The notes below the pieces were generated by a model. It was not told the DNA's origin. It did not search any database and saw nothing but the letters and a program-made list of their open reading frames with translations. 64,000 bases of DNA from Limnohabitans sp. G3-2 (lineage in GTDB: Bacteria > Pseudomonadota > Gammaproteobacteria > Burkholderiales > Burkholderiaceae_C), in assembly GCF_002778275.1 (NCBI RefSeq), contig NZ_NESG01000006.1, positions 62,001 to 126,000 of the forward strand, given 5' to 3'. This document shows, in pieces, positions 1 through 64,000 of the stretch (position 1 is its first letter; every line of letters starts with the position of its first letter). A program made the translations under genes and the position numbers.

Positions 1-530
1 TAGATCACCAGCGTCAGCTTGGCTTGGTGGGCGGTGTGGGCCAGCAGCACCCAGTCGGTGCCGGTGTCACCGGGTTTGGCGTGGCCCGTCACAAACACCA
101 CGCCGTGCGCGTGCTCGCGGTGCGTCAGCGGCGCGCCCAGACTGCTCATGCCCGCCAGGCCCGAGGTGATGCCGTTGACCACCTCCACCTCAATGCCTGC
201 GGCACGCAGGTGCTCCAACTCTTCACCGCCCCGGCCAAAGATGAACGGGTCGCCCCCTTTGAGCCGCACGACGTGTTCACCTTCATGCACGGCGGTGATC
301 ATCAGCTTGTCGATGAAGGCCTGCGGTGTGCTTTTGCAGCCGCCGCGCTTGCCCACATGCACGATGCGTGCGGTGGGCGAGGCATGGGCCAGCACCGCGT
401 CGTTGACCAGATCGTCCACCAGCAGCACGGTGGCGCTGGCTATCGCGCGGACGGCTTTGAGCGTGAGCAGCTCCGGGTCGCCCGGGCCTGCGCCGACCAG
501 TGTGCAACGCCCTGGGGTTGGGGTGCTCAT
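1..530 (-). CDS. cobA: Uroporphyrinogen-III C-methyltransferase, 3' end outside the window
   Basis: SAM-dependent methylase that converts uroporphyrinogen III to precorrin-2, for siroheme (nitrite and sulfite reductases) and cobalamin. Only the first 176 residues are present; the reading frame runs off the left edge with no stop. Visible family motifs are VGAGPGDPELL near residues 12-22 (SAM-binding loop) and GGDPFIFGRGGEE at 92-104. No NirC/CysG N-terminal dehydrogenase domain precedes it, so this is the stand-alone CobA/SumT form unless something is fused beyond the edge. The start ATG overlaps the ybiB stop by 4 bp (ATGA), so the two are co-transcribed. Confidence 0.93.
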   Translation of the reverse strand, partial: MSTPTPGRCTLVGAGPGDPELLTLKAVRAIASATVLLVDDLVNDAVLAHASPTARIVHVGKRGGCKSTPQAFIDKLMITAVHEGEHVVRLKGGDPFIFGRGGEELEHLRAAGIEVEVVNGITSGLAGMSSLGAPLTHREHAHGVVFVTGHAKPGDTGTDWVLLAHTAHQAKLTLVI

Positions 531-1450
531 GCGCTCACCTCGTGCAAGATGTGCTGCACTTGCAGCGCCAAGGGGGCGGGCACGGGCCATTCACCGCGCA
601 CGACCTGCTGGATGTAGGCCGCCGTGGCCGCAGCGTCGGTGCCGGGCAAATCGGGCATTTGAGCCAAGGCGCCTTCTTGCTGGGCTTGCACGCGCCGGGT
701 TTGGCCGCTTTTGAAAACGTCCATCGCCGGGGTGCGCCGGGCGTCGGCCACGGGCTCGCCCTCGGTGCCGCGCAGCAGCAGGGCGTGTTGCCCGGTCAGC
801 GCAAACGTGGCCGACATGGACTGCAAATATTCGGGGTGCGTGTAGCTGCCCACCACCAGCGCTGGGCCATCGCAGGGGTTCATGAGTTTGACGAGGCTGT
901 GCCCGGGGTTGCGCAGGCCCACCACGCGGCGAACGGAAAGCAGCCGCTCCAGCCCAGTGCTCAAAGTGCCCGTGGGCACAAACACCACTTCGCCTTTTTT
1001 CACCTGGGCCGATGCGCCGCATGCCGCCACACCCAGCTCGGCCAGCACCGCTTGGCTGCTCACCCGCTTGTCTTCGGTGGCCGTGCCGTGCACCACCACC
1101 GCCACACCCTCGCGGGCCAGCATCAGGGCCAGCAAAGGCGTGAGCACAGGCAGTTTGCGTGCGCCGTTGTAGCTGGGCAGCACCACGGTGGGGGCGTGAT
1201 GGGTGTGGACCTTGTTCAGACGTGCGTGGGTGGCGTCCAGAAAACCCGCCATCTCTTCGGGCGTTTCGCCCTTGATGCGCATGGCCAGGCAAAACGCACC
1301 CAGCTCCAGGTCGCTCACTTCTTGGTCGAGGATCTGGCCCATCAAGTCGGCCGCCTGCGCGCGGCCGAGCGCCCGCGCGCCGTCTTTGCCGCGCCCGATG
1401 TCCTTGATGTAGTGCCCGATGCCCATGCCACGCATTGTGGAGGAGTCCAT
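527..1450 (-). CDS. ybiB: YbiB-type glycosyltransferase-family-3 protein (TrpD2-like)
   Basis: 307-residue relative of anthranilate phosphoribosyltransferase (TrpD). The N-terminal helical part contains the MGQILDQEVSDLELGAF segment typical of GT family 3, and the phosphoribosyl-binding region reads VVVHGTATEDKRVSS. E. coli YbiB of this family is described as a DNA-binding protein rather than a tryptophan enzyme; no trp genes are near, so YbiB is preferred over TrpD. It lies between a ModA-like gene (28 bp upstream) and cobA (4 bp overlap), all on the minus strand. The start is uncertain: no strong ribosome site precedes 1450, and ATGs at residues 6 and 9 are alternatives. Confidence 0.85.
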   Translation of the reverse strand: MDSSTMRGMGIGHYIKDIGRGKDGARALGRAQAADLMGQILDQEVSDLELGAFCLAMRIKGETPEEMAGFLDATHARLNKVHTHHAPTVVLPSYNGARKLPVLTPLLALMLAREGVAVVVHGTATEDKRVSSQAVLAELGVAACGASAQVKKGEVVFVPTGTLSTGLERLLSVRRVVGLRNPGHSLVKLMNPCDGPALVVGSYTHPEYLQSMSATFALTGQHALLLRGTEGEPVADARRTPAMDVFKSGQTRRVQAQQEGALAQMPDLPGTDAAATAAYIQQVVRGEWPVPAPLALQVQHILHEVSA

Positions 1451-1478
1451 CTAACTGCTGGTTATATGGGTATGGGGC

Positions 1479-2168
1479 TCAGGCCGCAGCCATGCCGTGC
1501 TGGCGCTTGAGCGCGTCGCACGCGGGGGATTGCCAAAAAGCCAGCAGCGCACGCATGTCGTCTGGCTGGCTGCAGGTCGCGGCCACCGAGCCCGAGAACG
1601 TGGTGATGATCTCCACCTCGGGTGGCAGGCCGCCCACGATGGTGATGCCCGCCACACCCAGCATTTCGCTCAGCTGCTGAAAGCCCAGCGCCACCTCGCC
1701 TTGGGCCACCAGCGAGCCCACGGGCACACCGGGCTTGGCCTGCACGGTGCGCGGCGCGACGGTCTCGGCAATGCCCCAGGCCTCGAACTGTTTGGCCAGT
1801 TGCACGCCACTCGGACCGGTCGAATAGCCCAAGGTGGGGGCGGCCAGGATGGCGGCCTTGAGCGCCGCTTCGCTCGAGATGTCGGGCACGGGCTGGCCCG
1901 CGGGCACGGCCACCGCCACGCCCGAGCGCACCAGGTCGGCGCGGCTGCCCGCCTGCACATGGCCGCTGGCCAGCAGTTTGTCGATGGCGTCACTGGCCAG
2001 CACGACGCCGTCCAAGGCTTCGCTCGCCTGCACACGCTTGGCGGCATCCACACCGCCGACCGACTCCACTTGAATGTGCACGTCCGGGGCTTGCGCTTGG
2101 TACAGCGCCACCAGATCGGCCAGCAGCGGCTTGGTGGCCATGGAAGAAATCAGTCGGAGTGTGGTCAT
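1479..2168 (-). CDS. ModA-like substrate-binding-domain protein without a signal peptide
   Basis: 229 residues starting [15 protein letters not shown], resembling the periplasmic binding protein type II fold of molybdate-binding ModA (family-like segments are [19 protein letters not shown] and [10 protein letters not shown] near the C-terminus). Unlike normal ModA it has no hydrophobic signal peptide; an extension to an upstream ATG at 2258 does not supply one either. It may therefore work in the cytoplasm, perhaps as an anion sensor, or be an exported protein that has lost its leader. First gene of a minus-strand unit with ybiB and cobA; divergent from tsaD across about 110 bp. No ABC permease or ATPase is adjacent. 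Confidence 0.75.
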
Positions 2169-2195
2169 GGTCTGGGCTTTGAATGGGGGACGGTT

Positions 2196-2221
2196 GTGGG
2201 AGCGACGCCCTCGTTGCTCGC
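2196..2221. repeat. Degenerate REP-like palindrome in the modA-like/tsaD divergent region
   Basis: Begins with the GTGGGA head followed by GCGA and ends with GCTCGC, matching the element found after tsaD and in recC/recD, but the loop is expanded (about CGCCCTCGTT) so the hairpin is imperfect. Its relation to the REP family of this window is inferred from the head and the GCTCGC arm only. Confidence 0.35.
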
Positions 2222-2279
2222 AGCAAGGATTATGGCCAAGGGCAGGGCCAGCGCCCATGCCCCGCTTAAACTACCTGCT

Positions 2280-3323
2280 ATGCGAATTTTGGGTATCGAA
2301 TCATCCTGCGACGAGACGGGCGTGGCCTTGGTGGAAACCACGGGCGATGCGCTGCCGCGCCTTTTGTCGCACGCGCTTTACAGCCAGATCGAGATGCACC
2401 AGGCCTATGGCGGCGTGGTGCCCGAGCTGGCCAGCCGCGACCACATCCGCCGGGTGTTGCCGCTCACGCGCCAGGTCATGAGCGAGGCCGGGGTCGGTTT
2501 GCGCGATGTCGATGTGGTGGCCTACACCCGTGGGCCGGGTCTGGCCGGGGCGCTCTTGGTGGGCTCGGGTGTGGCCTGTGCGCTGGCCGCGTCTTTGGGC
2601 AAGCCGGTGCTGGGCGTGCACCACCTCGAAGGGCATTTGCTCTCGCCGTTTTTGAGCGCCGACCCACCGCAATTTCCCTTCATCGCCTTGCTGGTGTCGG
2701 GTGGCCACACCCAGTTGATGCGGGTGGACGGTGTGGGTCGCTACGCGCTGCTGGGCGAGACGATCGACGACGCCGCAGGCGAGGCCTTTGACAAGTCGGC
2801 CAAGCTCATGGGCTTGCCTTACCCCGGTGGCCCGGGTCTGTCGCGCCTGGCCGAGCAAGGCAACCCGGCCGCCTACAAGTTGCCGCGTCCGCTGCTGCAC
2901 AGCGGTGACTTTGATTTTTCTTTCGCGGGCCTGAAGACGGCCGTACTCACCCAAAGCCAAAAAATCGGCCCCGCCGCGCACACCGACGGCGCGCCCGAGC
3001 GGGCGGACTTGGCCGCATCGACCCAGGCGGCGATTGTGGAAGTGCTGGTCAAAAAATCCATGAACGCCCTCAAGGCCACCGGCATGAAACGCTTGGTGGT
3101 GGCCGGCGGCGTGGGGGCCAACCGCGAGCTGCGCGCCCAACTCAATGCCGCTTGCGCCAAAGCCAAAGTGCGTGTGCATTACCCCGAGCTGCACCTGTGC
3201 ACCGACAACGGCGCCATGATCGCCATGGCCGCCGCCATGCGTTTGCAGTCCGGTGCACAAGTGGCCGAGGCCCGCTACAGCTTCGACGTCAAACCGCGCT
3301 GGCCCTTGCACGAGTTGGTTTGA
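2280..3323 (+). CDS. tsaD: tRNA N6-adenosine threonylcarbamoyltransferase
   Basis: Transfers the threonylcarbamoyl group from TC-AMP to A37 of tRNAs that read ANN codons, acting with TsaB and TsaE in the cytoplasm. The start at [13 protein letters not shown] is the family start; 347 residues is the usual length. The metal-binding motif HHLEGH is at residues 114-119 (H115 and H119), with the conserved [17 protein letters not shown] and VAGGVGANR segments following. An in-frame open stretch extends far upstream but runs through the divergent promoter region and is not coding. Followed by a REP-like element rather than a clear terminator. Confidence 0.97.
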
Positions 3324-3340
3324 CGCTGGCCTTTTCCCGT

Positions 3341-3435
3341 GTGGGAGCGAGCCCCCGCTCGCGAAGGCCGGCAAGCCACTCGGCCTTTTCAAACCGCACG
3401 GCCAGCAGGCATTCGGCCGCAGGGGCGTCCTCCGA
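3341..3435 (+). repeat. REP-like repeat pair downstream of tsaD
   Basis: Class A element at 3341-3366: head GTGGGA, stem arms GCGAGC/GCTCGC, loop CCCC, tail GAAG. About 42 bp later an inverted class B element (3409-3435): GCATTCGGCCGCAGGGGCG, ending TCCTCC instead of TCCCAC, so its head is decayed. The pair is arranged head-out, like the BIME units of other bacteria. It occupies the non-coding gap before the LivK-type gene. Further copies are at 45245-45514, 51580-51602 and 52324-52606. Confidence 0.85.
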
Positions 3436-3535
3436 CAAAAGCCTTTTGGCTCACGCGTCAAATACCGGCTCACACAGGGCAGTTACACTGCGCCCGCTTG
3501 TGCATTTACCCGTCTGATGAGGTTCTGTTTTCAAT

Positions 3536-4810
3536 ATGCGATCGTCGTTCATTTTTCGTCGTGCCCTGGTCTCGCTGGTGGCCAGCTTGGTGTTGACGCC
3601 CGCTGGGGCGCAATCGCCAGCCCCCCTCAAGCTGGCGCTGATCGAGGGCCTGAGTGGTCCCTTTGGCAACACGGGTGAGGCGGTGGTACGCAACATCGCT
3701 TGGGCGGTGGAGCGCGTCAATGCCCGCGGCGGCGTCAAGACCGCGCAGGGCACGCGCCCCATGGTGCTCGAGCGCTACGACAGCAAGGGGCAGAGCGAAG
3801 AGGCTTTGTCTGCCCTCAAGTCGGCCATCGACGACGGGGCGCAAGTGGTGCTGCAAGGCAACTCCTCGGCCAATGCCGCCGCCCTGATCGATGCCATCAA
3901 CAAACACAACGAGCGCGAGCCGACCCAGCGTGTGCTGTTTCTGAACTACTCGGCGGTGGACCCGGCGCTGACGAACGAGAAGTGCAGTTTTTGGCATTTC
4001 CGCTTTGACGCCCACGCCGACATGCGCATGACCGCCCTCATGACCGTGTTGCGTGAAGACCAAAAAATCAAATCGGTGTACCTGATCGGGCAGGACTACA
4101 GCTTTGGCCAGGCTGTGCTGCGCGAAGCCAAACGCCAATTGGCCGAGCAACGCCCAGATGTGAAAGTGGTCGGCGATGAGCTGCACCCCATGGGCCGGGT
4201 GAAAGACTTTTTGCCCTACGCCACCAAGATCAAAGCCAGCGGGGCGCAAGCGGTCATCACCGGCAACTGGGGCAACGACCTCACGCTCTTGGTCAAGTCG
4301 GCCCGTGATGTGGGCTACGAAGGCAAGTTCTACACCTTTTATGGCAACGCGTTGGGCGCGCCTGCGGCCTTGGGGGATGCCGGTGTGGACCGCGTGATCG
4401 CCGTGGCCGACTGGCTGCCCAATGTGCCGGGCAAGGCCAGCGAGGCGTTTTATCAATCTTTTCGCCAACGCTTCAGCAAGCCTTCAGAGGACTATGTGCA
4501 TGTGCGCATGCAGCTGATGGTCGAGGCCCTGGCCCAAGCCGTCGAAAAGGCGGGGAGCACCGAGCCCATGGCCCTGGCTTTGGCGCTTGAAAAAGCCCGC
4601 GTCAGCATGGCCGGGCAAACCGGCTTCATGCGCGCCGAAGACCACCAGTTTCAGCAGCCCTTGGTGGTGGGCGTGATGCAGCGCCAGGGCAGCCCGGGTG
4701 TGCCCTTCGATGTCGAGGGCTCGGGCTATGGCTTCAAGGTGGTGCGGCAGATCAAGGCCGAGCAAGCCCGTCTGCCCAGCAAATGCCAAATGGCGCGTCC
4801 GGGATTCTGA
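3536..4810 (+). CDS. Periplasmic branched-chain amino-acid-type (LivK) substrate-binding protein
   Basis: 424 residues. An N-terminal signal peptide (RRALVSLVASLVLTPAGA, cleavage near residue 25) is followed by a type I periplasmic binding fold: LALIEGLSGPFGNTGE at the start of the mature protein is the ligand-cleft segment of LivK/leucine-binding proteins, and the SVYLIGQDYSFGQAVLREAK region is the second-lobe signature. The ligand is not predictable; such proteins bind amino acids, amides or aromatic acids. No LivH/LivM/LivF/LivG genes are next to it, so it is an orphan receptor here. A flavin oxidoreductase follows 89 bp downstream on the same strand and may share transcription. Confidence 0.88.
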   Translation: MRSSFIFRRALVSLVASLVLTPAGAQSPAPLKLALIEGLSGPFGNTGEAVVRNIAWAVERVNARGGVKTAQGTRPMVLERYDSKGQSEEALSALKSAIDDGAQVVLQGNSSANAAALIDAINKHNEREPTQRVLFLNYSAVDPALTNEKCSFWHFRFDAHADMRMTALMTVLREDQKIKSVYLIGQDYSFGQAVLREAKRQLAEQRPDVKVVGDELHPMGRVKDFLPYATKIKASGAQAVITGNWGNDLTLLVKSARDVGYEGKFYTFYGNALGAPAALGDAGVDRVIAVADWLPNVPGKASEAFYQSFRQRFSKPSEDYVHVRMQLMVEALAQAVEKAGSTEPMALALALEKARVSMAGQTGFMRAEDHQFQQPLVVGVMQRQGSPGVPFDVEGSGYGFKVVRQIKAEQARLPSKCQMARPGF

Positions 4811-4899
4811 GCAGGTCAGCTCCCGGGGTCTCGCAGGGCGCTCTGTCCTAGGGTTTTCGTGGAGACTTGCTGCCGGACTGCTCATCCATACTTGATTGG

Positions 4900-6897
4900 A
4901 TGCAGCTCACCCCGCAATCTCCAGACAATCCATACCCCGCTTTGTTTTCGCCTTTGCGCTTGGGTGGGGTAGCGCTCAAAAATCGGATCGTTCACGCCTC
5001 TATTTCGACACGTTTGGGTGCCCGTGGGGCTTTGGGCGAAGGCTACTTGCGTTACTGCGAGGCGCGCGCCCGGGGCGGTGCAGCCATGCTGGTCACAGAA
5101 CCTGTGGGTCTGGGGCCTTGGCAAAACCCGATGCGTTTGTCAGCCTACGACGCGGTGCATGGCGTCGCTCTTGCGCGTTTGGCGGATGCCGTGGGGGCTC
5201 ACCAGTGTCATTTGGTGGCTCAAATTCAGGATCCAGGGCGGGGGCGCCACATTCCAGGCCGTGGCAGCCAGGCATTGGCCCCCAGTGCCTTGCCCGACGA
5301 CCTCAGTGGCACCATGCCGCGTGCCATGAGCACCCAAGAGGTTCAGGATTGGGTGGGCATGGTCGCTGAGCGGGCCTTGTTGTTGCAGCGGGCCGGTTTC
5401 TCTGGGGTCGAGTTGTCGGCCTGTCATGGGCATTTGTTTCACTTGTTTTTGTCGCCCAGGGCCAACCGCCGCGACGATGCGTATGGCGGTGACGCCACCG
5501 GCCGCACCCGCTGGCTGGCCGAGATGACGCGGGCGGTTCGGAAGGCTTGCGGTGAGCGCTTTGTGGTGGGCATCAAATTGCCGGCCGATGACGGCTTGGC
5601 CGACAGCATTGCACCTGAGCAGGCCATCGCCATCGTGCAAGCCTTGCTCCAGCAGTGCCGACCCGATTACCTGGCCTTTGCGCAAGGCGCGCACGCGCGC
5701 TCACTCGAGATGCATTTGCCTGACATTGCCGGCCCACGCATGCCCTACGGCCCATTGATTGAGCGACTGGCGGCCCATGCCCAAGGCGTGGCGGTGATGA
5801 GTCTGGGGCGCATCACCGATCCGGCCGAAGCCCAAGCGCTGCTGCAGGCAGATCGGGTTCAATTGATCGGTTTGGGCAGGCCTTTGATCACCGACCCGCA
5901 GTGGCCCGAGAAGGCTAGGCGGGGGAAAGCCGGACTCATCCGCTACTGCGTGTCGTGCAACACCTGCTGGAAAACCATCGTGCAAGACCGCCCCATTGCC
6001 TGCGACAACAACCCCAGACTGGCGGCGCAAACAGAGGGGCAAGCGCTGCCCCCCACCCGCCAGCCCCAAAAACTGTTGGTGATTGGTGCCGGCATCGCCG
6101 GTCTTGAAGCCGCCTGGACCGCTGCGGCGCGGGGGCATCAGGTGCGCGTGGTGGGGGCTTCGGCGCAGGTGGGTGGCAAAGCCCGCCGTCTGGCCAGTTT
6201 GCCCACGCAAGATGCTTTGTCCAGCATTTACGACTACCAATTCGAACGGGCGCAGGAACACGGCGTGCAGTTTGATCTGGGCCGCCGACTGGCGCCTGAG
6301 GAGGTGGCCCAGCAAGACTGCGACGCGTTCATATTGGCCACGGGGGGCACACCGGTGTGGCCGCTGGAGTTGCCCGAGTCCCTGCGTGAGCTGGGCTGGA
6401 TTCCGGACCTGCCCACCTTGTGCGCCGATTTGCCGCGTTATGGCCAGCGGCAAAAAGGCACGGCGGTGATCTGGGACCTGGACCCGGTGGAGGGAACCTA
6501 TGCGGTGGCCGAACGCCTGGCGGCCTTGTTTGAGCAGGTGGTGGTGTTGACGCCGCGAGAACAAATTGCGCTGGACTGCAGCCTGGTCACGCGCCAAAGC
6601 GTTTTGCGGCGCATGCACCAGGCTGGCGTCACGGTGCATGTGCTGAGCCAGTTGCACTGGGATGATGGTTTTGAGGCGCACGGGCGATTGGCGTTCGACA
6701 GCATTTATGGTGGTCTGCGCCGCGAGATCCACGACGTGGCGCTGCTCACTTATGCCACGCCGCGCCAACCCAACACCGAATTGCTGCAAGCCCTGCAGGC
6801 CAGTGGACAACCGTTTTACCGGGTCGGTGACTGCCTTGCCGCCGGGGAGACATTGTCAGCCACCGCTCAAGGTTATGGTGTGGGGGTGTCGGTATGA
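4900..6897 (+). CDS. NADH:flavin oxidoreductase, FadH/2,4-dienoyl-CoA reductase type (FMN, 4Fe-4S, FAD)
   Basis: 665-residue two-domain enzyme. Residues 1 to about 345 form an Old Yellow Enzyme TIM barrel (FSPLRLGGVALKNRIVHA, then CHGHLFHLFLSPRANRR with its active-site histidines). A 4Fe-4S site follows at C350-x2-C353-x2-C356-x11-C368, then an FAD/NAD(P) Rossmann part (VIGAGIAGLEAAW near 394). This layout matches DadH/FadH, trimethylamine dehydrogenase and stachydrine or N-methylproline demethylases; the substrate cannot be fixed from sequence. The start is set at the ATG 4900; a TTG at 4867 in frame would add 11 residues but has its purine-rich stretch only 1 bp away. A Bug receptor follows after 61 bp, suggesting joint use in catabolism of an imported acid. 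Confidence 0.85.
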   Translation: MQLTPQSPDNPYPALFSPLRLGGVALKNRIVHASISTRLGARGALGEGYLRYCEARARGGAAMLVTEPVGLGPWQNPMRLSAYDAVHGVALARLADAVGAHQCHLVAQIQDPGRGRHIPGRGSQALAPSALPDDLSGTMPRAMSTQEVQDWVGMVAERALLLQRAGFSGVELSACHGHLFHLFLSPRANRRDDAYGGDATGRTRWLAEMTRAVRKACGERFVVGIKLPADDGLADSIAPEQAIAIVQALLQQCRPDYLAFAQGAHARSLEMHLPDIAGPRMPYGPLIERLAAHAQGVAVMSLGRITDPAEAQALLQADRVQLIGLGRPLITDPQWPEKARRGKAGLIRYCVSCNTCWKTIVQDRPIACDNNPRLAAQTEGQALPPTRQPQKLLVIGAGIAGLEAAWTAAARGHQVRVVGASAQVGGKARRLASLPTQDALSSIYDYQFERAQEHGVQFDLGRRLAPEEVAQQDCDAFILATGGTPVWPLELPESLRELGWIPDLPTLCADLPRYGQRQKGTAVIWDLDPVEGTYAVAERLAALFEQVVVLTPREQIALDCSLVTRQSVLRRMHQAGVTVHVLSQLHWDDGFEAHGRLAFDSIYGGLRREIHDVALLTYATPRQPNTELLQALQASGQPFYRVGDCLAAGETLSATAQGYGVGVSV

Positions 6898-6958
6898 CGC
6901 TGCGCCCGACCTGTTGGCCATCTGCACGAATGTCCTTTTCATCAACACGGAGACTCGC

Positions 6959-7945
6959 ATGAACGCACTGAAAACCCGTCGCCTGGCATGGGCCTCGCTC
7001 GCCGCCTTGCCTTTCTTGTGGCCCTTGAGCAGTGGGGCCCAAACCACCGATTGGCCGACGCGCCCCGTCACCTGGGTGAACCCTTTCGCGGCAGGCTCGG
7101 CCGTGGATGTGGTGGCCAGAATCATCGCCAACAAAATGGCGGCCAACACCGCGCAAGGCATGAACGTGGACAACAAAACCGGTGCGAGCGGCAACATTGG
7201 CACCGACTTTGCGGCCCGAGCCAAGCCCGATGGCTACACCTTGCTGCTCGGCTCTCCCGGCACCATGGCCATCAACCCCTATTTGTTCGCCAAGTTGCCC
7301 TACGATGCCCTGAAGGACTTCACGGCGGTCACCCAGTTGGTGTCCTTTCCTCAGGTGGTTGTGACCAGTCCCAAGCAAAACTTCAAGACCTTGCCCGAGC
7401 TGATCGCTGCCGCCAAATCCCAGCCCGATAAATTGGCCCACGCCTCTTCCGGGCCGGGCACCACATCGCACTTGGTCATGGAATTGATCAAGGCCGACGC
7501 GGGCATCAAGCTCACGCATGTGGGCTACCGGGGCGGTGCTCCGGCGATGCAGGCGGTCATGGCCGGCGATGTTCAGGCCGGTGTTGAAGGCTTGCCCTCC
7601 TTGGTCGGTCAGATCAAGTCCGGCAACATTGTCCCCTTGGCGGTGACGTCCCTCAAACGCTCCCCCCAGCTGCCGCAGGTCCCTGCGATTTCCGAGTTCA
7701 TTCCTGGATTTGATGCCACAGCCTGGATCGTTTTGATGGCCCCGGCGGGCACCCCGCCAGCCTTGGTCGCACGCATTCAGGCCGAGGTGAAAAAAGCCTT
7801 GGACGATCCGGGCGTGAAGCAGCAACTCGAAGCACAAGGCGCCACGGTGGTGGGCACCAGTGCCGCTGACACCCAAGCCTTTCACCGCAGCGAAATGGCC
7901 AAGTTCAAACGGGCGGTTGAGATCTCGGGTGCCAAGGCCGAATGA
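6959..7945 (+). CDS. Bug/TctC-family tripartite tricarboxylate receptor (solute-binding protein)
   Basis: 328 residues with a signal peptide (RRLAWASLAALPFLWPLSSGA, cleavage near 27). The mature part shows the Bug family layout: WPTRPVTWVNPFAAGSAVD (ligand-capping loop), GASGNIGTDFAARAKPDGYT, and a C-terminal GTPPALVARIQAEVKKAL segment. Bug proteins bind small carboxylates or amides in the periplasm for TctAB-type transporters or two-component sensors. No tctA or tctB lies in this window, so any membrane partner is elsewhere. The 61-bp gap to the preceding flavin oxidoreductase suggests one operon. Confidence 0.93.
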   Translation: MNALKTRRLAWASLAALPFLWPLSSGAQTTDWPTRPVTWVNPFAAGSAVDVVARIIANKMAANTAQGMNVDNKTGASGNIGTDFAARAKPDGYTLLLGSPGTMAINPYLFAKLPYDALKDFTAVTQLVSFPQVVVTSPKQNFKTLPELIAAAKSQPDKLAHASSGPGTTSHLVMELIKADAGIKLTHVGYRGGAPAMQAVMAGDVQAGVEGLPSLVGQIKSGNIVPLAVTSLKRSPQLPQVPAISEFIPGFDATAWIVLMAPAGTPPALVARIQAEVKKALDDPGVKQQLEAQGATVVGTSAADTQAFHRSEMAKFKRAVEISGAKAE

Positions 7946-7961
7946 GCCAAGGCCCCGGTGT

Positions 7962-7987
7962 CTGGCTCAGGTCAAAGCCTGAGCCAG
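7962..7987. terminator. Stem-loop between convergent genes
   Basis: Perfect 10-bp inverted repeat CTGGCTCAGG / CCTGAGCCAG with a TCAAAG loop, just after the Bug gene and overlapping the last codons of the opposing flavoprotein gene. There is no T-run on either side, so it is a likely bidirectional transcription end or 3' stabiliser rather than a textbook intrinsic terminator. Confidence 0.5.
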
Positions 7988-9286
7988 TCGCCAGCCCAAC
8001 CCAAAAGCTTGGGCCAGCCCATTGCCCGGCAAGTACCCGTCAGCGCCACGCCCTGATAAACCGGCGGCGCAGCCCCCGACGGCAAACACGTTGGGGATGG
8101 CCTGGCCTTGTTGGTCCAACACTTTCCCATCCGCGCAGGTCAGCAAGCCACCCTGGGTGTGCGACAGCGCGCCGGTCACCCAAGAAGCCTTGAACGGCGG
8201 GGCCAACACCCGCGCAAAGACCTGGCGGCGCAGCGGGTCGTGTGCTTGACCCGTGGCAAAAGTCCCCACGGCCTCCAGCGTCCGCTCCAAGGTGGGCAAA
8301 TCGATCTGGGTTTGCGCGGCAAGACTGGCCAAATCGGGCGCAGTGATGACTTGCCCTGCCTTGACCGCTTGCTGGTAGGCCCCGTGGTTGCCCAATTGGG
8401 CCTCGATGGCGGCATCAAAAACCTCCAGCGCGACGCCACCGGCTTGAGCCAGCACAGCGGGGGCGAGTGCCGAAGGGCCGATGTCTTCGGCTACAAAGCG
8501 CACACCTTGTCGGTTGGCCAGAAAGCCTCCCAGTGTCGGTATGGACATGCCCAGACGGGTCGCACCGCCGGGGTTGGTGTGGCCTTGGCCCTGGTAGCCG
8601 TCCATGCCCCAGAGCTGTGCACCCCACGCGATGCCCAGGGCCATGGTGCTGCCGTCTTGCGTGGGCGAGCCATTGTGCAGTGCACCGGCCATGCCGGGGA
8701 TGAAGCGGGCCACCATCTCCGCGTTGGCCCCGAAACCCCCGCCAGCCAGCACGATTTGGCGGGCTTGGATGCGATCGCTGCCGACCCGCAACTCAAAACC
8801 CGGATCCAGGCGCTGCACTTGTGCGGGCTCGGTCAAGCACCGGATGCGAGGGTATTGCGCGCAGGCTTCGCGGAACCAGCCGTGCAAAGCGGCCCCCGAG
8901 GCGGGCACCACGCAGTGAAAGCGCAATTGGCTGTGACCGGGGGCGACCATGTCGGGCAAAAAATGCAAGGGCGCAGCGCATTGCTGGAGCAAAAAATCGG
9001 TGGCCAAAGGCAGGGCATGCGCCACAGCACTGGCAATGTTTTCATTGACCATGCCAGGGGCAAATTGGCGCAAATCGTCTAACCAGGCTTGAGGGCTGTC
9101 GGCGTTGCCAGCGGCACGCTGCAGTGACGAGCCCGCTGCTGGGAAAAGACCGCCGCTGATGGCGAAGTTGTTGAGCCGGTGCGCATGGGGATCGATCAAG
9201 GCGACCTGCAGGCCACGCGCCTGAGCGGCAAGGGCCACAAACATGCCCGCGGCCCCCGCGCCCAAAATGGCGACATCGAATTTCAT
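7967..9286 (-). CDS. FAD-dependent fumarate-reductase/succinate-dehydrogenase-like flavoprotein
   Basis: 439 residues starting MKFDVAILGAGAAGMF, with the dinucleotide-binding GAGAAG at residues 9-14 and a second FAD contact near the end (NVFAVGGCAAGLSGRGADGY). This is the FAD_binding_2 family that includes tricarballylate dehydrogenase TcuA, 3-ketosteroid dehydrogenases and soluble fumarate reductases. Typical substrates are small polycarboxylates or ring ketones. No signal peptide, so cytoplasmic. Neighbouring TctC-type receptors make a TcuA-like role in carboxylate oxidation attractive but unproven. The start is the first ATG followed by the Rossmann strand; an upstream ATG (9349) would add an unstructured stretch. 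Divergent partner: none; the GntR gene lies 118 bp upstream on the same strand. Confidence 0.82.
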   Translation of the reverse strand: MKFDVAILGAGAAGMFVALAAQARGLQVALIDPHAHRLNNFAISGGLFPAAGSSLQRAAGNADSPQAWLDDLRQFAPGMVNENIASAVAHALPLATDFLLQQCAAPLHFLPDMVAPGHSQLRFHCVVPASGAALHGWFREACAQYPRIRCLTEPAQVQRLDPGFELRVGSDRIQARQIVLAGGGFGANAEMVARFIPGMAGALHNGSPTQDGSTMALGIAWGAQLWGMDGYQGQGHTNPGGATRLGMSIPTLGGFLANRQGVRFVAEDIGPSALAPAVLAQAGGVALEVFDAAIEAQLGNHGAYQQAVKAGQVITAPDLASLAAQTQIDLPTLERTLEAVGTFATGQAHDPLRRQVFARVLAPPFKASWVTGALSHTQGGLLTCADGKVLDQQGQAIPNVFAVGGCAAGLSGRGADGYLPGNGLAQAFGLGWRLAQALT

Positions 9287-9404
9287 TGCACTGCCTTGTT
9301 GATGAAAAGCCAAGGATTGGCCCTGCCCGGGAAGGATGGTCCATGGCATTGGAAGCGCATCACGGACGACCCAGTTTACTGAATCCTGCGTTCATGGCGG
9401 TGTC

Positions 9405-10079
9405 TCAGAGCATGTGGATGGGCATCAAGGTTTGACTGAGCATGGCCAAAGGCCGGGCGCTGATGATGTGGGTTTGCATCTTCAGTCGCCCGAGCAAAGG
9501 ATCTCGGCTCCGCAAGGACTCGATGATGTCCCAATGTTGCTGATTGGATCGACGGATGTGCACCTCCCCGGGCCAGGTGTGCTGCTTCATGGTCACCAAA
9601 GGCAACTCGATCAAAGAGCGCGCCAGGGACTGCAGTCGTGGCGACCCACTCGCTTGCAGCAAGATGTCATGAAAGCGGGTGTTGCAGGTCTGAAAGCGGG
9701 TGTATCGGTCTTCTTCCGACAGTTCGGCTTGCGCCAGTTGGCGGTCGATTTCGGTGGCGACTTCGGCCAGAGCGTCCCAATGGTCTGGCTGCCCATGGAT
9801 GGCGGCCAAGGAGGCCGCATGGCCTTCCAGGACGGCCCGAAGTTGAAAGATCTCATCCACCTCAGAACTGCTCAATTGCGCCACAAAGGTGCCGCGGTTG
9901 GACTCGGTGCGCACCAGCCCTTCGGCGCTCAGGCGTCTGAGCGCGTCACGAATGGAGGTGCGCGAAACGCCGACGCGCTGCGCCAACTCTTCCTCCAACA
10001 GGCGTTCGCCGGGCTGAAAACTGCCGCGGATGATCAGTTCACGGATGGTGTTGTGGGCAAGGCTGCTGGCACGCGTCAT
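9405..10079 (-). CDS. GntR-family transcriptional regulator, FCD (FadR/VanR) subfamily
   Basis: 224 residues. N-terminal winged helix-turn-helix at about 5-72 (PGERLLEEELAQRVGVSRTS, then IRDALRRLSAEGLV), then an all-helical FCD ligand-binding domain with conserved metal or ligand residues in LRAVLEGHAASLAA, RFHDILLQASG and QHWDIIESLRSRD. Such repressors usually sense an organic acid that is the substrate of the neighbouring genes. It is divergent from the FAD monooxygenase operon and could also control the flavoprotein gene downstream of it. Two copies of TTGTGTACA in the 209-bp shared upstream region are good operator candidates. Confidence 0.92.
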   Translation of the reverse strand: MTRASSLAHNTIRELIIRGSFQPGERLLEEELAQRVGVSRTSIRDALRRLSAEGLVRTESNRGTFVAQLSSSEVDEIFQLRAVLEGHAASLAAIHGQPDHWDALAEVATEIDRQLAQAELSEEDRYTRFQTCNTRFHDILLQASGSPRLQSLARSLIELPLVTMKQHTWPGEVHIRRSNQQHWDIIESLRSRDPLLGRLKMQTHIISARPLAMLSQTLMPIHML

Positions 10080-10109
10080 GGTCGGTGTGAAGGGGGAGTT
10101 GGGTTTAAC

Positions 10110-10118
10110 TTGTGTACA
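10110..10118. promoter_or_regulatory. Candidate GntR operator, copy 1
   Basis: TTGTGTACA containing the palindromic core TGTACA, 31 bp upstream of the GntR start codon. The same nine bases recur at 10248-10256. FCD-type GntR repressors commonly bind TTGTNTACAA-like sites, so a repeated match on both sides of a divergent promoter region is suggestive. Binding is inferred. Confidence 0.55.
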
Positions 10119-10247
10119 TTTTCAAAGGCGAATGGATGTCAAGCGCGTGTTTTGAGGTTTTATTTTTGGGGGTTGTGGGGTAATCCTGCTCATTTTGTAG
10201 GTGAATTCCCTGAATCTATGAATTTTGCCAACAGGTATGAATTGACT

Positions 10248-10256
10248 TTGTGTACA
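10248..10256. promoter_or_regulatory. Candidate GntR operator, copy 2, next to a -35-like TTGACT
   Basis: Second exact TTGTGTACA, 32 bp upstream of the monooxygenase ATG and directly abutting TTGACT (10242-10247), which resembles a -35 box. A repressor bound here would block the operon promoter. No convincing -10 box at standard spacing was seen, so the promoter assignment is weak although the repeat itself is exact. Confidence 0.55.
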
Positions 10257-10288
10257 GTTTATCCAGAGTTGTCTCTTTGGGAAAACGA

Positions 10289-11482
10289 ATGCGCGCACAT
10301 GTGTTGATTGCTGGTGGAGGGCCTGTCGGCCTGGTCAGCGCTTTGGTACTCGGCCAGGCGGGCGTGGCGGTGACCTTGCTTGAATCGTCGGCTGAACTCA
10401 ATCGGGACCTGCGGGCATCCACCTTTCACCCGCCTACGCTGGACATGCTCGCCCCCTTTGGTCTCACCGCCAAACTGGTGGAGCAAGGCTTGGTGGCCCG
10501 TTACACCCAACAGCGTGACCGCAAGGACGGTGTGATTGCGGAATTTGACTTGGATGTGCTCAAGGGACACACCGATCACCCCTTTCGTCTGCAATGCGAG
10601 CAATGGAAACTGGCCGACCTGATCAAACAGGAACTTGAGCGCTTGCCCCACGTCAAGTTGCTTTTTTCAACCCGGCTGGAATCGGTTGCACAAAGCGCCG
10701 ATAAGGTCTCGGCCATGGTCAACACCGAGGGGCAAACCCACCCCATCGAAGCCGATTACATGATTGGTGCCGATGGTGCCTGGAGTGCCACGCGTCGGAC
10801 CCTGGGCATCGATTTCGAAGGTCTGACCTATCCGGAGCGCTTTTTGGTCATCTCCACCGACTTCGATTACGCCAGTCACTTGCCGCGTTTGTCGTATGTC
10901 AATTACTGCTCTGACCCGCAGGAGTGGTGTGTTTTGTTGCGTGTGCCCACCCTTTGGCGCGTGCTTTTTCCCACCAAGGCGCAAGAATCGGACGAGGAGG
11001 TCATGACCGACGAAGCGGTACAGGCCCGTTTGCAAAGTTTGCTGCCGCAGCCCCAGCCCTACAACACCGTGCACCGCACGCTGTACAAAGTTCACCAGCG
11101 TGTTGCCAAGACCTTCATTCAGGGCCGTATCTTTTTGGCCGGTGATGCCGCGCACATCAACAACCCCCTGGGGGGCATGGGCATGAACGGCGGCGTGCAT
11201 GACGCGATGAATTTGACTCAAAAATTGCTCCAGGTCATTCAACAGGGCGCAGACATGGCGGTCATGTCACGCTATGAGCGCCAGCGCCGCACCATTGCTA
11301 TCGACTACATCAACGCCAGCACCGCGCGCAACAAGCGGGAGATTGAAGAGCGCGATCCGGTGGTGCGCCAGCGGGTGCAAGATGAGTTGAGAGCCACATG
11401 CGAAAACCCAGCCAAGGCGCTGGACTATCTTCGCAAGTCATCCATGATCGAAGCGCTGGAGCGCGCAGAGTCCATCGCATGA
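10289..11482 (+). CDS. FAD-dependent aromatic monooxygenase (PHBH fold)
   Basis: 397-residue group A flavoprotein hydroxylase. The FAD-binding GGGPVG is at residues 9-14, the ribose/pyrophosphate contact motif GDAAH at 285-289 followed by NNPLGGMGMNGG, and an RASTFHPPTLDML segment near 45-57 marks the NAD(P)H-dependent aromatic hydroxylases. The size equals that of 6-hydroxynicotinate 3-monooxygenase and 4-hydroxybenzoate hydroxylase, but the substrate is not readable. The downstream amidase and maleate-isomerase-like genes are reminiscent of the lower nicotinate (nic) pathway. First gene of a four-gene plus-strand unit under a divergent GntR regulator. Confidence 0.88.
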   Translation: MRAHVLIAGGGPVGLVSALVLGQAGVAVTLLESSAELNRDLRASTFHPPTLDMLAPFGLTAKLVEQGLVARYTQQRDRKDGVIAEFDLDVLKGHTDHPFRLQCEQWKLADLIKQELERLPHVKLLFSTRLESVAQSADKVSAMVNTEGQTHPIEADYMIGADGAWSATRRTLGIDFEGLTYPERFLVISTDFDYASHLPRLSYVNYCSDPQEWCVLLRVPTLWRVLFPTKAQESDEEVMTDEAVQARLQSLLPQPQPYNTVHRTLYKVHQRVAKTFIQGRIFLAGDAAHINNPLGGMGMNGGVHDAMNLTQKLLQVIQQGADMAVMSRYERQRRTIAIDYINASTARNKREIEERDPVVRQRVQDELRATCENPAKALDYLRKSSMIEALERAESIA

Positions 11483-11543
11483 TTCACCACGACCGGGATG
11501 GGGTCAAACCCCTGCGCAAAGTGACCAGAGGGCGGCGCTGACC

Positions 11544-12176
11544 ATGGATAAATTCGCGATTTACCGACATCAAGGTTTGGGTGGCACCAGTGGCATCGGG
11601 CGTCGGTGCGCCTTGATCTTGGTGGACTTTGTCAATGGCTTTGTCGATGCCGATCAATTGGGTGGGGCGCACATTCAGGCCGCTGCAGACCAAACGGTGG
11701 CTTTGCTGGCTTATTTTCGGGCGCAGGGTCTGCCGATCGTTCACACCCGTGTGGTCTTCTCCAGCGATGGCTCGGACGTCAATATTTTTGCCCTTCGCAT
11801 ACCGCCTTTGCAAAAACTCACAGAAGAGGCGAATGCTTCGCAGATCGTGCCTCAACTCGAACCCCAGCAGGGTGAATGGGTGATTCGAAAACAGTCTGCC
11901 TCCGCCTTTTTTGAAACCGGCCTGGCGGGCTGGTTGTTGCAGCGTGGGGTCGATACCGTGGTCATCACGGGTTGCACCACCAGCGGTTGCGTGCGTGCCA
12001 GCGTGGTCGATGCCATGCAGCACAACTTGCGCACCCTGGTGATTTCGGATTGTGTGGGCGACCGTGCTTTGGAGCCACATGCCGCCAACCTTTTTGACAT
12101 CCAACAAAAATACGCCGACGTGATGACGCGCGATGAGTTCATCACCCAACACCAAGCCGCCAAGGCTTGCATCTGA
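11544..12176 (+). CDS. Isochorismatase-family amidohydrolase (maleamate/N-carbamoylsarcosine amidase type)
   Basis: 210-residue cysteine hydrolase. The catalytic triad of the family is visible: D28 in ALILVDFVNGF, K117 in WVIRKQSAS, and nucleophile C150 in TGCTTSGCVRAS with the preceding cis-peptide region. The N-terminal YRHQGLGGTSGIG segment is like that of N-carbamoylsarcosine amidase and NicF maleamate amidase, which share a longer N-terminus than nicotinamidases. In this context it probably releases ammonia from an unsaturated dicarboxylic half-amide. Three bases separate its stop from the next ATG, so translation is likely coupled. Confidence 0.85.
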   Translation: MDKFAIYRHQGLGGTSGIGRRCALILVDFVNGFVDADQLGGAHIQAAADQTVALLAYFRAQGLPIVHTRVVFSSDGSDVNIFALRIPPLQKLTEEANASQIVPQLEPQQGEWVIRKQSASAFFETGLAGWLLQRGVDTVVITGCTTSGCVRASVVDAMQHNLRTLVISDCVGDRALEPHAANLFDIQQKYADVMTRDEFITQHQAAKACI

Positions 12177-12179
12177 TCT

Positions 12180-12920
12180 ATGGACCACCTCGCATACCGT
12201 CAAAAACTGGGCACCTTGGGGCCCTCGACCAACACGATCGTTCAACCCGACTTTGATGACCTGAGGCCGGTGGGCGTCACCAACCATTACAGCCGCATCG
12301 CGATTCCCAATGACCCCGTCACCGACGATGCCAGCTTTGTCAAACTGGTCAACAGCATCAACCAGGCCACCATGGAGGCTGTGGACGTTTTGCGCACGTG
12401 CGAAATGGATTACCTGGTGATGGGCATGTCTGCGGCGACCTTCTGGAACGGTCGTCAAGGGGCCGGGCAATACCTGAAAATGATGCAGGACCGGGCGCAA
12501 GTGGGGGTCTCTTGTGGCTCTTTCGCGACCGAGGCCGCTTTGAATGTTTACAAGGCCAAGCGCATCGCCTTCATGTCCCCTTACTTTGAAGTGGCCAATG
12601 CCCAAGTGCGTCGTTTTTACGAAGACTGTGGCTTCACGGTGGTGCGCGATTTGTGTTTGCAGCGGCCCAGTCCGGTGCAGATCGCCCACACCACAGACGA
12701 GATGTGCCGCCAGGCGATCTTGCAGCTCGATGGAGACGACGTCGACGCGATCGTTCAGGTGGGCACCAATCTGTCCATGATTCGTTTGGCCGCAGCAGCA
12801 GAGTTGTTTTTGGGTAAGCCGGTCATCGCCATCAACACCGCCACCTACTGGCACGCTTTGCGGGCCCTGGGGGTGCAAGACAAAAAAGCCGGGTTTGGCT
12901 CTTTGATGGAATTTCACTGA
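12180..12920 (+). CDS. Maleate cis-trans isomerase / arylmalonate decarboxylase-like protein (Asp/Glu racemase superfamily)
   Basis: 246 residues. GTLGPSTNTIVQPDF at 11-25 is the family start, and KAKRIAFMSPYFEVANAQV marks the second lobe. Maleate isomerase uses two cysteines, one per lobe. At the matching places this protein has S84 (MGMSAATFW) and T196 (VQVGTNLSM), so both classical catalytic cysteines seem replaced. It belongs to a widespread subgroup usually annotated as arylmalonate decarboxylase or maleate isomerase with no assigned reaction. Other cysteines (C112, C150) might serve. It directly follows an amidase that could make the cis-acid. The cysteine comparison is from memory of the family, not from a computed alignment. 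Confidence 0.8.
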   Translation: MDHLAYRQKLGTLGPSTNTIVQPDFDDLRPVGVTNHYSRIAIPNDPVTDDASFVKLVNSINQATMEAVDVLRTCEMDYLVMGMSAATFWNGRQGAGQYLKMMQDRAQVGVSCGSFATEAALNVYKAKRIAFMSPYFEVANAQVRRFYEDCGFTVVRDLCLQRPSPVQIAHTTDEMCRQAILQLDGDDVDAIVQVGTNLSMIRLAAAAELFLGKPVIAINTATYWHALRALGVQDKKAGFGSLMEFH

Positions 12921-12980
12921 CGGGCGTGCGCAACGCTTTCGTCAGCTTCTTTGTTCGTTCATCACCGAAAGGATGGGTCT

Positions 12981-13958
12981 ATGCGCCGTCGTGAATTGCT
13001 CGTTTCCTCTGCAAGTCTGATGCTCTCGGGTGTGGGTTTGCCCGCCTTGGCCCAAGGCCAGGCTTTTCCAAGCAAGACGGTGCGCATTGTGGTGCCCGCT
13101 TTGGTGGGGAGTGCCGATGTGTTTGCCCGCGCCATGGCCCAGCGCTTGGGGCCTGCCCTCGGCCAGTCGGTCATCGTCGAGCAAAAGCCCGGGGCCGGCA
13201 CCAACATCGGCAACGACTTCGTGGCCAAATCTGCCCCAGATGGTCATACCTTGCTGATCAATGGCCTGCCACTGGTGACCAACCAGGCGCTTTACGCCTC
13301 ACTGCCCTACAACACCATGCGTGACCTGGTGCCGGTGATCGAGGTGGCCGAGGTCACCAATGTCGTCACCGTGCACCCCAGTTTGGGGATCAACTCGCTG
13401 AGCGAGCTGGTGCAACAGGCGCGCAACGACCCCAACAAGTTCAACCACGGCACGCCAGGGGCCGGTAGCTCGGGCCACTTGGCTGCGGAGTTGCTGGGTG
13501 TCAAGACCGGTGCCAAGTTCACACATGTGCCCTATCAGGGCAATGCCCAAGCCACCAACGACCACTTGGGCGGTACTTTGCAAGTGGGTTTTGTCAATTT
13601 GCCCGTGGCGATGCAGTTCGTCAAAGCCGGACGGTTGAAAGCGCTGGCTGTGACCGGGTCCCGCCGCTCGGCCTTGCTGCCGGATGTGCCCACGGTGAAC
13701 GAAGCATTGGGTCTGAACGACTACGAGCTGGTGGGCTGGTTCGGTATTTTGGCGCCCGCCAAAACGCCGCCAGAGGTCGTCCTTCGCCTGAACGCCGAGA
13801 TCAACAAGCTGATGCGCGAGCCGAGCTTTTTGGAGGTCATCCGAGGAGCCGGCGGTGATCCCTTGGGGGGCACGCCTGCCCAGTTCGAAGCCCGGATGCG
13901 CCGTGACGAAGCCCGACTGTCTGAGGTGATCCGGATTTCAGGCGCCAAAGCCAATTGA
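12981..13958 (+). CDS. Bug/TctC-family solute-binding protein (second copy)
   Basis: 325 residues. The N-terminus MRRRELLVSSASLMLSGVG ends near ALAQG, an exported leader with consecutive arginines. The mature part shows the Bug folds (FPSKTVRIVVPALVGSADVF, GAGTNIGNDFVAKSAPDGHT). It ends with an ISGAKAN tail almost identical to the ISGAKAE tail of the Bug gene at 6959, so the two are close paralogues. It is the last gene of the GntR-associated operon and probably captures the operon's substrate in the periplasm. No TctA/TctB partner is present. Confidence 0.93.
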   Translation: MRRRELLVSSASLMLSGVGLPALAQGQAFPSKTVRIVVPALVGSADVFARAMAQRLGPALGQSVIVEQKPGAGTNIGNDFVAKSAPDGHTLLINGLPLVTNQALYASLPYNTMRDLVPVIEVAEVTNVVTVHPSLGINSLSELVQQARNDPNKFNHGTPGAGSSGHLAAELLGVKTGAKFTHVPYQGNAQATNDHLGGTLQVGFVNLPVAMQFVKAGRLKALAVTGSRRSALLPDVPTVNEALGLNDYELVGWFGILAPAKTPPEVVLRLNAEINKLMREPSFLEVIRGAGGDPLGGTPAQFEARMRRDEARLSEVIRISGAKAN

Positions 13959-13969
13959 TGACCCGCATG

Positions 13970-14004
13970 GGGTCGGCGCGCGGCTGTGGCTGGCGCGCGG
14001 ACCC
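13970..14004. terminator. GC-rich stem-loop between convergent Bug and M81 genes
   Basis: Inverted repeat of 12 bp with one mismatch: GGGTCGGCGCGC (13970-13981) and GCGCGCGGACCC (13993-14004) around an 11-nt loop. No T-run follows on either strand. Its position between two converging stop codons makes a bidirectional end of transcription likely. Confidence 0.5.
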
Positions 14005-14016
14005 GGCATGACCGCA

Positions 14017-15516
14017 TCAGGGCTTTGTGGGCCAACAGACATCAAGGTCTAAAGGGTAGATCGGCCGCCGCAGGCGTTTGAATTGCAGTTCGCTGTAGTC
14101 CGAGGTGCAGGCCCCAGCCCCCGCGCACTCCACGGTGGCGCGGGCCAAGTGGCCCAAGCCCGCGCGCCAGTGCACCCGGCTTTTGAGCACCACAAAATCC
14201 TTTTGTGTCGGGTCAATCCCCAGACTCAGCAGGGCGTTCACATCAAAGGGCTCGACATGGCGCGAGATCAGCGCCACCTCCACATCGCCCGTGTCGATCA
14301 CCACGGCTTGGCCCATGTTCTGGCGGGCACCTCGGCTCATGGGGCCTTTGTTGCGGTACTTGCCGTTCGAGATCAGTTTGACCACACCGCTCAAGGCGAT
14401 GGGGGCGCTGCGGTGCGGCATGAGCGGCATGGCCATCTTGCCGCCCACTTGCAATCGCACCTGTGCGCCGATGCCTGCTGCGATGGCTTCTTGCACCGCC
14501 TGCGGGTCAAAAATCGCAAACACCGCCACGTTGCGCAAGCCTTGGCGCAGCACCTCGGCCAGCACGGCGGTGGTGTCCATGGTGCCACCCGAGGCCGCGT
14601 TGTCGTAATGGTCGAGCAACATGACCGGGAACTCGGTCAAGGTTTGCGCACGGGCCACCGACGTGGCCAGGGGTTCCACCTCGTACACCCATTGGGCGCG
14701 GCTGTCCCAGGCCATTTGCATCAACTCGTCACGCAGCCGCTGGGCCAGTGCCGGGTCGTTGTCGGTCACCACCACCACCGACATGCCCGCGTTCTCGATG
14801 TCGGCGTGTGGAAAACCGGTGAACACACTGGCGCACAAAGCGCCTTCTTTTTCCATTTGCTGGGCGCGGGCCTGGATGGCGCGGTTGGGCTCGTCCAGCG
14901 AGCTTTGCCGCATGATGTGCGGGATCATGGGCAAGCGCCCCCACGCGGTGGTGGGTTGGGCCTGGCCCCGCAGCAGCTTGAGCAAGGCCGAGCCTGCCCG
15001 CATGCCGGTGTCATACATGTCCACGTGCGGGTAGGTCTGATAGCCTGCCACGGTTTGTGCCAGCTCAACCATGTCGGCATGCACGTTGGCGTGCATGTCG
15101 TAGGCCACGCCGATGGGGGTTTGGGCGTCGATGGCGCGGATGCGGCGCAGCAACTCGCCTTCGCCGTCCTCGTGGCTTTCGCTCACCATGGCGCCATGCA
15201 AATCCAGCAAGATGCCGTCAAACCCACCGCGGGCGACGGCCTGCAAGATGGCTTCACTCATGGCCTCGTAGGCCGCATCCAACACCAGGCCGCTGGGCGC
15301 AGCGTGCGCACCCAGCGCCAGCTCAAACTCAGCCCCCGCCTGCTCGGCCAAGTCAATGAACGCCCCGGTGGCCGTGCCCGTGCCGCGAAATGCTGCCACG
15401 GCAGCATCGCCTCGCGGCGGCGCTTCACCCGGGCCGAGCGCAAAGCGCTGCAGGTCGGTGGGCACAGGCGAGAAGGTGTTGGTCTCGTGCATCATCATCG
15501 CGATCAGCAAACGCAT
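14017..15516 (-). CDS. M81-family metallopeptidase (MlrC-like)
   Basis: 499 residues of the microcystinase C (MlrC) family, zinc hydrolases that cleave linear peptides or related amides. Likely metal ligands are in MMMHETN (H10), DLHGAM (about 104-109), YDMHANVH and the later YPHVDMYDTG segment. Despite the name, most members do not act on microcystin. The gene lies alone on the minus strand, divergent from a C45 acyltransferase-like gene, with a good ribosome site (GGGAGG) before ATG 15516. In other genomes M81 genes accompany peptide ABC transporters; none is here. Confidence 0.9.
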   Translation of the reverse strand: MRLLIAMMMHETNTFSPVPTDLQRFALGPGEAPPRGDAAVAAFRGTGTATGAFIDLAEQAGAEFELALGAHAAPSGLVLDAAYEAMSEAILQAVARGGFDGILLDLHGAMVSESHEDGEGELLRRIRAIDAQTPIGVAYDMHANVHADMVELAQTVAGYQTYPHVDMYDTGMRAGSALLKLLRGQAQPTTAWGRLPMIPHIMRQSSLDEPNRAIQARAQQMEKEGALCASVFTGFPHADIENAGMSVVVVTDNDPALAQRLRDELMQMAWDSRAQWVYEVEPLATSVARAQTLTEFPVMLLDHYDNAASGGTMDTTAVLAEVLRQGLRNVAVFAIFDPQAVQEAIAAGIGAQVRLQVGGKMAMPLMPHRSAPIALSGVVKLISNGKYRNKGPMSRGARQNMGQAVVIDTGDVEVALISRHVEPFDVNALLSLGIDPTQKDFVVLKSRVHWRAGLGHLARATVECAGAGACTSDYSELQFKRLRRPIYPLDLDVCWPTKP

Positions 15517-15667
15517 AGGGCCTCCCGTTCAACATCTGGCCATGATGGCCCCGATGTCTGGCCTTGCACAGTCACCGAGGTGCCAAGCTGAGAGAAGATC
15601 TGCGTTGGCCCGGGTTGACAGCAAGCCGTGCAGGATTAAGACTGAAGCCCCTTGACGGAGATGGCGC

Positions 15668-16870
15668 ATGTTTCCTTGCATCGACACTGTGGGTGCCGCA
15701 TCGGCTTTTGAACGCGGCCAAATCTATGGCCGCGAGGCCAAAAACCGAATCCAGCACAGCGTGGTCACTTATGCCCGTTTGTTTGCCGCCTGTGGCATCG
15801 ACTGGGTCAGCGCTTGCGATCGGGCCATGCGTTTTGAGGGCGTCATTGCCCAAGTCGACGCCGACCTGATGGCCGAGTTGCGCGGCATGGCCGATGGCAG
15901 CGGCCAAACGCTGGGCAGCCTGATGGCGCTGAACTGCCGCACCGAAATCCTGCCGCCCACCTTCTTGGCGGATGCCCCAGACTTGAAAGACGCCGCCCAA
16001 GCTGCGCTGGCCGCCAACCGCGCCGCAGGCCTGCCCGACTGGCTGGCGCGAGCCGTTTGGGACCAGGCCTTGCACGACGGCGAATGCACCGCCATGGGCG
16101 TGACCGCCGCCGCCAGCCGCACAGGCCAAGCTTGGCTCGCGCAGAACTGGGACTGGATGGGCCGCCAGCGCCAAGCCCTCGTGGTGCTGCACACCCAAGG
16201 CCCGAGCGGCCAAAGCATCACCACCCTGACCGAGGCGGGCATGCTGGCCAAGATCGGCATCAACCAATCGGGCTTTGCGCTGGGCCTGAACATCTTGCGC
16301 TCGGTGCGCGACGGCAGCCGCCTGGGTGTGCCCGTGCATGTGTTGCTGCGCCATTTGCTCGATGGCGACTCGGTGGCACACGCCCGCCAGCGTTTGACTG
16401 TCCTGCAATCCGAACTGGGTCTGGGCTTTGGCGCGGCCTCGAACGTGCCCTGTGCCGATGCCCAGGGCCAGACCGCGTGTTTCGAGGTCTCGCCCGCAGG
16501 CTGGGCCGAGGTCACGCCCACCGAGGGCGTGGTGCTGCACACCAACCATTTCGTGTGCGAATCGCTGCTGGCCGAGCAGGCCCCCATGGGCCCCGGTTTG
16601 TCGAGCCAAAGCCGCCTCATCACCGCCCATCAACACACTTTGCAGCGCCCCATTGGCCAAGCCGAGCTAGAGCACTTTTTGCGCGACGAGTCGGATGGAT
16701 TTTTGTCCATTTGCCGCAGCCCCGACCCGAGCGTTCCGCCCGAAAGCCGCGTCGAAAGCGTGGCCGGTATCGTCATGCACACCCAACCGCCCGCCATGTG
16801 GGTGGCTTGCGACGTGCCCAGCCGAGTGGCGTTTGAGGCCGTGCCTTTGGCCCAACCCGCGCAGCGTTAA
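15668..16870 (+). CDS. C45-family autoproteolytic acyltransferase/hydrolase (isopenicillin-N acyltransferase-like)
   Basis: 400-residue Ntn hydrolase. These enzymes self-cleave before an internal cysteine that becomes the N-terminal nucleophile; C140 in DGECTAMG fits that position and context, followed by LAQNWDWMG, the conserved oxyanion/substrate loop. N-terminal pro-region 1-139, catalytic part 140-400. The natural substrate of bacterial homologues is unknown; they hydrolyse or transfer acyl groups on peptides or amino acids. No signal peptide. Divergent from the M81 gene across 151 bp, so the pair may be co-regulated. GGAG at 15658-15661 is a good ribosome site. Confidence 0.85.
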   Translation: MFPCIDTVGAASAFERGQIYGREAKNRIQHSVVTYARLFAACGIDWVSACDRAMRFEGVIAQVDADLMAELRGMADGSGQTLGSLMALNCRTEILPPTFLADAPDLKDAAQAALAANRAAGLPDWLARAVWDQALHDGECTAMGVTAAASRTGQAWLAQNWDWMGRQRQALVVLHTQGPSGQSITTLTEAGMLAKIGINQSGFALGLNILRSVRDGSRLGVPVHVLLRHLLDGDSVAHARQRLTVLQSELGLGFGAASNVPCADAQGQTACFEVSPAGWAEVTPTEGVVLHTNHFVCESLLAEQAPMGPGLSSQSRLITAHQHTLQRPIGQAELEHFLRDESDGFLSICRSPDPSVPPESRVESVAGIVMHTQPPAMWVACDVPSRVAFEAVPLAQPAQR

Positions 16871-16930
16871 ACAGGCCCGGCCAAAAGCCGTTCGGCAGGC
16901 ACCTAGCGCTGTGGGCGATGCTTTGCAGCC

Positions 16931-17305
16931 TCAGGCCCCCAAATGCCGCACGGCGTCTGCAACACGCATGCCCAGCTGCAAGCCTTGCGCCAGCGCCAGA
17001 GCGTTCAGGCCATTGACCACACCGTTGTCCAGACCGTCTTGTGCCTCGCCGATGCGGGCCGAGGTGTGCGCATACAAAATGGCCAGCACCCCCACGGCCT
17101 GCAACTCGTGCAGCGCCACGCGCCCGGCATCGTCTTTGCCGCCCCCCGCATCGTTGAAAGCCACCGCAAAAGGCTTGAGGGTTTGCGCCGTCACGAAATG
17201 CGAGGCCGACAAACCGCCGTGCGAGCCCGACACGATCACCGCGCCGGCATGCGTGGCGTCGACCAGCGCAATCGAGTCCAGCAAAACCCGTTGGCGCTGG
17301 CTCAT
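16931..17305 (-). CDS. Conserved hypothetical protein coupled to a transglutaminase-like gene
   Basis: 124 residues, no signal peptide or membrane segment, alanine- and valine-rich alpha/beta composition. A glycine-rich stretch (VIVSGSHGGLSA) followed by FNDAGGGKDDAG suggests a small-molecule binding site, and the HELQAVGVLAILYAHTSA segment looks like a buried helix. I do not recognise a named family. Its ATG overlaps the stop of the transglutaminase-like gene by 4 bp, so the two are translationally coupled and probably work together. Confidence 0.75.
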   Translation of the reverse strand: MSQRQRVLLDSIALVDATHAGAVIVSGSHGGLSASHFVTAQTLKPFAVAFNDAGGGKDDAGRVALHELQAVGVLAILYAHTSARIGEAQDGLDNGVVNGLNALALAQGLQLGMRVADAVRHLGA

Positions 17306-17979
17306 CGCGTTTCTTGCGCCACATCTTGCGCAAAACTGGCCTTGTGCAGCGGGTCGCTCTCGGCCATCCAGCCGCTGTAGACGGTTTTGAAATCGGCCAC
17401 GATCTGCGGCAAAGGCATGTCATCGAAGGTGCCGCGCTGCTTCACGTACTCCATGTGCCGCTTGCCTGCCTTGTCAAAGGGGTGGTAGATCGAGTCGTTT
17501 CGCCCGTCAAACACCAGCGGCAGCAGGCCGAATTTGTCACACAGCTCGATGTTGAAAGCGGGCGTGGCCTTGACCCATTGGCCGTCCAGCCAGATGTCGG
17601 TATAGCCGTGCCAAATGAACACATCGGTCTGCATGGTTTGGCGCAAGCGCTCGGTGCTCAGGTGGTTGCGCACATCGGCGTAGCCCAGCCGAGCGTGCAA
17701 GCCTGCGGCGCGGCAGGCCGCCGCCATCAGCGCCGCTTTGGGCACACACCAGCCTGAGCCTTGGGCGATGACCGAGCTGGCCCGCATGCCTTGGGGCGAC
17801 AGGTCGATGCGGTAAGGGTCGTAACGAAACTGGTCGCGCACCGCCAGGTACAGCGCCACCGCGCGCTCGCGCTCGGTGGCACCTTGCGCATGCTCGCGGG
17901 CCAAGGCGATCACGTCCGGGTGGTCGCTGTCGATCAAAGCGGTGGGGGCCAGGGTGGCGGGGGAGGGCAGGTCGGTCAT
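17302..17979 (-). CDS. Transglutaminase-like cysteine protease superfamily protein
   Basis: 225 residues with the papain-like transglutaminase core: helix RERAVALYLAVRDQFRYDP, nucleophile C78 in GSGWCVPKA, and H124 in WHGYTDIWLDGQW. The third catalytic residue, normally the Asp of a DPT-like segment, appears as ATP (138-140), so the triad may be completed differently (D128 or D132). Bacterial members mostly act as peptidases or amide hydrolases rather than cross-linkers. No signal peptide, so cytoplasmic. Coupled by ATGA to the hypothetical gene downstream, divergent from the metallo-beta-lactamase-fold gene. Confidence 0.85.
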   Translation of the reverse strand: MTDLPSPATLAPTALIDSDHPDVIALAREHAQGATERERAVALYLAVRDQFRYDPYRIDLSPQGMRASSVIAQGSGWCVPKAALMAAACRAAGLHARLGYADVRNHLSTERLRQTMQTDVFIWHGYTDIWLDGQWVKATPAFNIELCDKFGLLPLVFDGRNDSIYHPFDKAGKRHMEYVKQRGTFDDMPLPQIVADFKTVYSGWMAESDPLHKASFAQDVAQETR

Positions 17980-18075
17980 GCGCTTGACTGTAGCGCGCGC
18001 GCCAGCACGGGGGTGTCACGCTGGCTATAGTGGCTTGTCGCGCCTTGGATGGGGCGCAGTTCAGGAAAGGAAGCC

Positions 18076-18969
18076 ATGGCCTCGGTGTTGAATTTTGGTG
18101 CGGTCCGCGTGCACCTGGGTGAGAAGTCCGGCAAGTACCCCGACGGCAACCAGCTCATCGTGCAGGGGGGCGACACCCGGGTGGCCTTTGACACGCCCGA
18201 GGTGGCCAACCGCATCGGTCCCGAGCTGGACACGGTGGACTTGGTCATTCTGGGGCATGTGCACGAAGACCACATGGCCGGCCTGCACCGCCTGCCGCAC
18301 GCCCGGGTGCAGGTGCACGAGGCCGACCTGGCCGCCGCCCAGTCGTGGCAGGGGATGTGCCACCACTACGGTTACCCGCCAGACGTGCTGGACGCGATGC
18401 TGGCCATCGTGCAAAAGGATTTCCATTACCAGCCCCGCCCCGACGCCACCGCTTACAGCGACGGCGCGCTGTGGGACTTGGGCGGCGGTGTGCGCGTGCG
18501 GGCCCACCACCTGCCCGGCCACACCGCAGGCCACTGCGCTTTGGTGGTCGAGAGCGAGGGCCTGGCCTTCATTGGCGACATCGACTTGAGCGGTTTTGGG
18601 CCGTACTACGGCGACGCCACCTCCAGTCTGAGGGATTTTCGGCAGACCCTGAAAAAAGTGGCCGAACTCGACGCGCGCATTTGGGCCACCTCGCACCACA
18701 AGGCGGTCATCACCGATCGGACGCAATTCATGGCCGACCTGGCCCGCTTTGCCAGCAAGATCGACGAGCGCAGCGCGCAGTTGCTGGGTTATTTGCAAAC
18801 GCCTCACACGCTGGATGAACTCGTCAACCGCCGCCTGCTGTACCCCGCAGGCTACGACGTGCCTTTTGTGCCTTGTGCCGAACGTCACACCATCGCCATG
18901 CACCTGGATGAACTGCTGGCGCAGGGACAAGTGGCCAAGCAAGGCGATGGCCGGTATGTGGCGCTTTGA
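18076..18969 (+). CDS. Metallo-beta-lactamase-fold hydrolase
   Basis: 297 residues. The zinc-binding H61-V-H63-E-D65-H66 motif (GHVHEDHMAGL) is followed by the distal histidine in LPGHTAGH and the bridging aspartate in FIGDIDLSGFG. A C-terminal helical extension after about residue 215 (MADLARFASKIDERSAQLL) resembles the LACTB2-like winged extension seen in many MBL thioesterase or nuclease-type proteins. The substrate is not predictable. The start is fixed by AGGAAAGGAA at 18063-18072. Monocistronic; followed by a stem-loop and then the SOS-controlled umuD. Confidence 0.88.
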   Translation: MASVLNFGAVRVHLGEKSGKYPDGNQLIVQGGDTRVAFDTPEVANRIGPELDTVDLVILGHVHEDHMAGLHRLPHARVQVHEADLAAAQSWQGMCHHYGYPPDVLDAMLAIVQKDFHYQPRPDATAYSDGALWDLGGGVRVRAHHLPGHTAGHCALVVESEGLAFIGDIDLSGFGPYYGDATSSLRDFRQTLKKVAELDARIWATSHHKAVITDRTQFMADLARFASKIDERSAQLLGYLQTPHTLDELVNRRLLYPAGYDVPFVPCAERHTIAMHLDELLAQGQVAKQGDGRYVAL

Positions 18970-18990
18970 ATGGGCGCAGGGGGCAGACGC

Positions 18991-19025
18991 CAAAAAAACG
19001 CCCCGGGCCGCAAAGACCGGGGCGT
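18991..19025 (-). terminator. Stem-loop with its T-run on the minus strand, upstream of umuD
   Basis: Nine-base inverted repeat ACGCCCCGG (18998-19006) and CCGGGGCGT (19017-19025), preceded on the plus strand by seven A residues. Read on the minus strand this is a hairpin followed by TTTTTTT, a classic intrinsic terminator. No minus-strand gene ends here. It may stop antisense transcription from the umuD promoter region, or act as a weak plus-strand end for the hydrolase gene. Confidence 0.5.
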
Positions 19026-19074
19026 AAATCAACAAAACTGTCAGGCAACTGCAAAAAGCATGACAAGCTCAGTA

Positions 19075-19094
19075 TACTGTAAATATAAACAGTA
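19075..19094 (+). promoter_or_regulatory. LexA (SOS) box and overlapping -10 of umuD
   Basis: TACTGTAAATATAAACAGTA matches the gammaproteobacterial-type LexA consensus CTGT-N8-ACAG exactly and is nearly palindromic. A -10 like hexamer TATACT (19073-19078) overlaps its left half, so LexA binding would occlude RNA polymerase. The -35 is weak. It lies 39 bp before the umuD ATG. The same TATACTGT arrangement recurs before umuC. Confidence 0.9.
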
Positions 19095-19133
19095 CTTGGC
19101 AGAAAAAGCCGCAGCCAGAGTTCAACCCTGACC

Positions 19134-19565
19134 ATGTTCGCCCTCGATACCCCACAAGCCTTGCCGCCCGGACCTTGGTGGTTGCAAGCCTTGCCCGCCA
19201 GCATTGCCGCAGGCTTTCCGTCGCCGGCCGAAGACCACCAGGTCGAGCGCATCGACCTCATGCAGCAATTGGTGAAACACCCTCAGGCCACGTTTTACAT
19301 CCGTGTGCGCGGCGAGAGCATGCGCGACGCGGGCATCCTCGATGGCTCGGTGGTGTTGGTGGACCGCGCCATCACCCCGGCGGACGGACAAATCGTGTTG
19401 GCGGTGATCGACGGGGACTTCACCTGCAAAACGCTTCGCCTGCAAGGCGAGGGCATCCGTTTGCAAGCGGCCCACCCTGACTACCCCGACATTGTTCCCA
19501 AAGATGGGCAAAGTGTGGAAATTTGGGGCGTGGTGGTCGCGACCATTCACCAGCACCAAACCTGA
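19134..19565 (+). CDS. umuD: UmuD-like S24 peptidase, translesion polymerase V subunit
   Basis: 143 residues, the usual UmuD length. Catalytic dyad: S62 in RGESMRDAGI and K99 in FTCKTLRL. The self-cleavage site is probably A26-G27 in SIAAGFPSP, as for Cys24-Gly25 of E. coli UmuD. After RecA-stimulated cleavage UmuD' partners UmuC in error-prone polymerase V. The LexA box upstream makes it SOS-inducible. Unusually umuC is not the next gene; a cho-like nuclease gene follows after 26 bp and umuC starts 3.5 kb away under its own LexA box. Confidence 0.93.
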   Translation: MFALDTPQALPPGPWWLQALPASIAAGFPSPAEDHQVERIDLMQQLVKHPQATFYIRVRGESMRDAGILDGSVVLVDRAITPADGQIVLAVIDGDFTCKTLRLQGEGIRLQAAHPDYPDIVPKDGQSVEIWGVVVATIHQHQT

Positions 19566-19591
19566 CCCAATCTGCCCTTCACCACTTTGAC

Positions 19592-20467
19592 ATGGCCTCC
19601 ATTTCTCCACGCCACCGTCGCGATGACTTTGAAGCCAGCCGGGTCTACGCCTACCCGCAGCACTTGCGCGAAGCCATTGAAGACGCGCCCACCGGCGCAG
19701 GTGTGTACACCTTCCACGGCGCAGAAGGGGACTTGCCGCTGTACATCGGCAAAAGCATCAACATCCGCGCACGCTTGCTCTCGCATTTGCGCACCGAAGA
19801 CGAAGCCCGCATGCTGCGCCAGACCCAACGCATCAGCCACATCCGCACGGCGGGTGAGATCGGCGCTTTGCTGTTAGAGGCCCAAATGATCAAGGCCCAG
19901 CACCCCCTCTTCAACCAGAAACTGCGCCGCAACAAACAACTGTGCAGCCTGCAAATGACGGGCGGTGTGCCCCGGGTGGTTGATGCCAAAGACATCGACT
20001 TTGCCACCCAGCCCGACCTGTATGGCCTGTACGCCAGCCGCCACGCGGCGCTCAATGCCCTGCGGGCCGTGGCCGACCAGCACAAACTTTGTTACGGCCC
20101 CTTGGGTCTGGAAAAGTTGCCGCCTGGCAAAGCCTGCTTTCGGGCGGCCATTCGCCAATGTGCGGGTGTGTGCCGGGGCGATGAAACCCCCGAGGCACAC
20201 CGCGAGCGCTTGTTCAGCAGCCTGCTGGCGCTGCGCGTGGAATGCTGGCCCTACCCGGGCGCGGTGGGCCTGATTGAACGCGATGCCGAGTTCACGCAAA
20301 TTCACGTGGTCAAGCATTGGTGCTATTTGGGCAGCGCCCCCAGCGCCGAGGCGGCCCAGGCGCTGAGCCAAACAGCCAGCCAAGCGGCCACCCATTTTGA
20401 TGCCGACAGCTACAAAATTTTGTGCCGCCCGGTGCTCACGCAGAGCGTCGAGATGGTGTTGTTGTGA
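19592..20467 (+). CDS. cho: Cho-like excinuclease (UvrC N-terminal homologue, GIY-YIG nuclease)
   Basis: 291 residues, like E. coli Cho (about 295), which makes the 3' incision in UvrAB-bound damaged DNA. The GIY-YIG domain covers about 30-110: GVYTF at 37-41 and LYIGKSINIRAR at 50-61, with EAQMIKAQHPLFNQKLRRN completing it. UvrC's UvrB-binding and C-terminal RNase H-like/HhH parts are absent, which separates Cho from UvrC. It lies 26 bp after umuD with no promoter seen between, so it should be SOS-induced with umuD, as E. coli cho is. The ATG 19592 starts just ahead of the conserved region. Confidence 0.88.
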   Translation: MASISPRHRRDDFEASRVYAYPQHLREAIEDAPTGAGVYTFHGAEGDLPLYIGKSINIRARLLSHLRTEDEARMLRQTQRISHIRTAGEIGALLLEAQMIKAQHPLFNQKLRRNKQLCSLQMTGGVPRVVDAKDIDFATQPDLYGLYASRHAALNALRAVADQHKLCYGPLGLEKLPPGKACFRAAIRQCAGVCRGDETPEAHRERLFSSLLALRVECWPYPGAVGLIERDAEFTQIHVVKHWCYLGSAPSAEAAQALSQTASQAATHFDADSYKILCRPVLTQSVEMVLL

Positions 20468-20483
20468 ACCAACTGGCGCGCTT

Positions 20484-20891
20484 TCAGCGTCGGTCGTCTC
20501 GCATGCTTTGCAGTTGTGCGCCGTCGACCGCCAAACGCACCCCCAAAGAGCCACTGCCTGCGCGCACCGGGAATTTGCGCAAACCGATGTCGAGCGCCTC
20601 GATCGCGGGGTAAGCCGCGCAGGCCTGCACGATGCGCGTCATGAGCCGCTCTTGGGTGGCGTACAGCCCGTCGGCGGCCAGTCGCTCGATCTCGATCACC
20701 AAAGGGTCGTAATCGAACACATGGGCCATACCGTCTTGGGCAATCAGCACCCGATCAGCGTGGATCCACAGCGTCAAATCCAGCGCGTGGCCATCGGGCA
20801 CGGTGTCGCCGGGGGCGTAGGTGCCGATGCGGGTGGTCAGACGAAAGTCTTTCAGTTCGATGCGGCTGGCGGTCGAGGTAGGCATGGTCAT
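20484..20891 (-). CDS. folB: Dihydroneopterin aldolase
   Basis: About 135 residues. IELKDFRLTTRIGTYAPG is the FolB N-terminal signature and DLTLWIHADR the following beta strand. It converts 7,8-dihydroneopterin to 6-hydroxymethyl-dihydropterin and glycolaldehyde in folate synthesis. The central catalytic region is divergent (HVFDYDPLVIEIERLAADG). The start is one of two nearby ATGs (20891 or 20885); an in-frame extension to 20984 would run into the neighbouring HNH gene and lacks family similarity. Convergent with cho. Confidence 0.85.
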   Translation of the reverse strand: MTMPTSTASRIELKDFRLTTRIGTYAPGDTVPDGHALDLTLWIHADRVLIAQDGMAHVFDYDPLVIEIERLAADGLYATQERLMTRIVQACAAYPAIEALDIGLRKFPVRAGSGSLGVRLAVDGAQLQSMRDDRR

Positions 20892-20931
20892 GGGCGTGGG
20901 CGGGCAGGTTTTGGGGATGTGGTTCTTTGGC

Positions 20932-21345
20932 TCAGCGCCTGCTTTTGAGCCGCTGGCTCTTGCGGCTTTTTTCAAAAAACGCATCGGGTTTGGTTTGCAC
21001 CCAACGGATGAAGCGGACCATCTCTTCGGGCTGCTTCAGGGCTTCGACCGTGGCATAGGTCCGTGCCAATTCGGTCTCGGTGAACAGCGCGTGAATTTGG
21101 CGGTGGCAAATGCGGTGCAGCAACGCTGTTTGCACGCCGCCGCGCGACTTGGGCACCCAATGGTGCGCGTCTTGTTGACTGGGTGGAATGGGGCGTTCGC
21201 ACAGCGGGCACAGCACGTCGCCGCCGCGCGGTGCGGGCAAGGCTTCAAGCAGGGCTTGAATGCGCTTTTGGCGAATGCGCCCCGTCACGGCAGCAAGACT
21301 GTGTTGACCATGACCCAAGGCTACAACAGACCACCTGCGGCACAT
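20932..21345 (-). CDS. HNH endonuclease-domain protein
   Basis: 137 residues. The beta-beta-alpha metal (HNH) fold is visible: CPLC zinc knuckle at 46-49, HHWVPKSRGG at 61-70 and HRICHRQIHALF at 77-88 with its metal-binding histidines. A basic tail (KSRKSQRLKSRR) could bind nucleic acid. Small stand-alone HNH proteins of this type are common in betaproteobacteria but their targets are unknown. It sits 40 bp upstream of folB on the same strand, near SOS genes, though no LexA box precedes it. Confidence 0.85.
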   Translation of the reverse strand: MCRRWSVVALGHGQHSLAAVTGRIRQKRIQALLEALPAPRGGDVLCPLCERPIPPSQQDAHHWVPKSRGGVQTALLHRICHRQIHALFTETELARTYATVEALKQPEEMVRFIRWVQTKPDAFFEKSRKSQRLKSRR

Positions 21346-21375
21346 GCCTGACCGGGCGATTGATCCCGATCGCTT

Positions 21376-21948
21376 TCAGGGCATCAGGTCGATCAGGATT
21401 TCGTTGCGGCGGTTCCAGGGCAGGGTGAACGGGTCGTCGTAGCGGGCCACTTGGGCGCTGGGGCTGAGCTGGAGGTTTTTGGTTTTTGCCCAAGCCCGCA
21501 AGCGCTCGGTTTGTTCTTGGATGCTCGATTGCGTCGTGAAACCGCCAAAACGCACCGACACCACATCGTGTTCGGCGATGGGGCGCAGCTGGATTTGCGG
21601 GTTCAGAGGCTGGGGCAAGCTTTGCACGCTTTCGGCGGACGGCATGACAAAGTGCACGCGCCAACCTTCATCCATGGGGGTGACGGTCACGGGGGCGGTC
21701 ATCGAAATTTTGCGCTGTGCGCCCAGACCGGCTTGGAGGTTGTCGCCAAAGATGTAGGCGGCGATGCGCCGAAAGCCGCTGCGACTGGCCGCGTCAAAGT
21801 CGCCGCTGATTTGGGTTTGTGCCACGGTGAAAGCGGCGTAGCGGCGCACCTCAAAAGGCGGGTCTGAGACCAGCACGGTGTAACGCGGTTCTTCAACGGC
21901 CATGGCGGCTCCACAAAAAAGAAACAAAACAGCAATCAACCAACGCAT
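21376..21948 (-). CDS. SOUL heme-binding family protein, exported
   Basis: 190 residues with a signal peptide (MRWLIAVLFLFCGAAMA, cleavage after 17). The mature protein matches the SOUL/HBP fold: PRYTVLVSDPPFEVRRYAAF, FRRIAAYIFGDN, KISMTAPVTVTP and a C-terminal ARYDDPFTLPWNRRNEILI. The last two are the most conserved family segments. Mammalian members bind heme or tetrapyrroles; the role in bacteria is unknown. Probably periplasmic. It ends the minus-strand block HNH-folB-side genes and faces an AT-rich, gene-poor stretch upstream. Confidence 0.9.
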   Translation of the reverse strand: MRWLIAVLFLFCGAAMAVEEPRYTVLVSDPPFEVRRYAAFTVAQTQISGDFDAASRSGFRRIAAYIFGDNLQAGLGAQRKISMTAPVTVTPMDEGWRVHFVMPSAESVQSLPQPLNPQIQLRPIAEHDVVSVRFGGFTTQSSIQEQTERLRAWAKTKNLQLSPSAQVARYDDPFTLPWNRRNEILIDLMP

Positions 21949-22139
21949 AAACGCTCGCTTGCAAAAGGGGTTTGGTCAGACATTAAAGCAAATGGGAGGC
22001 GGGCCATCGGTCCGCTGGCGCACGCTTGTGGGTCCAGCTGGCGTGGATGGGTGCAAACACTCGAAACCGCTTGTTTTGTTTTAAAAAAATAAAATAGATA
22101 CCTTCTAAAAATAAAATTTTGAGAGAAGAGCATTCGGAC

Positions 22140-22283
22140 GTGAACATTTTTAAATTCATATCCACGGCCCTGCAACTCACCCCCACCAAGCCAAGTACAT
22201 CGCGCACGACCTGACTCTGCAGCACGCAGGTGGCGGTGTTTGATGGCTTGTATGCGCGGCGCTTGGGGTTTGCTGCCGCTTAA
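22140..22283 (+). pseudogene. Possible decayed gene start in an AT-rich 408-bp gap (21949-22356)
   Basis: The gap before the toxin gene is far AT-richer than its surroundings, with A/T runs at about 22074-22120. From GTG 22140 a short frame reads FKFISTALQLTPTK and stops; the next frame continues as KYIAHDLTLQHAGGG. A jump between the two would resemble the N-terminus of island-borne SNF2-type helicases, and a third frame ends LYARRLGFAAA before TAA 22281. This looks like frameshifted debris of a transferred gene, but the fragment is too short for certainty and the helicase link is a guess. Confidence 0.25.
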
Positions 22284-22322
22284 AAATCGGAGCGCCAACA
22301 GCCCATAGATGATCCATGGATT

Positions 22323-22340
22323 TATTCTAAAACTGGAATA
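22323..22340. promoter_or_regulatory. Candidate toxin-antitoxin operator
   Basis: Inverted repeat TATTC-N8-GAATA ending 16 bp before the toxin ATG. HigA/XRE antitoxins normally bind such short palindromes over their own promoter. The arms are only 5 bp, so chance occurrence is possible. Confidence 0.35.
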
Positions 22341-22356
22341 TCATTGGAGGCTTCAA

Positions 22357-22698
22357 ATGAAGATGCAACCCAAACAATTGCTTTGGCTTGGCGACAGTCT
22401 GGAAGGGCTGAAGGCGTTTTCTGATGAAGCCAGACGCTCAGCAGGTCACCAGTTGGGTTTGATTCAATGGGGGCTTGATCCGCTGGATTGGAAGCCAATG
22501 GACAACGTGGGTGCCGGGGTGAAAGAAGTTCGCATCCGAGCTGAGGCCTCGTACCGTGTTTTGTATGTGGCCAAGTTCAGTGAAGCCGTTTATGTGTTGC
22601 ACGCCTTCATCAAGAAGACACCCCAAACGAGCAAGAAAGACATGGACCTGTCCATCGCCCGCTACAAGGCGCTCAGCAAGGAAAGGAGTTCCAAATGA
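22357..22698 (+). CDS. HigB/Gp49-like (RelE superfamily) toxin
   Basis: 113 residues of the phage-derived Gp49/DUF891 group of type II toxins, ribosome-dependent or free mRNA interferases with the RelE fold. Family hallmarks are EVRIRAEASYRVLYVAKF (core strands), VYVLHAFIKKTPQTSKKD and the closing helix IARYKALSKERS. The start is set at 22357 by TTGGAGG at 22344-22350. The ATGA overlap with the next gene gives the toxin-first order typical of higBA. Confidence 0.85.
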   Translation: MKMQPKQLLWLGDSLEGLKAFSDEARRSAGHQLGLIQWGLDPLDWKPMDNVGAGVKEVRIRAEASYRVLYVAKFSEAVYVLHAFIKKTPQTSKKDMDLSIARYKALSKERSSK

Positions 22699-23060
22699 CA
22701 GACCTCAAAATCACCAAAGGCAGCGCCAACGTGTTTGCGGACCTTGGCTTTGGGCCTCAGGAGTCGCAAAACCTGCTGTTGCGTTCGCAAACCATGGTCG
22801 CATTGGTGCAGTGGTTCAAGGCCAGCGGCTTGACGCAAGCGGCCGCAGCCAAGACGCTGGGCGTGACGCAGCCGCGCTTGAATCAATTGCTCAAAGGCAA
22901 GATTGAAATTTTCAGTCTCGATGCCTTGGTCAACATGGCCACCAGCGCGGGCATGCGTGTGGGCCTGAGCATTCGGCCTCAGACATCCGTCAAGGTTCGG
23001 ACCGCAGCCCCTGCAAAGCGCGCGTCAAACATCAAGCAAGGGCTTCGTGGATTGGGGTGA
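22695..23060 (+). CDS. HigA-like XRE-family antitoxin
   Basis: 121 residues with a central helix-turn-helix of the Cro/XRE type at about 54-75: SGLTQAAAAKTLGVTQPRLN, followed by a short linker and a strand-helix SLDALVNMATSAGMRVGLS typical of HigA antitoxins paired with Gp49 toxins. It should neutralise the upstream toxin and repress the operon. Its stop lies 18 bp before the umuC LexA box, so transcription of the pair probably runs into umuC. Confidence 0.87.
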   Translation: MTDLKITKGSANVFADLGFGPQESQNLLLRSQTMVALVQWFKASGLTQAAAAKTLGVTQPRLNQLLKGKIEIFSLDALVNMATSAGMRVGLSIRPQTSVKVRTAAPAKRASNIKQGLRGLG

Positions 23061-23078
23061 TGGGTTTGCAGGTCTTTA

Positions 23079-23098
23079 TACTGTTCATTTGTACAGTA
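23079..23098 (+). promoter_or_regulatory. LexA (SOS) box and overlapping -10 of umuC
   Basis: TACTGTTCATTTGTACAGTA, an exact CTGT-N8-ACAG match with symmetric flanks. TATACT (23077-23082) overlaps the left arm as a -10 candidate, as before umuD. The box ends only 7 bp before the umuC ATG, so the transcript leader is very short (about 15-30 nt) and has no clear ribosome site. Confidence 0.9.
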
Positions 23099-23105
23099 TT
23101 TGACC

Positions 23106-24461
23106 ATGCCCCTCCCCATGCTCGCCCTGATCGACGGCAACAACTTCTACGTTTCTTGCGAACGCGTGTTCCAGCCCTGGCTGCAAGGCCGGCCGGTGGT
23201 CGTGCTGTCCAACAACGACGGTTGCGCCATTGCCCGCAGTGACGAGGCCAAGGCCCTGGGCATCAAGATGGGCGCGCCGTACTTTCAGCTGCGCGAGCTC
23301 GAGCGCGATGCCGGCCTGATCGCGCTGTCGGCCAACTTCGCCTTGTATGGCGACATGAGCGACCGCATGATGAGCCTGGCCGCAGGCCTGGGCCACCAGC
23401 AAGAGGTGTACTCCATCGACGAAAGCTTTGTGGACCTGAGCGGCATCCCCGGTGACCTGGTGCGCCGCGCCCGCACCATCCGCAGGCGCATCTTGAAGTG
23501 GATTGGCATCCCGACCTGCATCGGCATCGGCCCCACCAAGACGCTCGCCAAGCTAGCCAACGCCATTGCCAAAAGTGCCGAACGCAAACCCGGCAGCTAC
23601 CCCGCGCACCACGCACAAATCTGCCACCTGGGGGTGTGCAGCCCGCACGAGTTGGCCGAGCTGCTGCAGGCCACCGAAGTGGGCGAGGTGTGGGGCGTGG
23701 GCCCGCGCATCGCCGCGCAACTGCGGGCGCAGGGCATCCACACAGCGCAAGACTTGGCCATGATGAGCCCGGCGGCTGCGCGGGCCATGCGCTCGGTGGT
23801 GCTGGAAAAAACCGTGCGCGAACTCAATGGCACGCCTTGCATCGAATTTGAAGACGAGCCGCCAGCCAAACAACAAATTGCCTGCACCCGCAGCTTCGGC
23901 CGCCCGGTGACCGAGCTGGCCGATTTGCAGCAGGCGGTGACCGAGTTCGCCTGCCGCGCCGCAGAAAAGTTGCGCAAGCAAAAGGGCCATGCGGCGCAGG
24001 TGCTGGTGTTCATCCGCACCAGCCCGTTCAGAAAGCAAGACGCGCAGTACAGCCGCAGCGCCTGCCTGCCGCTGCCCGTGCCCACCAGCGACAGTGCGCA
24101 CATCACGCAGGCGGTGATGGCTTTGTTGGACCACATTTACCAGCCGGGGTTCTTGTATGCCAAAGCGGGTGTGATGCTGATGGGTTTGCAACCGGCCACG
24201 CGCCAACAGATGACGCTGGATTTGTCGCGCCACGCAGGCGATGCCCAGCCCGCCAACCGAACGCGTTTGATGCAAGCCATTGACCAGATCAACCACCGCC
24301 ACGGCCGGGGCAGCCTGAAGCTGGGCAGCGCGGGCACTGGGCAGGCGGCGCAAATTTGGCACATGAAGCAAGATTTCAAAACGCCCGCTTACACCACCGA
24401 TTGGGCCCATTTGCTCTGCGTGCAAATGGACACTGTCGCGGCGCCCAAACAGTGGCCCTGA
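23106..24461 (+). CDS. umuC: UmuC-like Y-family DNA polymerase (polymerase V catalytic subunit)
   Basis: Up to 451 residues. Palm-domain acidic residues are in [16 protein letters not shown] and [13 protein letters not shown]; the fingers, thumb ([17 protein letters not shown]) and little-finger/C-terminal region ([17 protein letters not shown]) are all present, so it is intact. It performs error-prone bypass of DNA lesions with UmuD'2. The start is ambiguous: ATG 23106 or ATG 23118, the latter matching the E. coli UmuC start; neither has a ribosome site. It stands alone, separated from umuD by about 3.5 kb. Confidence 0.93.
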
Positions 24462-24491
24462 GCGCAGGGCGGTTATTCAAAATGCCCCCAC

Positions 24492-25643
24492 ATGGCCACT
24501 GCTAGACTCGTGGCCTTGAAAAATGTCAAAGTAGATCTACCGAGCGACGGGCCCATCGATGTTGTTTATCTGTGGGTGGACGGCAACGACTCGACCTGGC
24601 GGGCCAAGCGGCAAGCCGCCCTGCAGCAACTCCCCAGCGATTCCAGCGCCGCGATGGCCCGCTACAGCAACGTCGAGGGCCGCTTCCGTGACAACCACGA
24701 GTTGCGCTACAGCCTGCGGGCGCTGGAGAAGTTCTTTCCCGAGCACGGCCACGTCTACATCGTCACCGATGCGCAAGCACCCGACTGGCTGCGACCTTCG
24801 GACCGGCTGACCTTGGTGGATCACCGCGACCTGATGCCCGAGGCGTCTTTGCCCACTTTTGATTCAGGCCACATCGAGTCTTGGATTCACCACATTCCCG
24901 GCTTGTCAGAGCGCTATTTCTATTTCAACGACGATGTGTTTTTTGGGGCCCCGGTGCAGCTGAGTGACTGGTTCAGCGACGATGGATTTCATGTCACTTG
25001 GTCGGATGAGCCGTGGGTCACCGACGAAGCCATGCGCGTGGACGCCACCTCGCTCGAAAACGCCTGCCGCTTGTCGATCCAGTGGCTGACAGACAAAGCC
25101 CGCTCGGGCACACCCGCGCTGCGCGAGCAAGACCCGCTGTACCAAAGCACTTTCCGCACATTTGCGCATTCGCCTCGGCCCATGCTCAAGTCGATCTTGC
25201 TGGAATTGGAGGACACGGCGCCCGAGTTGTTTGCCGCCGTGCGCTCGACGGTGTTTCGCAGCTGGGACAAGCCCACCATCGTGTCGGACTTTGTGTTGCG
25301 CTGGGCCTTGGCACATGGTTTGGCCAGCGTTCGGTCTTACCGTCACCGCCATGTCTCGACGGGCGAAGACGACCAAAAAACGCAGTTGCAGTCCTTGCAG
25401 GCCGAATTCGGGGCGCTCGATTTCTTCTGCATCAACGACACCACCGACGATGCACACACCCAAGACCCGAGGCTGCAAAACGTGCTGAGCGTCTTGCAAA
25501 GCATCTTGCCCAAGCCGTCGGCGTTTGAAAACGACCCGCTCACGGATGCTTGTGCCGCTCGGCAAACGCATTGGGCAAAGGCGCCCACACGCGACCATGC
25601 GCTGAACGCAGGCCAAGTGCCTGTCTCGCAAAAAAGGGCGTGA
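24492..25643 (+). CDS. Stealth-family sugar-phosphate transferase
   Basis: 383 residues with all four Stealth conserved regions: CR1 IDVVYLWVDGNDSTW (about 22-36), CR2 RFRDNHELRYSLRALEKFF followed by VYIVTDAQAP, CR3 HIPGLSERYFYFNDDVFFG, and CR4 FFCINDTTDD near 318. Stealth proteins transfer hexose-1-phosphate or similar groups in capsule and exopolysaccharide synthesis, as in GlcNAc-1-phosphotransferases. No other capsule genes are near. It starts 30 bp after umuC; read-through from the SOS promoter is possible but probably incidental. Cytoplasmic, no signal peptide. Confidence 0.9.
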   Translation: MATARLVALKNVKVDLPSDGPIDVVYLWVDGNDSTWRAKRQAALQQLPSDSSAAMARYSNVEGRFRDNHELRYSLRALEKFFPEHGHVYIVTDAQAPDWLRPSDRLTLVDHRDLMPEASLPTFDSGHIESWIHHIPGLSERYFYFNDDVFFGAPVQLSDWFSDDGFHVTWSDEPWVTDEAMRVDATSLENACRLSIQWLTDKARSGTPALREQDPLYQSTFRTFAHSPRPMLKSILLELEDTAPELFAAVRSTVFRSWDKPTIVSDFVLRWALAHGLASVRSYRHRHVSTGEDDQKTQLQSLQAEFGALDFFCINDTTDDAHTQDPRLQNVLSVLQSILPKPSAFENDPLTDACAARQTHWAKAPTRDHALNAGQVPVSQKRA

Positions 25644-25679
25644 AGCTTCGGGGCTGTCGCCCCCGCGTTTCGGGCAGAC

Positions 25680-26024
25680 TCAATTCAAAGCGTCACGTTT
25701 CACGTACGTGGTGCGCACGGGGAAGTCGACCTGGCCACTGTCCAGGGCTGCTGCCCAGTCGGGCGCACTGGCCTGAAGGCCAAGCGCTTGTTGGGCGTCT
25801 TGCTTGCTGCCGTGCTTGGCTGAGCGACCGCGCACGCGCATGCGCCAAACTCTGAACGAACGTGCTTTGAGTTGGTCACGCATCAATGCGATGACCTGAG
25901 CTTCGTTCAAACCGAATTGCAAGGCAATGGCTTCAAAGGGCGTGTCGTCAGACCAGGCCATGCCGATGATGCCGGAGACCTCTTCTTGAGACAGAGGGGG
26001 GAAATCGGTTTTGCTTGTTGGCAT
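25680..26024 (-). CDS. TIGR03643/DUF2805 family protein
   Basis: 114 residues. The N-terminal block (LSQEEVSGIIGMAWSDDTPF, then EAIALQFGLNEAQVI) followed by RSFRVWRMRVRGRSAKH is the hallmark of the TIGR03643 family. The arrangement looks like a helix-turn-helix with a basic stretch, so nucleic-acid binding is plausible, but no function is established. Convergent with the Stealth gene; lies downstream of the LysR gene on the same strand. Confidence 0.85.
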   Translation of the reverse strand: MPTSKTDFPPLSQEEVSGIIGMAWSDDTPFEAIALQFGLNEAQVIALMRDQLKARSFRVWRMRVRGRSAKHGSKQDAQQALGLQASAPDWAAALDSGQVDFPVRTTYVKRDALN

Positions 26025-26085
26025 GGTGACACTTTAATGGCGGGTTGAACGGCGCGTTGGCAACGACGCGTGCGTGTCGGCTTGT

Positions 26086-27006
26086 TCAAGGCAACACAGA
26101 CGTAGTTTCTTGTCTGAGCATGCGCAATATTTCTTGTGCGGCTGGAGAAAGGCTTCGGTTGCGTCTTGTGACCACGCCAAGGGGCCGCTGAATATCCGGC
26201 CCCTTGAGGCGGCGCGTGGCCACGCCACCTTGCTGGACAAAGGCTGCTGCCAACTCAGGCAGTGCGGCCACCCCTAACCCAGCTTTGACCATGGCGTGGA
26301 TCGTGGCGATGTGCTCTACCTCATAGCGCGGCTGAAAAGCCATGCCATGCGTCATGAAGGCGGTGTTCGCGTATTGCCGCACGCTGGCCGGCAGCGGCAT
26401 GGAGATGTGGGTCAATTCGGCCACGGCCAACCAGCTCAGGGGACTTTGGGTTTTGGCCAGAGGGTGTCCCAAGGGCATGAGCAGCACAAAGCCATCGGCC
26501 GACAAGGGGGTGTAGTCCAGGTCTGCGTAATCGGGGTTGGCGGCCGTCAAGGCCAAGTCCACCGTACCGGACCGCACCAGGTCAAATGCAGGCCCTGACA
26601 AGGTGTCGTGCAGTTGCAAGGCAATGTGCGGGTATTGGGCTGCAAAGCGCGCCATGACGCGTGGCACGACAGTCGCAGCCAGTGATGGCAAGGCGGCGAT
26701 GGACACTTTGCCCGACTGCACTTGCGTGATCTGCTGCACCCGCTGAACGGCCTCAAGCGTTTGGGCGCTGAGCAGTTTGGCTTGCTCGACAAACACCTGA
26801 CCTGCCACGGTCAGGTGCACGCTGCGGGTGGTACGGTCAAACAAACGTGTAGCCAGAGCTTCTTCTAGCCGGGCAATCACGCCGGACACGGCAGATTGCG
26901 ACAAATGTGCCTGGGTGGCGGTGCGGCGAAAACTGCCGTTTTCGGCCAGCAGCAGAAAAATGTCCAGGTCGCGGGGCGTCCAGTTGAGTTGTGCATTGAT
27001 TGGCAT
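26086..27006 (-). CDS. LysR-family transcriptional regulator
   Basis: 306 residues. Winged helix-turn-helix at about 10-70 (NGSFRRTATQAHLSQSAVSG), linker helix, then a type II periplasmic-binding-like effector domain (GKVSIAALPSLAATVVPRVM, VKAGLGVAALPELAAAF). It is divergent from the dehydrogenase/BKACE/Bug operon across 88 bp, the standard layout for a LysR activator controlling its neighbour, probably with an intermediate of that pathway as inducer. The intergenic region is AT-richer than average (TTTATAGAAAAAAAC) and should hold both promoters. Confidence 0.93.
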   Translation of the reverse strand: MPINAQLNWTPRDLDIFLLLAENGSFRRTATQAHLSQSAVSGVIARLEEALATRLFDRTTRSVHLTVAGQVFVEQAKLLSAQTLEAVQRVQQITQVQSGKVSIAALPSLAATVVPRVMARFAAQYPHIALQLHDTLSGPAFDLVRSGTVDLALTAANPDYADLDYTPLSADGFVLLMPLGHPLAKTQSPLSWLAVAELTHISMPLPASVRQYANTAFMTHGMAFQPRYEVEHIATIHAMVKAGLGVAALPELAAAFVQQGGVATRRLKGPDIQRPLGVVTRRNRSLSPAAQEILRMLRQETTSVLP

Positions 27007-27094
27007 AACGAATCAGTTTATAGAAAAAAACGGCTAGACGAACCAATGCAGTGTTCCTAGACTTCGAGAATTCTCTTGGATACCCGTTCAACGC

Positions 27095-28051
27095 ATGATC
27101 TCTTCCCATCCTTCTCAGTCGCGCACCGTGGTGGTCGGTGGAGGCACCATGGGCATGGACGTGGCCATCGTGCTGGCCCGTGGTGGCAGTCAGGTCATCG
27201 TTGTGGAGCCCGATGCGGCCAAGCGCCAAGCCTTGACCGCCCATGTGCGTCTCAACCTGGAGCCCCTGGGGATGGCGCACCGCACGGATCGCGTGCAGGC
27301 CGTGTCCGACTTGGCCGACATCACCTGGCCAGGGGTGTCTTTGCTGATTGAATGCATTCCCGAAAGATTGCCCATCAAGCAAGCCCTTTTTTTGAAGCTG
27401 TCGCAACTGGCTGCGCCAGAGACGCTTTTGTGCAGCAACAGCTCCAGTTTTCCGATCAGTGCCATCGCAGAGGGTTTGCAGACCGCCGAGCGCATGCTGG
27501 GTTTGCACTTTTTCATGCCTGCGCACTTGGTGCCGCTGGTAGAAGTGGTGCTTGGCCCCGCGTCAAATGTGCAAGAAGCTGAGCAACTGTGCGATTTCAT
27601 GCGTGGCTGCGGCAGTGTGCCGGTGTTGGTGCGCAAGGACAAGCCAGGCTTTTTGGCCAACAGGATGCAGCACGCCTTGGCGCGTGAGGCCTTCGCACTG
27701 ATCGATGAAGGTGTGGCCTCGCCGGAAGATGTGGATGCGGCCGTTCGATTTGGTTTTGGTTTTCGTTTTCTCGCGGCAGGCCCGGTCATGCAGCGTGACC
27801 ATGCGGGCTTAGAGGTGCACACCGCTGCAGCCGCCAGCATGTACCCCAGTTTGGCGGTGAATACGGAACCTGCCCGCGTGTTGCAAGAGCGTGTCGCCAG
27901 AGGTGATTTGGGGATGAAGACCGGGCAGGGCTTTTTCAACTGGACGCCCGAGACCCAAAAGGCTGAGCGCGAACGTTACGACCGCTTGTTACGCCAAGGG
28001 CTGAATTTGCTGGCGGCTGAGTTGCCGCCTCTTGACGCCCAAGATGGATGA
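27095..28051 (+). CDS. 3-hydroxyacyl-CoA dehydrogenase-family NAD-dependent dehydrogenase
   Basis: 318 residues. Rossmann motif VVVGGGTMGMDVA at about 12-24, catalytic serine/asparagine region LLCSNSSSFPIS and catalytic histidine in LGLHFFMPAHLVPL, followed by the C-terminal helical dimer domain (KPGFLANRMQHALAREAFAL). L-carnitine dehydrogenase and related 3-hydroxy acid dehydrogenases share this fold and often pair with a BKACE protein, as here (30 bp downstream). It probably oxidises a 3-hydroxy acid to the beta-keto acid that the BKACE then cleaves. Confidence 0.87.
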   Translation: MISSHPSQSRTVVVGGGTMGMDVAIVLARGGSQVIVVEPDAAKRQALTAHVRLNLEPLGMAHRTDRVQAVSDLADITWPGVSLLIECIPERLPIKQALFLKLSQLAAPETLLCSNSSSFPISAIAEGLQTAERMLGLHFFMPAHLVPLVEVVLGPASNVQEAEQLCDFMRGCGSVPVLVRKDKPGFLANRMQHALAREAFALIDEGVASPEDVDAAVRFGFGFRFLAAGPVMQRDHAGLEVHTAAAASMYPSLAVNTEPARVLQERVARGDLGMKTGQGFFNWTPETQKAERERYDRLLRQGLNLLAAELPPLDAQDG

Positions 28052-28081
28052 CCACGAAGAACCAATGAGCAAGGCATAGAC

Positions 28082-28909
28082 ATGGCTGTTTTTTCACACC
28101 CTATTTTGATCACTGTGGCGCCCAACGGCGCCTACAAGCAACGGCCCGATCACTCAGCCTTGCCCATCACGACGGCTGAATTGGGGGAAACCGCCAAGTT
28201 GTGCCTCGATGCTGGCGCTGCCATGATCCACATGCACATACGGGATGCACAAGGTCGCCACAGTCTTGACGTGCAGGGCTATCGCGACGCGCAGCAGGCG
28301 GTCAAGGCTGCGGTGGGCGATGAAATGATCGTCCAAGTCACCAGCGAAGCGGCCCGCGTTTACAAAGCGCCAGAACAAATCGCGATGGTGACTGCGCTCA
28401 AACCTGAAGCCGTTTCCGTCGGCCTGCGGGAGGTCGACCAAGCTGAAATCGGTGAAGCAGGACTCGCCCAATTTTTTGGCTGGCTGGCCAAAGAGCGCGT
28501 GATGACCCAGGTCATCGTGTACGACGTGGCCGATCTCCAGCGCTGGCAAGCCCTGCAGGCACAAGGTGTGATTCCCGATGCGCCTTGGTCGCTGTTGTTC
28601 GTGTTGGGCCGTTATTCGGTGGGCCAGACTTCAGAGGCCAAAGACCTGTTGCCGTTTGTCATGGCTCACACAGGCAAAGAGCCATGGTCCATGTGTGCCT
28701 TTGGTGCAGGTGAACATGCTTGCGCCACCACGGCCGCTGCCTTAGGCGGACATGTGCGCGTGGGCTTTGAAAATAACCTCTTGCTCAAAAACGGGCAGAT
28801 CGCTCCGGACAACGCCGCCTTGGTGCGCCAAGTGGCCGACTCGGCCAGCGTGCTGGGACGCAGCATCTACACGGCCCATCAGGCACGTGAAGCCTTTTGG
28901 GCCGCCTAA
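28082..28909 (+). CDS. Beta-keto acid cleavage enzyme (BKACE, DUF849)
   Basis: 275 residues. BKACE enzymes condense a beta-keto acid with acetyl-CoA to give a CoA ester and acetoacetate, using a zinc held by histidines on a TIM barrel; H50 and H52 in MIHMHIRDAQGRH fit, with LITVAPNGA at the start and RVGFENNLLLKNG near the end as family markers. The best-known member cleaves 3-keto-5-aminohexanoate; others act on dehydrocarnitine or beta-ketoadipate-like acids. The preceding dehydrogenase probably supplies the keto acid. Substrate unknown. Confidence 0.9.
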   Translation: MAVFSHPILITVAPNGAYKQRPDHSALPITTAELGETAKLCLDAGAAMIHMHIRDAQGRHSLDVQGYRDAQQAVKAAVGDEMIVQVTSEAARVYKAPEQIAMVTALKPEAVSVGLREVDQAEIGEAGLAQFFGWLAKERVMTQVIVYDVADLQRWQALQAQGVIPDAPWSLLFVLGRYSVGQTSEAKDLLPFVMAHTGKEPWSMCAFGAGEHACATTAAALGGHVRVGFENNLLLKNGQIAPDNAALVRQVADSASVLGRSIYTAHQAREAFWAA

Positions 28910-28937
28910 TCCTTTCCATTTCCTCAGGAGACACAAC

Positions 28938-29918
28938 ATGAGACGCATCACTTTCGTTGCAACATTGACCACCGCCTTGCTTGCAGCCACGGCTTTGCCC
29001 GCGCTGGCACAGGACAACTATCCCAGCAAAAGCATCCGTTTTGTCGTGCCCTACCCCCCAGGTGGCCCCACAGACTTGATGGCCCGGATGCTGCAAAGCG
29101 AATTGACCACGCGTTTGGGCGTCACGGTGATCGTGGACAACAAAGGCGGTGCGGGTGGCAATCTCGGAAGTGCCGAAGTGGCCAAGCAATCACCCGCCGA
29201 TGGTTACACCTTGCTGTTGGCTGCCAGCGGCCCTATGGCGGTCAACCCCACACTCTTTCGCAGTATGCCGTTTGTGCCCATGACCGATCTGACCCCCGTG
29301 ATCCAGATTTCGGCTTTCCCGCTGGTGCTGGAAGTGCACCCGAGCGTGCCGGTCAACAACGTCAAGGAGTTGATCGCTCTGGCACAAAAGCCAGACAGCA
29401 AACTCTCGTTTGCTTCTGCTGGAAACGGCACGCCTCAGCACTTGGCCGGTGAGATATTCAACACGCAGATGAACACCAACATCTCGCACATCCCTTACCG
29501 CGGCGCAGGCCCTGCGCTCAACGACTTGATCGGTGGGCAGGTTCAGGTGATGTTTGACATTCTGGGCAGCTCATTGCCCCATATTCAGGGCGGTAAGCTC
29601 AAACCGTTGGCCGTGACATCGGCCAAGCGCCACCCTTCGCTGCCGAATGTGCCGACCATGATCGAGGCCGGAGTTCCCGGTTACGAGCTGACCGGCTGGC
29701 ACGGTATTGCCGTGCGTGCAGGGACACCTGCGGCCGTCGTGCAAAAACTCAACACCACCCTGAATGCGATCTTCAATGATTCAGAATTCAAGAAAAAGTG
29801 GGAAGCCATTGGCACCCCAGTGATCGGCGGTACTTCCGCTCAGTTTGGGGAGCTGATCCGAAAAGAAACGATCCGTTTGGGCCAAGTGGTCAAGAGCGCG
29901 GGCGTGACGGTGGATTGA
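28938..29918 (+). CDS. Bug/TctC-family solute-binding protein (third copy)
   Basis: 326 residues with a clear signal peptide ending TALPALAQ (about 25). IRFVVPYPPGGPTDLMAR is the textbook Bug ligand loop and GGAGGNLGSAEVAKQSPADG the next. Its C-terminus lacks the ISGAKA tail of the other two copies, so it belongs to a different branch. It is 28 bp after the BKACE gene with AGGAG before the ATG, and is presumably the periplasmic receptor for the substrate of this pathway. No TctAB genes nearby. Confidence 0.94.
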   Translation: MRRITFVATLTTALLAATALPALAQDNYPSKSIRFVVPYPPGGPTDLMARMLQSELTTRLGVTVIVDNKGGAGGNLGSAEVAKQSPADGYTLLLAASGPMAVNPTLFRSMPFVPMTDLTPVIQISAFPLVLEVHPSVPVNNVKELIALAQKPDSKLSFASAGNGTPQHLAGEIFNTQMNTNISHIPYRGAGPALNDLIGGQVQVMFDILGSSLPHIQGGKLKPLAVTSAKRHPSLPNVPTMIEAGVPGYELTGWHGIAVRAGTPAAVVQKLNTTLNAIFNDSEFKKKWEAIGTPVIGGTSAQFGELIRKETIRLGQVVKSAGVTVD

Positions 29919-29963
29919 TGGCTGTGTGACGCACACCCGGTCGTGAAACCGGGTGCCGCCATC
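29917..29963. terminator. Nested stem-loop joining two converging stop codons
   Basis: Outer arms GATGGC (29917-29922) and GCCATC (29958-29963); inner arms CACCCGG (29934-29940) and CCGGGTG (29949-29955). The outer arms contain parts of the stop codons of the Bug and cupin genes. No T-run, but the convergent position favours a shared transcription end. Confidence 0.5.
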
Positions 29964-30489
29964 AAACACCCCCTTGTGGGTGTGTGGGGTCGATCCAGAG
30001 CACGGTTTCTGGTTTTTCTGCGGGCTCAATGTCCATGTTGACGGCAACGGCCTGGCCATCGCTTCGGCACAAGACGCACTCCAAGGTCTCGTCTGCGCTG
30101 GCATTGATTTCCTGGTGCGGCACGTACGGCGGCACATAAATGAAATCACCTGGGCCGGCTTCAGCTGTGAATTCCAGCGCATTGCCCCAGCGCATGCGGG
30201 CACGGCCCTTGACCACATAGATGACGCTCTCCAAGGGCCCGTGGTGGTGTGCGCCTGTTTTGGCGTTGGGGTGGATGTGCACGGTGCCTGCCCAAAGTTT
30301 CTGGGCGCCCACCCGCGCAAAATTGATGGCGGCCTTGCGGTCCATGCCGGGTGTCGAGGGCACATTGCCATCCAGCTGGTCCCCTGGCACCACGCGCACA
30401 CCATCGTGTTTCCAGTCGGTCGGCGGGTGATCGTGGGCTGTGGGCCCGTTGTGGTCGTGGTCGTGGTGGTCGTTGTGGGTCTGCGGCAT
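29962..30489 (-). CDS. Cupin-domain protein with a histidine-rich N-terminus
   Basis: 175 residues. The first 22 residues are rich in histidine and aspartate (HNDHHDHDHN), a likely metal-binding tail. The cupin barrel follows: HIHPNAKTGAHHHGPLES (motif 1, metal ligands) and PGDFIYVPPYVPHQ (motif 2). It could be a small dioxygenase, isomerase or sensor; the family has no firm reaction. Start 30489 is supported by AGGA 8 bp upstream; the frame stays open further upstream but without family content. Single gene, convergent with the Bug gene. Confidence 0.85.
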   Translation of the reverse strand: MPQTHNDHHDHDHNGPTAHDHPPTDWKHDGVRVVPGDQLDGNVPSTPGMDRKAAINFARVGAQKLWAGTVHIHPNAKTGAHHHGPLESVIYVVKGRARMRWGNALEFTAEAGPGDFIYVPPYVPHQEINASADETLECVLCRSDGQAVAVNMDIEPAEKPETVLWIDPTHPQGGV

Positions 30490-30651
30490 GGCGGGTGTCC
30501 TGACTGAAACAGAGATTTTCACTTTAGCATGGGGGCATGCCAGATATTGTTCAGCGCCTGCGCTGGGCTCAACTAAACTCTGACCACTGGCTTCGAAACG
30601 CAGAATTTCTTTTCGAGACACGGCGCTGGTTTTTTCTACTTCTGAATCCCC

Positions 30652-31239
30652 ATGAAATTCAAAATGTCCGAAAAGTCGCTGTTTGCGACTTTGTTACGCG
30701 CCCCGTGGTGGGTGAGCTTTTTGGTGATGTTGGCTGTGGCCTTGGTGGCTGGGGCTTTGCTGCCTGAGGCCTACAAAACAGCGGGCATGCTGGGCGCCTT
30801 TCCCTTTTTTGTGATCGGTGTCATGGCGGCTTGGCGACAAAGAAACGCCATCTCCCCCAACCGTATCCAGGAGTTGCTTGAGCAGGCACGGGGCATGGGC
30901 TGGCGAGATTTTTCGGTGTTGGTGGAAGAAGCTCTGCGACAGCAGGGTTTTGTCGTTTCCCGTTTGAACGAGGGCCCTGCCGATTTCCAAATTGAAAAAA
31001 ATGGCCGCGTCACCCTGGTCAGTGCCAAGCGCTGGAAAGCGGCCACGGTGGGCGCCGAGCATTTGCGTGAACTGCTGGCGGTGCGTGAAAGCCGCGATGC
31101 TTTTTCGTGCACCTGCATGAGTTTGGGCGTCTTCAGCCAAGCCGCCATTGATTTGGCCAACGACAGCCCCATGCAGTTGCTGGGGGCGGCCAACATCGCG
31201 CAACTCATGCACGATGGGGCCCGTGCCCTCCAAGCCTGA
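30652..31239 (+). CDS. Membrane-anchored Mrr-like restriction-endonuclease-fold protein
   Basis: 195 residues. Two hydrophobic segments (about 19-37 and 44-60) anchor the N-terminus; the rest faces the cytoplasm. After FSVLVEEALRQQGFVV comes a PD-(D/E)xK core: D111 in ADFQIEKNG and S124-A-K126 in LVSAKRWK. In typical Mrr proteins the second motif is QxK or ExK, so the serine is unusual and cleavage activity is doubtful. Similar membrane Mrr-type proteins are common in proteobacteria with unknown function. Precedes the glutaredoxin-like gene by 48 bp on the same strand. Confidence 0.8.
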   Translation: MKFKMSEKSLFATLLRAPWWVSFLVMLAVALVAGALLPEAYKTAGMLGAFPFFVIGVMAAWRQRNAISPNRIQELLEQARGMGWRDFSVLVEEALRQQGFVVSRLNEGPADFQIEKNGRVTLVSAKRWKAATVGAEHLRELLAVRESRDAFSCTCMSLGVFSQAAIDLANDSPMQLLGAANIAQLMHDGARALQA

Positions 31240-31287
31240 AAACGGGCACATTTTTCCAGCCATTTTTTCGGCGCTCCAAGGACCTCC

Positions 31288-31656
31288 ATGACCCGACCTC
31301 TTCTGGCCGAATCGGCCATCCATCCGGCCATCCGCCAACGCATTGCCGAGCACCACTTGCCCGTGATCCAACAAGTGCAAAACGCCACCGTCCAGCATGC
31401 GGTGGTGGTGGTCGGCTTGTCCGGTAACCCGTTTGTAGGCAAAGCCCGCAAAGCGCTGGACGCTGCGGGCGTGGCGCACGCATACATCGAACTGGGCAGC
31501 TATTTCTCGCAATGGCGCTTGCGCAATGCCCTGAAGATGTGGACCGGCTGGCCCACCTTTCCCATGGTCTTTGTGCGCGGCACGCTGGTCGGTGGGGCCG
31601 ATGACCTGCGCCGCCTGATCGCCAGCGGCGAACTCAGCACCTTGCTCAAAGCCTGA
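31288..31656 (+). CDS. Glutaredoxin-fold protein lacking the CxxC active site
   Basis: 122 residues. The thioredoxin fold is supported by VVVVGLSGNPFVGKARKALD (strand, active-site loop, helix), the cis-proline segment WPTFPMVFVRG (P92) and GGADDLRRLIASGEL. The loop that is CPYC or CGFS in glutaredoxins reads SGNPFVGK here, with no cysteine anywhere near it, so redox or Fe-S binding by the usual thiol is excluded. The SYFSQWRLRNALKMWTGWPT segment is an insertion resembling a subgroup of monothiol-like glutaredoxins. Probably a non-redox binding protein. AAGGA precedes the ATG. Confidence 0.83.
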   Translation: MTRPLLAESAIHPAIRQRIAEHHLPVIQQVQNATVQHAVVVVGLSGNPFVGKARKALDAAGVAHAYIELGSYFSQWRLRNALKMWTGWPTFPMVFVRGTLVGGADDLRRLIASGELSTLLKA

Positions 31657-31661
31657 GCAAC

Positions 31662-32015
31662 ATGGCCGCACAGGCAAAACCCGAGTTGTGGCGGACCGAG
31701 ACGGCCGATGCGGTGGCCGTGCTGAACATTCCCGGCGCATTGAAGCGGCCTCGCACATTTGACATCGATGTGAGCTTGCTGGTGCGCGTGCCCGAAGACC
31801 CTTCACAAGCTTGGCACGCACTGACACTGGAGATCGACGGCAAGCGGCAGTGGCACCGCCGCATCGCCAGCAGCTGCCCGGGCCAAACCGATGGGCTCGA
31901 TTACCACTGTCGCCTGGTGCTCGAAGCCGGTCCGGCCCTGCGCATCCGTGCCGTGGCCGGCAGCCGGGGGGCGGTGGTGCAGCGCTTGCAGATCGAAGCG
32001 CGAGAAGACCTTTAG
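31662..32015 (+). CDS. Conserved hypothetical protein after the glutaredoxin-like gene
   Basis: 117 residues, 5 bp after the glutaredoxin-like stop, hence co-translated. No signal peptide or membrane segment. It reads as alternating beta strands (FDIDVSLLVRVP, HALTLEIDGKRQWHRRI, LDYHCRLVLEAG, ALRIRAVAGSR), suggesting a small beta-sandwich or carbohydrate-binding-like fold. I do not recognise a family. It ends 2 bp from the stop of the opposing oxidase gene. Confidence 0.72.
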   Translation: MAAQAKPELWRTETADAVAVLNIPGALKRPRTFDIDVSLLVRVPEDPSQAWHALTLEIDGKRQWHRRIASSCPGQTDGLDYHCRLVLEAGPALRIRAVAGSRGAVVQRLQIEAREDL

Positions 32016-32017
32016 CC

Positions 32018-33187
32018 TCAGCCGATCACCGCCAACTCGCGCAGCGGGCGCTTGTGCAACAGGCGTTCAAAGCCCAGTTCTTCGACGGCAATGGTGGTGG
32101 ACTTTCCCCGCAGCATCCACTCGGCCAACGCCAGACCCGCGCCCGCTGCATGCTGCATGCCGTGGCCCGAAAACCCGTTGATGAAATACAGGTTGCCCAG
32201 CCCCGGGTGCGGGCCGATCACGGCGTTGTGGTCGAAGGTGTTCATCTCGTAATAACCCGCCCAGGCACGCTCCACCCGCAAGGCGGCCAATGCCGGGATG
32301 CGGTGCGCCAGACAAGCCCATTGTTCGTCGTTCCATTCGGCCCAATCGGGCTCCAGCGGCAGGCCGGGCGTTGTGTGCAAAGGCTCTGCGCCGCTGATGA
32401 AAAACCGGCCTTCGGGCCGCAGCCACCAGCCGCTCGGATCGATCAGCAAGGGGCACTGCGGCAGCGGCTCGGGGCATGACAAGACAAACACCGTGCGCCG
32501 CGCCGCTTCAATGGGCAACGGCACCCCAGCCATGGCCGCCACTTCGCCGGCCCAAGGCCCCGCGGCATTGACCACTTGGCCGCAGGGCAGGCTGCCACCA
32601 CTGGCCAGCCGCACCGCACTGATGTGCGTGTCGTTGTGGTCCAAACCCACCACCCGGTCGTGCAGTCGTTGCACGCCTTGCGCCATGGCTTTATTCAAGA
32701 AGGCCTGGTGCAGGGCCGGGCCGTCAAACCAACCCTCACCGCTCAAGCCCAGGCTGCCCAAGGCCACATCGTCCACGTTCAGCCAGGGGTAGCGCTGGCG
32801 CAGGGCTTCAGGGTCCAGCAAGGTGACGTCGGCGCCCGCATGTTTTTGGATCTGGTGCGCCGTGCGCAGTGCGGTCGTTTGTTCGGGTTGCGCCAGGTAC
32901 AGATAGCCGGGCTCTTGCAAACCCAGCGCCACAGGGTGGTCGGGCAGACCCAGATGCTGCTCGGCCTCGCGCAAAAACGCGATGCCGTACTGGCTCAGGC
33001 GGATGTTGACGGGGCAGGTGAACTGCTGCCGGATGGAGCTGGCCGAGAGCGATGAGGAGGCTTTTTCGTAGCGCGTGTCGGATTCGACCAGCGTGACGCG
33101 CAGGCCCGGTTGCAAGCGGGTCAGCCAATAGGCCGTGGCCGCGCCCATCACGCCACTGCCCACGATCACCACATCGGCAGGGCTCAT
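32018..33187 (-). CDS. FAD-dependent D-amino-acid-oxidase-family oxidoreductase (sarcosine oxidase beta-like)
   Basis: 389 residues starting MSPADVVIVGSGVMGAATAY (FAD-binding GSGVMG at 10-15). The C-terminal GLGNLYFINGFSGHGMQHA is the flavin-binding signature of sarcosine/glycine oxidase-type DAO proteins. It oxidises a secondary or primary amine of an amino acid, giving an imine. It lies at the end of a minus-strand unit with a cyclase-family gene and an ornithine-cyclodeaminase-family gene (4-bp overlap with the latter), consistent with cyclic or N-substituted amino acid catabolism. Confidence 0.88.
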   Translation of the reverse strand: MSPADVVIVGSGVMGAATAYWLTRLQPGLRVTLVESDTRYEKASSSLSASSIRQQFTCPVNIRLSQYGIAFLREAEQHLGLPDHPVALGLQEPGYLYLAQPEQTTALRTAHQIQKHAGADVTLLDPEALRQRYPWLNVDDVALGSLGLSGEGWFDGPALHQAFLNKAMAQGVQRLHDRVVGLDHNDTHISAVRLASGGSLPCGQVVNAAGPWAGEVAAMAGVPLPIEAARRTVFVLSCPEPLPQCPLLIDPSGWWLRPEGRFFISGAEPLHTTPGLPLEPDWAEWNDEQWACLAHRIPALAALRVERAWAGYYEMNTFDHNAVIGPHPGLGNLYFINGFSGHGMQHAAGAGLALAEWMLRGKSTTIAVEELGFERLLHKRPLRELAVIG

Positions 33188-34107
33188 GGGCGAGCGCCTT
33201 GAGCCAAAGCCGCGCGGTACACGAGCCGAGCCGCGACGGTGTCTTCCACCGCCTGGCCCAGTGATTTGAAAATGATGGTGGTGCCTGCCGGTGGGGGCGC
33301 CACGCGGCCGCACAACACTTCGCCTATTTCGGCGGCGACCCTGGCACCCGAGAGCATCACGTCGCCCGATTCTTTTTCGGCCGCTTCACGCTGGTCGGCC
33401 ACCACCCAATGCTGCATGGCCGCATCGTCCAGCTCGCGCCAAGTGGGGCGGGGCGCACCCACCGCCGCCACAAAAGCACCGGGCTTGAGCCACGCGCCGT
33501 GCAGCACCGGTTCGCTGGCGTTGGTCACGGTGCACACGATGTCGGCGCCGCGCACGGCCGCTTCGGCGCTCGCGCAGGCCACGCCGCCCATGTCTTGTGC
33601 GCACTGCTGCGCGTTGGCCGCGTTGGGGCTCCACACGCGGATTTCGGACACCTCACGCACGGCCCGCAGCATTTGCGCGTGGCTGCGGGCCAGCACGCCA
33701 CTGCCCAACATGGCCACCACCTGCGGGGTGCGTGGCACCAGCGCGTCGGCCGCCACGGCAGAGGCCGCTGCCGTGCGCATGGCGGTGATGGTGTTGCCCT
33801 CCATGACCGCCTGCGTCTGGCCCGTGGCCGGGTCCATCAGCACGATGGTGCTCAGCAGCGTGGGCAAGCCCTTTTGTGCGTTGGCGGGCACCAAGGTGAT
33901 GAGCTTGGTGCTCAGGGCGTCGCCCAGCTGGGCGGGCTTCAAAAACAGCAAGCCATCGGCCGATGCCTCGCCGATGGGCATGACCATGCGCAGCGGTTGC
34001 ACCACCTCGCCCAGCGTCAGCGCCACCAAGGCTTCGCGCACGCCCTGCAGCAAGTCGGGCACGTTCAGCAGTTGCTGCACGCGGGCTTCGTCAAAGTAGT
34101 GAACCAT
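33184..34107 (-). CDS. Ornithine cyclodeaminase / mu-crystallin family protein
   Basis: 307 residues. The substrate domain starts MVHYFDEARVQQLLN; GNTITAMRTAAASAVAADAL is the conserved substrate/NAD-binding helix and VVAMLGSGVLARSHAQML the Rossmann loop. Members include ornithine cyclodeaminase, ketimine reductases and Delta1-pyrroline/piperideine-2-carboxylate reductases. With the amine oxidase coupled to it by ATGA, ketimine (cyclic imine) reduction is as likely as deamination. GGAGAC sits just upstream of ATG 34107. Confidence 0.9.
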   Translation of the reverse strand: MVHYFDEARVQQLLNVPDLLQGVREALVALTLGEVVQPLRMVMPIGEASADGLLFLKPAQLGDALSTKLITLVPANAQKGLPTLLSTIVLMDPATGQTQAVMEGNTITAMRTAAASAVAADALVPRTPQVVAMLGSGVLARSHAQMLRAVREVSEIRVWSPNAANAQQCAQDMGGVACASAEAAVRGADIVCTVTNASEPVLHGAWLKPGAFVAAVGAPRPTWRELDDAAMQHWVVADQREAAEKESGDVMLSGARVAAEIGEVLCGRVAPPPAGTTIIFKSLGQAVEDTVAARLVYRAALAQGARP

Positions 34108-34141
34108 GGGAGGTCTCCAGAAAGCCAGAGGCGGCCAAGCT

Positions 34142-35203
34142 TTATACCGTGGCAATCGGCGTGGCCGGTGAGCCAATGGCCCCGGGCAAGCGCAAGGGTG
34201 GGGCGGTGAGCAAAAAACGGCTCCGATCGTTTTGGCGCAGCCACTGGGCCAAAGGCGTGAGGTGCCAAATTTCTCCCAGGTGTACGCCCAGTTTGAACAG
34301 GCAATGCTCATGCAAGGGAAGGGCCGCGCAGCGGCCAGGGCGGGGAGTGGCGGGCAAGCCTTCCACCGCGTAGTTGTCGGCGATCAGCGCCACCAGGCCT
34401 GAGTCGGTGATCCACTGCAGCAGCCGCTCGTCGCGTCCCTCCAGCACGGCGCACGAGTTTTCAACCGCATGGGGGTCGGGTTGTTTGTTCATCTCCAGCA
34501 GCATCTGCGCAAAGCCCGTGTGCAGGCACACCATGTCCCCGGGTTCCACCACCACCTGGTCTTTCTTCAGGATGTCCATCAGCAGGTCGTAGCCCACCCG
34601 CACCCGCTCGCGGCCCAGGTGGGCATGCAAGTCGATCATGACCGCGCGGCCCTGCACGCAGCGCTCGGACATTTTCTCGATGCCCAAGGCCTTGGCCGAT
34701 GAGGTCGATTCGCGCGCGATCTCCGGAAAGCCAAAAATGCCAGCCCCCGAGCCACTGCTGGGCCCCACCACATCGGTGCCTGCGCGAAAGCCGTTGTAGT
34801 ACACCGGCTCGGGCACGCCGTCGCCGTTGGCGTCAAACATCGAGCCCACATGCGCCAGGCTGTCCCACTGGGTGCTGTACTGCAAATGCAGGATCACCAG
34901 GTCGTCACACACCACATCGGTGCAGGCCGGTTCGTCGCACCACAGTTGGTAGTTCATATTGGCTTTGCCCTCGCGCAGGGTGGGGCGCAGCACAGGCGGT
35001 TGGCGCCGGGGGTTGAGCACGTTGCCGCCCGGGAAATCCAGCGGCAGGCTCAGGTTGAAGGTTTGCCCCGTGCGCACTTCTTGCATGCCCTGCAGCACTT
35101 TGTCGGGCGTCAACAGGTTCATGCGACCGAACTGGTCGTCAGGCCCAAAGTCGCCCCAGTTCGAGCCCGGGGGGCGGTGTTTCCAACGGGGAGAGGTAGA
35201 CAT
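34142..35203 (-). CDS. Cyclase-family (kynurenine formamidase-like) metal-dependent hydrolase
   Basis: 353 residues. Cyclase-fold segments are visible: FNLSLPLDFPGGN, a metal-site region YSTQWDSLAHVGSMFD in which the classical HGGTHxD is replaced by TQWDSLAH, and AVMIDLHAHLGRERV. This longer variant of the family is common in proteobacteria and is often found with oxidoreductases of amino acid or aromatic degradation; the substrate is unknown. It is the first gene of a unit with the cyclodeaminase and amine oxidase genes (34 bp and a 4-bp overlap). AGGAG precedes ATG 35203. Confidence 0.85.
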   Translation of the reverse strand: MSTSPRWKHRPPGSNWGDFGPDDQFGRMNLLTPDKVLQGMQEVRTGQTFNLSLPLDFPGGNVLNPRRQPPVLRPTLREGKANMNYQLWCDEPACTDVVCDDLVILHLQYSTQWDSLAHVGSMFDANGDGVPEPVYYNGFRAGTDVVGPSSGSGAGIFGFPEIARESTSSAKALGIEKMSERCVQGRAVMIDLHAHLGRERVRVGYDLLMDILKKDQVVVEPGDMVCLHTGFAQMLLEMNKQPDPHAVENSCAVLEGRDERLLQWITDSGLVALIADNYAVEGLPATPRPGRCAALPLHEHCLFKLGVHLGEIWHLTPLAQWLRQNDRSRFLLTAPPLRLPGAIGSPATPIATV

Positions 35204-35325
35204 GCCAGACTCCTGTGATGACGGACCCAGCCCAAGATGGGTGCTGTGCGAGCCTCGCATCTTGTGCGCAGGGCGGCTGGCTTTGTGTCACCGATCTGAC
35301 TGCGGGCGGCGTGGCCCCGACCTGG

Positions 35326-35359
35326 CTTGGCTTGGCTTGGCTTGGCTTGGCTTGGCTTG
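35326..35359. repeat. CTTGG pentanucleotide microsatellite
   Basis: Six perfect tandem CTTGG units (35326-35355) plus an imperfect seventh (CTTGA). It lies 123 bp upstream of the cyclase operon start codon and 12 bp after the stop of the DMT transporter gene. Non-coding on both strands. Slipped-strand changes here could shift promoter spacing of the downstream minus-strand operon. Confidence 0.85.
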
Positions 35360-35370
35360 ATCCGGGGCGT

Positions 35371-36276
35371 TCAGTGCTCGCTGGGGCTCAACGGGCCCTG
35401 ACCTTGAAACTCGCGCCACAACAAATACAAGCCGCTGCCCACCACCACCAAGGCCCCCAGCACCACAGCCAGATCGGGCACTTGGCCAAAGACCAGCCAG
35501 CCGAAGACGGTCATGTACAGGATCTGCTGGTACAAAAACGGCCCCAGCACAGCCGCCGAGGCATAACGGTGTGCCACGGCCACAAAGTAGTGGCCAATGC
35601 CTCCACACAAACCGGCCAGCGCCATCACCAACCACTCCAGCCAGGTGGCCGGTGGTTGCCACTGCCACAGCGCCACAGGCGTCAGCACCAAGGTGGCCAC
35701 CAGCGCCGAGGTCAGCTGTGTCGTGGCCGGGTTTTCGCTGCTGGCCAGGTAGCGCGTCATCATGTTGAAGAGCGCGTACAAAATGGCATTGAGCGCTGAC
35801 AACAGGATCGCCGGGTGAAAGCCCTGGCTGCCCGGCCGGATGATGACCAGCACGCCCGCAAAGCCCACCGCAATGGCCCCCCATCGCTTGACGTCCAGCC
35901 GCTCGCCCAGCCACCAGGCCGACAAGAGGGCAATCAAAATCGGGACGGAAAACTGCATGGCCCCGGTTTCGGCCAGCTGCAAATACTGCAAGGCCCAGAA
36001 GTTCAAGGCGGTCATGGACGCCAGCATCAAGCCGCGCAGCAGCTGCAATCGCGGGTGCCGCCAGCGCAGCAAATCGCCTTTGACCGATGGGGCAAACACC
36101 GCAATGGAAAACAGCGAATGGGTGAGAAAGCGCATCCACACCACCTGCATCACGGGCAGCGAGAGCACCAGCCACTTGGCCGAGGCATCGAGCACCGCAA
36201 ACATCAAAGTGGTCACGGTCACCAGCGCGATGCCGATGCGGCGGTGCCGGGCGCTGTCACTGAAAAGTTGGCTCAT
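35371..36276 (-). CDS. EamA/DMT-superfamily transporter
   Basis: 301 residues with about ten hydrophobic helices in two EamA repeats (1-140 and 150-290). Typical signatures are VVWMRFLTHSLF in the first half and LGERLDVKRWGAIAVGFAGV closing it. These inner-membrane permeases export or import amino acids, purines or other metabolites; direction and substrate cannot be read. It starts 10 bp after the SDR stop, so the two are co-transcribed. The stop is followed almost at once by the CTTGG repeat. Confidence 0.92.
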   Translation of the reverse strand: MSQLFSDSARHRRIGIALVTVTTLMFAVLDASAKWLVLSLPVMQVVWMRFLTHSLFSIAVFAPSVKGDLLRWRHPRLQLLRGLMLASMTALNFWALQYLQLAETGAMQFSVPILIALLSAWWLGERLDVKRWGAIAVGFAGVLVIIRPGSQGFHPAILLSALNAILYALFNMMTRYLASSENPATTQLTSALVATLVLTPVALWQWQPPATWLEWLVMALAGLCGGIGHYFVAVAHRYASAAVLGPFLYQQILYMTVFGWLVFGQVPDLAVVLGALVVVGSGLYLLWREFQGQGPLSPSEH

Positions 36277-36286
36277 CGTGCGGGGC

Positions 36287-37054
36287 TCAGCGCTTGGGCG
36301 CCGCCTCCAGGCCGCCTGTGTAGAAGCGGTTGAAGGTGGGGGAGATGACCAATTCGTTGATGCAGGTGCGAGCCGGCATCTGCGCGATAAACAAGATGGC
36401 CTGGCCCATGTCTTCGGCCTGCACCATGCGTTCGCGCTGCTCGGCAGACGGCGGCACGGGCCGCTTGTCCAAAATGGGCGTGGCCACTTCGCCCGGCAAG
36501 AGTGAAGTGGCGCGGATGCCGTTCGTGCACTCCTCCATGTTGATGGATTCGGTCAGGGCCAGCACGGCGCGTTTGGTGGCGTTGTAGGCCGGGCCCGTCA
36601 GCTTGGACGCGTACAGCCCCGCCCACGAGGACACGTTGATGATCAAGCCGCCTTGTTGCTGGCGCATGGCGGGCAGGACCGCATGCACGCAATAAAACAG
36701 GCCAGACAGGTTGATGGCCACCACATCGTCCCAAGCCTCGGGCGTGACCACGTCGAAGTTGCGTTGCGTGGCATTGGTGCCCGCACTGGTCACCAAGATG
36801 TCGATGCGCCCATGTTGGTCCAGAATATGTTGCGCGGCCGCCTTGACAGCATGCTTGTCGGCCACGTCCAGCAGCAGGGCCTCGGCGCTGCCCACGGCCT
36901 GCAGCGCCGCCAAAGCGCTGTCATTGGTGGCGGCGTTGCGGCCCGAAATCACCACATGGGCCCCAGCTTGGGCCAGCGCCATCGCGCCGGCCAGCCCGAT
37001 GCCGCTGCCCCCGCCGGTGATCCATGCCACTTGTCCTGTGAGTGCTGCGTTCAT
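36287..37054 (-). CDS. SDR-family NAD(P)-dependent oxidoreductase
   Basis: 255-residue classical short-chain dehydrogenase. Cofactor loop TGGGSGIGLAGAMAL (TGxxxGxG), NAG-type TSAGTN motif, catalytic serine in IINVSSWAGLYAS and the YNATK pair (Y-x3-K). GRN after the second strand fits either NADP or NAD. Substrate unknown. Upstream of the DMT gene in a two-gene unit; the flavin reductase gene lies 42 bp upstream on the same strand and may belong to the same operon. Confidence 0.92.
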   Translation of the reverse strand: MNAALTGQVAWITGGGSGIGLAGAMALAQAGAHVVISGRNAATNDSALAALQAVGSAEALLLDVADKHAVKAAAQHILDQHGRIDILVTSAGTNATQRNFDVVTPEAWDDVVAINLSGLFYCVHAVLPAMRQQQGGLIINVSSWAGLYASKLTGPAYNATKRAVLALTESINMEECTNGIRATSLLPGEVATPILDKRPVPPSAEQRERMVQAEDMGQAILFIAQMPARTCINELVISPTFNRFYTGGLEAAPKR

Positions 37055-37096
37055 GTCTGTGTCCTGTTGTGGGGGTTGGGATTTTTGGCCGACAGC

Positions 37097-37729
37097 TCAT
37101 TTGGGCAGGTCGCGGGCACCGCTTTCGGGGCGGTACATCTTGAACAACTGCTCAGGGCCGATGGTGAAGTAATCAGCGGGGCCGCCGCCCCGCAAAATGT
37201 GGCCGGCATGGGCGGTGTCGTAAATGCCTTCAGGCACCAGCCGCTTGTCGATGTGCACGCCCACCACTTGGCCAAAAACCATCCAAGTTTGGAGCTTTTG
37301 GCCTTCCAGGTTTTCCATTTGCAGGATTTGTGTACAGCGGCACTCAAAGCTCACGGGGCTTTGCGCCACACGCGGCACGCCCACGATGCGCGAAGGCTCA
37401 GGCGTCAAGCCCGCCAGCGCAAATTCGTCCACCTCAGGGGGCACCGCCTCGCAGGTCTGGTTCATCACTTCGGCCAGCTCCCGCGTGACCAGGTTCCAGA
37501 CAAATTCGCCGGTGGCCTCGATGTTGTTGAGCGAGTCTTTGCGTCCGATGCTCGAAAACCCGATCAGAGGCGGCACGTAGTTGAAGGCGCTGAAAAAACT
37601 GTAGGGTGCGAGATTCAAGACGCCGTCCGCGCTGCGGCTGGACACCCAGCCAATGGGACGAGGACCCACAATCGAATTGAACGGGTCGTGCTTGAGGCCG
37701 TGGCCCAGATGGGGTTCGTAAAAGTGCAT
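37097..37729 (-). CDS. Flavin reductase-like (flavoredoxin) FMN-binding protein
   Basis: 210 residues of the FMN-binding split-barrel type. The signature IVGPRPIGWVSSRSADGVLN and NLAPYSFFSAFNYVPPL near the N-terminus and EFVWNLVTRELAEVMNQT are characteristic of flavoredoxin/DIM6-NTAB proteins. They supply reduced FMN to monooxygenases or are themselves oxidoreductases. Heads the SDR-transporter unit. Confidence 0.9.
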   Translation of the reverse strand: MHFYEPHLGHGLKHDPFNSIVGPRPIGWVSSRSADGVLNLAPYSFFSAFNYVPPLIGFSSIGRKDSLNNIEATGEFVWNLVTRELAEVMNQTCEAVPPEVDEFALAGLTPEPSRIVGVPRVAQSPVSFECRCTQILQMENLEGQKLQTWMVFGQVVGVHIDKRLVPEGIYDTAHAGHILRGGGPADYFTIGPEQLFKMYRPESGARDLPK

Positions 37730-37743
37730 AAGGCTCCACTCGT

Positions 37744-37767
37744 AAAAAAACCCCTCAAGAGGGGTTT
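37744..37767 (-). terminator. Intrinsic terminator of the small secreted protein gene
   Basis: Inverted repeat AAACCCCTC / GAGGGGTTT (37748-37756 and 37759-37767). Read on the minus strand it is followed by a run of T (seven A at 37744-37750 on the plus strand). It ends transcription of the 50-residue gene just before the flavin reductase gene. Confidence 0.88.
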
Positions 37768-37786
37768 GGCCTAAAGGTCAGGAAGT

Positions 37787-37939
37787 TTACTTCTTGACGC
37801 AAGCGGGGTTCTTTTCATTTTCTTTCTTGGAGCAGTCGACTTTTTTGTCGTCCATTTTGCCGCCGCCGTGCGAACCTGCGAAGGCGGGCAGGGACACCAA
37901 CATGAAAGCGGAAACGAGAGCGGTCATCACGAATTTCAT
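37787..37939 (-). CDS. Small secreted cysteine-containing lysine-rich protein
   Basis: 50 residues: signal peptide MKFVMTALVSAFMLVSLPAFA (cleavage after 21) and a 29-residue mature part, GSHGGGKMDDKKVDC and then a Lys/Glu-rich stretch with two cysteines 11 apart that could form a disulfide. AAGGTG precedes the ATG and an intrinsic terminator follows, so it is a real single-gene transcript. No family recognised; function unknown. The frame is open upstream to 38023 but the signal peptide fixes this start. Confidence 0.75.
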   Translation of the reverse strand: MKFVMTALVSAFMLVSLPAFAGSHGGGKMDDKKVDCSKKENEKNPACVKK

Positions 37940-38036
37940 AAAAACACCTTGGAGGAGAGAGGTTGATAAAAGGGTCAAAAAAAGTGCGCCGATGTGAGCC
38001 AACGCACAGATGCATACTATCAAGCATCAAAGGCAC

Positions 38037-39317
38037 ATGAAAACCATGGACAAAACCCATCGCCACCGCTGTGATGTTTCCACGCCGCTTTCAGGCGCGA
38101 TCCTGGCCACGTTTTGGGGCTTGCTGGTGGCCGTGTCACCTGTTTCAGCGCAAGAGCGTTTGAAGCCCGCAGCGTCTGCGGTGGTCTTGTCCACATCGGT
38201 GCACGCCGCCAGTGGCCGGCCCAGTGTTTTTCGGTCTTTGGACAAAGCCTGGCGCGCCCAGCCTCAACATATGCCCTCCGCACTGGCTTATGCCCGGGCG
38301 GTCTTCACGCTGGGCCTGAGCGAGGGTGATTTGCGTTGGTACGGCTCGGCCAAGGCGGCTTTGACGCCTTGGTGGACGGCTGACGATTTGCCGGCGGAGG
38401 CTTATTTTTTGCGGGGCTTGGTCAAGCAAGGCTTTCACGATTTCCAGGCGGGTTTGCAAGACATCAACCGAGCCATCGCGCTGGAGCCTGCACGGGCCGA
38501 ATTTTGGTCTTGGCGGTTTGCCTTGCACCTGCTCTTGGCCGACATGGCGGCGGCCCAACAAGACATTGACGAAATGGTCCGCTTGTTGGGCCCAGAAGAA
38601 GCCCAGGTCTACCGCGCTGTGTGGCTTTACCGCACAGGCCAGCCATGGCCCGCGGTGGACATGCTGAGCGTGGCCATTCGCTCGGCCAACTACCAAGACG
38701 CCGGCTCGCAAGACTGGCTGGGCTTCCATTGGGGCGAGGCGTTGCGCGTGGCCGGGCAGCCTGCCCGCGCTCTGGCCGTTTGGGGGCAGCGCCTGCAAGC
38801 CAGCCCGCAGTCGCACCTGATCCGCTTGTCGCTCGCCGAGTTGCTCAACCAGCAAGGCCAGTACCGCCAAGCCCAAACCATCGCCATGGCCGCCAGTGGC
38901 AAGGGCGCCCCCAGCAGCACCGCCCCAATGAGTGATGCGCTCTTGATGCAGGCGGTGTTGGCCAGTCGCGGCCTGAAGGACCCAGACGAAGCCCGCTTGG
39001 CCAGCCAGTTGGAAGCGCGGCTCCAGTCGCAAGCCTTGCGGCAAGAGGCCTTGATCGAGCGGCCCCAACTGATTTACCAAATTGCCTATGGACGCGACCT
39101 GAAAGCGGGTCTGGCTTTGTCCATCGACAACTGGCAGCTGCAAAAAGAACCGCCCGATGCGGTCTTGTTTGTCCAGGCCGCGCTGGCCTTGGGCCAAGCC
39201 CGGGCCGCCGAGCCCGTGCTCAAGTGGGCAGAGAAAACCGGCTACACCGATCCGCAATTGACGCCTTTGCTGGCCAAGCTCAAGGCGCACCCCAGCTGGA
39301 CAGGGGGGCGACCCTGA
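38037..39317 (+). CDS. Exported tetratricopeptide-repeat-like protein
   Basis: About 426 residues. A signal peptide (ILATFWGLLVAVSPVSA) precedes a long helical part with TPR-like units, for example AEAYFLRGLVKQGFHDFQAG, LEPARAEFWSWRFALHLLL and LGEALRVAGQPARALAVWGQ-type helices (DWLGFHWGEALRVAG). TPR arrays hold protein partners, here in the periplasm. ATGs at 38010, 38037 and 38046 are possible; only AAAGG at 38029-38033 resembles a ribosome site. The stop overlaps the ATG of the HupE-like gene (TGATG), so the two are coupled. Confidence 0.82.
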   Translation: MKTMDKTHRHRCDVSTPLSGAILATFWGLLVAVSPVSAQERLKPAASAVVLSTSVHAASGRPSVFRSLDKAWRAQPQHMPSALAYARAVFTLGLSEGDLRWYGSAKAALTPWWTADDLPAEAYFLRGLVKQGFHDFQAGLQDINRAIALEPARAEFWSWRFALHLLLADMAAAQQDIDEMVRLLGPEEAQVYRAVWLYRTGQPWPAVDMLSVAIRSANYQDAGSQDWLGFHWGEALRVAGQPARALAVWGQRLQASPQSHLIRLSLAELLNQQGQYRQAQTIAMAASGKGAPSSTAPMSDALLMQAVLASRGLKDPDEARLASQLEARLQSQALRQEALIERPQLIYQIAYGRDLKAGLALSIDNWQLQKEPPDAVLFVQAALALGQARAAEPVLKWAEKTGYTDPQLTPLLAKLKAHPSWTGGRP

Positions 39318-40507
39318 TGACTTCTGTTCAAAAGCCTTTGGCGCAGCGCTGGTGGGTGGCTGCGGTTTCGACCTGGCTATGGGTTTGGCTCAACCTGTTC
39401 AGTGCGCCTGTGGCCCATGCGCACGCCAGCAGCAACAGCTACCTCACGCTCAGCACCTCTGGCCCCGCGTTGACGCTGCGGGCCGATGTCCACATGCGAG
39501 ACCTGGACCTGATTTTTGACCTCGATGCCAACCGCGATGGCCAAGTCACTTGGGGCGAGACACAGGCGCGAAGCCCCGAGTTGAACGATTGGCTGGCGCA
39601 AGGCATCTCGCTCACCGCAGCGGTCCAAAAATGTGCCTTGGGGCCCGCAGACCTGCAAGCCAGCGAGCACGCCGATGGCACCTACCTGAGTGCTCAGTGG
39701 GCCGTGAACTGCCCGGGGCTGTCTGCGGCGGCAGACGCCAAAGATGCCCGATTGGCGCTGCGCTATGACTTGATTTTTGCGCAAGACAGTTTGCACCGCG
39801 GCTTGCTGAAAGTCGATTTTGGCGATGACACCTTCAGCGCCTTGCTCAGCCCGGAAAGGCCCGAGGCCCAGATCAGCCGCGCCGACAACAGCCCACTGAA
39901 GGTGTTCGGTCGCTACGTCCTTGAGGGCGTTTGGCACATCTGGATTGGCATGGACCACATCGTTTTCTTGCTGAGCTTGTTGGTGCTGGCCCCCTTGCTA
40001 CCTTCTCGCCAAAGGGTGGTGCATTGGCCAGCGGCCCCGCGGGCCCGGCCTGTGGTGCTGGACGTGCTGGCGGTCGTCACGGCTTTCACGGTGGCGCACT
40101 CCATCACACTGGGCTTGACCATCACAGATTGGCTCACGCCACCTGCGGATTTTGTAGAGCCGGCCATTGCCATTTCGGTGGTGCTGGCCGCGCTGAACAA
40201 TTTGCTGGGTTTCAGTGCGCTCAAGCGCTGGCGCCTGGCCTTTGTCTTCGGTTTGGTGCACGGCTTTGGCTTTGCCAGCGTGCTGCTGGATTTGGGTCTG
40301 CCCGCCAGCGCTTTGCTGGCCGCCTTGGGCGGCTTCAACCTGGGCGTGGAGCTGGGGCAACTGGCCATCGTGGGGGCGTTTTTGCCTGTGGCTTGGTGGC
40401 TGCGCCACACCCGCTTTTACCGCTGGGTGGTGGTGGCGGGTGGCTCTTCGGCCATCGTGGTGCTGGGCGTTTTTTGGACGCTTGAACGCCTGGGATGGTT
40501 GGCCTAA
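39317..40507 (+). CDS. HupE/UreJ-family membrane protein with an EF-hand-like loop
   Basis: 396 residues. Signal peptide to about residue 35 (APVAHAHA), a periplasmic domain (36-205) and a C-terminal membrane part with about six helices starting at the family motif HIWIGMDHIVFLLSLLVL. HupE/UreJ_2 proteins are linked to nickel or cobalt handling, though this large form has no proven ion. The periplasmic domain carries a complete EF-hand loop D70-A-N72-R-D74-G75-Q-V77-T78-W-G-E81, so calcium binding is likely. Translationally coupled to the TPR protein, which may be its partner. Confidence 0.87.
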   Translation: MTSVQKPLAQRWWVAAVSTWLWVWLNLFSAPVAHAHASSNSYLTLSTSGPALTLRADVHMRDLDLIFDLDANRDGQVTWGETQARSPELNDWLAQGISLTAAVQKCALGPADLQASEHADGTYLSAQWAVNCPGLSAAADAKDARLALRYDLIFAQDSLHRGLLKVDFGDDTFSALLSPERPEAQISRADNSPLKVFGRYVLEGVWHIWIGMDHIVFLLSLLVLAPLLPSRQRVVHWPAAPRARPVVLDVLAVVTAFTVAHSITLGLTITDWLTPPADFVEPAIAISVVLAALNNLLGFSALKRWRLAFVFGLVHGFGFASVLLDLGLPASALLAALGGFNLGVELGQLAIVGAFLPVAWWLRHTRFYRWVVVAGGSSAIVVLGVFWTLERLGWLA

Positions 40508-40911
40508 GCCGGGTCGTGCCAGTTGATGCACTGCAGGCCCGGGACCCGAGAAAACTCGCGCACGTTGCGCGTGATGAGCGCGGCTTGATGGCGCATGGCG
40601 GTGGCCGCTATCAAGGTGTCGTGTGGACCGATGGGCGTGCCTGCTGCTTCCAAAGCGATGCGAATCTTGGCGGCCTGCACAGCACATTCACCATCAAAGG
40701 GCAGCATTTGCAAAGGGCGAAGAAATTGGGCCAAGGCGACCAAGCGAGGCTCGGCTGCTTCTTTGGGTAAGCGCATCAGTCCGTAGCGCAACTCGTACGC
40801 CACAATGGCCGGAACGCCGAGCGTGCCCGGCCTCACGGCTTGCATGCGAGGCACCACCTGTGGGTCACCTCTGAAGTAATAGCTGATGGTGTTGCTGTCG
40901 AGGATCAACAT
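40504..40911 (-). CDS. vapC: VapC-type PIN-domain ribonuclease toxin
   Basis: 135 residues. PIN-domain acidic residues: D5 in MLILDSNTISYYF, E40 in VAYELRYGLMRL, D98 in GPHDTLIAATA and the final acidic/asparagine site ITRNVREFSRVPGL. VapC toxins cleave initiator tRNA or rRNA. The antitoxin gene lies 9 bp upstream on the same strand. Its stop overlaps that of the HupE-like gene by 4 bp tail-to-tail. Confidence 0.93.
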   Translation of the reverse strand: MLILDSNTISYYFRGDPQVVPRMQAVRPGTLGVPAIVAYELRYGLMRLPKEAAEPRLVALAQFLRPLQMLPFDGECAVQAAKIRIALEAAGTPIGPHDTLIAATAMRHQAALITRNVREFSRVPGLQCINWHDPA

Positions 40912-40920
40912 GGCCTGGCA

Positions 40921-41151
40921 TCAAAAAATCTGGCGCGGCACATCGGCGGGCAGGCTTTGGGGCGCGTCTTCTTGCAGAGGGAAGTCTGCAAAATGCCCCG
41001 CCAGCGCCAGGCAGTCCTGCGGCCAATCGTGCGCCGCATAAGTGCGGATGATGTCCGCCACCCATCGGCTTTTGGAAACCCCATTCGCTTTGGCGGCTTC
41101 ATCGACCAAGGCTTGGGTGGCATCGTCCAAATACAGCGTGATTTGTGACAT
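40921..41151 (-). CDS. vapB: VapB-type ribbon-helix-helix antitoxin
   Basis: 76 residues. MSQITLYLDDATQALVDEAA is the ribbon-helix-helix DNA-binding half; the C-terminal region (HFADFPLQEDAPQSLP) would wrap the VapC toxin. It should repress the operon together with VapC. A tandem 12-bp repeat lies 20 bp upstream of the start and is a candidate operator. Confidence 0.9.
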   Translation of the reverse strand: MSQITLYLDDATQALVDEAAKANGVSKSRWVADIIRTYAAHDWPQDCLALAGHFADFPLQEDAPQSLPADVPRQIF

Positions 41152-41170
41152 GGTTCAGCTCCAGCGTGGA

Positions 41171-41193
41171 AAGTATATGTGGAAGTATATGTG
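41171..41193 (-). promoter_or_regulatory. Tandem repeat in the vapB promoter, candidate operator/-10 pair
   Basis: AAGTATATGTG occurs twice, at 41171-41181 and 41183-41193. On the minus strand each copy contains TATACT, a good -10 hexamer. Tandem half-sites over a promoter fit autorepression by a ribbon-helix-helix antitoxin. Binding is inferred. Confidence 0.5.
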
Positions 41194-41326
41194 TTTTGTG
41201 TCTGGGTGCCAAATTCAGACGGGACAAGCCAGGCCCAACATGCCGGTCCTGCACAGCCGGGCGCCACCAGCTCACAGGAAGACATGACAGCAAAAAATTT
41301 GGATGGCCACTCGGCAGCGGGTGTGG

Positions 41327-42382
41327 TCACAGCCGTTTGGCACAAACCACTTCCTGCGCCTGCTGCGGGCTTTGCCGTCGGGCCAGCGGACTTTGCTGCA
41401 ACCATTGGTGCAGGTCATGCAGGACTTCGCGGGTTTGCAGCTGGCGCGTCAACAGGTGCCAGCCTTCGGGGTAAACCACAAAGTCCAGCGCTGTGCCGGG
41501 GGCGCCTGCCGCGTTCAGTTGGGTGAGCCAGTCGCAGACCGGCAGGGGAGGAATGATGCGGTCGCGCAGACCATAAAGCACCAGGCTGCGCTGTGGTGGC
41601 AGGGTGTTCAGGTTTTGAGCGCGCCCCATGAGTGCGGTCACCCCGGCCAAGCTGCTGACGCGGGTGGCTTTGATGAAGAGCGGGTCGCGCCCAAGCTCGC
41701 GAGAGACTTCGATGTCGTTGGTGGGGGTGATGCCCAGCGACTGCACGCCCCGGCCTGTGAAGGTCATGTCGGGCGCCACGGCATTCATGAATTGAAGGCT
41801 GAGCCGTTGGTACCAGGGCATGCTTTGAGCCCCCCAGACGGCGGGCGCTTTGAGCACAAGGTGGTCCGCAGCCAAGCCAGGCGACTCACCTGCCGCGACC
41901 CACACCAAGGCGCCGCCCATGCTTTCGCCGATCACCGTGAGTGGTAAGCCCGGGTGCCGTTGGCGCAGTTGCTTCGCAATGTGGCGCAAATCGGCCAAAA
42001 GCGCCTGTGAGCCTGGCCAGATGCCGGGTTCAGGGTTGGCCCCAAAGCCACGTTGGTCATAGGCGTAAACCGTGGCACCGAGTTCGCCCGCCAGGTGCTG
42101 CGCCAATGGCTCGAAAGCCTTGCTGTAGTCGTTGAAGCCGTGCACGCCCAGCACAATGTGCCCAGGGGCAGGCGTGGCCCAGACCCGAGCGGCCAGGCTG
42201 TCGCCCCCGGGCAGATCAAAGCGCATGGGCGTGGCCGCCAGCCCTTGGGCTGGGGTGATTTTGTGGGGTGCCAGGGGTGTGTTCTGCGGTGTCGCAGGCG
42301 CGCTGCAGGCGGCCAAAAAAAGCCAAGCGAGGGTCGCAAGCAGCCGCTGGGCACCAAAGTGGTCAAGCTTGAAAGGGCGCAT
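41327..42382 (-). CDS. Alpha/beta-hydrolase lipoprotein (monoacylglycerol lipase-like)
   Basis: 351 residues. Lipobox LFLAAC with the acylated cysteine at C26, so it is membrane-attached on the periplasmic or outer-membrane side. Then a Hydrolase_4 domain: GHIVLGVHGFNDYSKAF (oxyanion region), nucleophile serine in VIGESMGGAL, and the acid/histidine in LYGLRDRIIPPLP and YPEGWHLLTR. A lipase or esterase on monoacylglycerol-like or phospholipid products is likely. The 388 bp upstream contain no other gene. Confidence 0.88.
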   Translation of the reverse strand: MRPFKLDHFGAQRLLATLAWLFLAACSAPATPQNTPLAPHKITPAQGLAATPMRFDLPGGDSLAARVWATPAPGHIVLGVHGFNDYSKAFEPLAQHLAGELGATVYAYDQRGFGANPEPGIWPGSQALLADLRHIAKQLRQRHPGLPLTVIGESMGGALVWVAAGESPGLAADHLVLKAPAVWGAQSMPWYQRLSLQFMNAVAPDMTFTGRGVQSLGITPTNDIEVSRELGRDPLFIKATRVSSLAGVTALMGRAQNLNTLPPQRSLVLYGLRDRIIPPLPVCDWLTQLNAAGAPGTALDFVVYPEGWHLLTRQLQTREVLHDLHQWLQQSPLARRQSPQQAQEVVCAKRL

Positions 42383-42770
42383 CTGGGGGCCTTGTAGGCA
42401 CGGGGTCCAAAGTGACAGGGATCACACCAGGACCCATTGGCTGAGCCCACGGGGTCCATGCTACCTTGGGACGGCACCGATGCCCCGGCTGGGGCTTGTC
42501 CATCGCGCACAAAAGGGTGACTTTGGGGAAAGCCATCCCCCATGACCTTGCCCCCAAACCCCGTGCCCAAAGCTGTGGATAAGTCCTTGAACAAGCCGGC
42601 CAAGGCGCATGCCTGTTGGGCTGGCGGTGAGTGCCTAAAAAAGCAGCAGTTGCAGGGTTCGCTTCAGGCTCGACCCATGCGCCTGCAAGCGCTTGATTTG
42701 CGGCTATTCTTGTTGCTTTACGCGCGATTTCCAAGCTTGGTTTCCTGTCAGCTGCCTTGACCATTCCCGC
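42383..42770. other. Gene-free 388-bp region between a lipoprotein hydrolase and recC
   Basis: No convincing coding sequence. A short plus-strand frame (42542-42760) has no family features. The only recognisable site is TGTGGATAA at 42574-42582, a perfect match to the DnaA box (TTATCCACA on the other strand). It must contain the divergent promoters of the hydrolase and recC genes, but none stands out. The CCTAAAAAA stretch at 42636 is not followed by a terminator. Confidence 0.5.
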
Positions 42771-45700
42771 ATGACCTCCTCCTTGATCGCTCCCGGCTTC
42801 ATTGCCCTGCACAGCCACCGCTCCGAGGTGCTGGCCGATACCCTCACGGGCTGGCTGCGCACGCACCCTTTGCTGCCGCTCGAGAGCGAAGTGGTGCTGG
42901 TGCAGAGCAACGGCATGGCCGAGTGGATCAAGATCGAGCTGGCGCGTCAGGGGGGGGTGTGCGCCGCCACGCGGGTGGAGCTGCCCTCGCGCTTTTTGTG
43001 GCGCACTTACCGGCAGGTGCTGGGCGCGCACAACGTGCCGCCCGACTCGCCGCTTGACAAACTGCCCATGACCTGGCGGCTGATGGCCTTGCTGCCGGGG
43101 TGTTTGGCAGACCCGGTGTTCCAACCCGTGGCGGGATTCTTGAGAGGCGACGAGCCCGACCGCCTGCTGCAACTGGCCAGCCGACTGGCCGATCTGTTTG
43201 ACCAATACCAGATTTACCGCCCCGACTGGCTGCAAGACTGGGCCGCTGGGCGCCATGTGCTGCGCAAAGCCGCGGGCCAAGATGCGTTGGGTGAAGACCA
43301 ACTTTGGCAGGCCGAGCTGTGGCGGCGCGTGCTCGCCACGCTCGACGAGACCCAGCGCCAGGCCACCCGTCCCGCCCTGCATGCGCGGGCACTGGCGCAC
43401 CTGCAGTCGGGCCAGCCCCTGGCCAGCGCTGTGGCGCGGCGCGTGTCGGTGTTCGGCATGAGCCACATGCCGGGGCAGCTGCTCGAGATGCTGGCGGCGC
43501 TGGCCGCGCACAGCCAGGTGCTGCTGGCCGTGCCCAACCCGTGCCAGTACCACTGGGGCGACATCATCGATGGGCGCGAGTGGCTGCAGGCCGAGCGGCG
43601 ACGTCACGGCTACCGTGGCGAGGCGCTGGCAGGCTTGCCGCTGGCGCAGATGCACCTGCACGCGCCCACGCTCTTGGCGGCATGGGGGCGGCAGGGGCGC
43701 GACTTTATCCGCCAGCTCGACGCCTTTGACGACCTGCAAGCCGCCCAACACATCACGCAGTGGCCACGCCTGGACTTTTTTGACGATGTGCCCGGCGAAG
43801 ACGGCACGCGTTTGCTCGCGCAGCTGCAGCGGCGCATCCGCGACTTGGAGCCGTCGAGCGGTGGCGCCCCAGTCCAGCCTTTGCGCCAGGGCGACGCTTC
43901 GGTCACCTTCGGCGTGGCGCACAGCCCGGTGCGCGAACTCGAAGTGCTGCACGACCAGCTGCTGCAGTGGTTCCACACCCCACTGGGTGATCAGCCTTTG
44001 TCCCCGCGTGACGTGGTGGTCATGGTGCCCGACATCGAGCGCATGGCTGCGGCCATCCGCGCTGTGTTTGGCCAATACAAGCGCAGCGATGCGCGTTTCA
44101 TTCCTTATGACATTGCCGACCTGGGTGCGCAGGCCATCAGTCCACTGATCCAAGCGGTCGAATGGTTGCTGGCCCTGCCGCAGCAGCGCAGCCGCATGAG
44201 CGAGCTGGTCGAGCTGCTCGAAGTGCCTGCGCTCGCGGCCCGCTTTGGTCTGAAAGACGAACACCTGCCCACGCTCACGCGCTGGATGGCGGGCTCGGGC
44301 ATCCGCTGGGGCCTGACGGCCGAGCACCGCGCGGGCCTGGGGCTGGGCGTGTGCGGCGACGACAACTCGGCGCTGTTTGGCGTGCAGCGCATGCTCATGG
44401 GCTATGCCTGCGGGGCCGACCCTGTTGACTCAGAGGGCGCCGCATCGGGCGTGTCGCCTTATGCCGAAGTCGGCAGGCTGGACGCCGAACTGGCGGGGTC
44501 GCTGGCGCACCTGCTGCAGGCCCTGATCGACTGGTGGCAAATCGGCTCCCAAAGCGCCACGCCCGCACAGTGGGCCGAGCGCAGCCGCGCCATGCTGACG
44601 GCGCTGTTCAAGCCGCGCGACGACAACGACCGCCAGGCCCTGGCAGCGCTCGACCAAGCACTGAACGACTGGGTGCGGGCTTGCGACGAAGCGGGTTTCG
44701 TGGATGAAGTGCCGCTGGCCGTGGCCCGATCGGCTTGGCTCGAAGCGTTGAATGCTCCCCGGCTGGAGCAGCGTTTTCGCGCTGGCGGCGTGACGTTTTG
44801 CACGCTGATGCCGATGCGGGCGATCCCGTTCAAGGCGGTGTGTCTGCTGGGCATGAACGACGGCGACTACCCGCGCCGCAGTCCGCGTGCCGACTTTGAC
44901 CTGATGGGCCTGCCGGGCATGGCACGCCCCGGCGACCGCTCGCGCCGCGACGACGACCGGCAGCTCATGCTCGAAGCGCTGCTGTCGGCACGGCAGGTGT
45001 TGTATGTGAGCTGGAGCGGCCGCAGTGTGCGCGACAACAGCGAGCAACCGCCCTCGGTGCTGGTGTCGCAGTTGCGCGACGAGATTGACCTGCTCTGGGG
45101 CCAAGACACGGCCCAAGGCCTGACCACCGTGCACCCGCTGCAACCGTTCAGCCGTGCTTACTTTGAAGAGGGCAGTGGTTTGCAGACCTATGCCAAAGAG
45201 TGGCGGGCGGCGCAGATGGACAGGCTTGCTCAGACAGATCATTTGTGGGAGGCCGCCCCCGCGGCCGAATGTCTCGCAGCATCAGATCCAACAGACATTC
45301 GCGAGCAGGGGCTCGCTCCCACAGAAGATGGCGCTGCGTTTTGGGGTGGGAGGCCGCCCCCGCGGCCGAATGCAGGCGGACCCGATGCGGACATTCGTGC
45401 GCAGAGGCGCGCTCCCACGGGAGATGGCGCTGCGTTTTGGGGTGGGAGGCCGCCCCTGCGGCCGAATGCAGGCGGACCCGATGCGGACATTCGCGCGCAG
45501 GGACTCGCTCCCACAGGGAATTCCGGTTTGTTGCCAGTATGGGAGTCCGCCAACGGCGTACCCGTCATCACCTTGCTGCAACTGGCCCGCCTCCTGCGCA
45601 AACCTGTGGCTGCGTTTTTCCGCGAGCGGCTGCAGGTGCATTTGGAGGACGAGCGCAGCGCGCTGCATGACGAAGAACTGTTTGGTTTAGGGGGGCTGGA

Positions 45701-46538
45701 CTTGTACCAGCTGCTCGACCACGAACTGCAGCACGTGCCTGCGGATTTGAGCGCAGATGAACTGCCCAGCCATGCAGCGCGTGTGGTGCAGCAGCTGCGT
45801 CAGGCCGGCGCTTTGCCGCTGGCCGGTGTGGGCACGCTCGAAGCCCAAAAGCTCACCCACATGTTGCAGACCCAGCTGGCCGCTGCGCTGCGCGAGCGCG
45901 CGGCCTACCCCGAAGCGGGCGAGCGCGTGCTGATCGACCAAGCCTATCCGCCGATGCACCCTCAAGTGGGTTTGCAGGACGCGCTGGGCGGCGTGCTGGC
46001 GGGCGAAGGTGGGCAACTCCTTTTGAGTCTGCGCGCCAACGACGTGGCAGACCTCCAACCCAAAAAACCTTTGGCCAGACCTGAAAAACTCATCGACATC
46101 TGGCTGCAGTCGCTGGCCGCTGCCGCCATGGGGCATTCACTGCACTGCGTGGTGGTGGGCCGCAACGCCGTTGTGCGTGTGCCCCCGCAAGACCCCGATG
46201 CGGCGCGTGCCCAGTTGCAGACCCTGCTGGCCACCTGGGCCGAGGGCATGCGTTGGCCGCTGCCCCTGCCGCCCGGCGTCGCCTTGCAGTGGCTCAAAGA
46301 CCCCCACAACCTCAATGCCTTGGCCGATGCCTACGAAGGCAGCGACTTCAAGAGCGCAGAAAAAGACAAAGACCCGGCCCTGGCCCGCACCTATCCCACG
46401 GTGCAAGACTTGCTGGCCACGGGCGCACTCGAGCGTTTGGCGCAGGCGGTGTATGCGCCCCTCAAGGACTGGGCGGCGCAGGCGCATGTCGAGCTCTTGC
46501 CCGGTGCGCCAGCAGACGATGAAGGGGACGAGGCATGA
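42771..46538 (+). CDS. recC: Exodeoxyribonuclease V gamma subunit, with a REP-derived in-frame insertion
   Basis: 1255 residues; E. coli RecC has about 1120. RecC recognises Chi and splits the duplex for RecB and RecD. The N-terminal inactive helicase-like domains are intact (VVLVQSNGMAEWIKIELAR; SVFGMSHMPGQLLEML), and the GVTFCTLMPMRAIPFKAV and LLGMNDGDYPR segments are family motifs. Residues about 825-915 are unlike any RecC: proline-, glycine- and arginine-rich, three times repeated (GAAFWGGRPP, GGPDADIRA, APTGDGAAFW), and encoded by a 270-bp array of REP-like palindromes. Conserved sequence resumes at VPVITLLQLARLLRKPVAAF. The insertion keeps frame, so the protein may work with a long loop. 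The ATG/stop overlap with recB is 4 bp. Confidence 0.93.
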   Translation: MTSSLIAPGFIALHSHRSEVLADTLTGWLRTHPLLPLESEVVLVQSNGMAEWIKIELARQGGVCAATRVELPSRFLWRTYRQVLGAHNVPPDSPLDKLPMTWRLMALLPGCLADPVFQPVAGFLRGDEPDRLLQLASRLADLFDQYQIYRPDWLQDWAAGRHVLRKAAGQDALGEDQLWQAELWRRVLATLDETQRQATRPALHARALAHLQSGQPLASAVARRVSVFGMSHMPGQLLEMLAALAAHSQVLLAVPNPCQYHWGDIIDGREWLQAERRRHGYRGEALAGLPLAQMHLHAPTLLAAWGRQGRDFIRQLDAFDDLQAAQHITQWPRLDFFDDVPGEDGTRLLAQLQRRIRDLEPSSGGAPVQPLRQGDASVTFGVAHSPVRELEVLHDQLLQWFHTPLGDQPLSPRDVVVMVPDIERMAAAIRAVFGQYKRSDARFIPYDIADLGAQAISPLIQAVEWLLALPQQRSRMSELVELLEVPALAARFGLKDEHLPTLTRWMAGSGIRWGLTAEHRAGLGLGVCGDDNSALFGVQRMLMGYACGADPVDSEGAASGVSPYAEVGRLDAELAGSLAHLLQALIDWWQIGSQSATPAQWAERSRAMLTALFKPRDDNDRQALAALDQALNDWVRACDEAGFVDEVPLAVARSAWLEALNAPRLEQRFRAGGVTFCTLMPMRAIPFKAVCLLGMNDGDYPRRSPRADFDLMGLPGMARPGDRSRRDDDRQLMLEALLSARQVLYVSWSGRSVRDNSEQPPSVLVSQLRDEIDLLWGQDTAQGLTTVHPLQPFSRAYFEEGSGLQTYAKEWRAAQMDRLAQTDHLWEAAPAAECLAASDPTDIREQGLAPTEDGAAFWGGRPPPRPNAGGPDADIRAQRRAPTGDGAAFWGGRPPLRPNAGGPDADIRAQGLAPTGNSGLLPVWESANGVPVITLLQLARLLRKPVAAFFRERLQVHLEDERSALHDEELFGLGGLDLYQLLDHELQHVPADLSADELPSHAARVVQQLRQAGALPLAGVGTLEAQKLTHMLQTQLAAALRERAAYPEAGERVLIDQAYPPMHPQVGLQDALGGVLAGEGGQLLLSLRANDVADLQPKKPLARPEKLIDIWLQSLAAAAMGHSLHCVVVGRNAVVRVPPQDPDAARAQLQTLLATWAEGMRWPLPLPPGVALQWLKDPHNLNALADAYEGSDFKSAEKDKDPALARTYPTVQDLLATGALERLAQAVYAPLKDWAAQAHVELLPGAPADDEGDEA
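45245..45514 (-). repeat. Three tandem REP-like pairs inside recC (270 bp, 90 codons)
   Basis: Pairs start at 45245, 45346 and 45442 (spacing 101 and 96 bp). Each has a class B palindrome on the plus strand (GTGGGA head, stem GGCCGC/GCGGCC, loop CCCC or CCCT, tail GAATG) and, about 40 bp on, an inverted class A palindrome (ends CGCTCCCAC). The first class A copy has a perfect GCGAGC/GCTCGC stem; the second and third are mismatched. The spacer between pairs 1-2 and 2-3 (GATGGCGCTGCGTTTTGG) is identical. The total is a multiple of three and stop-free in the recC frame. Confidence 0.93.
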
Positions 46539-49500
46539 GTACGGCGCACGCGCTCAACCCCCACAGCTTTCCGCTGCGCGGCAGCCACCTGATCGAGGCG
46601 AGCGCCGGGACGGGCAAGACCTGGACGATTGCCGCGCTGTACGTGCGCCTGGTGCTGGGCCATGGCGATGCGGGCAGCGCACCCATGCGGCCCATGCTGC
46701 CGCAAGACGTGCTGGTCATGACCTTCACCCGCGCCGCCACCCGTGAGCTGTCAGACCGCATCCGCGCCCGCCTGACCGAGGCGGCGCAGGTGTTCCGAGG
46801 CATCGCCAAAACGGACGACGACTTTCTGAACCAACTCCAGAGCGAATACGGCGAAGGCGAGCCGCGCGAACAAGCGGCCTATCGGCTGGCACTGGCCGCG
46901 CAGGCCATGGACGACGCGGCCGTTTACACCATCGACGCCTGGTGCCAGCGCATGCTGCGCGAACACGCTTTTGACAGCGGCAGCCTGTTTGAAGAGCAGC
47001 TGGTCGGCGACGAAGCCGCGCTGCGCCTCCTAGCCGTGCAGGACTATTGGCGTCTGCAGCTCTACCCCATGGCCACAGCGCTGGTGGCGCAGGTGCAGCG
47101 CGTCTGGCGCGACGTGCCCGCGCTCGACAAGGACATGCGGGCCCTGATGGCGGTGCCGCTGCCCGACCCCGCACCCGGCACGCTGGCGCAGGCCTTCGGT
47201 GCGGCGCTGGCCGAGCGCGATGCGCAGCTGCCAGCGCTCAAGCAAGGCTGGGTTGAAAAGGCCGACCACTTGCTGGGCTGGATCGAGGGGCAGCTGGCCC
47301 CGAAAAAACACGGCTGGAATGGCACTCTTTTGCAGCTTGGCCGATCTCAGAAATGGCTGGAATCACTGAAGACATGGGCGCAAAGTGATGGTGATTTCAA
47401 AGCGCTGAAAGATGCGATGGGCAAAGGCTGGGACCGTTTCACGCCAGAAGGTCTTCTGGCGTGCCGGAAAAATGGCGATGAGGTGGCGTGGCCTCCAGAA
47501 AGCCCGGCCTATGCGCAACTTCTGGAAGGACTTCAGGCCTTGCCCGAACCCGCACAAGCCGCCCGCCTGCACGCCCGCACGCATGTGCTGCAGCGCCTGG
47601 CCGAGCTGAAGAAACGCAGTGGTCTGTTCGGCTTTGCCGACATGCTGCAGCGCCTCGATGTGGCGCTGGCCGATCCGGACTCGGGCGAGCGACTGGCGCA
47701 GCGCCTGCGCGAGCAGTTCCCGGTGGCCATGATCGACGAGTTCCAGGACACCTCGCCGCTGCAGTTCCGCATTTTTGACCGCATCTACCGCACAGCCGAG
47801 AACCGGCAAGACGCCGCCTTGTTGTTGATCGGTGACCCCAAGCAATCGATCTACGGTTTTCGCGGTGCCGACATCCACAGCTACATGGCCGCGCGCCGCG
47901 CCACCGCAGGCCGTCACCATGTGCTGGGCACCAATTACCGATCCACCCAAGCGGTGGTGGATGTGGTCAACCGCTGGTTCCAAATCTCTGACGATGCTTT
48001 TGCTTACCGTCAGGGCGTCGACGACCCGCTGCCTTTCCAGCCCGTCAAGGCCAAGGGCCGCAGCGAAGTGTTCACGACGCGTGGGGGTGCGGTCAAAGCC
48101 ATGACCTTGGTGCACGACGTCACACTGCGCAGCCAGCGCGATGCGCAGACCCATTTGTCGGCCCTGTGTGCCGAGCAGATCGTGGCCTGGCTGGGTGACC
48201 CGCAGGCCCGCTTTGTGGATCCGAAAAAGGGCGATCAGCCGCTGCAGCCCAAAGACATTGCCGTGCTGGTGCGCACAGGCAAAGAGGCCGCTGCTGTGCG
48301 CGACGCCTTGCGCGTGCGGGGTGTGGCTTCGGTGTACCTGTCGGACCGCGACTCGGTGTTTGCCAGCGACGAAGCGCAGGACCTTTGCCTGTGGCTGCGC
48401 GGCGTGGCCGAGCCGCAAGACATGCGCCGCGTGCGCGCCGCTTTGGGCACGCGCACGGTGGGCCTGTCGCTGGCCGAGTTGCACGAACTGGCCACACACG
48501 ATGAAGTGCTGGACCTGCGTTCCGAGCAAATGCGCGAGCTGCGCGGGGTTTGGCAAGGGCAGGGCGTTTTGGCCATGCTGCGCCAGTCGCTGCATGTGTT
48601 GCACCTGGCCGGACGCTGGCGCGGCCAGAGCGACGGCGAGCGCCGCCTGACCAATGTGCTGCACCTGGCCGAGCTGCTGCAAACCGCCAGCAGCCAGCAG
48701 GGTGGCGAGCAGGCCCTGATCCGCTGGCTGGCCCAGCAGATCGAGGAGGTCAAGGCGGGCGGTGCAGGCGACAGCGAAGACCAGACTGTGCGGCTGGAGA
48801 GCGACGAAGACCTGGTCAAGGTCATCACCATCCATGCCAGCAAAGGCTTGGAGTACCCGGTGGTGTGCCTGCCCTTTGCGCACAGCCACCGCATGATGGA
48901 AGCCCACAAAACCCCGGTGTTGCAGCGCGATGACGGCGCGGGCGAGCGGCCTTGGACTTTGGACTTTGACAAGAACGACACAGCGGCGGCCGACCGCGAC
49001 CGACTGCGTGAAGACCTGCGCCTGTGGTACGTGGGGCTCACGCGGGCGCGGCATGCGCTGTGGGTGGGTTGGAGCCCGGTCACGCGGGGCTCGGGCAAAA
49101 GCTGCGTGAACCACGACAGCGCGGCTGGCCATTTGCTGGGTCAGGGCCAGGCATTCGAGGCCGCCGACTGGTTGCCTCAACTGGCAGCCCTTGAAACCGA
49201 TGCGGATGCGCAGCGCTTGTCGGTGCAACGGGTGAGCGCGAGCGAAGCGGTGCCGATCACGGTCTGGCAGCGCGCCCCCCGCACCACCGGACTGCGCGAT
49301 GCGCTGAGCTGCACCGCCCGCATTGACAAGTCGTGGACCATTGCGAGTTTCTCGCGCCTGACGCGTGACCTGTCTTCGCAAGCCCTCGCGCCCATGAGCA
49401 TGCACCTGGCCGCGCCGCGCCCGGCCGATGACGAACCGCCCGAAGACGCACAGACGCTGCCCACGCCTGCAGCCCCTGCGGGCTCGGTGGCCCCTTGGCA

Positions 49501-50206
49501 CGGCTTTGCCAAAGGCCCGAGCGCAGGCAACTTTTTGCACGACCAGCTCGAATGGTTGGCGGCCGATGGTTTTGTGCTCGACGCATCCAAGGCCGAGCGC
49601 CTGAAAAAACGCTGCGACAACGCAGGCTACAAAACCCAGGCCGACGACGTGGTGCAATGGCTCACCCGAGTGGTGGCGCAACCCTTGCGCGGGCCAGCTC
49701 GCCCGCTCAATGCGCTGGGCGCCTTGCTGCCCGAGATGGAGTTCTGGCTGCCTGCCGAGCGGCTGCACGCCCGCGAGGTGGACGCCCTGTGCCAGCAGTA
49801 CCTTTTGCCCGGTGTGAGCCGCCCGCAACTGCCCGACGCGCAACTGCACGGCATGCTGATGGGCTTTGCCGACTTGGTGTTCGAGCACGGCGGGCGCTAC
49901 TGGGTGCTCGACTACAAATCCAACCACTTGGGTGACGATGACGCGGCTTACACCGCGCAGGCGCTCGATGCCGCCATGGCCCATCACCGCTACGAGGTGC
50001 AGGCCGCGATTTACATGCTGGCGCTGCACCGCCTGCTGAGCGCTCGCCTGGGTGAGGCCTACGATCCGGCGCAGCAACTGGGCGGCGCGGTGTACCTGTT
50101 CTTGCGCGGCATCGACGGGCCGGCAGGCGGCTGCTGCACCTTGCCTGCGCCGCTCGAATTGCTCGACGGCCTAGACGCCATGCTCCATGCCGAGGTGAAA
50201 GCATGA
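46535..50206 (+). CDS. recB: Exodeoxyribonuclease V beta subunit
   Basis: 1223 residues. UvrD-type helicase: Walker A ASAGTGKT at 22-29, motif Ia VMTFTRAATRELSDRI, Walker B AMIDEFQDTSPLQFRIF near 398, motif III LLIGDPKQSIYGFRGAD, motif V VITIHASKGLEYPVVCLPF and motif VI YVGLTRARHALW. A C-terminal nuclease domain has the catalytic D-Y-K motif in YWVLDYKSNHLGDD at about 1122, which also identifies it as RecB rather than another UvrD relative. It is the 3'-5' motor and only nuclease of RecBCD. ATGA overlaps with recC and recD couple all three genes. Confidence 0.96.
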   Translation: MSTAHALNPHSFPLRGSHLIEASAGTGKTWTIAALYVRLVLGHGDAGSAPMRPMLPQDVLVMTFTRAATRELSDRIRARLTEAAQVFRGIAKTDDDFLNQLQSEYGEGEPREQAAYRLALAAQAMDDAAVYTIDAWCQRMLREHAFDSGSLFEEQLVGDEAALRLLAVQDYWRLQLYPMATALVAQVQRVWRDVPALDKDMRALMAVPLPDPAPGTLAQAFGAALAERDAQLPALKQGWVEKADHLLGWIEGQLAPKKHGWNGTLLQLGRSQKWLESLKTWAQSDGDFKALKDAMGKGWDRFTPEGLLACRKNGDEVAWPPESPAYAQLLEGLQALPEPAQAARLHARTHVLQRLAELKKRSGLFGFADMLQRLDVALADPDSGERLAQRLREQFPVAMIDEFQDTSPLQFRIFDRIYRTAENRQDAALLLIGDPKQSIYGFRGADIHSYMAARRATAGRHHVLGTNYRSTQAVVDVVNRWFQISDDAFAYRQGVDDPLPFQPVKAKGRSEVFTTRGGAVKAMTLVHDVTLRSQRDAQTHLSALCAEQIVAWLGDPQARFVDPKKGDQPLQPKDIAVLVRTGKEAAAVRDALRVRGVASVYLSDRDSVFASDEAQDLCLWLRGVAEPQDMRRVRAALGTRTVGLSLAELHELATHDEVLDLRSEQMRELRGVWQGQGVLAMLRQSLHVLHLAGRWRGQSDGERRLTNVLHLAELLQTASSQQGGEQALIRWLAQQIEEVKAGGAGDSEDQTVRLESDEDLVKVITIHASKGLEYPVVCLPFAHSHRMMEAHKTPVLQRDDGAGERPWTLDFDKNDTAAADRDRLREDLRLWYVGLTRARHALWVGWSPVTRGSGKSCVNHDSAAGHLLGQGQAFEAADWLPQLAALETDADAQRLSVQRVSASEAVPITVWQRAPRTTGLRDALSCTARIDKSWTIASFSRLTRDLSSQALAPMSMHLAAPRPADDEPPEDAQTLPTPAAPAGSVAPWHGFAKGPSAGNFLHDQLEWLAADGFVLDASKAERLKKRCDNAGYKTQADDVVQWLTRVVAQPLRGPARPLNALGALLPEMEFWLPAERLHAREVDALCQQYLLPGVSRPQLPDAQLHGMLMGFADLVFEHGGRYWVLDYKSNHLGDDDAAYTAQALDAAMAHHRYEVQAAIYMLALHRLLSARLGEAYDPAQQLGGAVYLFLRGIDGPAGGCCTLPAPLELLDGLDAMLHAEVKA

Positions 50207-52323
50207 CTTTCAAAAAGCCCCTCAGAAGGGTGTCTGTGTCGAGCGCCCAAATGGATTGGCTGAGCGACTTGCCGGCCCAAGGCCTGAGCGCCGCGCAAAC
50301 GCTGCAGTGGCTGCGGCTGTGGACCGAGCAAGGTCTGCTGCGCCACATCGACAGTGCCCTCGCAGCCCAACTGCTGCGGCTCGATGGCCAGGCCAGCCCC
50401 GCGCTGCTGGTGGCGGCAGCCATGCTCGCGCAAATGGAAGGGCGGGGTCACACCTGCCTGCCTTTGGCAGACCTGTGCACACCGCCTGCAGCGCTGTTGG
50501 GCTGGCCTGCCGTGGCGGTGGAGGGGCCGCAAGGCTTGCAAGCGCTTTGGGCGCAGCTGCCCGCCACGCTGGCCGACTGGCAAGCCGCTTTGCAAAGCAG
50601 TTCAGCCCGTGCCTGTTCGCGTCTGAGCGATGCACCCGACCAAGGTCAACCGCTGGTGCTGGGGGGCAGCGTTGATGCACCGCTCTTGTACCTGCGCCGC
50701 TATGCAGGCTACGAGCAGCGTGTGGGCCGGGGTCTGTTGCAACGGGCCAGCGAACCATCGCCTGTGCCCGAGGCAGTGGCCCGCCGCTGGCTCGACCGGT
50801 TCTTTGTGCCCAAGGCCGACACACCCGTTGACACCGACTGGCAAAAAGTGGCCTGCGCGGTGGCGCTGCGCGCGCGCCTGTCGGTCATCACAGGCGGGCC
50901 GGGCACGGGCAAGACCTACACTGCTGCACGCTTGCTGGCCTTGCTGCTGGCGCTGCACGAAGGCGACAGCCCGCTGCGTGTGGCGCTGGCTGCGCCCACG
51001 GGCAAGGCGGCGGCGCGGCTCAAGCAATCCATCGACAACGCACTGACCGGCCTGCAAGAGCAGGTGCCCGAGGGCAGCGGTCTGGACTTGAACACGCTGA
51101 TCGCCCGCATGGGCCCGGCGCGCACGCTGCATTCGCTGCTCGGTGCGCGGCCCGACACGCGCCAGTTCAGACACCACACGGCCAACCCGCTCGATGTGGA
51201 TGTGCTGATCGTGGACGAGGCCTCGATGGTGCATCTGGAGATGATGGACGCGTTGCTGCAGGCCCTGCCCCCCACGGCTCGGCTGGTGCTGCTGGGCGAC
51301 AAGGACCAGCTGGCCTCGGTGGAAGCGGGCGCCGTGCTGGGCGACCTGTGTCGCGACGCCGCCGCAGGCCGCTACAGCGCGGACACGGCGCAGTTTGTGC
51401 AGAGCGTTGCCGGGCAGACCTTGCCAGCCCCATACCTGTGTGCGGGCGCTGCGCCCTTGCTCGCGCAACAAACCGTGATGCTGCGCCAAAGCCGCCGCTT
51501 CAAAGGCGCCATCGGCCAGCTCGCCCTGGCGGTGAATGGCGGGAACGCTTTGGCCGCCCGAGCGGCTTTCCTGAACCCTGTGGGAGCGAGCCCCCGCTCG
51601 CGCATGTCTGCCGAAGCCACGCCCCTTCATGAACCCAGCGCCCTTCTCGCCCTGCAACCCTCCAGCCCCCAAGTCGTCTGCGCTTTGGCCTTGAGCACCT
51701 CGGGCCAACCGTCTTACGCCCATTACCTGCGCCTCACGCAAGACGGCCCCGCAGGGCCGGGCACTGAAACGCACGCCGCTTGGGTGCGCAGCGTGCTCCA
51801 AGCTTTCGAGCGTTTTCGCATTTTGTGTGCCGTCCACCAGGGCGACTGGGGCACCCAGGGGCTCAATGCCGCCGTACAAAAAGCGCTGACCGACAAGGGC
51901 CTGCTCAAAGTCTCGGGCGAATGGTTCGCCGGGCGGCCGGTCATGGTCACGCGCAACGATGCGCAGTTGGGCGTGTTCAACGGCGACGTGGGCGTGGTGT
52001 TGCCCCATGTCGAGGGCGCGCTCAAGGTCTGGTTCCTCGACGGTGAGGCGCTGCGCTCTGTCAGCGTGATGCGCTTGGCGCAGGTTGAAACGGCTTTTGT
52101 CATGACCGTGCACAAAAGCCAGGGCTCGGAGTTCGAGCACACCGCGCTGGTGTTGCCGCCTGGCGGCGCAGAGGTGCTCAGCCGTGAGCTGGTCTACACG
52201 GGCATCACCCGGGCACGTGAACAGTTCACCCTGATCGAAGCCGAAGCGGGCTTGCTCGAAGCGGCCATCGACCGCCCAAACGTGCGGGCCAGCGGCTTGG
52301 CGCAGTGGTGGACGCTGAACTGA
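50203..52323 (+). CDS. recD: Exodeoxyribonuclease V alpha subunit
   Basis: 706 residues (E. coli RecD about 608). Superfamily 1B 5'-3' helicase: Walker A GGPGTGKTYTAARLL at about 230, VLIVDEASMVHLEMMDALL (Walker B), LVLLGDKDQLASVEAGAVLG, and the C-terminal TVHKSQGSEFEHT and VYTGITRAREQF motifs. A single REP-like palindrome is embedded at residues about 460-467 (NPVGASPRSRMSAEA), in a region between helicase motifs. The gene ends 1 bp before a 283-bp REP array, and the operon has no intrinsic terminator. Confidence 0.95.
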   Translation: MTFKKPLRRVSVSSAQMDWLSDLPAQGLSAAQTLQWLRLWTEQGLLRHIDSALAAQLLRLDGQASPALLVAAAMLAQMEGRGHTCLPLADLCTPPAALLGWPAVAVEGPQGLQALWAQLPATLADWQAALQSSSARACSRLSDAPDQGQPLVLGGSVDAPLLYLRRYAGYEQRVGRGLLQRASEPSPVPEAVARRWLDRFFVPKADTPVDTDWQKVACAVALRARLSVITGGPGTGKTYTAARLLALLLALHEGDSPLRVALAAPTGKAAARLKQSIDNALTGLQEQVPEGSGLDLNTLIARMGPARTLHSLLGARPDTRQFRHHTANPLDVDVLIVDEASMVHLEMMDALLQALPPTARLVLLGDKDQLASVEAGAVLGDLCRDAAAGRYSADTAQFVQSVAGQTLPAPYLCAGAAPLLAQQTVMLRQSRRFKGAIGQLALAVNGGNALAARAAFLNPVGASPRSRMSAEATPLHEPSALLALQPSSPQVVCALALSTSGQPSYAHYLRLTQDGPAGPGTETHAAWVRSVLQAFERFRILCAVHQGDWGTQGLNAAVQKALTDKGLLKVSGEWFAGRPVMVTRNDAQLGVFNGDVGVVLPHVEGALKVWFLDGEALRSVSVMRLAQVETAFVMTVHKSQGSEFEHTALVLPPGGAEVLSRELVYTGITRAREQFTLIEAEAGLLEAAIDRPNVRASGLAQWWTLN
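51580..51602 (+). repeat. Single class A REP-like palindrome inside recD
   Basis: Head GTGGGA, stem GCGAGC/GCTCGC with loop CCCC, then GC. It matches the element downstream of tsaD base for base over its 22-bp core. Only this element, not a pair, is present, and it is translated in frame as VGASPRSR. Nucleotides on both sides look like normal recD coding sequence. Confidence 0.85.
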
Positions 52324-52606
52324 GTGCACGCCAGCCCCTGCTCGCGAAGACTTGCATTCCCACACCACGCATTCGGCCGCAGGGGCGGCCTCCCACATCA
52401 GGCATTCAGCCGCAGGGGCTGCCTCCCTCATCAAAGAGGGCTTGGCCTGCCGTGGGAGCGAGCCCCTGCTCGCGAAGACTTGCATTCCCACACCACACAT
52501 TCGGCCGCAGGGGCGGCCCCCCACATCAGGCATTCGGCCGCAGGGGCGGCCTCCTACATCAAAGAGGGCTTGGCCTGCCGTGGGAGCGAGCCCCTGCTCG
52601 CGAAGG
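52324..52606 (+). repeat. REP-like array after recD, 128-bp units
   Basis: Two full 128-bp direct repeats (52324-52451, 52452-52579) and a partial third (52580-52606). Each unit carries one class A palindrome (stem GCGAGC/GCTCGC, loop CCCT) and two inverted class B palindromes (stem GGCCGC/GCGGCC), joined by spacers such as ATCAAAGAGGGCTTGGCCTG. In unit 1 the class A head has decayed (GTGCACGCC). The non-coding stretch 52324-52636 holds nothing else; the opposing small gene ends at 52637. Confidence 0.92.
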
Positions 52607-52636
52607 CTTGCACACACCAAGGCTCTTTGGGGTCCT

Positions 52637-52909
52637 CTAACTGGCAAACCCTTCGCAAGCCCCCGCATTGGTCTTGCCCCGACATTCGCGCAGCAGGCGC
52701 TTGTCGCGTTCGGCCTTGCTCTCGCCCGTGCTGGGGTTGGCGGGTGGTTTGGGGGCTTTGCTTGGTTTCGGTTTTTTGGCCTTGGCCGGTGTGTCGGCTG
52801 CAGAGACAGCGGTGAAGTTGTCCGCCGCATGGCTGGTGGGCGCTGTGGCCAGCCAGACAAGCCCCCAACCCACGCTGGCGAGCGCGGTCCTCCAATGCCG
52901 TGTGTTCAT
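52637..52909 (-). CDS. Small exported lysine/proline-rich protein with a cysteine C-terminus
   Basis: 90 residues. Signal peptide to about residue 28 (ASVGWGLVWLATAPTSHA), then a Lys/Pro/Ala-rich linker (AKAKKPKPSKAPKPPANP) and a short conserved-looking C-terminus, RLLRECRGKTNAGACEGFAS, with two cysteines. The start is set by AGGGAGA ahead of ATG 52909. Similar short periplasmic proteins occur in Burkholderiales without known function. Monocistronic, ends next to the REP array. Confidence 0.72.
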   Translation of the reverse strand: MNTRHWRTALASVGWGLVWLATAPTSHAADNFTAVSAADTPAKAKKPKPSKAPKPPANPSTGESKAERDKRLLRECRGKTNAGACEGFAS

Positions 52910-53010
52910 GGCCGTCTCCCTGATTGTTTTTAGGCTGTTCATGATAGGTATTTGCCGTGCTTGTGCAAGGGGTGACACTTGCAGGGCAGATCAGCCCTTA
53001 CGATGAGGGC

Positions 53011-54216
53011 ATGAACCCCAACACTGCTCCTTTCATGCGCCAGGCCGTCATGGACCTGGAAGAGTCCCGCATCCGCGAAGTGGCCAACGCGGGCATGGGC
53101 CGCCCCGATGTGCTGGCCTTCTGGTTTGGCGAGTCCGACGAGGTCACGCCCGATACCGTGCGCCAGGCGGCCATCGACTCGCTGCAAAAAGGCGAGACCT
53201 TTTATTCGCACAACCTGGGCCTGCCCGAGTTGCGCCAAGCCGTGTCCGACTACATGTCATCCTTGCACGGACCCGTTGGCGTAGAGCGTTTGGCCATCAC
53301 CTCGGGCGGCGTGAACGCCTTGATGCTGGCCGCGCAAGCCTTGATCGATGCGGGCGACGAAGTGGTCGCCGTCACGCCTGTCTGGCCCAACCTCACGGCG
53401 CAGGCATTGGTGATGGGCGCCCATTTGAAATGTGTGTCGCTGCGTCCGGTGGGTGGTCAGTGGAAGTTGGACATGGTGGCGCTCAAAGCCGCGATCACGC
53501 CCGCCACCCGCATGCTGATCGTGAACTCGCCCAACAACCCCACCGGCTGGACACTCAGCCGCGCCGAGCAGGCCGAGATCTTGGCGCATTGCCGCAGCAC
53601 CGGCACCTGGGTGCTGGCCGACGAGGTGTATGAGCGCCTGTATTACGAAACCGACACGGCCAATGGCTGCGCGCCGTCTTTTCTGGATGTGGCCGAGCCC
53701 GACGACCGCTTGGTCGTGGTGCACAGCTTTTCGAAAAGCTTTTTGATGACCGGCTGGCGACTGGGCTGGCTGGTCATGCCGGCCGCCATGACGCCCCACA
53801 TGGGCAAATTGATCGAATTCAACACCTCGTGCGCTTCGGTGTTCACCCAAAAGGCGGGTGTGGTGGCCTTGCAAAACACCGCCGACATCACGCCGCGCGT
53901 GGTGGCGCACCTCAAAGCCTGCCGCGACACCCTGGTGCCGCTGCTGCAAGCCGTGCCTGGCGTTCAATTGGCGCCCGCCAAGGGCGGCATGTACGCATTT
54001 TTCAAGCTCGAAGGGCACCCGGACGCTGTGCAGACGGCCAAGCGGCTGGTGGCCGAAGCGGGTCTGGGGCTGGCCCCCGGCGAAGCCTTTGCCCCCGAAG
54101 CAGCGGGTTGGCTGCGCTGGTGTTTTGCCTCCAAAGACTTGTCCAGGTTGACCGAAGGTGTGGAGCGTCTCCAAAGCTGGTTGGCTAAAAATCAATGGGG
54201 ATCTGACTCCCATTAA
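53011..54216 (+). CDS. Class I/II PLP-dependent aminotransferase
   Basis: 401 residues. Fold type I aminotransferase: SPNNPTGWTLSRAE (substrate loop), VLADEVYERLYY with the pyridine-N-binding aspartate, and the Schiff-base lysine in HSFSKSFLMTGWRLGWLVM. Closest in layout to aspartate/aromatic aminotransferase-type proteins; amino donor unknown. The ATG is preceded by GATGAGGG. The last residues (GSDSH) are encoded by the first copy of a tandem repeat, which also supplies the stop codon; without the repeat the protein would end differently. Confidence 0.9.
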   Translation: MNPNTAPFMRQAVMDLEESRIREVANAGMGRPDVLAFWFGESDEVTPDTVRQAAIDSLQKGETFYSHNLGLPELRQAVSDYMSSLHGPVGVERLAITSGGVNALMLAAQALIDAGDEVVAVTPVWPNLTAQALVMGAHLKCVSLRPVGGQWKLDMVALKAAITPATRMLIVNSPNNPTGWTLSRAEQAEILAHCRSTGTWVLADEVYERLYYETDTANGCAPSFLDVAEPDDRLVVVHSFSKSFLMTGWRLGWLVMPAAMTPHMGKLIEFNTSCASVFTQKAGVVALQNTADITPRVVAHLKACRDTLVPLLQAVPGVQLAPAKGGMYAFFKLEGHPDAVQTAKRLVAEAGLGLAPGEAFAPEAAGWLRWCFASKDLSRLTEGVERLQSWLAKNQWGSDSH

Positions 54217-54264
54217 TTGGGATCTGACCCCAATTAATGATTGGGATCTGACCCCAATTAATGA
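54196..54264 (+). repeat. Tandem GATCTGACCCC repeat at the aminotransferase 3' end
   Basis: Two exact 24-bp copies (54217-54240 and 54241-54264) containing TTGGGATCTGACCCCAATTA, preceded by a diverged copy (54196-54216) that overlaps the aminotransferase stop. Each copy is itself palindromic (TTGGG ... CCCAA). Similar GGGTCAGATCCC repeats are scattered in many betaproteobacterial genomes, often near transposases; none is here. Confidence 0.88.
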
Positions 54265-54353
54265 CACCAATTAAGCAATTCATTTGAGGGGTGCTGATCC
54301 CCATTGTTGGCGTCTCCGAGCCGATCCTTGCATCGGGCAAATGCCGACTGCGG

Positions 54354-54382
54354 GTGAAAAGGGCGCGCTTTCGGGCTATAAT
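54354..54382 (+). promoter_or_regulatory. Sigma-70 promoter of rpsO
   Basis: Perfect -10 TATAAT at 54377-54382 and a -35-like GTGAAA at 54354-54359 with 17-bp spacing. The expected transcript starts near 54389, giving a leader of about 100 nt that may carry the S15 autoregulatory structure known in other bacteria. Confidence 0.75.
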
Positions 54383-54492
54383 CCGCCTGTTTTGCGATTT
54401 GCAAAGCGCACGCCATCCGCTTTTCCGGCAGTTGGCGCAAGTCATTCACCCGCTGATATTCCTCAAGAATCCAGCGAAAACAAGGAAATACC

Positions 54493-54759
54493 ATGATTGC
54501 ATCTTCAATCAAGGCCGAGGTCGTCAAGGCCAACGCACGTGCTGCCAACGACACTGGGTCCCCAGAAGTCCAAGTGGCTTTGCTGACAGCCCGTATCAAC
54601 GAGCTGACACCTCACTTCAAAACACACGCCAAAGACCATCACGGTCGCCGTGGTTTGCTGCGCATGGTGAGCCGTCGCCGCAAACTGCTGGACTACCTCA
54701 AGTCCCGTGATGCTGACCGTTACGTTGCGCTGATCGCCAAGCTTGGCCTGCGTAAATAA
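54493..54759 (+). CDS. rpsO: 30S ribosomal protein S15
   Basis: 88 residues, the normal S15 length. The family signature [20 protein letters not shown] and [20 protein letters not shown] (16S rRNA-binding helices) are intact; it ends KLGLRK. S15 is a primary 16S rRNA binder needed for platform assembly. AAGGAA precedes the ATG. Followed by a strong terminator, then pnp, the conserved rpsO-pnp order. Confidence 0.98.
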
Positions 54760-54776
54760 CCGTCTCTCCAGATGAA

Positions 54777-54823
54777 AAGCGCCTGAGTTAGTTCACTAGC
54801 TCAGGCGCTTTATTCTTTTTTTC
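54777..54823 (+). terminator. Intrinsic terminator after rpsO
   Basis: Perfect 11-bp arms AAGCGCCTGAG (54777-54787) and CTCAGGCGCTT (54800-54810) with a 12-nt loop, followed by TATTCTTTTTTTC. It separates rpsO from pnp, though in other bacteria some read-through occurs. Confidence 0.92.
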
Positions 54824-54969
54824 AGTCGGAATTTGTCAGGGCGATCTCGCGCTGTGTCATTCCACAAGACTTTCAACCCAAGGTTTTGTGGAATGGCATC
54901 GAGTTCAGAGCGTCAATTTCCGGGCCCACAGTGCAGCCTCATGCGCTTTTGTTTTCAGGAGTTCTGAAC

Positions 54970-57075
54970 ATGTCCATTTTCAACAAAGTTACCAAAACAT
55001 TCCAGTGGGGCCAGCACACGGTCAAGATGGAAACCGGCGAAGTCGCTCGCCAAGCCGGCGGCGCTGTGCTGCTCGACATGGAAGGCACTGTGGTGCTGGC
55101 CACCGTGGTGGGCTCCAAAATCGCCAAAGCCGGTCAAGACTTCTTCCCCCTGACGGTCGATTACATCGAGAAGACTTACGCCGCAGGCAAGATCCCCGGC
55201 AGCTTCTTCAAGCGTGAAGCCAAGCCCAGCGAGCACGAAACCCTGACCAGCCGCCTGATCGACCGCCCGATCCGCCCGCTGTTCCCCGAAGGTTTCTACA
55301 ACGATGTGCACGTGGTCATCCACACCGTGTCCTTGAACCCTGAAGTCGATGCCGACATCGCGGCCATGATCGCCGTGTCTGCCGCTTTGTCCATCTCGGG
55401 CATCCCCTTCAACGGCCCCATCGGCGCCGCTCGCGTGGGCTACATCAACGGCGAATACGTGCTCAACCCCGGCCAGACCCAGCGCAAAGACAGCGTGATG
55501 GATCTGGTGGTGGCCGGTACCGAAGCCGCTGTGCTGATGGTCGAGTCCGAAGCCCTGCAACTGTCCGAAGAAATCATGTTGGGTGGTGTGGTGTACGGCC
55601 ACGAGCAGTCGGCCATTGCGATCAACGCCATCCACGAGCTGGTGCGCGAAGCCGGCAAGCCCGTGTGGGACTGGCAAGCGCCTGCCCGCGACACGGCTTT
55701 TGAAGCCAAGCTGGCCACACTCGCTGAAGAAAAACTGCGCGCGGCCTACCAAATCCGCAACAAGCAAGCCCGCACACACGCGTGCCGCGAGGCCTACGCT
55801 TCGGTCAAAGTCGCTTTGGCAGAAGAAGGCGTGGCCTTCGACGGCGTCAAGCTCGACGGCCTGATGTTCGAAATCGAAGCGCGCATCGTGCGCAGCCAGA
55901 TTTTGGCCGGTGAGCCCCGCATCGACGGCCGCGACACACGCACCGTGCGCCCCATCGAAATCCGCAACAGCGTGTTGCCCCGCACACACGGCTCGGCCCT
56001 TTTCACGCGTGGTGAAACCCAGGCTTTGGTGATCACCACCTTGGGCACCGAGCGCGATGCGCAGCGCATCGATGCGCTGGCTGGCGAGTTCGAAGACCGC
56101 TTCATGTTCCACTACAACATGCCTCCCTTTGCCACCGGCGAAGTGGGCCGCATGGGTTCGACCAAGCGCCGCGAAATCGGCCACGGCCGATTGGCCAAGC
56201 GTGCTTTGGCCGCGGTCTTGCCGAGCAAAGAAGAATTCCCCTACACCGTGCGTGTGGTGTCCGAGATCACCGAATCGAATGGTTCTTCGTCCATGGCTTC
56301 GGTCTGCGGCGGCTGCCTGTCGATGATGGATGCCGGTGTGCCGATGAAGGCCCACGTGGCCGGTATCGCCATGGGCCTGATCAAGGAAGACAACCGCTTT
56401 GCGGTGTTGACCGACATCTTGGGTGACGAAGATCACTTGGGCGACATGGACTTCAAAGTGGCCGGTACCACCAACGGCATCACTGCGCTGCAGATGGACA
56501 TCAAGATCCAGGGCATCACCAAGGAAATCATGCAAGTCGCTTTGGCCCAGGCCAAAGAAGCGCGCATGCACATTCTGGGCAAGATGCAAGAAGCGATGAG
56601 CGAGGCCAACACCGAAGTGTCTGATTTCGCACCCAAGCTCTTCACCATGAAGATCAACCCCGAGAAAATCCGTGACGTGATCGGCAAAGGTGGCGCGACC
56701 ATCCGTGCCCTGACCGAAGAAACCGGTTGCCAGATCAACATCTCCGAAGACGGCACGATCACCATCGCTGCAACCGATGGCGAGAAGGCCGAGATCGCCA
56801 AGAAACGCATCGAGCAGATCACGGCGGAAGTCGAAATCGGCAAGGTCTACGAAGGCCCCGTGACCAAGATCTTGGACTTCGGTGCCCTGATCAACCTGCT
56901 GCCCGGCAAAGACGGTCTGCTGCACATCAGCCAGATCGCCCACGAGCGCGTTGAAAAAGTGACCGACTACCTGAGCGAAGGCCAGATCGTCAAAGTCAAG
57001 GTCATGGAAACCGACGAAAAAGGCCGCATCAAACTGTCGATGAAGGCTTTGTTGGACCGTCCTGCTCAAGGCTAA
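54970..57075 (+). CDS. pnp: Polynucleotide phosphorylase
   Basis: 701 residues. Two RNase PH domains (first from [20 protein letters not shown]; second with [16 protein letters not shown], catalytic region [11 protein letters not shown]), a KH domain ([20 protein letters not shown]) and a C-terminal S1 domain ([20 protein letters not shown]). Phosphorolytic 3'-5' exoribonuclease of the RNA degradosome. AGGAG at 54957-54961 fixes the ATG at 54970. A 9-bp hairpin follows the stop codon. It shares the rpsO neighbourhood but not its transcript, because a terminator lies between. Confidence 0.98.
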
Positions 57076-57088
57076 ATAACGCTGGTTT

Positions 57089-57109
57089 CGGGTGGTCGAG
57101 GACCACCCG
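57089..57109. other. Perfect hairpin in the pnp 3' region
   Basis: CGGGTGGTC / GACCACCCG, nine perfect base pairs closed by GAG, 13 bp after the pnp stop and 18 bp before the next start codon. No T-run, so probably an mRNA stability or processing site, or a weak attenuator before the quinone oxidoreductase gene. Confidence 0.5.
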
Positions 57110-57127
57110 GCATCGCGTGGATTCACC

Positions 57128-58138
57128 ATGAACGTCATTGAAATCCAAAGCTACGGCGCCCCTGAGGTGCTGGTGCCCGCAACCCGTCCCGATCCTGTGA
57201 CCGGGGCAGGGGAGTTGCTCATCCGCGTCTCGGCCAGCGGCATCAACCGCCCCGACGTGCTGCAACGCTTGGGCCATTACCCCGTGCCCCCCGGTGCCTC
57301 GGACATTCCGGGCCTGGAAGTCGCGGGTGTGGTGGTCTCTGGCGATGCCGCAGCCATGGCAGAGGCGGGCTTGGCGGTGGGTGACCGTGTGTGCGCTTTG
57401 GTGGCCGGTGGCGGTTATGCACAACTGTGTGTGGCGCCCGTGGCCCAGTGTTTGCCCGTGCCCAAGGGCCTGACGGACACCGAAGCCGCATCGCTGCCCG
57501 AGACGTTCTTCACGGTGTGGAGCAATGTGTTTGACCGTGGTCGTTTGCAAGCGGGTGAGACCCTGTTGATTCAGGGCGGCACCAGCGGCATCGGCGTGAC
57601 CGCTATTCAGATGGCCAAAGCAGCCGGTGCGACGGTGATCGCCACGGCCGGGTCGGACGACAAATGCCAGGCTTGCCTGGCTTTGGGCGCAGACCACGCC
57701 ATCAATTACAAGACCACCGATTTCGTGACCGAGGCCAAACGCCTCACCGGCGGTGTGGGTGTGAATGTGATTCTGGACATGGTCGCGGGTGACTATGTGG
57801 CGCGTGAAGTGGAAGCCTTGGCCGAAGATGGCCGCTTGGTCATCATCGCGGTGCAAGGCGGTATCCAGAGTGGTTTCAATGCGGGTTTGGTTCTGCGTCG
57901 CCGTTTGACGATCACGGGTTCCACCCTGCGGCCTCGTCCCGTGGCGTTCAAAGCCGCCATTGCCCAGTCCTTGCTCAAAACCGTGTGGCCCTGGATCGAG
58001 TCGGGCCGCATCAAGCCCGTGATCCACAGCGTGTTTGACGCCATGGCGGCGGGTGGCGGTTTGCCCTCGGGTGCTGCGCAAGCCCATGCCTTGATGGAAA
58101 CCAACCAGCATGTCGGCAAATTGGTGGTGACTTGGTGA
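57128..58138 (+). CDS. NAD(P)H:quinone oxidoreductase, zinc-independent alcohol-dehydrogenase (MDR) family
   Basis: 336 residues of the PIG3/QOR type. [20 protein letters not shown] is the catalytic-domain signature and [20 protein letters not shown] the NADPH-binding loop (TSGIG in place of the zinc-type motif). It reduces quinones or reactive enones with NADPH. It lies between pnp and tpiA, 5 bp before the tpiA ATG, a gene order conserved in Burkholderiales. Confidence 0.92.
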
Positions 58139-58143
58139 CAACC

Positions 58144-58890
58144 ATGGCAGCCAAGTTGATGGTGGGCAACTGGAAGATGAATGGCAGCTTGGCTGCCAAT
58201 GCGTCTTTGTTGTCCGAGGTGTTGGGTGGCATGGGCGGTGTGACTTGCCGTGCTGCGGTGTGTGTGCCTTCGGTCTATCTGGCGCAAATGCAAAGTTTGC
58301 TCGCAGGCTCTGCCATGGCCTTGGGGGCGCAAGACGTGTCTGCCCATGAGGATGGGGCTTATACCGGCGAGGTGTCGGCCACCATGTTGCGTGACTTGGC
58401 GGTGCGCTACTGCATCGTGGGCCATTCGGAGCGGCGGCAACACCACGGCGAGTCGGATCTGGTGGTGGCCAGCAAGGCCCAACGTGCCTTGGCTGCAGGC
58501 ATCACTCCCATTGTGTGCGTGGGTGAGAGTCTGGCCGAGCGCGAAGCGGGCCAGACCGAAGTGGTGGTCAAGCGCCAGTTGGCCGCGGTGATCCATGCGA
58601 ATGGCCATTGCATCAGTGAAATCGTGCTGGCCTATGAGCCCGTCTGGGCGATTGGCACGGGATTGACGGCCACACCGGCGCAAGCTCAACAGGTGCACGC
58701 TGTGCTGCGGGCCCAGTTGCAAGCCGCGACGGCCCACGCTGAGCGCGTGTCGATCTTATATGGGGGCAGCATGAACGCGGCCAACGCTGCCGACTTGTTG
58801 GCCCAGAACGATGTGGACGGTGGTCTGATCGGTGGTGCGGCATTGAAAGCGCCTGACTTTTTGTCCATGCTGAAGACGGCTTCGCGCTGA
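58144..58890 (+). CDS. tpiA: Triosephosphate isomerase
   Basis: 248 residues. Catalytic residues: K in [11 protein letters not shown] in [11 protein letters not shown] and E in [13 protein letters not shown]; the phosphate-gripping loop [11 protein letters not shown] and [10 protein letters not shown] complete the barrel. Interconverts DHAP and glyceraldehyde-3-phosphate. The start at 58144 follows the quinone oxidoreductase stop by 5 bp, so the genes are coupled. secG follows after 39 bp. Confidence 0.97.
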
Positions 58891-58929
58891 TTTTTTGGCT
58901 GAATTTTTGATTGATTTTTGGAGATAGAG

Positions 58930-59316
58930 ATGAGCATGGTGTTGACTTTGATTTTGGTGGTGCAGATGTTGTCGGCTTTGGCCATGATTGGTTTGATCCT
59001 GATCCAGCACGGCAAAGGGGCTGACATGGGTGCGGCTTTTGGCAGTGGCGGTTCGGGCAGCCTGTTTGGTGCGACCGGGGGTGCCAACTTTCTGTCGCGG
59101 ACCACGGCTGTTTTGGCCGCGGTCTTCTTTGTGTGCACTTTGTTGTTGGCTTACTTCAGCAACGTCCGTCCAGCGGCTCCTTCGGGCAGCGTTTTGGAAG
59201 GTGCTGCCGTCACCGCCCCTGCAGCGCCTGTGGACAGCAGCCCTGCCGCACAAATTCCGGGCAACGCGCCTGCCGCGAAATCCGACAACAGCGTGCCACC
59301 GGCACCCGCCAAGTAA
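58930..59316 (+). CDS. secG: Preprotein translocase subunit SecG
   Basis: 128 residues with two transmembrane helices (about 3-22 and 57-76) and the conserved cytoplasmic loop QHGKGADMGAAFGSGGSGSL, then LFGATGGANFLSR. Accessory subunit of SecYEG. The C-terminus has a long Ala/Pro-rich tail (about 45 residues after the second helix), typical for betaproteobacteria. GGAGA precedes the ATG. tpiA-secG is a conserved pair. Confidence 0.96.
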   Translation: MSMVLTLILVVQMLSALAMIGLILIQHGKGADMGAAFGSGGSGSLFGATGGANFLSRTTAVLAAVFFVCTLLLAYFSNVRPAAPSGSVLEGAAVTAPAAPVDSSPAAQIPGNAPAAKSDNSVPPAPAK

Positions 59317-59459
59317 GCTGGCATTCAGCTTTGTTGCTCTGCACAATTTTCCCGGTTTGCGAAAGGAAATTGCGGAGTTTTCAGAGTAAACTCAGTGATT
59401 GACCTGAGAGCCAACTGCGCCACGTGGTGCACCTCTTGCAATCGGGTCAAACGTATCCA

Positions 59460-59544
59460 GCCGTCGTGGTGAAATTGGTAGACACGCTATCTTGAGGGGG
59501 TAGTGGCGAAAGCTGTGCGAGTTCGAGTCTCGCCGACGGCACCA
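59460..59544 (+). tRNA. tRNA-Leu (anticodon GAG)
   Basis: 85 nt including encoded CCA. Acceptor arms GCCGTCG (59460-59466) and CGACGGC (59534-59540) pair perfectly. D-arm with AAATTGGTAG; anticodon arm CTATC / GGTAG (59487-59491, 59499-59503) with loop TTGAGGG giving anticodon GAG at 59494-59496; a long variable arm (class II) and GTTCGAGTC in the T-arm. Reads CUC/CUU leucine codons. Located between secG and nuoA as in other Comamonadaceae. Confidence 0.97.
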
Positions 59545-59609
59545 GATAAACAGAAAAACCCAATCCGAAAGGCTTGGGCAATTCATTCGGTGATACCGCA
59601 AGTTCCAAA

Positions 59610-59969
59610 ATGAACCTCGATCAGTACCTCCCCATTCTCTTGTTCATTTTGGTCGGCATTGCTGTCGGCATCATTCCCCAGGTTTTGGGCTACGTCCTCG
59701 GCCCCAACAAACCCGACGCGGAAAAAAACTCCCCCTACGAATGCGGCTTCGAAGCTTTCGAAGACGCCCGCATGAAGTTCGATGTGCGCTACTACCTGGT
59801 CGCCATCTTGTTCATCTTGTTCGATTTGGAAATCGCTTTCCTGTTCCCTTGGGCTGTGGCGCTCAAGGAGGTGGGTCTGGCAGGCTTTGTGGCCGTGGTG
59901 ATTTTCTTGGCCATCCTGGTCGTGGGCTTCGTCTACGAGTGGAAAAAAGGCGCCCTGGACTGGGAATGA
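59610..59969 (+). CDS. nuoA: NADH-quinone oxidoreductase subunit A
   Basis: 119 residues with three transmembrane helices and the conserved cytoplasmic loop [20 protein letters not shown] between the first and second. First gene of the proton-pumping complex I operon. Preceded by 65 bp after the tRNA with no strong promoter motif. Followed by nuoB after 43 bp. Confidence 0.97.
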
Positions 59970-60012
59970 TTTTGTCGAACACAACACCATTCAGCCTGCT
60001 GAAGGACTCAAA

Positions 60013-60492
60013 ATGATTGAAGGCGTGATGAAAGAAGGTTTCATCACCACGAGTTACGACTCGGTGGTGAATTGGGCCAAAACCGGTTCTCTCTGGCCCA
60101 TGACCTTTGGTCTGGCTTGCTGCGCGGTGGAGATGATGCATTCGGCGACAGCCCGCTATGACTTGGCCCGCTTTGGCGCTGAAGTTTTCCGCGCCAGCCC
60201 ACGCCAAGCCGATTTGATGATCGTGGCCGGAACCCTGTGCAACAAGATGGCCCCAGCCCTGCGCAAGGTGTATGACCAAATGTCCGAGCCGCGTTGGGTG
60301 ATCTCCATGGGCTCTTGTGCCAATGGCGGTGGTTACTACCACTACAGCTACTCTGTGGTGCGCGGCTGCGACCGCATCGTGCCTGTGGACGTGTATGTGC
60401 CGGGTTGCCCACCCACCGCAGAAGCGCTGATCTACGGCATCATCCAGCTGCAGCAAAAAATCCGCCGCACGCACACCATCGCGCGCGCTTGA
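60013..60492 (+). CDS. nuoB: NADH-quinone oxidoreductase subunit B
   Basis: 159 residues. Carries the N2 4Fe-4S ligands: adjacent cysteines in [11 protein letters not shown], then [20 protein letters not shown] and [12 protein letters not shown]2 is the last cluster before quinone. GAAGGACTC precedes the ATG. Confidence 0.98.
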
Positions 60493-60503
60493 AGGGAATG
60501 ACG

Positions 60504-61112
60504 ATGACCCATTTCGCCATTCGCCCCGAAGACCTGCAAGACACCTTGGCTGCGGCCTTGGGGGACCGGGTTCAAAGTATTTCCATCGCCTTGGGTGAGG
60601 TTGCTGTTCATGTGAGCGCCGCCCACTACCTGAGTGTGATGCAGACCCTGCGCGACGCCGCGGGCTGTCAATTCGAGCAACTGATCGATCTGGCGGGTGT
60701 GGACTACTCCACCTACCGCGAGGTGGGCACCGAGGGCCCCCGCTTTGGCGTGACGGTGCATTTGCTCTCGGTCAGTCTGAACCAGCGCGTGCGCGTCAAG
60801 GTGCTGTGTCCGGATGACGATTTGCCCTTGGTGGCTTCGGTCAACGAACTCTGGAACTCGGCCAACTGGTACGAGCGTGAAGCTTTTGACCTGTACGGCA
60901 TCGTGTTTGAAGGCCACAACGACCTGCGCCGCATCTTGACCGATTACGGTTTCATTGGCCATCCTTTCCGCAAAGACTTTCCGCTGTCGGGTCACGTCGA
61001 GATGCGTTACGACGCAGAGCGCAAACGCGTGATCTACGAGCCCGTGAGCATTGAGCCACGCGAAATCACGCCTCGCATCATCCGCGAAGAAAACTACGGA
61101 GGCCTGAACTGA
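60504..61112 (+). CDS. nuoC: NADH-quinone oxidoreductase subunit C
   Basis: 202 residues. The 30-kDa subunit signature [18 protein letters not shown] is complete and is followed by [20 protein letters not shown]. Part of the peripheral arm. ATGs at 60498 and 60504 are both possible; AAGGGA at 60492-60497 is well spaced only for 60504. Stand-alone NuoC, not fused to NuoD. Confidence 0.96.
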
Positions 61113-61113
61113 T

Positions 61114-62367
61114 ATGGCCGAAATCAAGAATTACACGCTGAACTTCGGTCCACAGCACCCGGCCGCGCACGGTGTGCTGCGTCTGGTGCTCGAGCTGGAC
61201 GGCGAGGTGGTGCAGCGCGCTGACCCGCACATCGGTTTGCTGCACCGTGCCACCGAAAAGCTGGCCGAGAGCAAAACCTACATCCAGTCGCTGCCCTACA
61301 TGGACCGACTCGATTACGTCTCCATGATGTGCAACGAGCACGCCTACTGCCTGGCCATCGAGAAGATGCTGGGTCTGGAAGTGCCGATGCGGGCCCAGTA
61401 CATCCGCGTGATGTTCTCGGAAATCACCCGCATCCTGAACCACCTCATGTGGCTCGGCTCGCACGGCAACGATTGCGGCAGCTCCACCATTCTGATCTAC
61501 ACCTTCCGCGAGCGTGAAGACCTGTTTGACATGTACGAAGCCGTCTCGGGCGCGCGCATGCATGCCGCTTACTTCCGCCCCGGTGGCGTGTACCGTGACT
61601 TGCCGGACAGCATGCCTCAGTACAAGGTCAGCAAAGTCAAAAACGCGAAAGCCATCGAGCAGCTGAACAGCAATCGCAATGGCTCGTTGCTCGATTTCAT
61701 CGACGACTTCACGCAGCGCTTCCCCAAGTGTGTGGACGAATACGAAACCTTGCTCACCGACAACCGCATCTGGAAGCAGCGCACGGTGGGCGTGGGTGTG
61801 GTGGCGCCCGAGCGCGCCCTGAATCTGGGCATGACCGGCCCCATGCTGCGCGGCTCCGGTTTTGCCTGGGACTTGCGCAAGAAGCAGCCCTACGATGCCT
61901 ACGACAAAGTCGATTTCGATGTGCCGGTGGGCAAAACCGGTGACAGTTACGACCGGTATTTGGTTCGGATGGCGGAGATGCGCGAATCCAACCGCATCAT
62001 CGAGCAGTGCGTGGCCTGGTTGCGCGCCAACCCCGGCCCGGTCATCACCGACAACCACAAGATCGCACCACCTTCGCGCGAAGGCATGAAGTCCAACATG
62101 GAAGACTTGATTCACCATTTCAAGCTCTTCACCGAAGGTTTTCGTGTGCCCGAAGGCGAAGCCTACGCAGCGGTCGAGCACCCGAAAGGCGAGTTCGGCA
62201 TTTACATGGTGAGCGACGGTGCCAACAAGCCCTACCGCCTCAAAATTCGCGCCCCGGGCTTCGCCCATCTGGCCACCCTCGATGAAATGGCCAGAGGCCA
62301 TATGTTGGCCGATGCGGTCGCGATCATCGGGACCATGGACATCGTTTTTGGAGAGATTGACCGATGA
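61114..62367 (+). CDS. nuoD: NADH-quinone oxidoreductase subunit D
   Basis: 417 residues, normal 49-kDa subunit length. [20 protein letters not shown] (quinone-site HGxLR region), RATEKLAE and [10 protein letters not shown] at the end are family hallmarks. Starts 1 bp after nuoC and overlaps nuoE by 4 bp, so translation is coupled. Confidence 0.98.
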
Positions 62368-62852
62368 TCTCTGAGTCAACCAAAGCACGCTTTGCGCGTG
62401 AAGTTGCCAAGTTCCCCGCAGACCAAAAGCAGTCGGCCGTCATGGCTTGCCTGTCGATCGTGCAGCAGGAACAAGGTTGGGTCAGCCCCGACAGTGAACA
62501 AGTCGTGGCAGAAGTTTTGGGCATGCCCGTGATGGCCGTGCACGAAGTGACCACCTTCTACAACATGTACAACCAAAAGCCAGTGGGCAAGTTCAAGTTG
62601 AACGTTTGCACCAACTTGCCTTGCCAGTTGCGTGGCGGTGCTCAGGCGCTGGCGCATCTGGAGCATAAATTGGGTGTGCACGTCGGTGAAACCACTGCCG
62701 ATGGCTTGTTCACTTTGCAGCCCAGCGAATGCCAAGGTGCTTGCGCAGATGCGCCGGTGCTCTTGGTCAACGATCGCCACATGTGCAGTTTCATGAGCCA
62801 TGAAAAGCTCGATCAACTCGTCGACAGCCTGAAGAAAGCAGAGGCCGCCTGA
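62364..62852 (+). CDS. nuoE: NADH-quinone oxidoreductase subunit E
   Basis: 162 residues, 24-kDa thioredoxin-fold subunit. The 2Fe-2S (N1a) ligands are CTNLPC and [23 protein letters not shown] precedes them. The stop overlaps the nuoF start (TGATG). Confidence 0.98.
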
Positions 62853-64000
62853 TGAAAGTCGAACAAATTCTCAGCCAATTCCAAGCCACGGGCGTGGAAA
62901 CCTGCTTCCACGATCGACACATCAACCCGCAAATTTATGCCGGCTTGAATGGTCAGAACTGGGGCATCCAAGACTACGAAGCACGTGGCGGCTATGCGGC
63001 CTTGCGCAAAATTTTGGGCAAAGACGGCAGCGCACCGAACGCCGAAACCGGCGTGGCGGGCATGACCCAAGACCAAGTGATCGCCACCGTGAAAGAGTCC
63101 GGCCTGCGTGGTCGCGGCGGTGCGGGCTTCCCCACGGGCCTGAAGTGGAGCTTCATGCCCCGCCAGTTCCCGGGTCAAAAGTATTTGGTGTGCAACTCGG
63201 ACGAAGGCGAGCCGGGCACATGCAAAGACCGCGACATCATGGAGTACAACCCGCACACGGTGATCGAAGGCATGATCATCGCGGCGTATGCCATGGGCAT
63301 CAGCGTGGGTTACAACTACATCCACGGCGAAATTTTTCACACCTACGAGCGCTTTGAAGCAGCCCTCGAAGAGGCCCGTGCCGCAGGCTATCTGGGCAAC
63401 AACATTTTGGGCAGCAGCTTCAGTTTCCAGTTGCATGCATCGCACGGTTTTGGCGCCTACATCTGCGGCGAAGAAACCGCTTTGCTCGAATCGCTGGAAG
63501 GCAAAAAAGGCCAGCCCCGCTTCAAACCCCCGTTCCCGGCCAGTTTTGGTTTGTACGGCAAGCCCACCACGATCAACAACACCGAAACCTTCGCGGCGGT
63601 GCCTTGGATCATCCGCAACGGTGGCCAGGCGTATCTGGAATGCGGCAAGCCCAACAATGGCGGCACCAAGATCTTCTCCGTCAGCGGTGACGTGGAACGG
63701 CCTGGCAACTACGAAGTGCCCATGGGCACACCGTTTGCCAAGCTGCTTGAACTCGCTGGTGGCGTGCGCGGTGGCCGCCAACTCAAAGCGGTGATCCCTG
63801 GCGGCTCATCGTCGCCCGTGATTCCTGCCGAGTTGATGATGAAGCTGACCATGGACTACGACAGCATTGCCAAAGAGGGCGGCTCCATGTTGGGTTCGGG
63901 CGCTGTGATCGTCATGGACGAGACGCGTTGCATGGTCAAGGCCTTGGCGCGTTTGTCCTACTTTTACTCACACGAATCTTGCGGCCAGTGCACGCCTTGC
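62852..64000 (+). CDS. nuoF: NADH-quinone oxidoreductase subunit F, 3' end outside the window
   Basis: First 383 residues. FMN/NADH-binding glycine-rich loop [15 protein letters not shown] and [17 protein letters not shown], then [17 protein letters not shown]. The window ends within the N3 4Fe-4S motif SCGQCTPC, so about 60-70 residues are missing. Confidence 0.97.

What the first reader, a model, noticed from the sequence alone, without database searches (positions are those of the whole stretch)
45245..45514. REP-like palindromes have expanded inside the recC coding sequence, adding exactly 90 codons
Three tandem REP-type pairs fill 270 bp of recC, stop-free and in frame. The same elements are otherwise intergenic in this window. 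REPs are normally excluded from genes. A selfish or structural DNA element has become a 90-residue Pro/Gly/Arg-rich repeat in the Chi-recognition subunit of RecBCD. It may be a tolerated loop, or the hairpins may influence recC translation.
Basis: partly seen in the sequence, partly recalled or inferred. Interest (0 to 1): 0.75.

Follow-up and report, generated by a model that had tools for sequence, protein, structure and literature searches.

The report
Palindromic repeats inside RecC's linker
A freshwater bacterium has three copies of a mobile hairpin repeat spliced in frame into a floppy linker of its DNA-repair protein RecC, and related species carry other, unrelated hairpin repeats at the same spot, usually a kind that is multiplied in their own genome.

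Summary
Confirmed and extended. Three REP doublets (REPINs) lie in frame in recC, 45245-45514, of a Limnohabitans-group genome. The REP core occurs 386 times genome-wide; a reversed control, 0. Units 2 and 3 look like a 96-bp tandem duplication; one relative has two units, strain T6-20 one. The insert fills the linker before RecC's nuclease-like domain, which AlphaFold2 models without confidence (pLDDT<50).

The comparison is the larger finding. In 17 of 21 related recCBD operons the same linker carries one of five palindrome families, usually one multiplied in that genome; on the RecC tree the site changed family at least 10 times. recD (8 of 21) and mutL (7 of 30 clearly) show the pattern too; recB (0 of 21) and IF2 (0 of 30) do not. 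Of 268 REP cores examined in this genome, 10 lie inside genes I accept as real: recC, recD, mutL. One relative has REPs in putA, so repair genes are not exclusive.

Best explanation: mobile REPs surviving in disordered linkers, with turnover by the resident family. In-frame REPs in recBCD and other repair genes were reported in 2013 (PMC3733652), so this is a rich new case of a known kind.

The parts
42771..46538 (+). recC (exodeoxyribonuclease V gamma), 1255 aa, uninterrupted frame
45207..45581 (+). RecC interdomain linker, 125 codons, between '...TYAKEWR' and 'LARLLRKPVAAFFR'; corresponds to E. coli RecC about 811-831
   Evidence: E. coli domain limits from PMC1185551
45245..45322 (+). REPIN unit 1 (REP 45245-45271 on -, REP 45296-45322 on +)
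45346..45418 (+). REPIN unit 2 (REP 45346-45372 on -, 45392-45418 on +)
45442..45514 (+). REPIN unit 3 (REP 45442-45468 on -, 45488-45514 on +); with unit 2 it repeats at a 96-bp period (32 codons)
45294..45485 (+). two 96-bp direct copies (45294-45389 and 45390-45485), 93% identical
46535..50206 (+). recB; no family core in recB of 21 of 21 operons
50203..52323 (+). recD
51580..51606 (-). single REP of the same family inside recD, read in frame as VGASPRSRM
52370..52606 (.). cluster of six REP cores downstream of the recD stop (extragenic)
3341..3436 (.). two further REP cores, not inside a predicted gene

Best explanation
The 270 bp are three REPINs (opposed pairs of GTGGGAG-tagged REPs) of the genome's own abundant REP family, which entered the hypervariable, probably disordered linker between RecC's helicase-like part and its nuclease-like domain and are translated as a spacer. 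Shown: the family, its genome-wide copy number, the open frame, the place in the protein, one-, two- and three-unit versions in related species, different palindrome families at the same linker in other species, and the same pattern in the recD and mutL linkers. Inferred: REPs mobilised by a tyrosine transposase (RAYT) or spread by recombination land widely; copies inside genes survive only where a stop-free, in-frame insert is harmless, which is why they sit in a few linkers. Unit 3 arose by a 96-bp (32-codon) tandem duplication of unit 2. Over time the linker element decays or is replaced by the family that is currently multiplying in that genome, by re-insertion or by conversion between REPs that share a scaffold.
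For: 386 cores, control 0. Units 2 and 3 93% identical at a 96-bp period; two units in G036, one in T6-20. Motif scan of 21 recCBD operons: recC 17 with a family core, all at recC nucleotides 2431-2717, i.e. the linker; recD 8, all at 1374-1449; recB 0. Copy numbers of the recC family in the 11 genomes where I counted it: A 386 G000, 140 G036, 328 T6-20; C 133 G027, 30 G023, 2 G014; B 10 G048, 3 G032; D 32 G013, 40 G052; E 97 G059, so 10 or more copies in 9 of 11. recC and recD carry the same family in 7 of the 8 operons with a core in both. Family changes on the tree: at least 10 counting only rows with an assigned family, 15 if 'none' is a state. The linker aligns to E. coli RecC 811-831, inside the linker given as 784-827 by PMC1185551; AlphaFold2 gives residues 821-918 pLDDT<50 and 76-98 for most of the domain that follows.
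Against: putative mobility is not shown: the two Y1_Tnp genes of the genome have no REP of this family within about 1.5 kb. Tolerance alone does not obviously explain why repair genes are hit: by a crude disorder scale recC, recD and mutL hold 39 of 2123 interior disordered residues on the contig, IF2 185, yet IF2 has no core in 30 of 30 genomes. In G014 the two C-family cores found genome-wide are both in recC, and in G032 the recC family has only 3 copies, so the match to the resident family is not universal. Low pLDDT is expected for a segment with few aligned relatives.
Confidence: 0.75

Rival explanations
1. Repair tuning: inserts in RecC, RecD and MutL linkers change repair or recombination rate and are favoured, as suggested by the 2013 authors (mutator or hyper-recombining states). 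In-frame change of unit number would be a length dial.
For: In G000 all 10 cores inside genes that I accept are in recC, recD and mutL; in G027 the only interior C cores in 30 stretches are in mutL, besides recC and recD. The 2013 paper reports the same leaning in other bacteria. Unit number varies 1-2-3.
Against: putA of G059 holds two E cores, and it is not a repair gene. E. coli MutL with a linker 40% shorter shows no mutator phenotype (PMC6902014, passages). The frames in which REPs are read differ between genes. No function was measured.
Confidence: 0.13
2. Hairpin function: the mRNA hairpins slow translation at a domain boundary or affect mRNA stability, and are kept for that.
For: The element sits at a domain boundary; several unrelated palindromes occur there; RNA fold z -3.3. 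In G014 a near-perfect palindrome persists although only two C cores were found genome-wide, both in recC.
Against: Many linkers keep only decayed palindromes (inverted-repeat scores 16-20 in G053, G010, G007, G018, G026); two near relatives have none (L077, L078); other genera have none.
Confidence: 0.07
3. Assembly error or a broken gene.
For: Short tandem repeats are often misassembled; one relative's contig (G022/L073) ends inside its linker.
Against: The units differ from each other; the frame is intact; separate assemblies have related one- and two-unit versions.
Confidence: 0.03

Closest known systems
GTAG- and CGTC-tagged REPs inside genes (PMC3733652, 2013)
   Same: REPs in frame inside genes, many of them for DNA synthesis and repair, recBCD proteins named; different REPs at about the same site in recB of two Xanthomonas species (abstract, sections 15 and 17 part 1 read)
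   Different: Here recC, recD and mutL in one bacterial group, five families at one linker, and a match to each genome's resident family. The paper's Figure 7 and Additional file 3 could not be seen, so whether recC was among its cases is unknown
REPINs (PMC3116915, 2011)
   Same: opposed REP doublets forming a long hairpin, hundreds of copies, mostly extragenic (passages read)
   Different: inside a coding sequence and in tandem; RAYT neighbour not found here
Rickettsial palindromic elements
   Same: palindromes in frame inside genes (as told in PMC3733652, passage)
   Different: different sequence family and host; details beyond that passage are recalled
RecC family (TIGR01450)
   Same: whole-length match over the cut-off
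   Different: linker about 100 residues longer than in E. coli RecC

Membership tests
REP / REPIN | short imperfect palindrome in many copies per genome | tested here: met
   386 cores, control 0
REP / REPIN | opposed doublets with a short spacer | tested here: met
   three pairs here; opposed neighbours recur in the genome list
REP / REPIN | mostly extragenic | tested here: met
   71 of 88 on contig C22 outside genes, 3 partial, 14 inside ORFs of which I accept 10
REP / REPIN | family REP next to a RAYT gene | tested here: not met
   two Y1_Tnp genes, 0 family cores in the 3.3 kb loci around them; wider flanks not searched. Hence 'REP doublet' is claimed, RAYT mobility is only inferred
GTAG superfamily of REPs | GTAG-type tag at one end | tested here: inconclusive
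   family A reads GTGGGAG, families C and E GTAGGAG or similar; no formal classification made
RecC | curated model over cut-off and full-length frame | tested here: met
   TIGR01450 924.5 bits, 1255-aa frame
RecC | Chi recognition and RecBCD activity | not testable with these tools
   needs an assay

The most novel reading that the evidence does not exclude
The linkers of a few DNA-repair proteins (RecC, RecD, MutL) are standing docking sites that each lineage's resident REP family repeatedly overwrites, and the resulting change of linker length or mRNA structure tunes recombination and mismatch repair, so that a selfish repeat and the host's repair machinery evolve together.
Probability: 0.2. 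Interest if true: 0.85.

Novelty: new member of a known kind. Interest (0 to 1): 0.6.

Why it matters
It was noted in 2013 that REPs inside genes favour replication and repair genes, without an explanation. This group of related species offers many independent states at the same sites in recC, recD and mutL, with element-free relatives as controls, so chance, tolerance and selection can be told apart by comparison and by simple deletion tests. It also warns that such inserts in RecC are real coding sequence, not annotation errors.

Tried and rejected
Rejected as real intragenic REPs: four cores in an ABC-transporter ORF (L062), because the transporter starts after them and the upstream half has no Pfam match; one AMP-binding gene site (L063), a 4-mismatch chance match; on contig C22, two 4-mismatch matches (219776, 299796), one at a gene start (137644) and one in what I judge a false 5' extension (221909). 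These are my judgements; the gene finder was a simple codon-usage script. Repair-only targeting was rejected because of putA. Conserved-hairpin function was weakened by decayed copies. Rfam found nothing in 42500-53000. A first linker read for L077 (118 residues) was a false match to recB and was replaced; in the tree that false row was used, and repeats it without it. The last lines failed while saving a file; its printed results stand. Family labels of linkers in the tree were given by eye; the motif scan supports them in 17 of 21 operons but finds no core in G026, which I had labelled C. Literature searches that gave no earlier recC case: (listings; open-licence library only).

Full report
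What is there. The window lies in contig C22 of a 3.25-Mb genome in 25 contigs; named near relatives are Limnohabitans species and related Comamonadaceae assemblies. recC, recB and recD follow each other. Within recC, six copies of a 27-base REP core form three opposed doublets between 45245 and 45514. The core pattern occurs 386 times in the genome at up to 3 mismatches and never when read backwards.

How it was built. Units 2 and 3 repeat at a 96-base period with 93% identity, so they look like a tandem duplication of 32 codons. A relative, G036, has two units, and T6-20 one. The spacer of G036's second unit resembles those of units 2 and 3 in the window, and its first that of unit 1; this is read from the alignment, not tested.

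Where it sits. RecC aligns to E. coli RecC up to residue 810 and again from 832; the window's residues 816-932 lie between. PMC1185551 gives the E. coli linker as 784 and domain 3 as starting at 828 (passages). AlphaFold2, on 38 sequences of the C-terminal half, gives residues 821-918 pLDDT below 50 and no secondary structure but one short helix near its end, while most of the following domain scores 76-98. Low values are expected for poorly aligned inserts, so this is supportive only.

Relatives at the same site. RecC was found in 56 of 60 genomes of the same genus group; I could read the linker in 49 loci, not in all 56. Besides the window's family A, four other palindrome families appear: B (GATCGCCACGCT...), C (GGAGCGGTC...), D (ATCGCGGCGAGGG...) and E (GTAGGAGCCAGCCC...). 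A motif scan of 21 whole recCBD operons found a family core in recC in 17, always in the linker; in recD in 8, always at one place; in recB in 0. Coding inverted repeats with scores of 30 or more in these operons were found in 7 of 21 genomes, all in the recC linker. G034, G026, G054 and G043 had no core in recC. Other organisms (L083-L152) have linkers of 28-59 codons; I saw no such element in them by eye.

Match to the resident family. In the 11 genomes where the recC family was counted it had 10 or more copies in 9: A 386, 140 and 328 (G000, G036, T6-20), C 133 and 30 (G027, G023), B 10 (G048), D 32 and 40 (G013, G052), E 97 (G059). Other families were usually rare in those genomes, but not always: G048 has 11 D against 10 B. 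In the 8 operons with a core in both genes, recC and recD agree in 7; G032 has B and A.

Turnover. On a RecC tree of 33 rows built without the linker, family state needs at least 15 changes if 'none' is a state, and 10 if only the 20 rows with an assigned family count. The labels are still more clustered than shuffled ones (5 of 200 shuffles as low), so inheritance plays a part. Recombination between species could add changes. In recD the elements of G000, G013 and G052 start after the same bases although their stems differ, which fits conversion of an old insert as well as new insertion.

Other genes. On the whole contig C22 (324 predicted genes, 91% coding) 71 of 88 cores lie outside genes, 3 overlap an edge and 14 lie inside ORFs; I accept 10: recC 6, recD 1, mutL 3. 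In 28 further stretches chosen around listed cores, none of 180 is accepted (four in L062 rejected as explained). In G027, 131 family-C cores in 30 stretches include three inside a gene, mutL, besides those in recC and recD. In G059, 64 family-E cores in 39 stretches include three inside genes: one in recC, two in putA. mutL linkers were read in 30 of 30 loci: clear cores (2 mismatches or fewer) in 7 (A in G000, G036, G034, G021; C in G027, G023, G028), weak ones in 5 more, which may be chance. The N-terminal region of IF2, about 475-540 codons, has none in 30 of 30.

Reading. Location in linkers, decayed copies and the lack of a conserved reading frame favour tolerance. The leaning to repair genes is striking but rests on few genes, two of them in one operon, and putA breaks it. 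PMC3733652 had reported in-frame REPs in many repair genes, named recBCD proteins, and noted different REPs at about the same recB site in two Xanthomonas species. I therefore file this as a new member of a known kind, with an unusually informative comparison. Whether it affects RecBCD is unknown.

Noticed in passing
L178 1620-3653 (C22:147620-149653, -): mutL of the window's genome carries three REP cores in its linker.
   Followed up: yes
window 51580-51606: A single REP inside recD, read in frame; relatives have A-, C- or D-type elements at the same place.
   Followed up: yes
L308 1985-6193: putA of G059 has an insert of more than 100 residues holding two E-family cores in tandem.
   Followed up: partly
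L161 (G014), recC linker: The two C-family cores found in the G014 genome are both in recC: a surviving copy after loss elsewhere, or a transfer.
   Followed up: partly
window 35323-35359: TGGCT repeated 7.4 times without error; possible slippage site.
   Followed up: no
window 54190-54264: Short tandem repeats with GGGATCTGACCCCAATTAAT units at the end of an aminotransferase-like ORF.
   Followed up: no
L001 1171-1866 and L002 1363-1920 (-): Two Y1-transposase-domain genes without a family-A REP within about 1.5 kb.
   Followed up: partly
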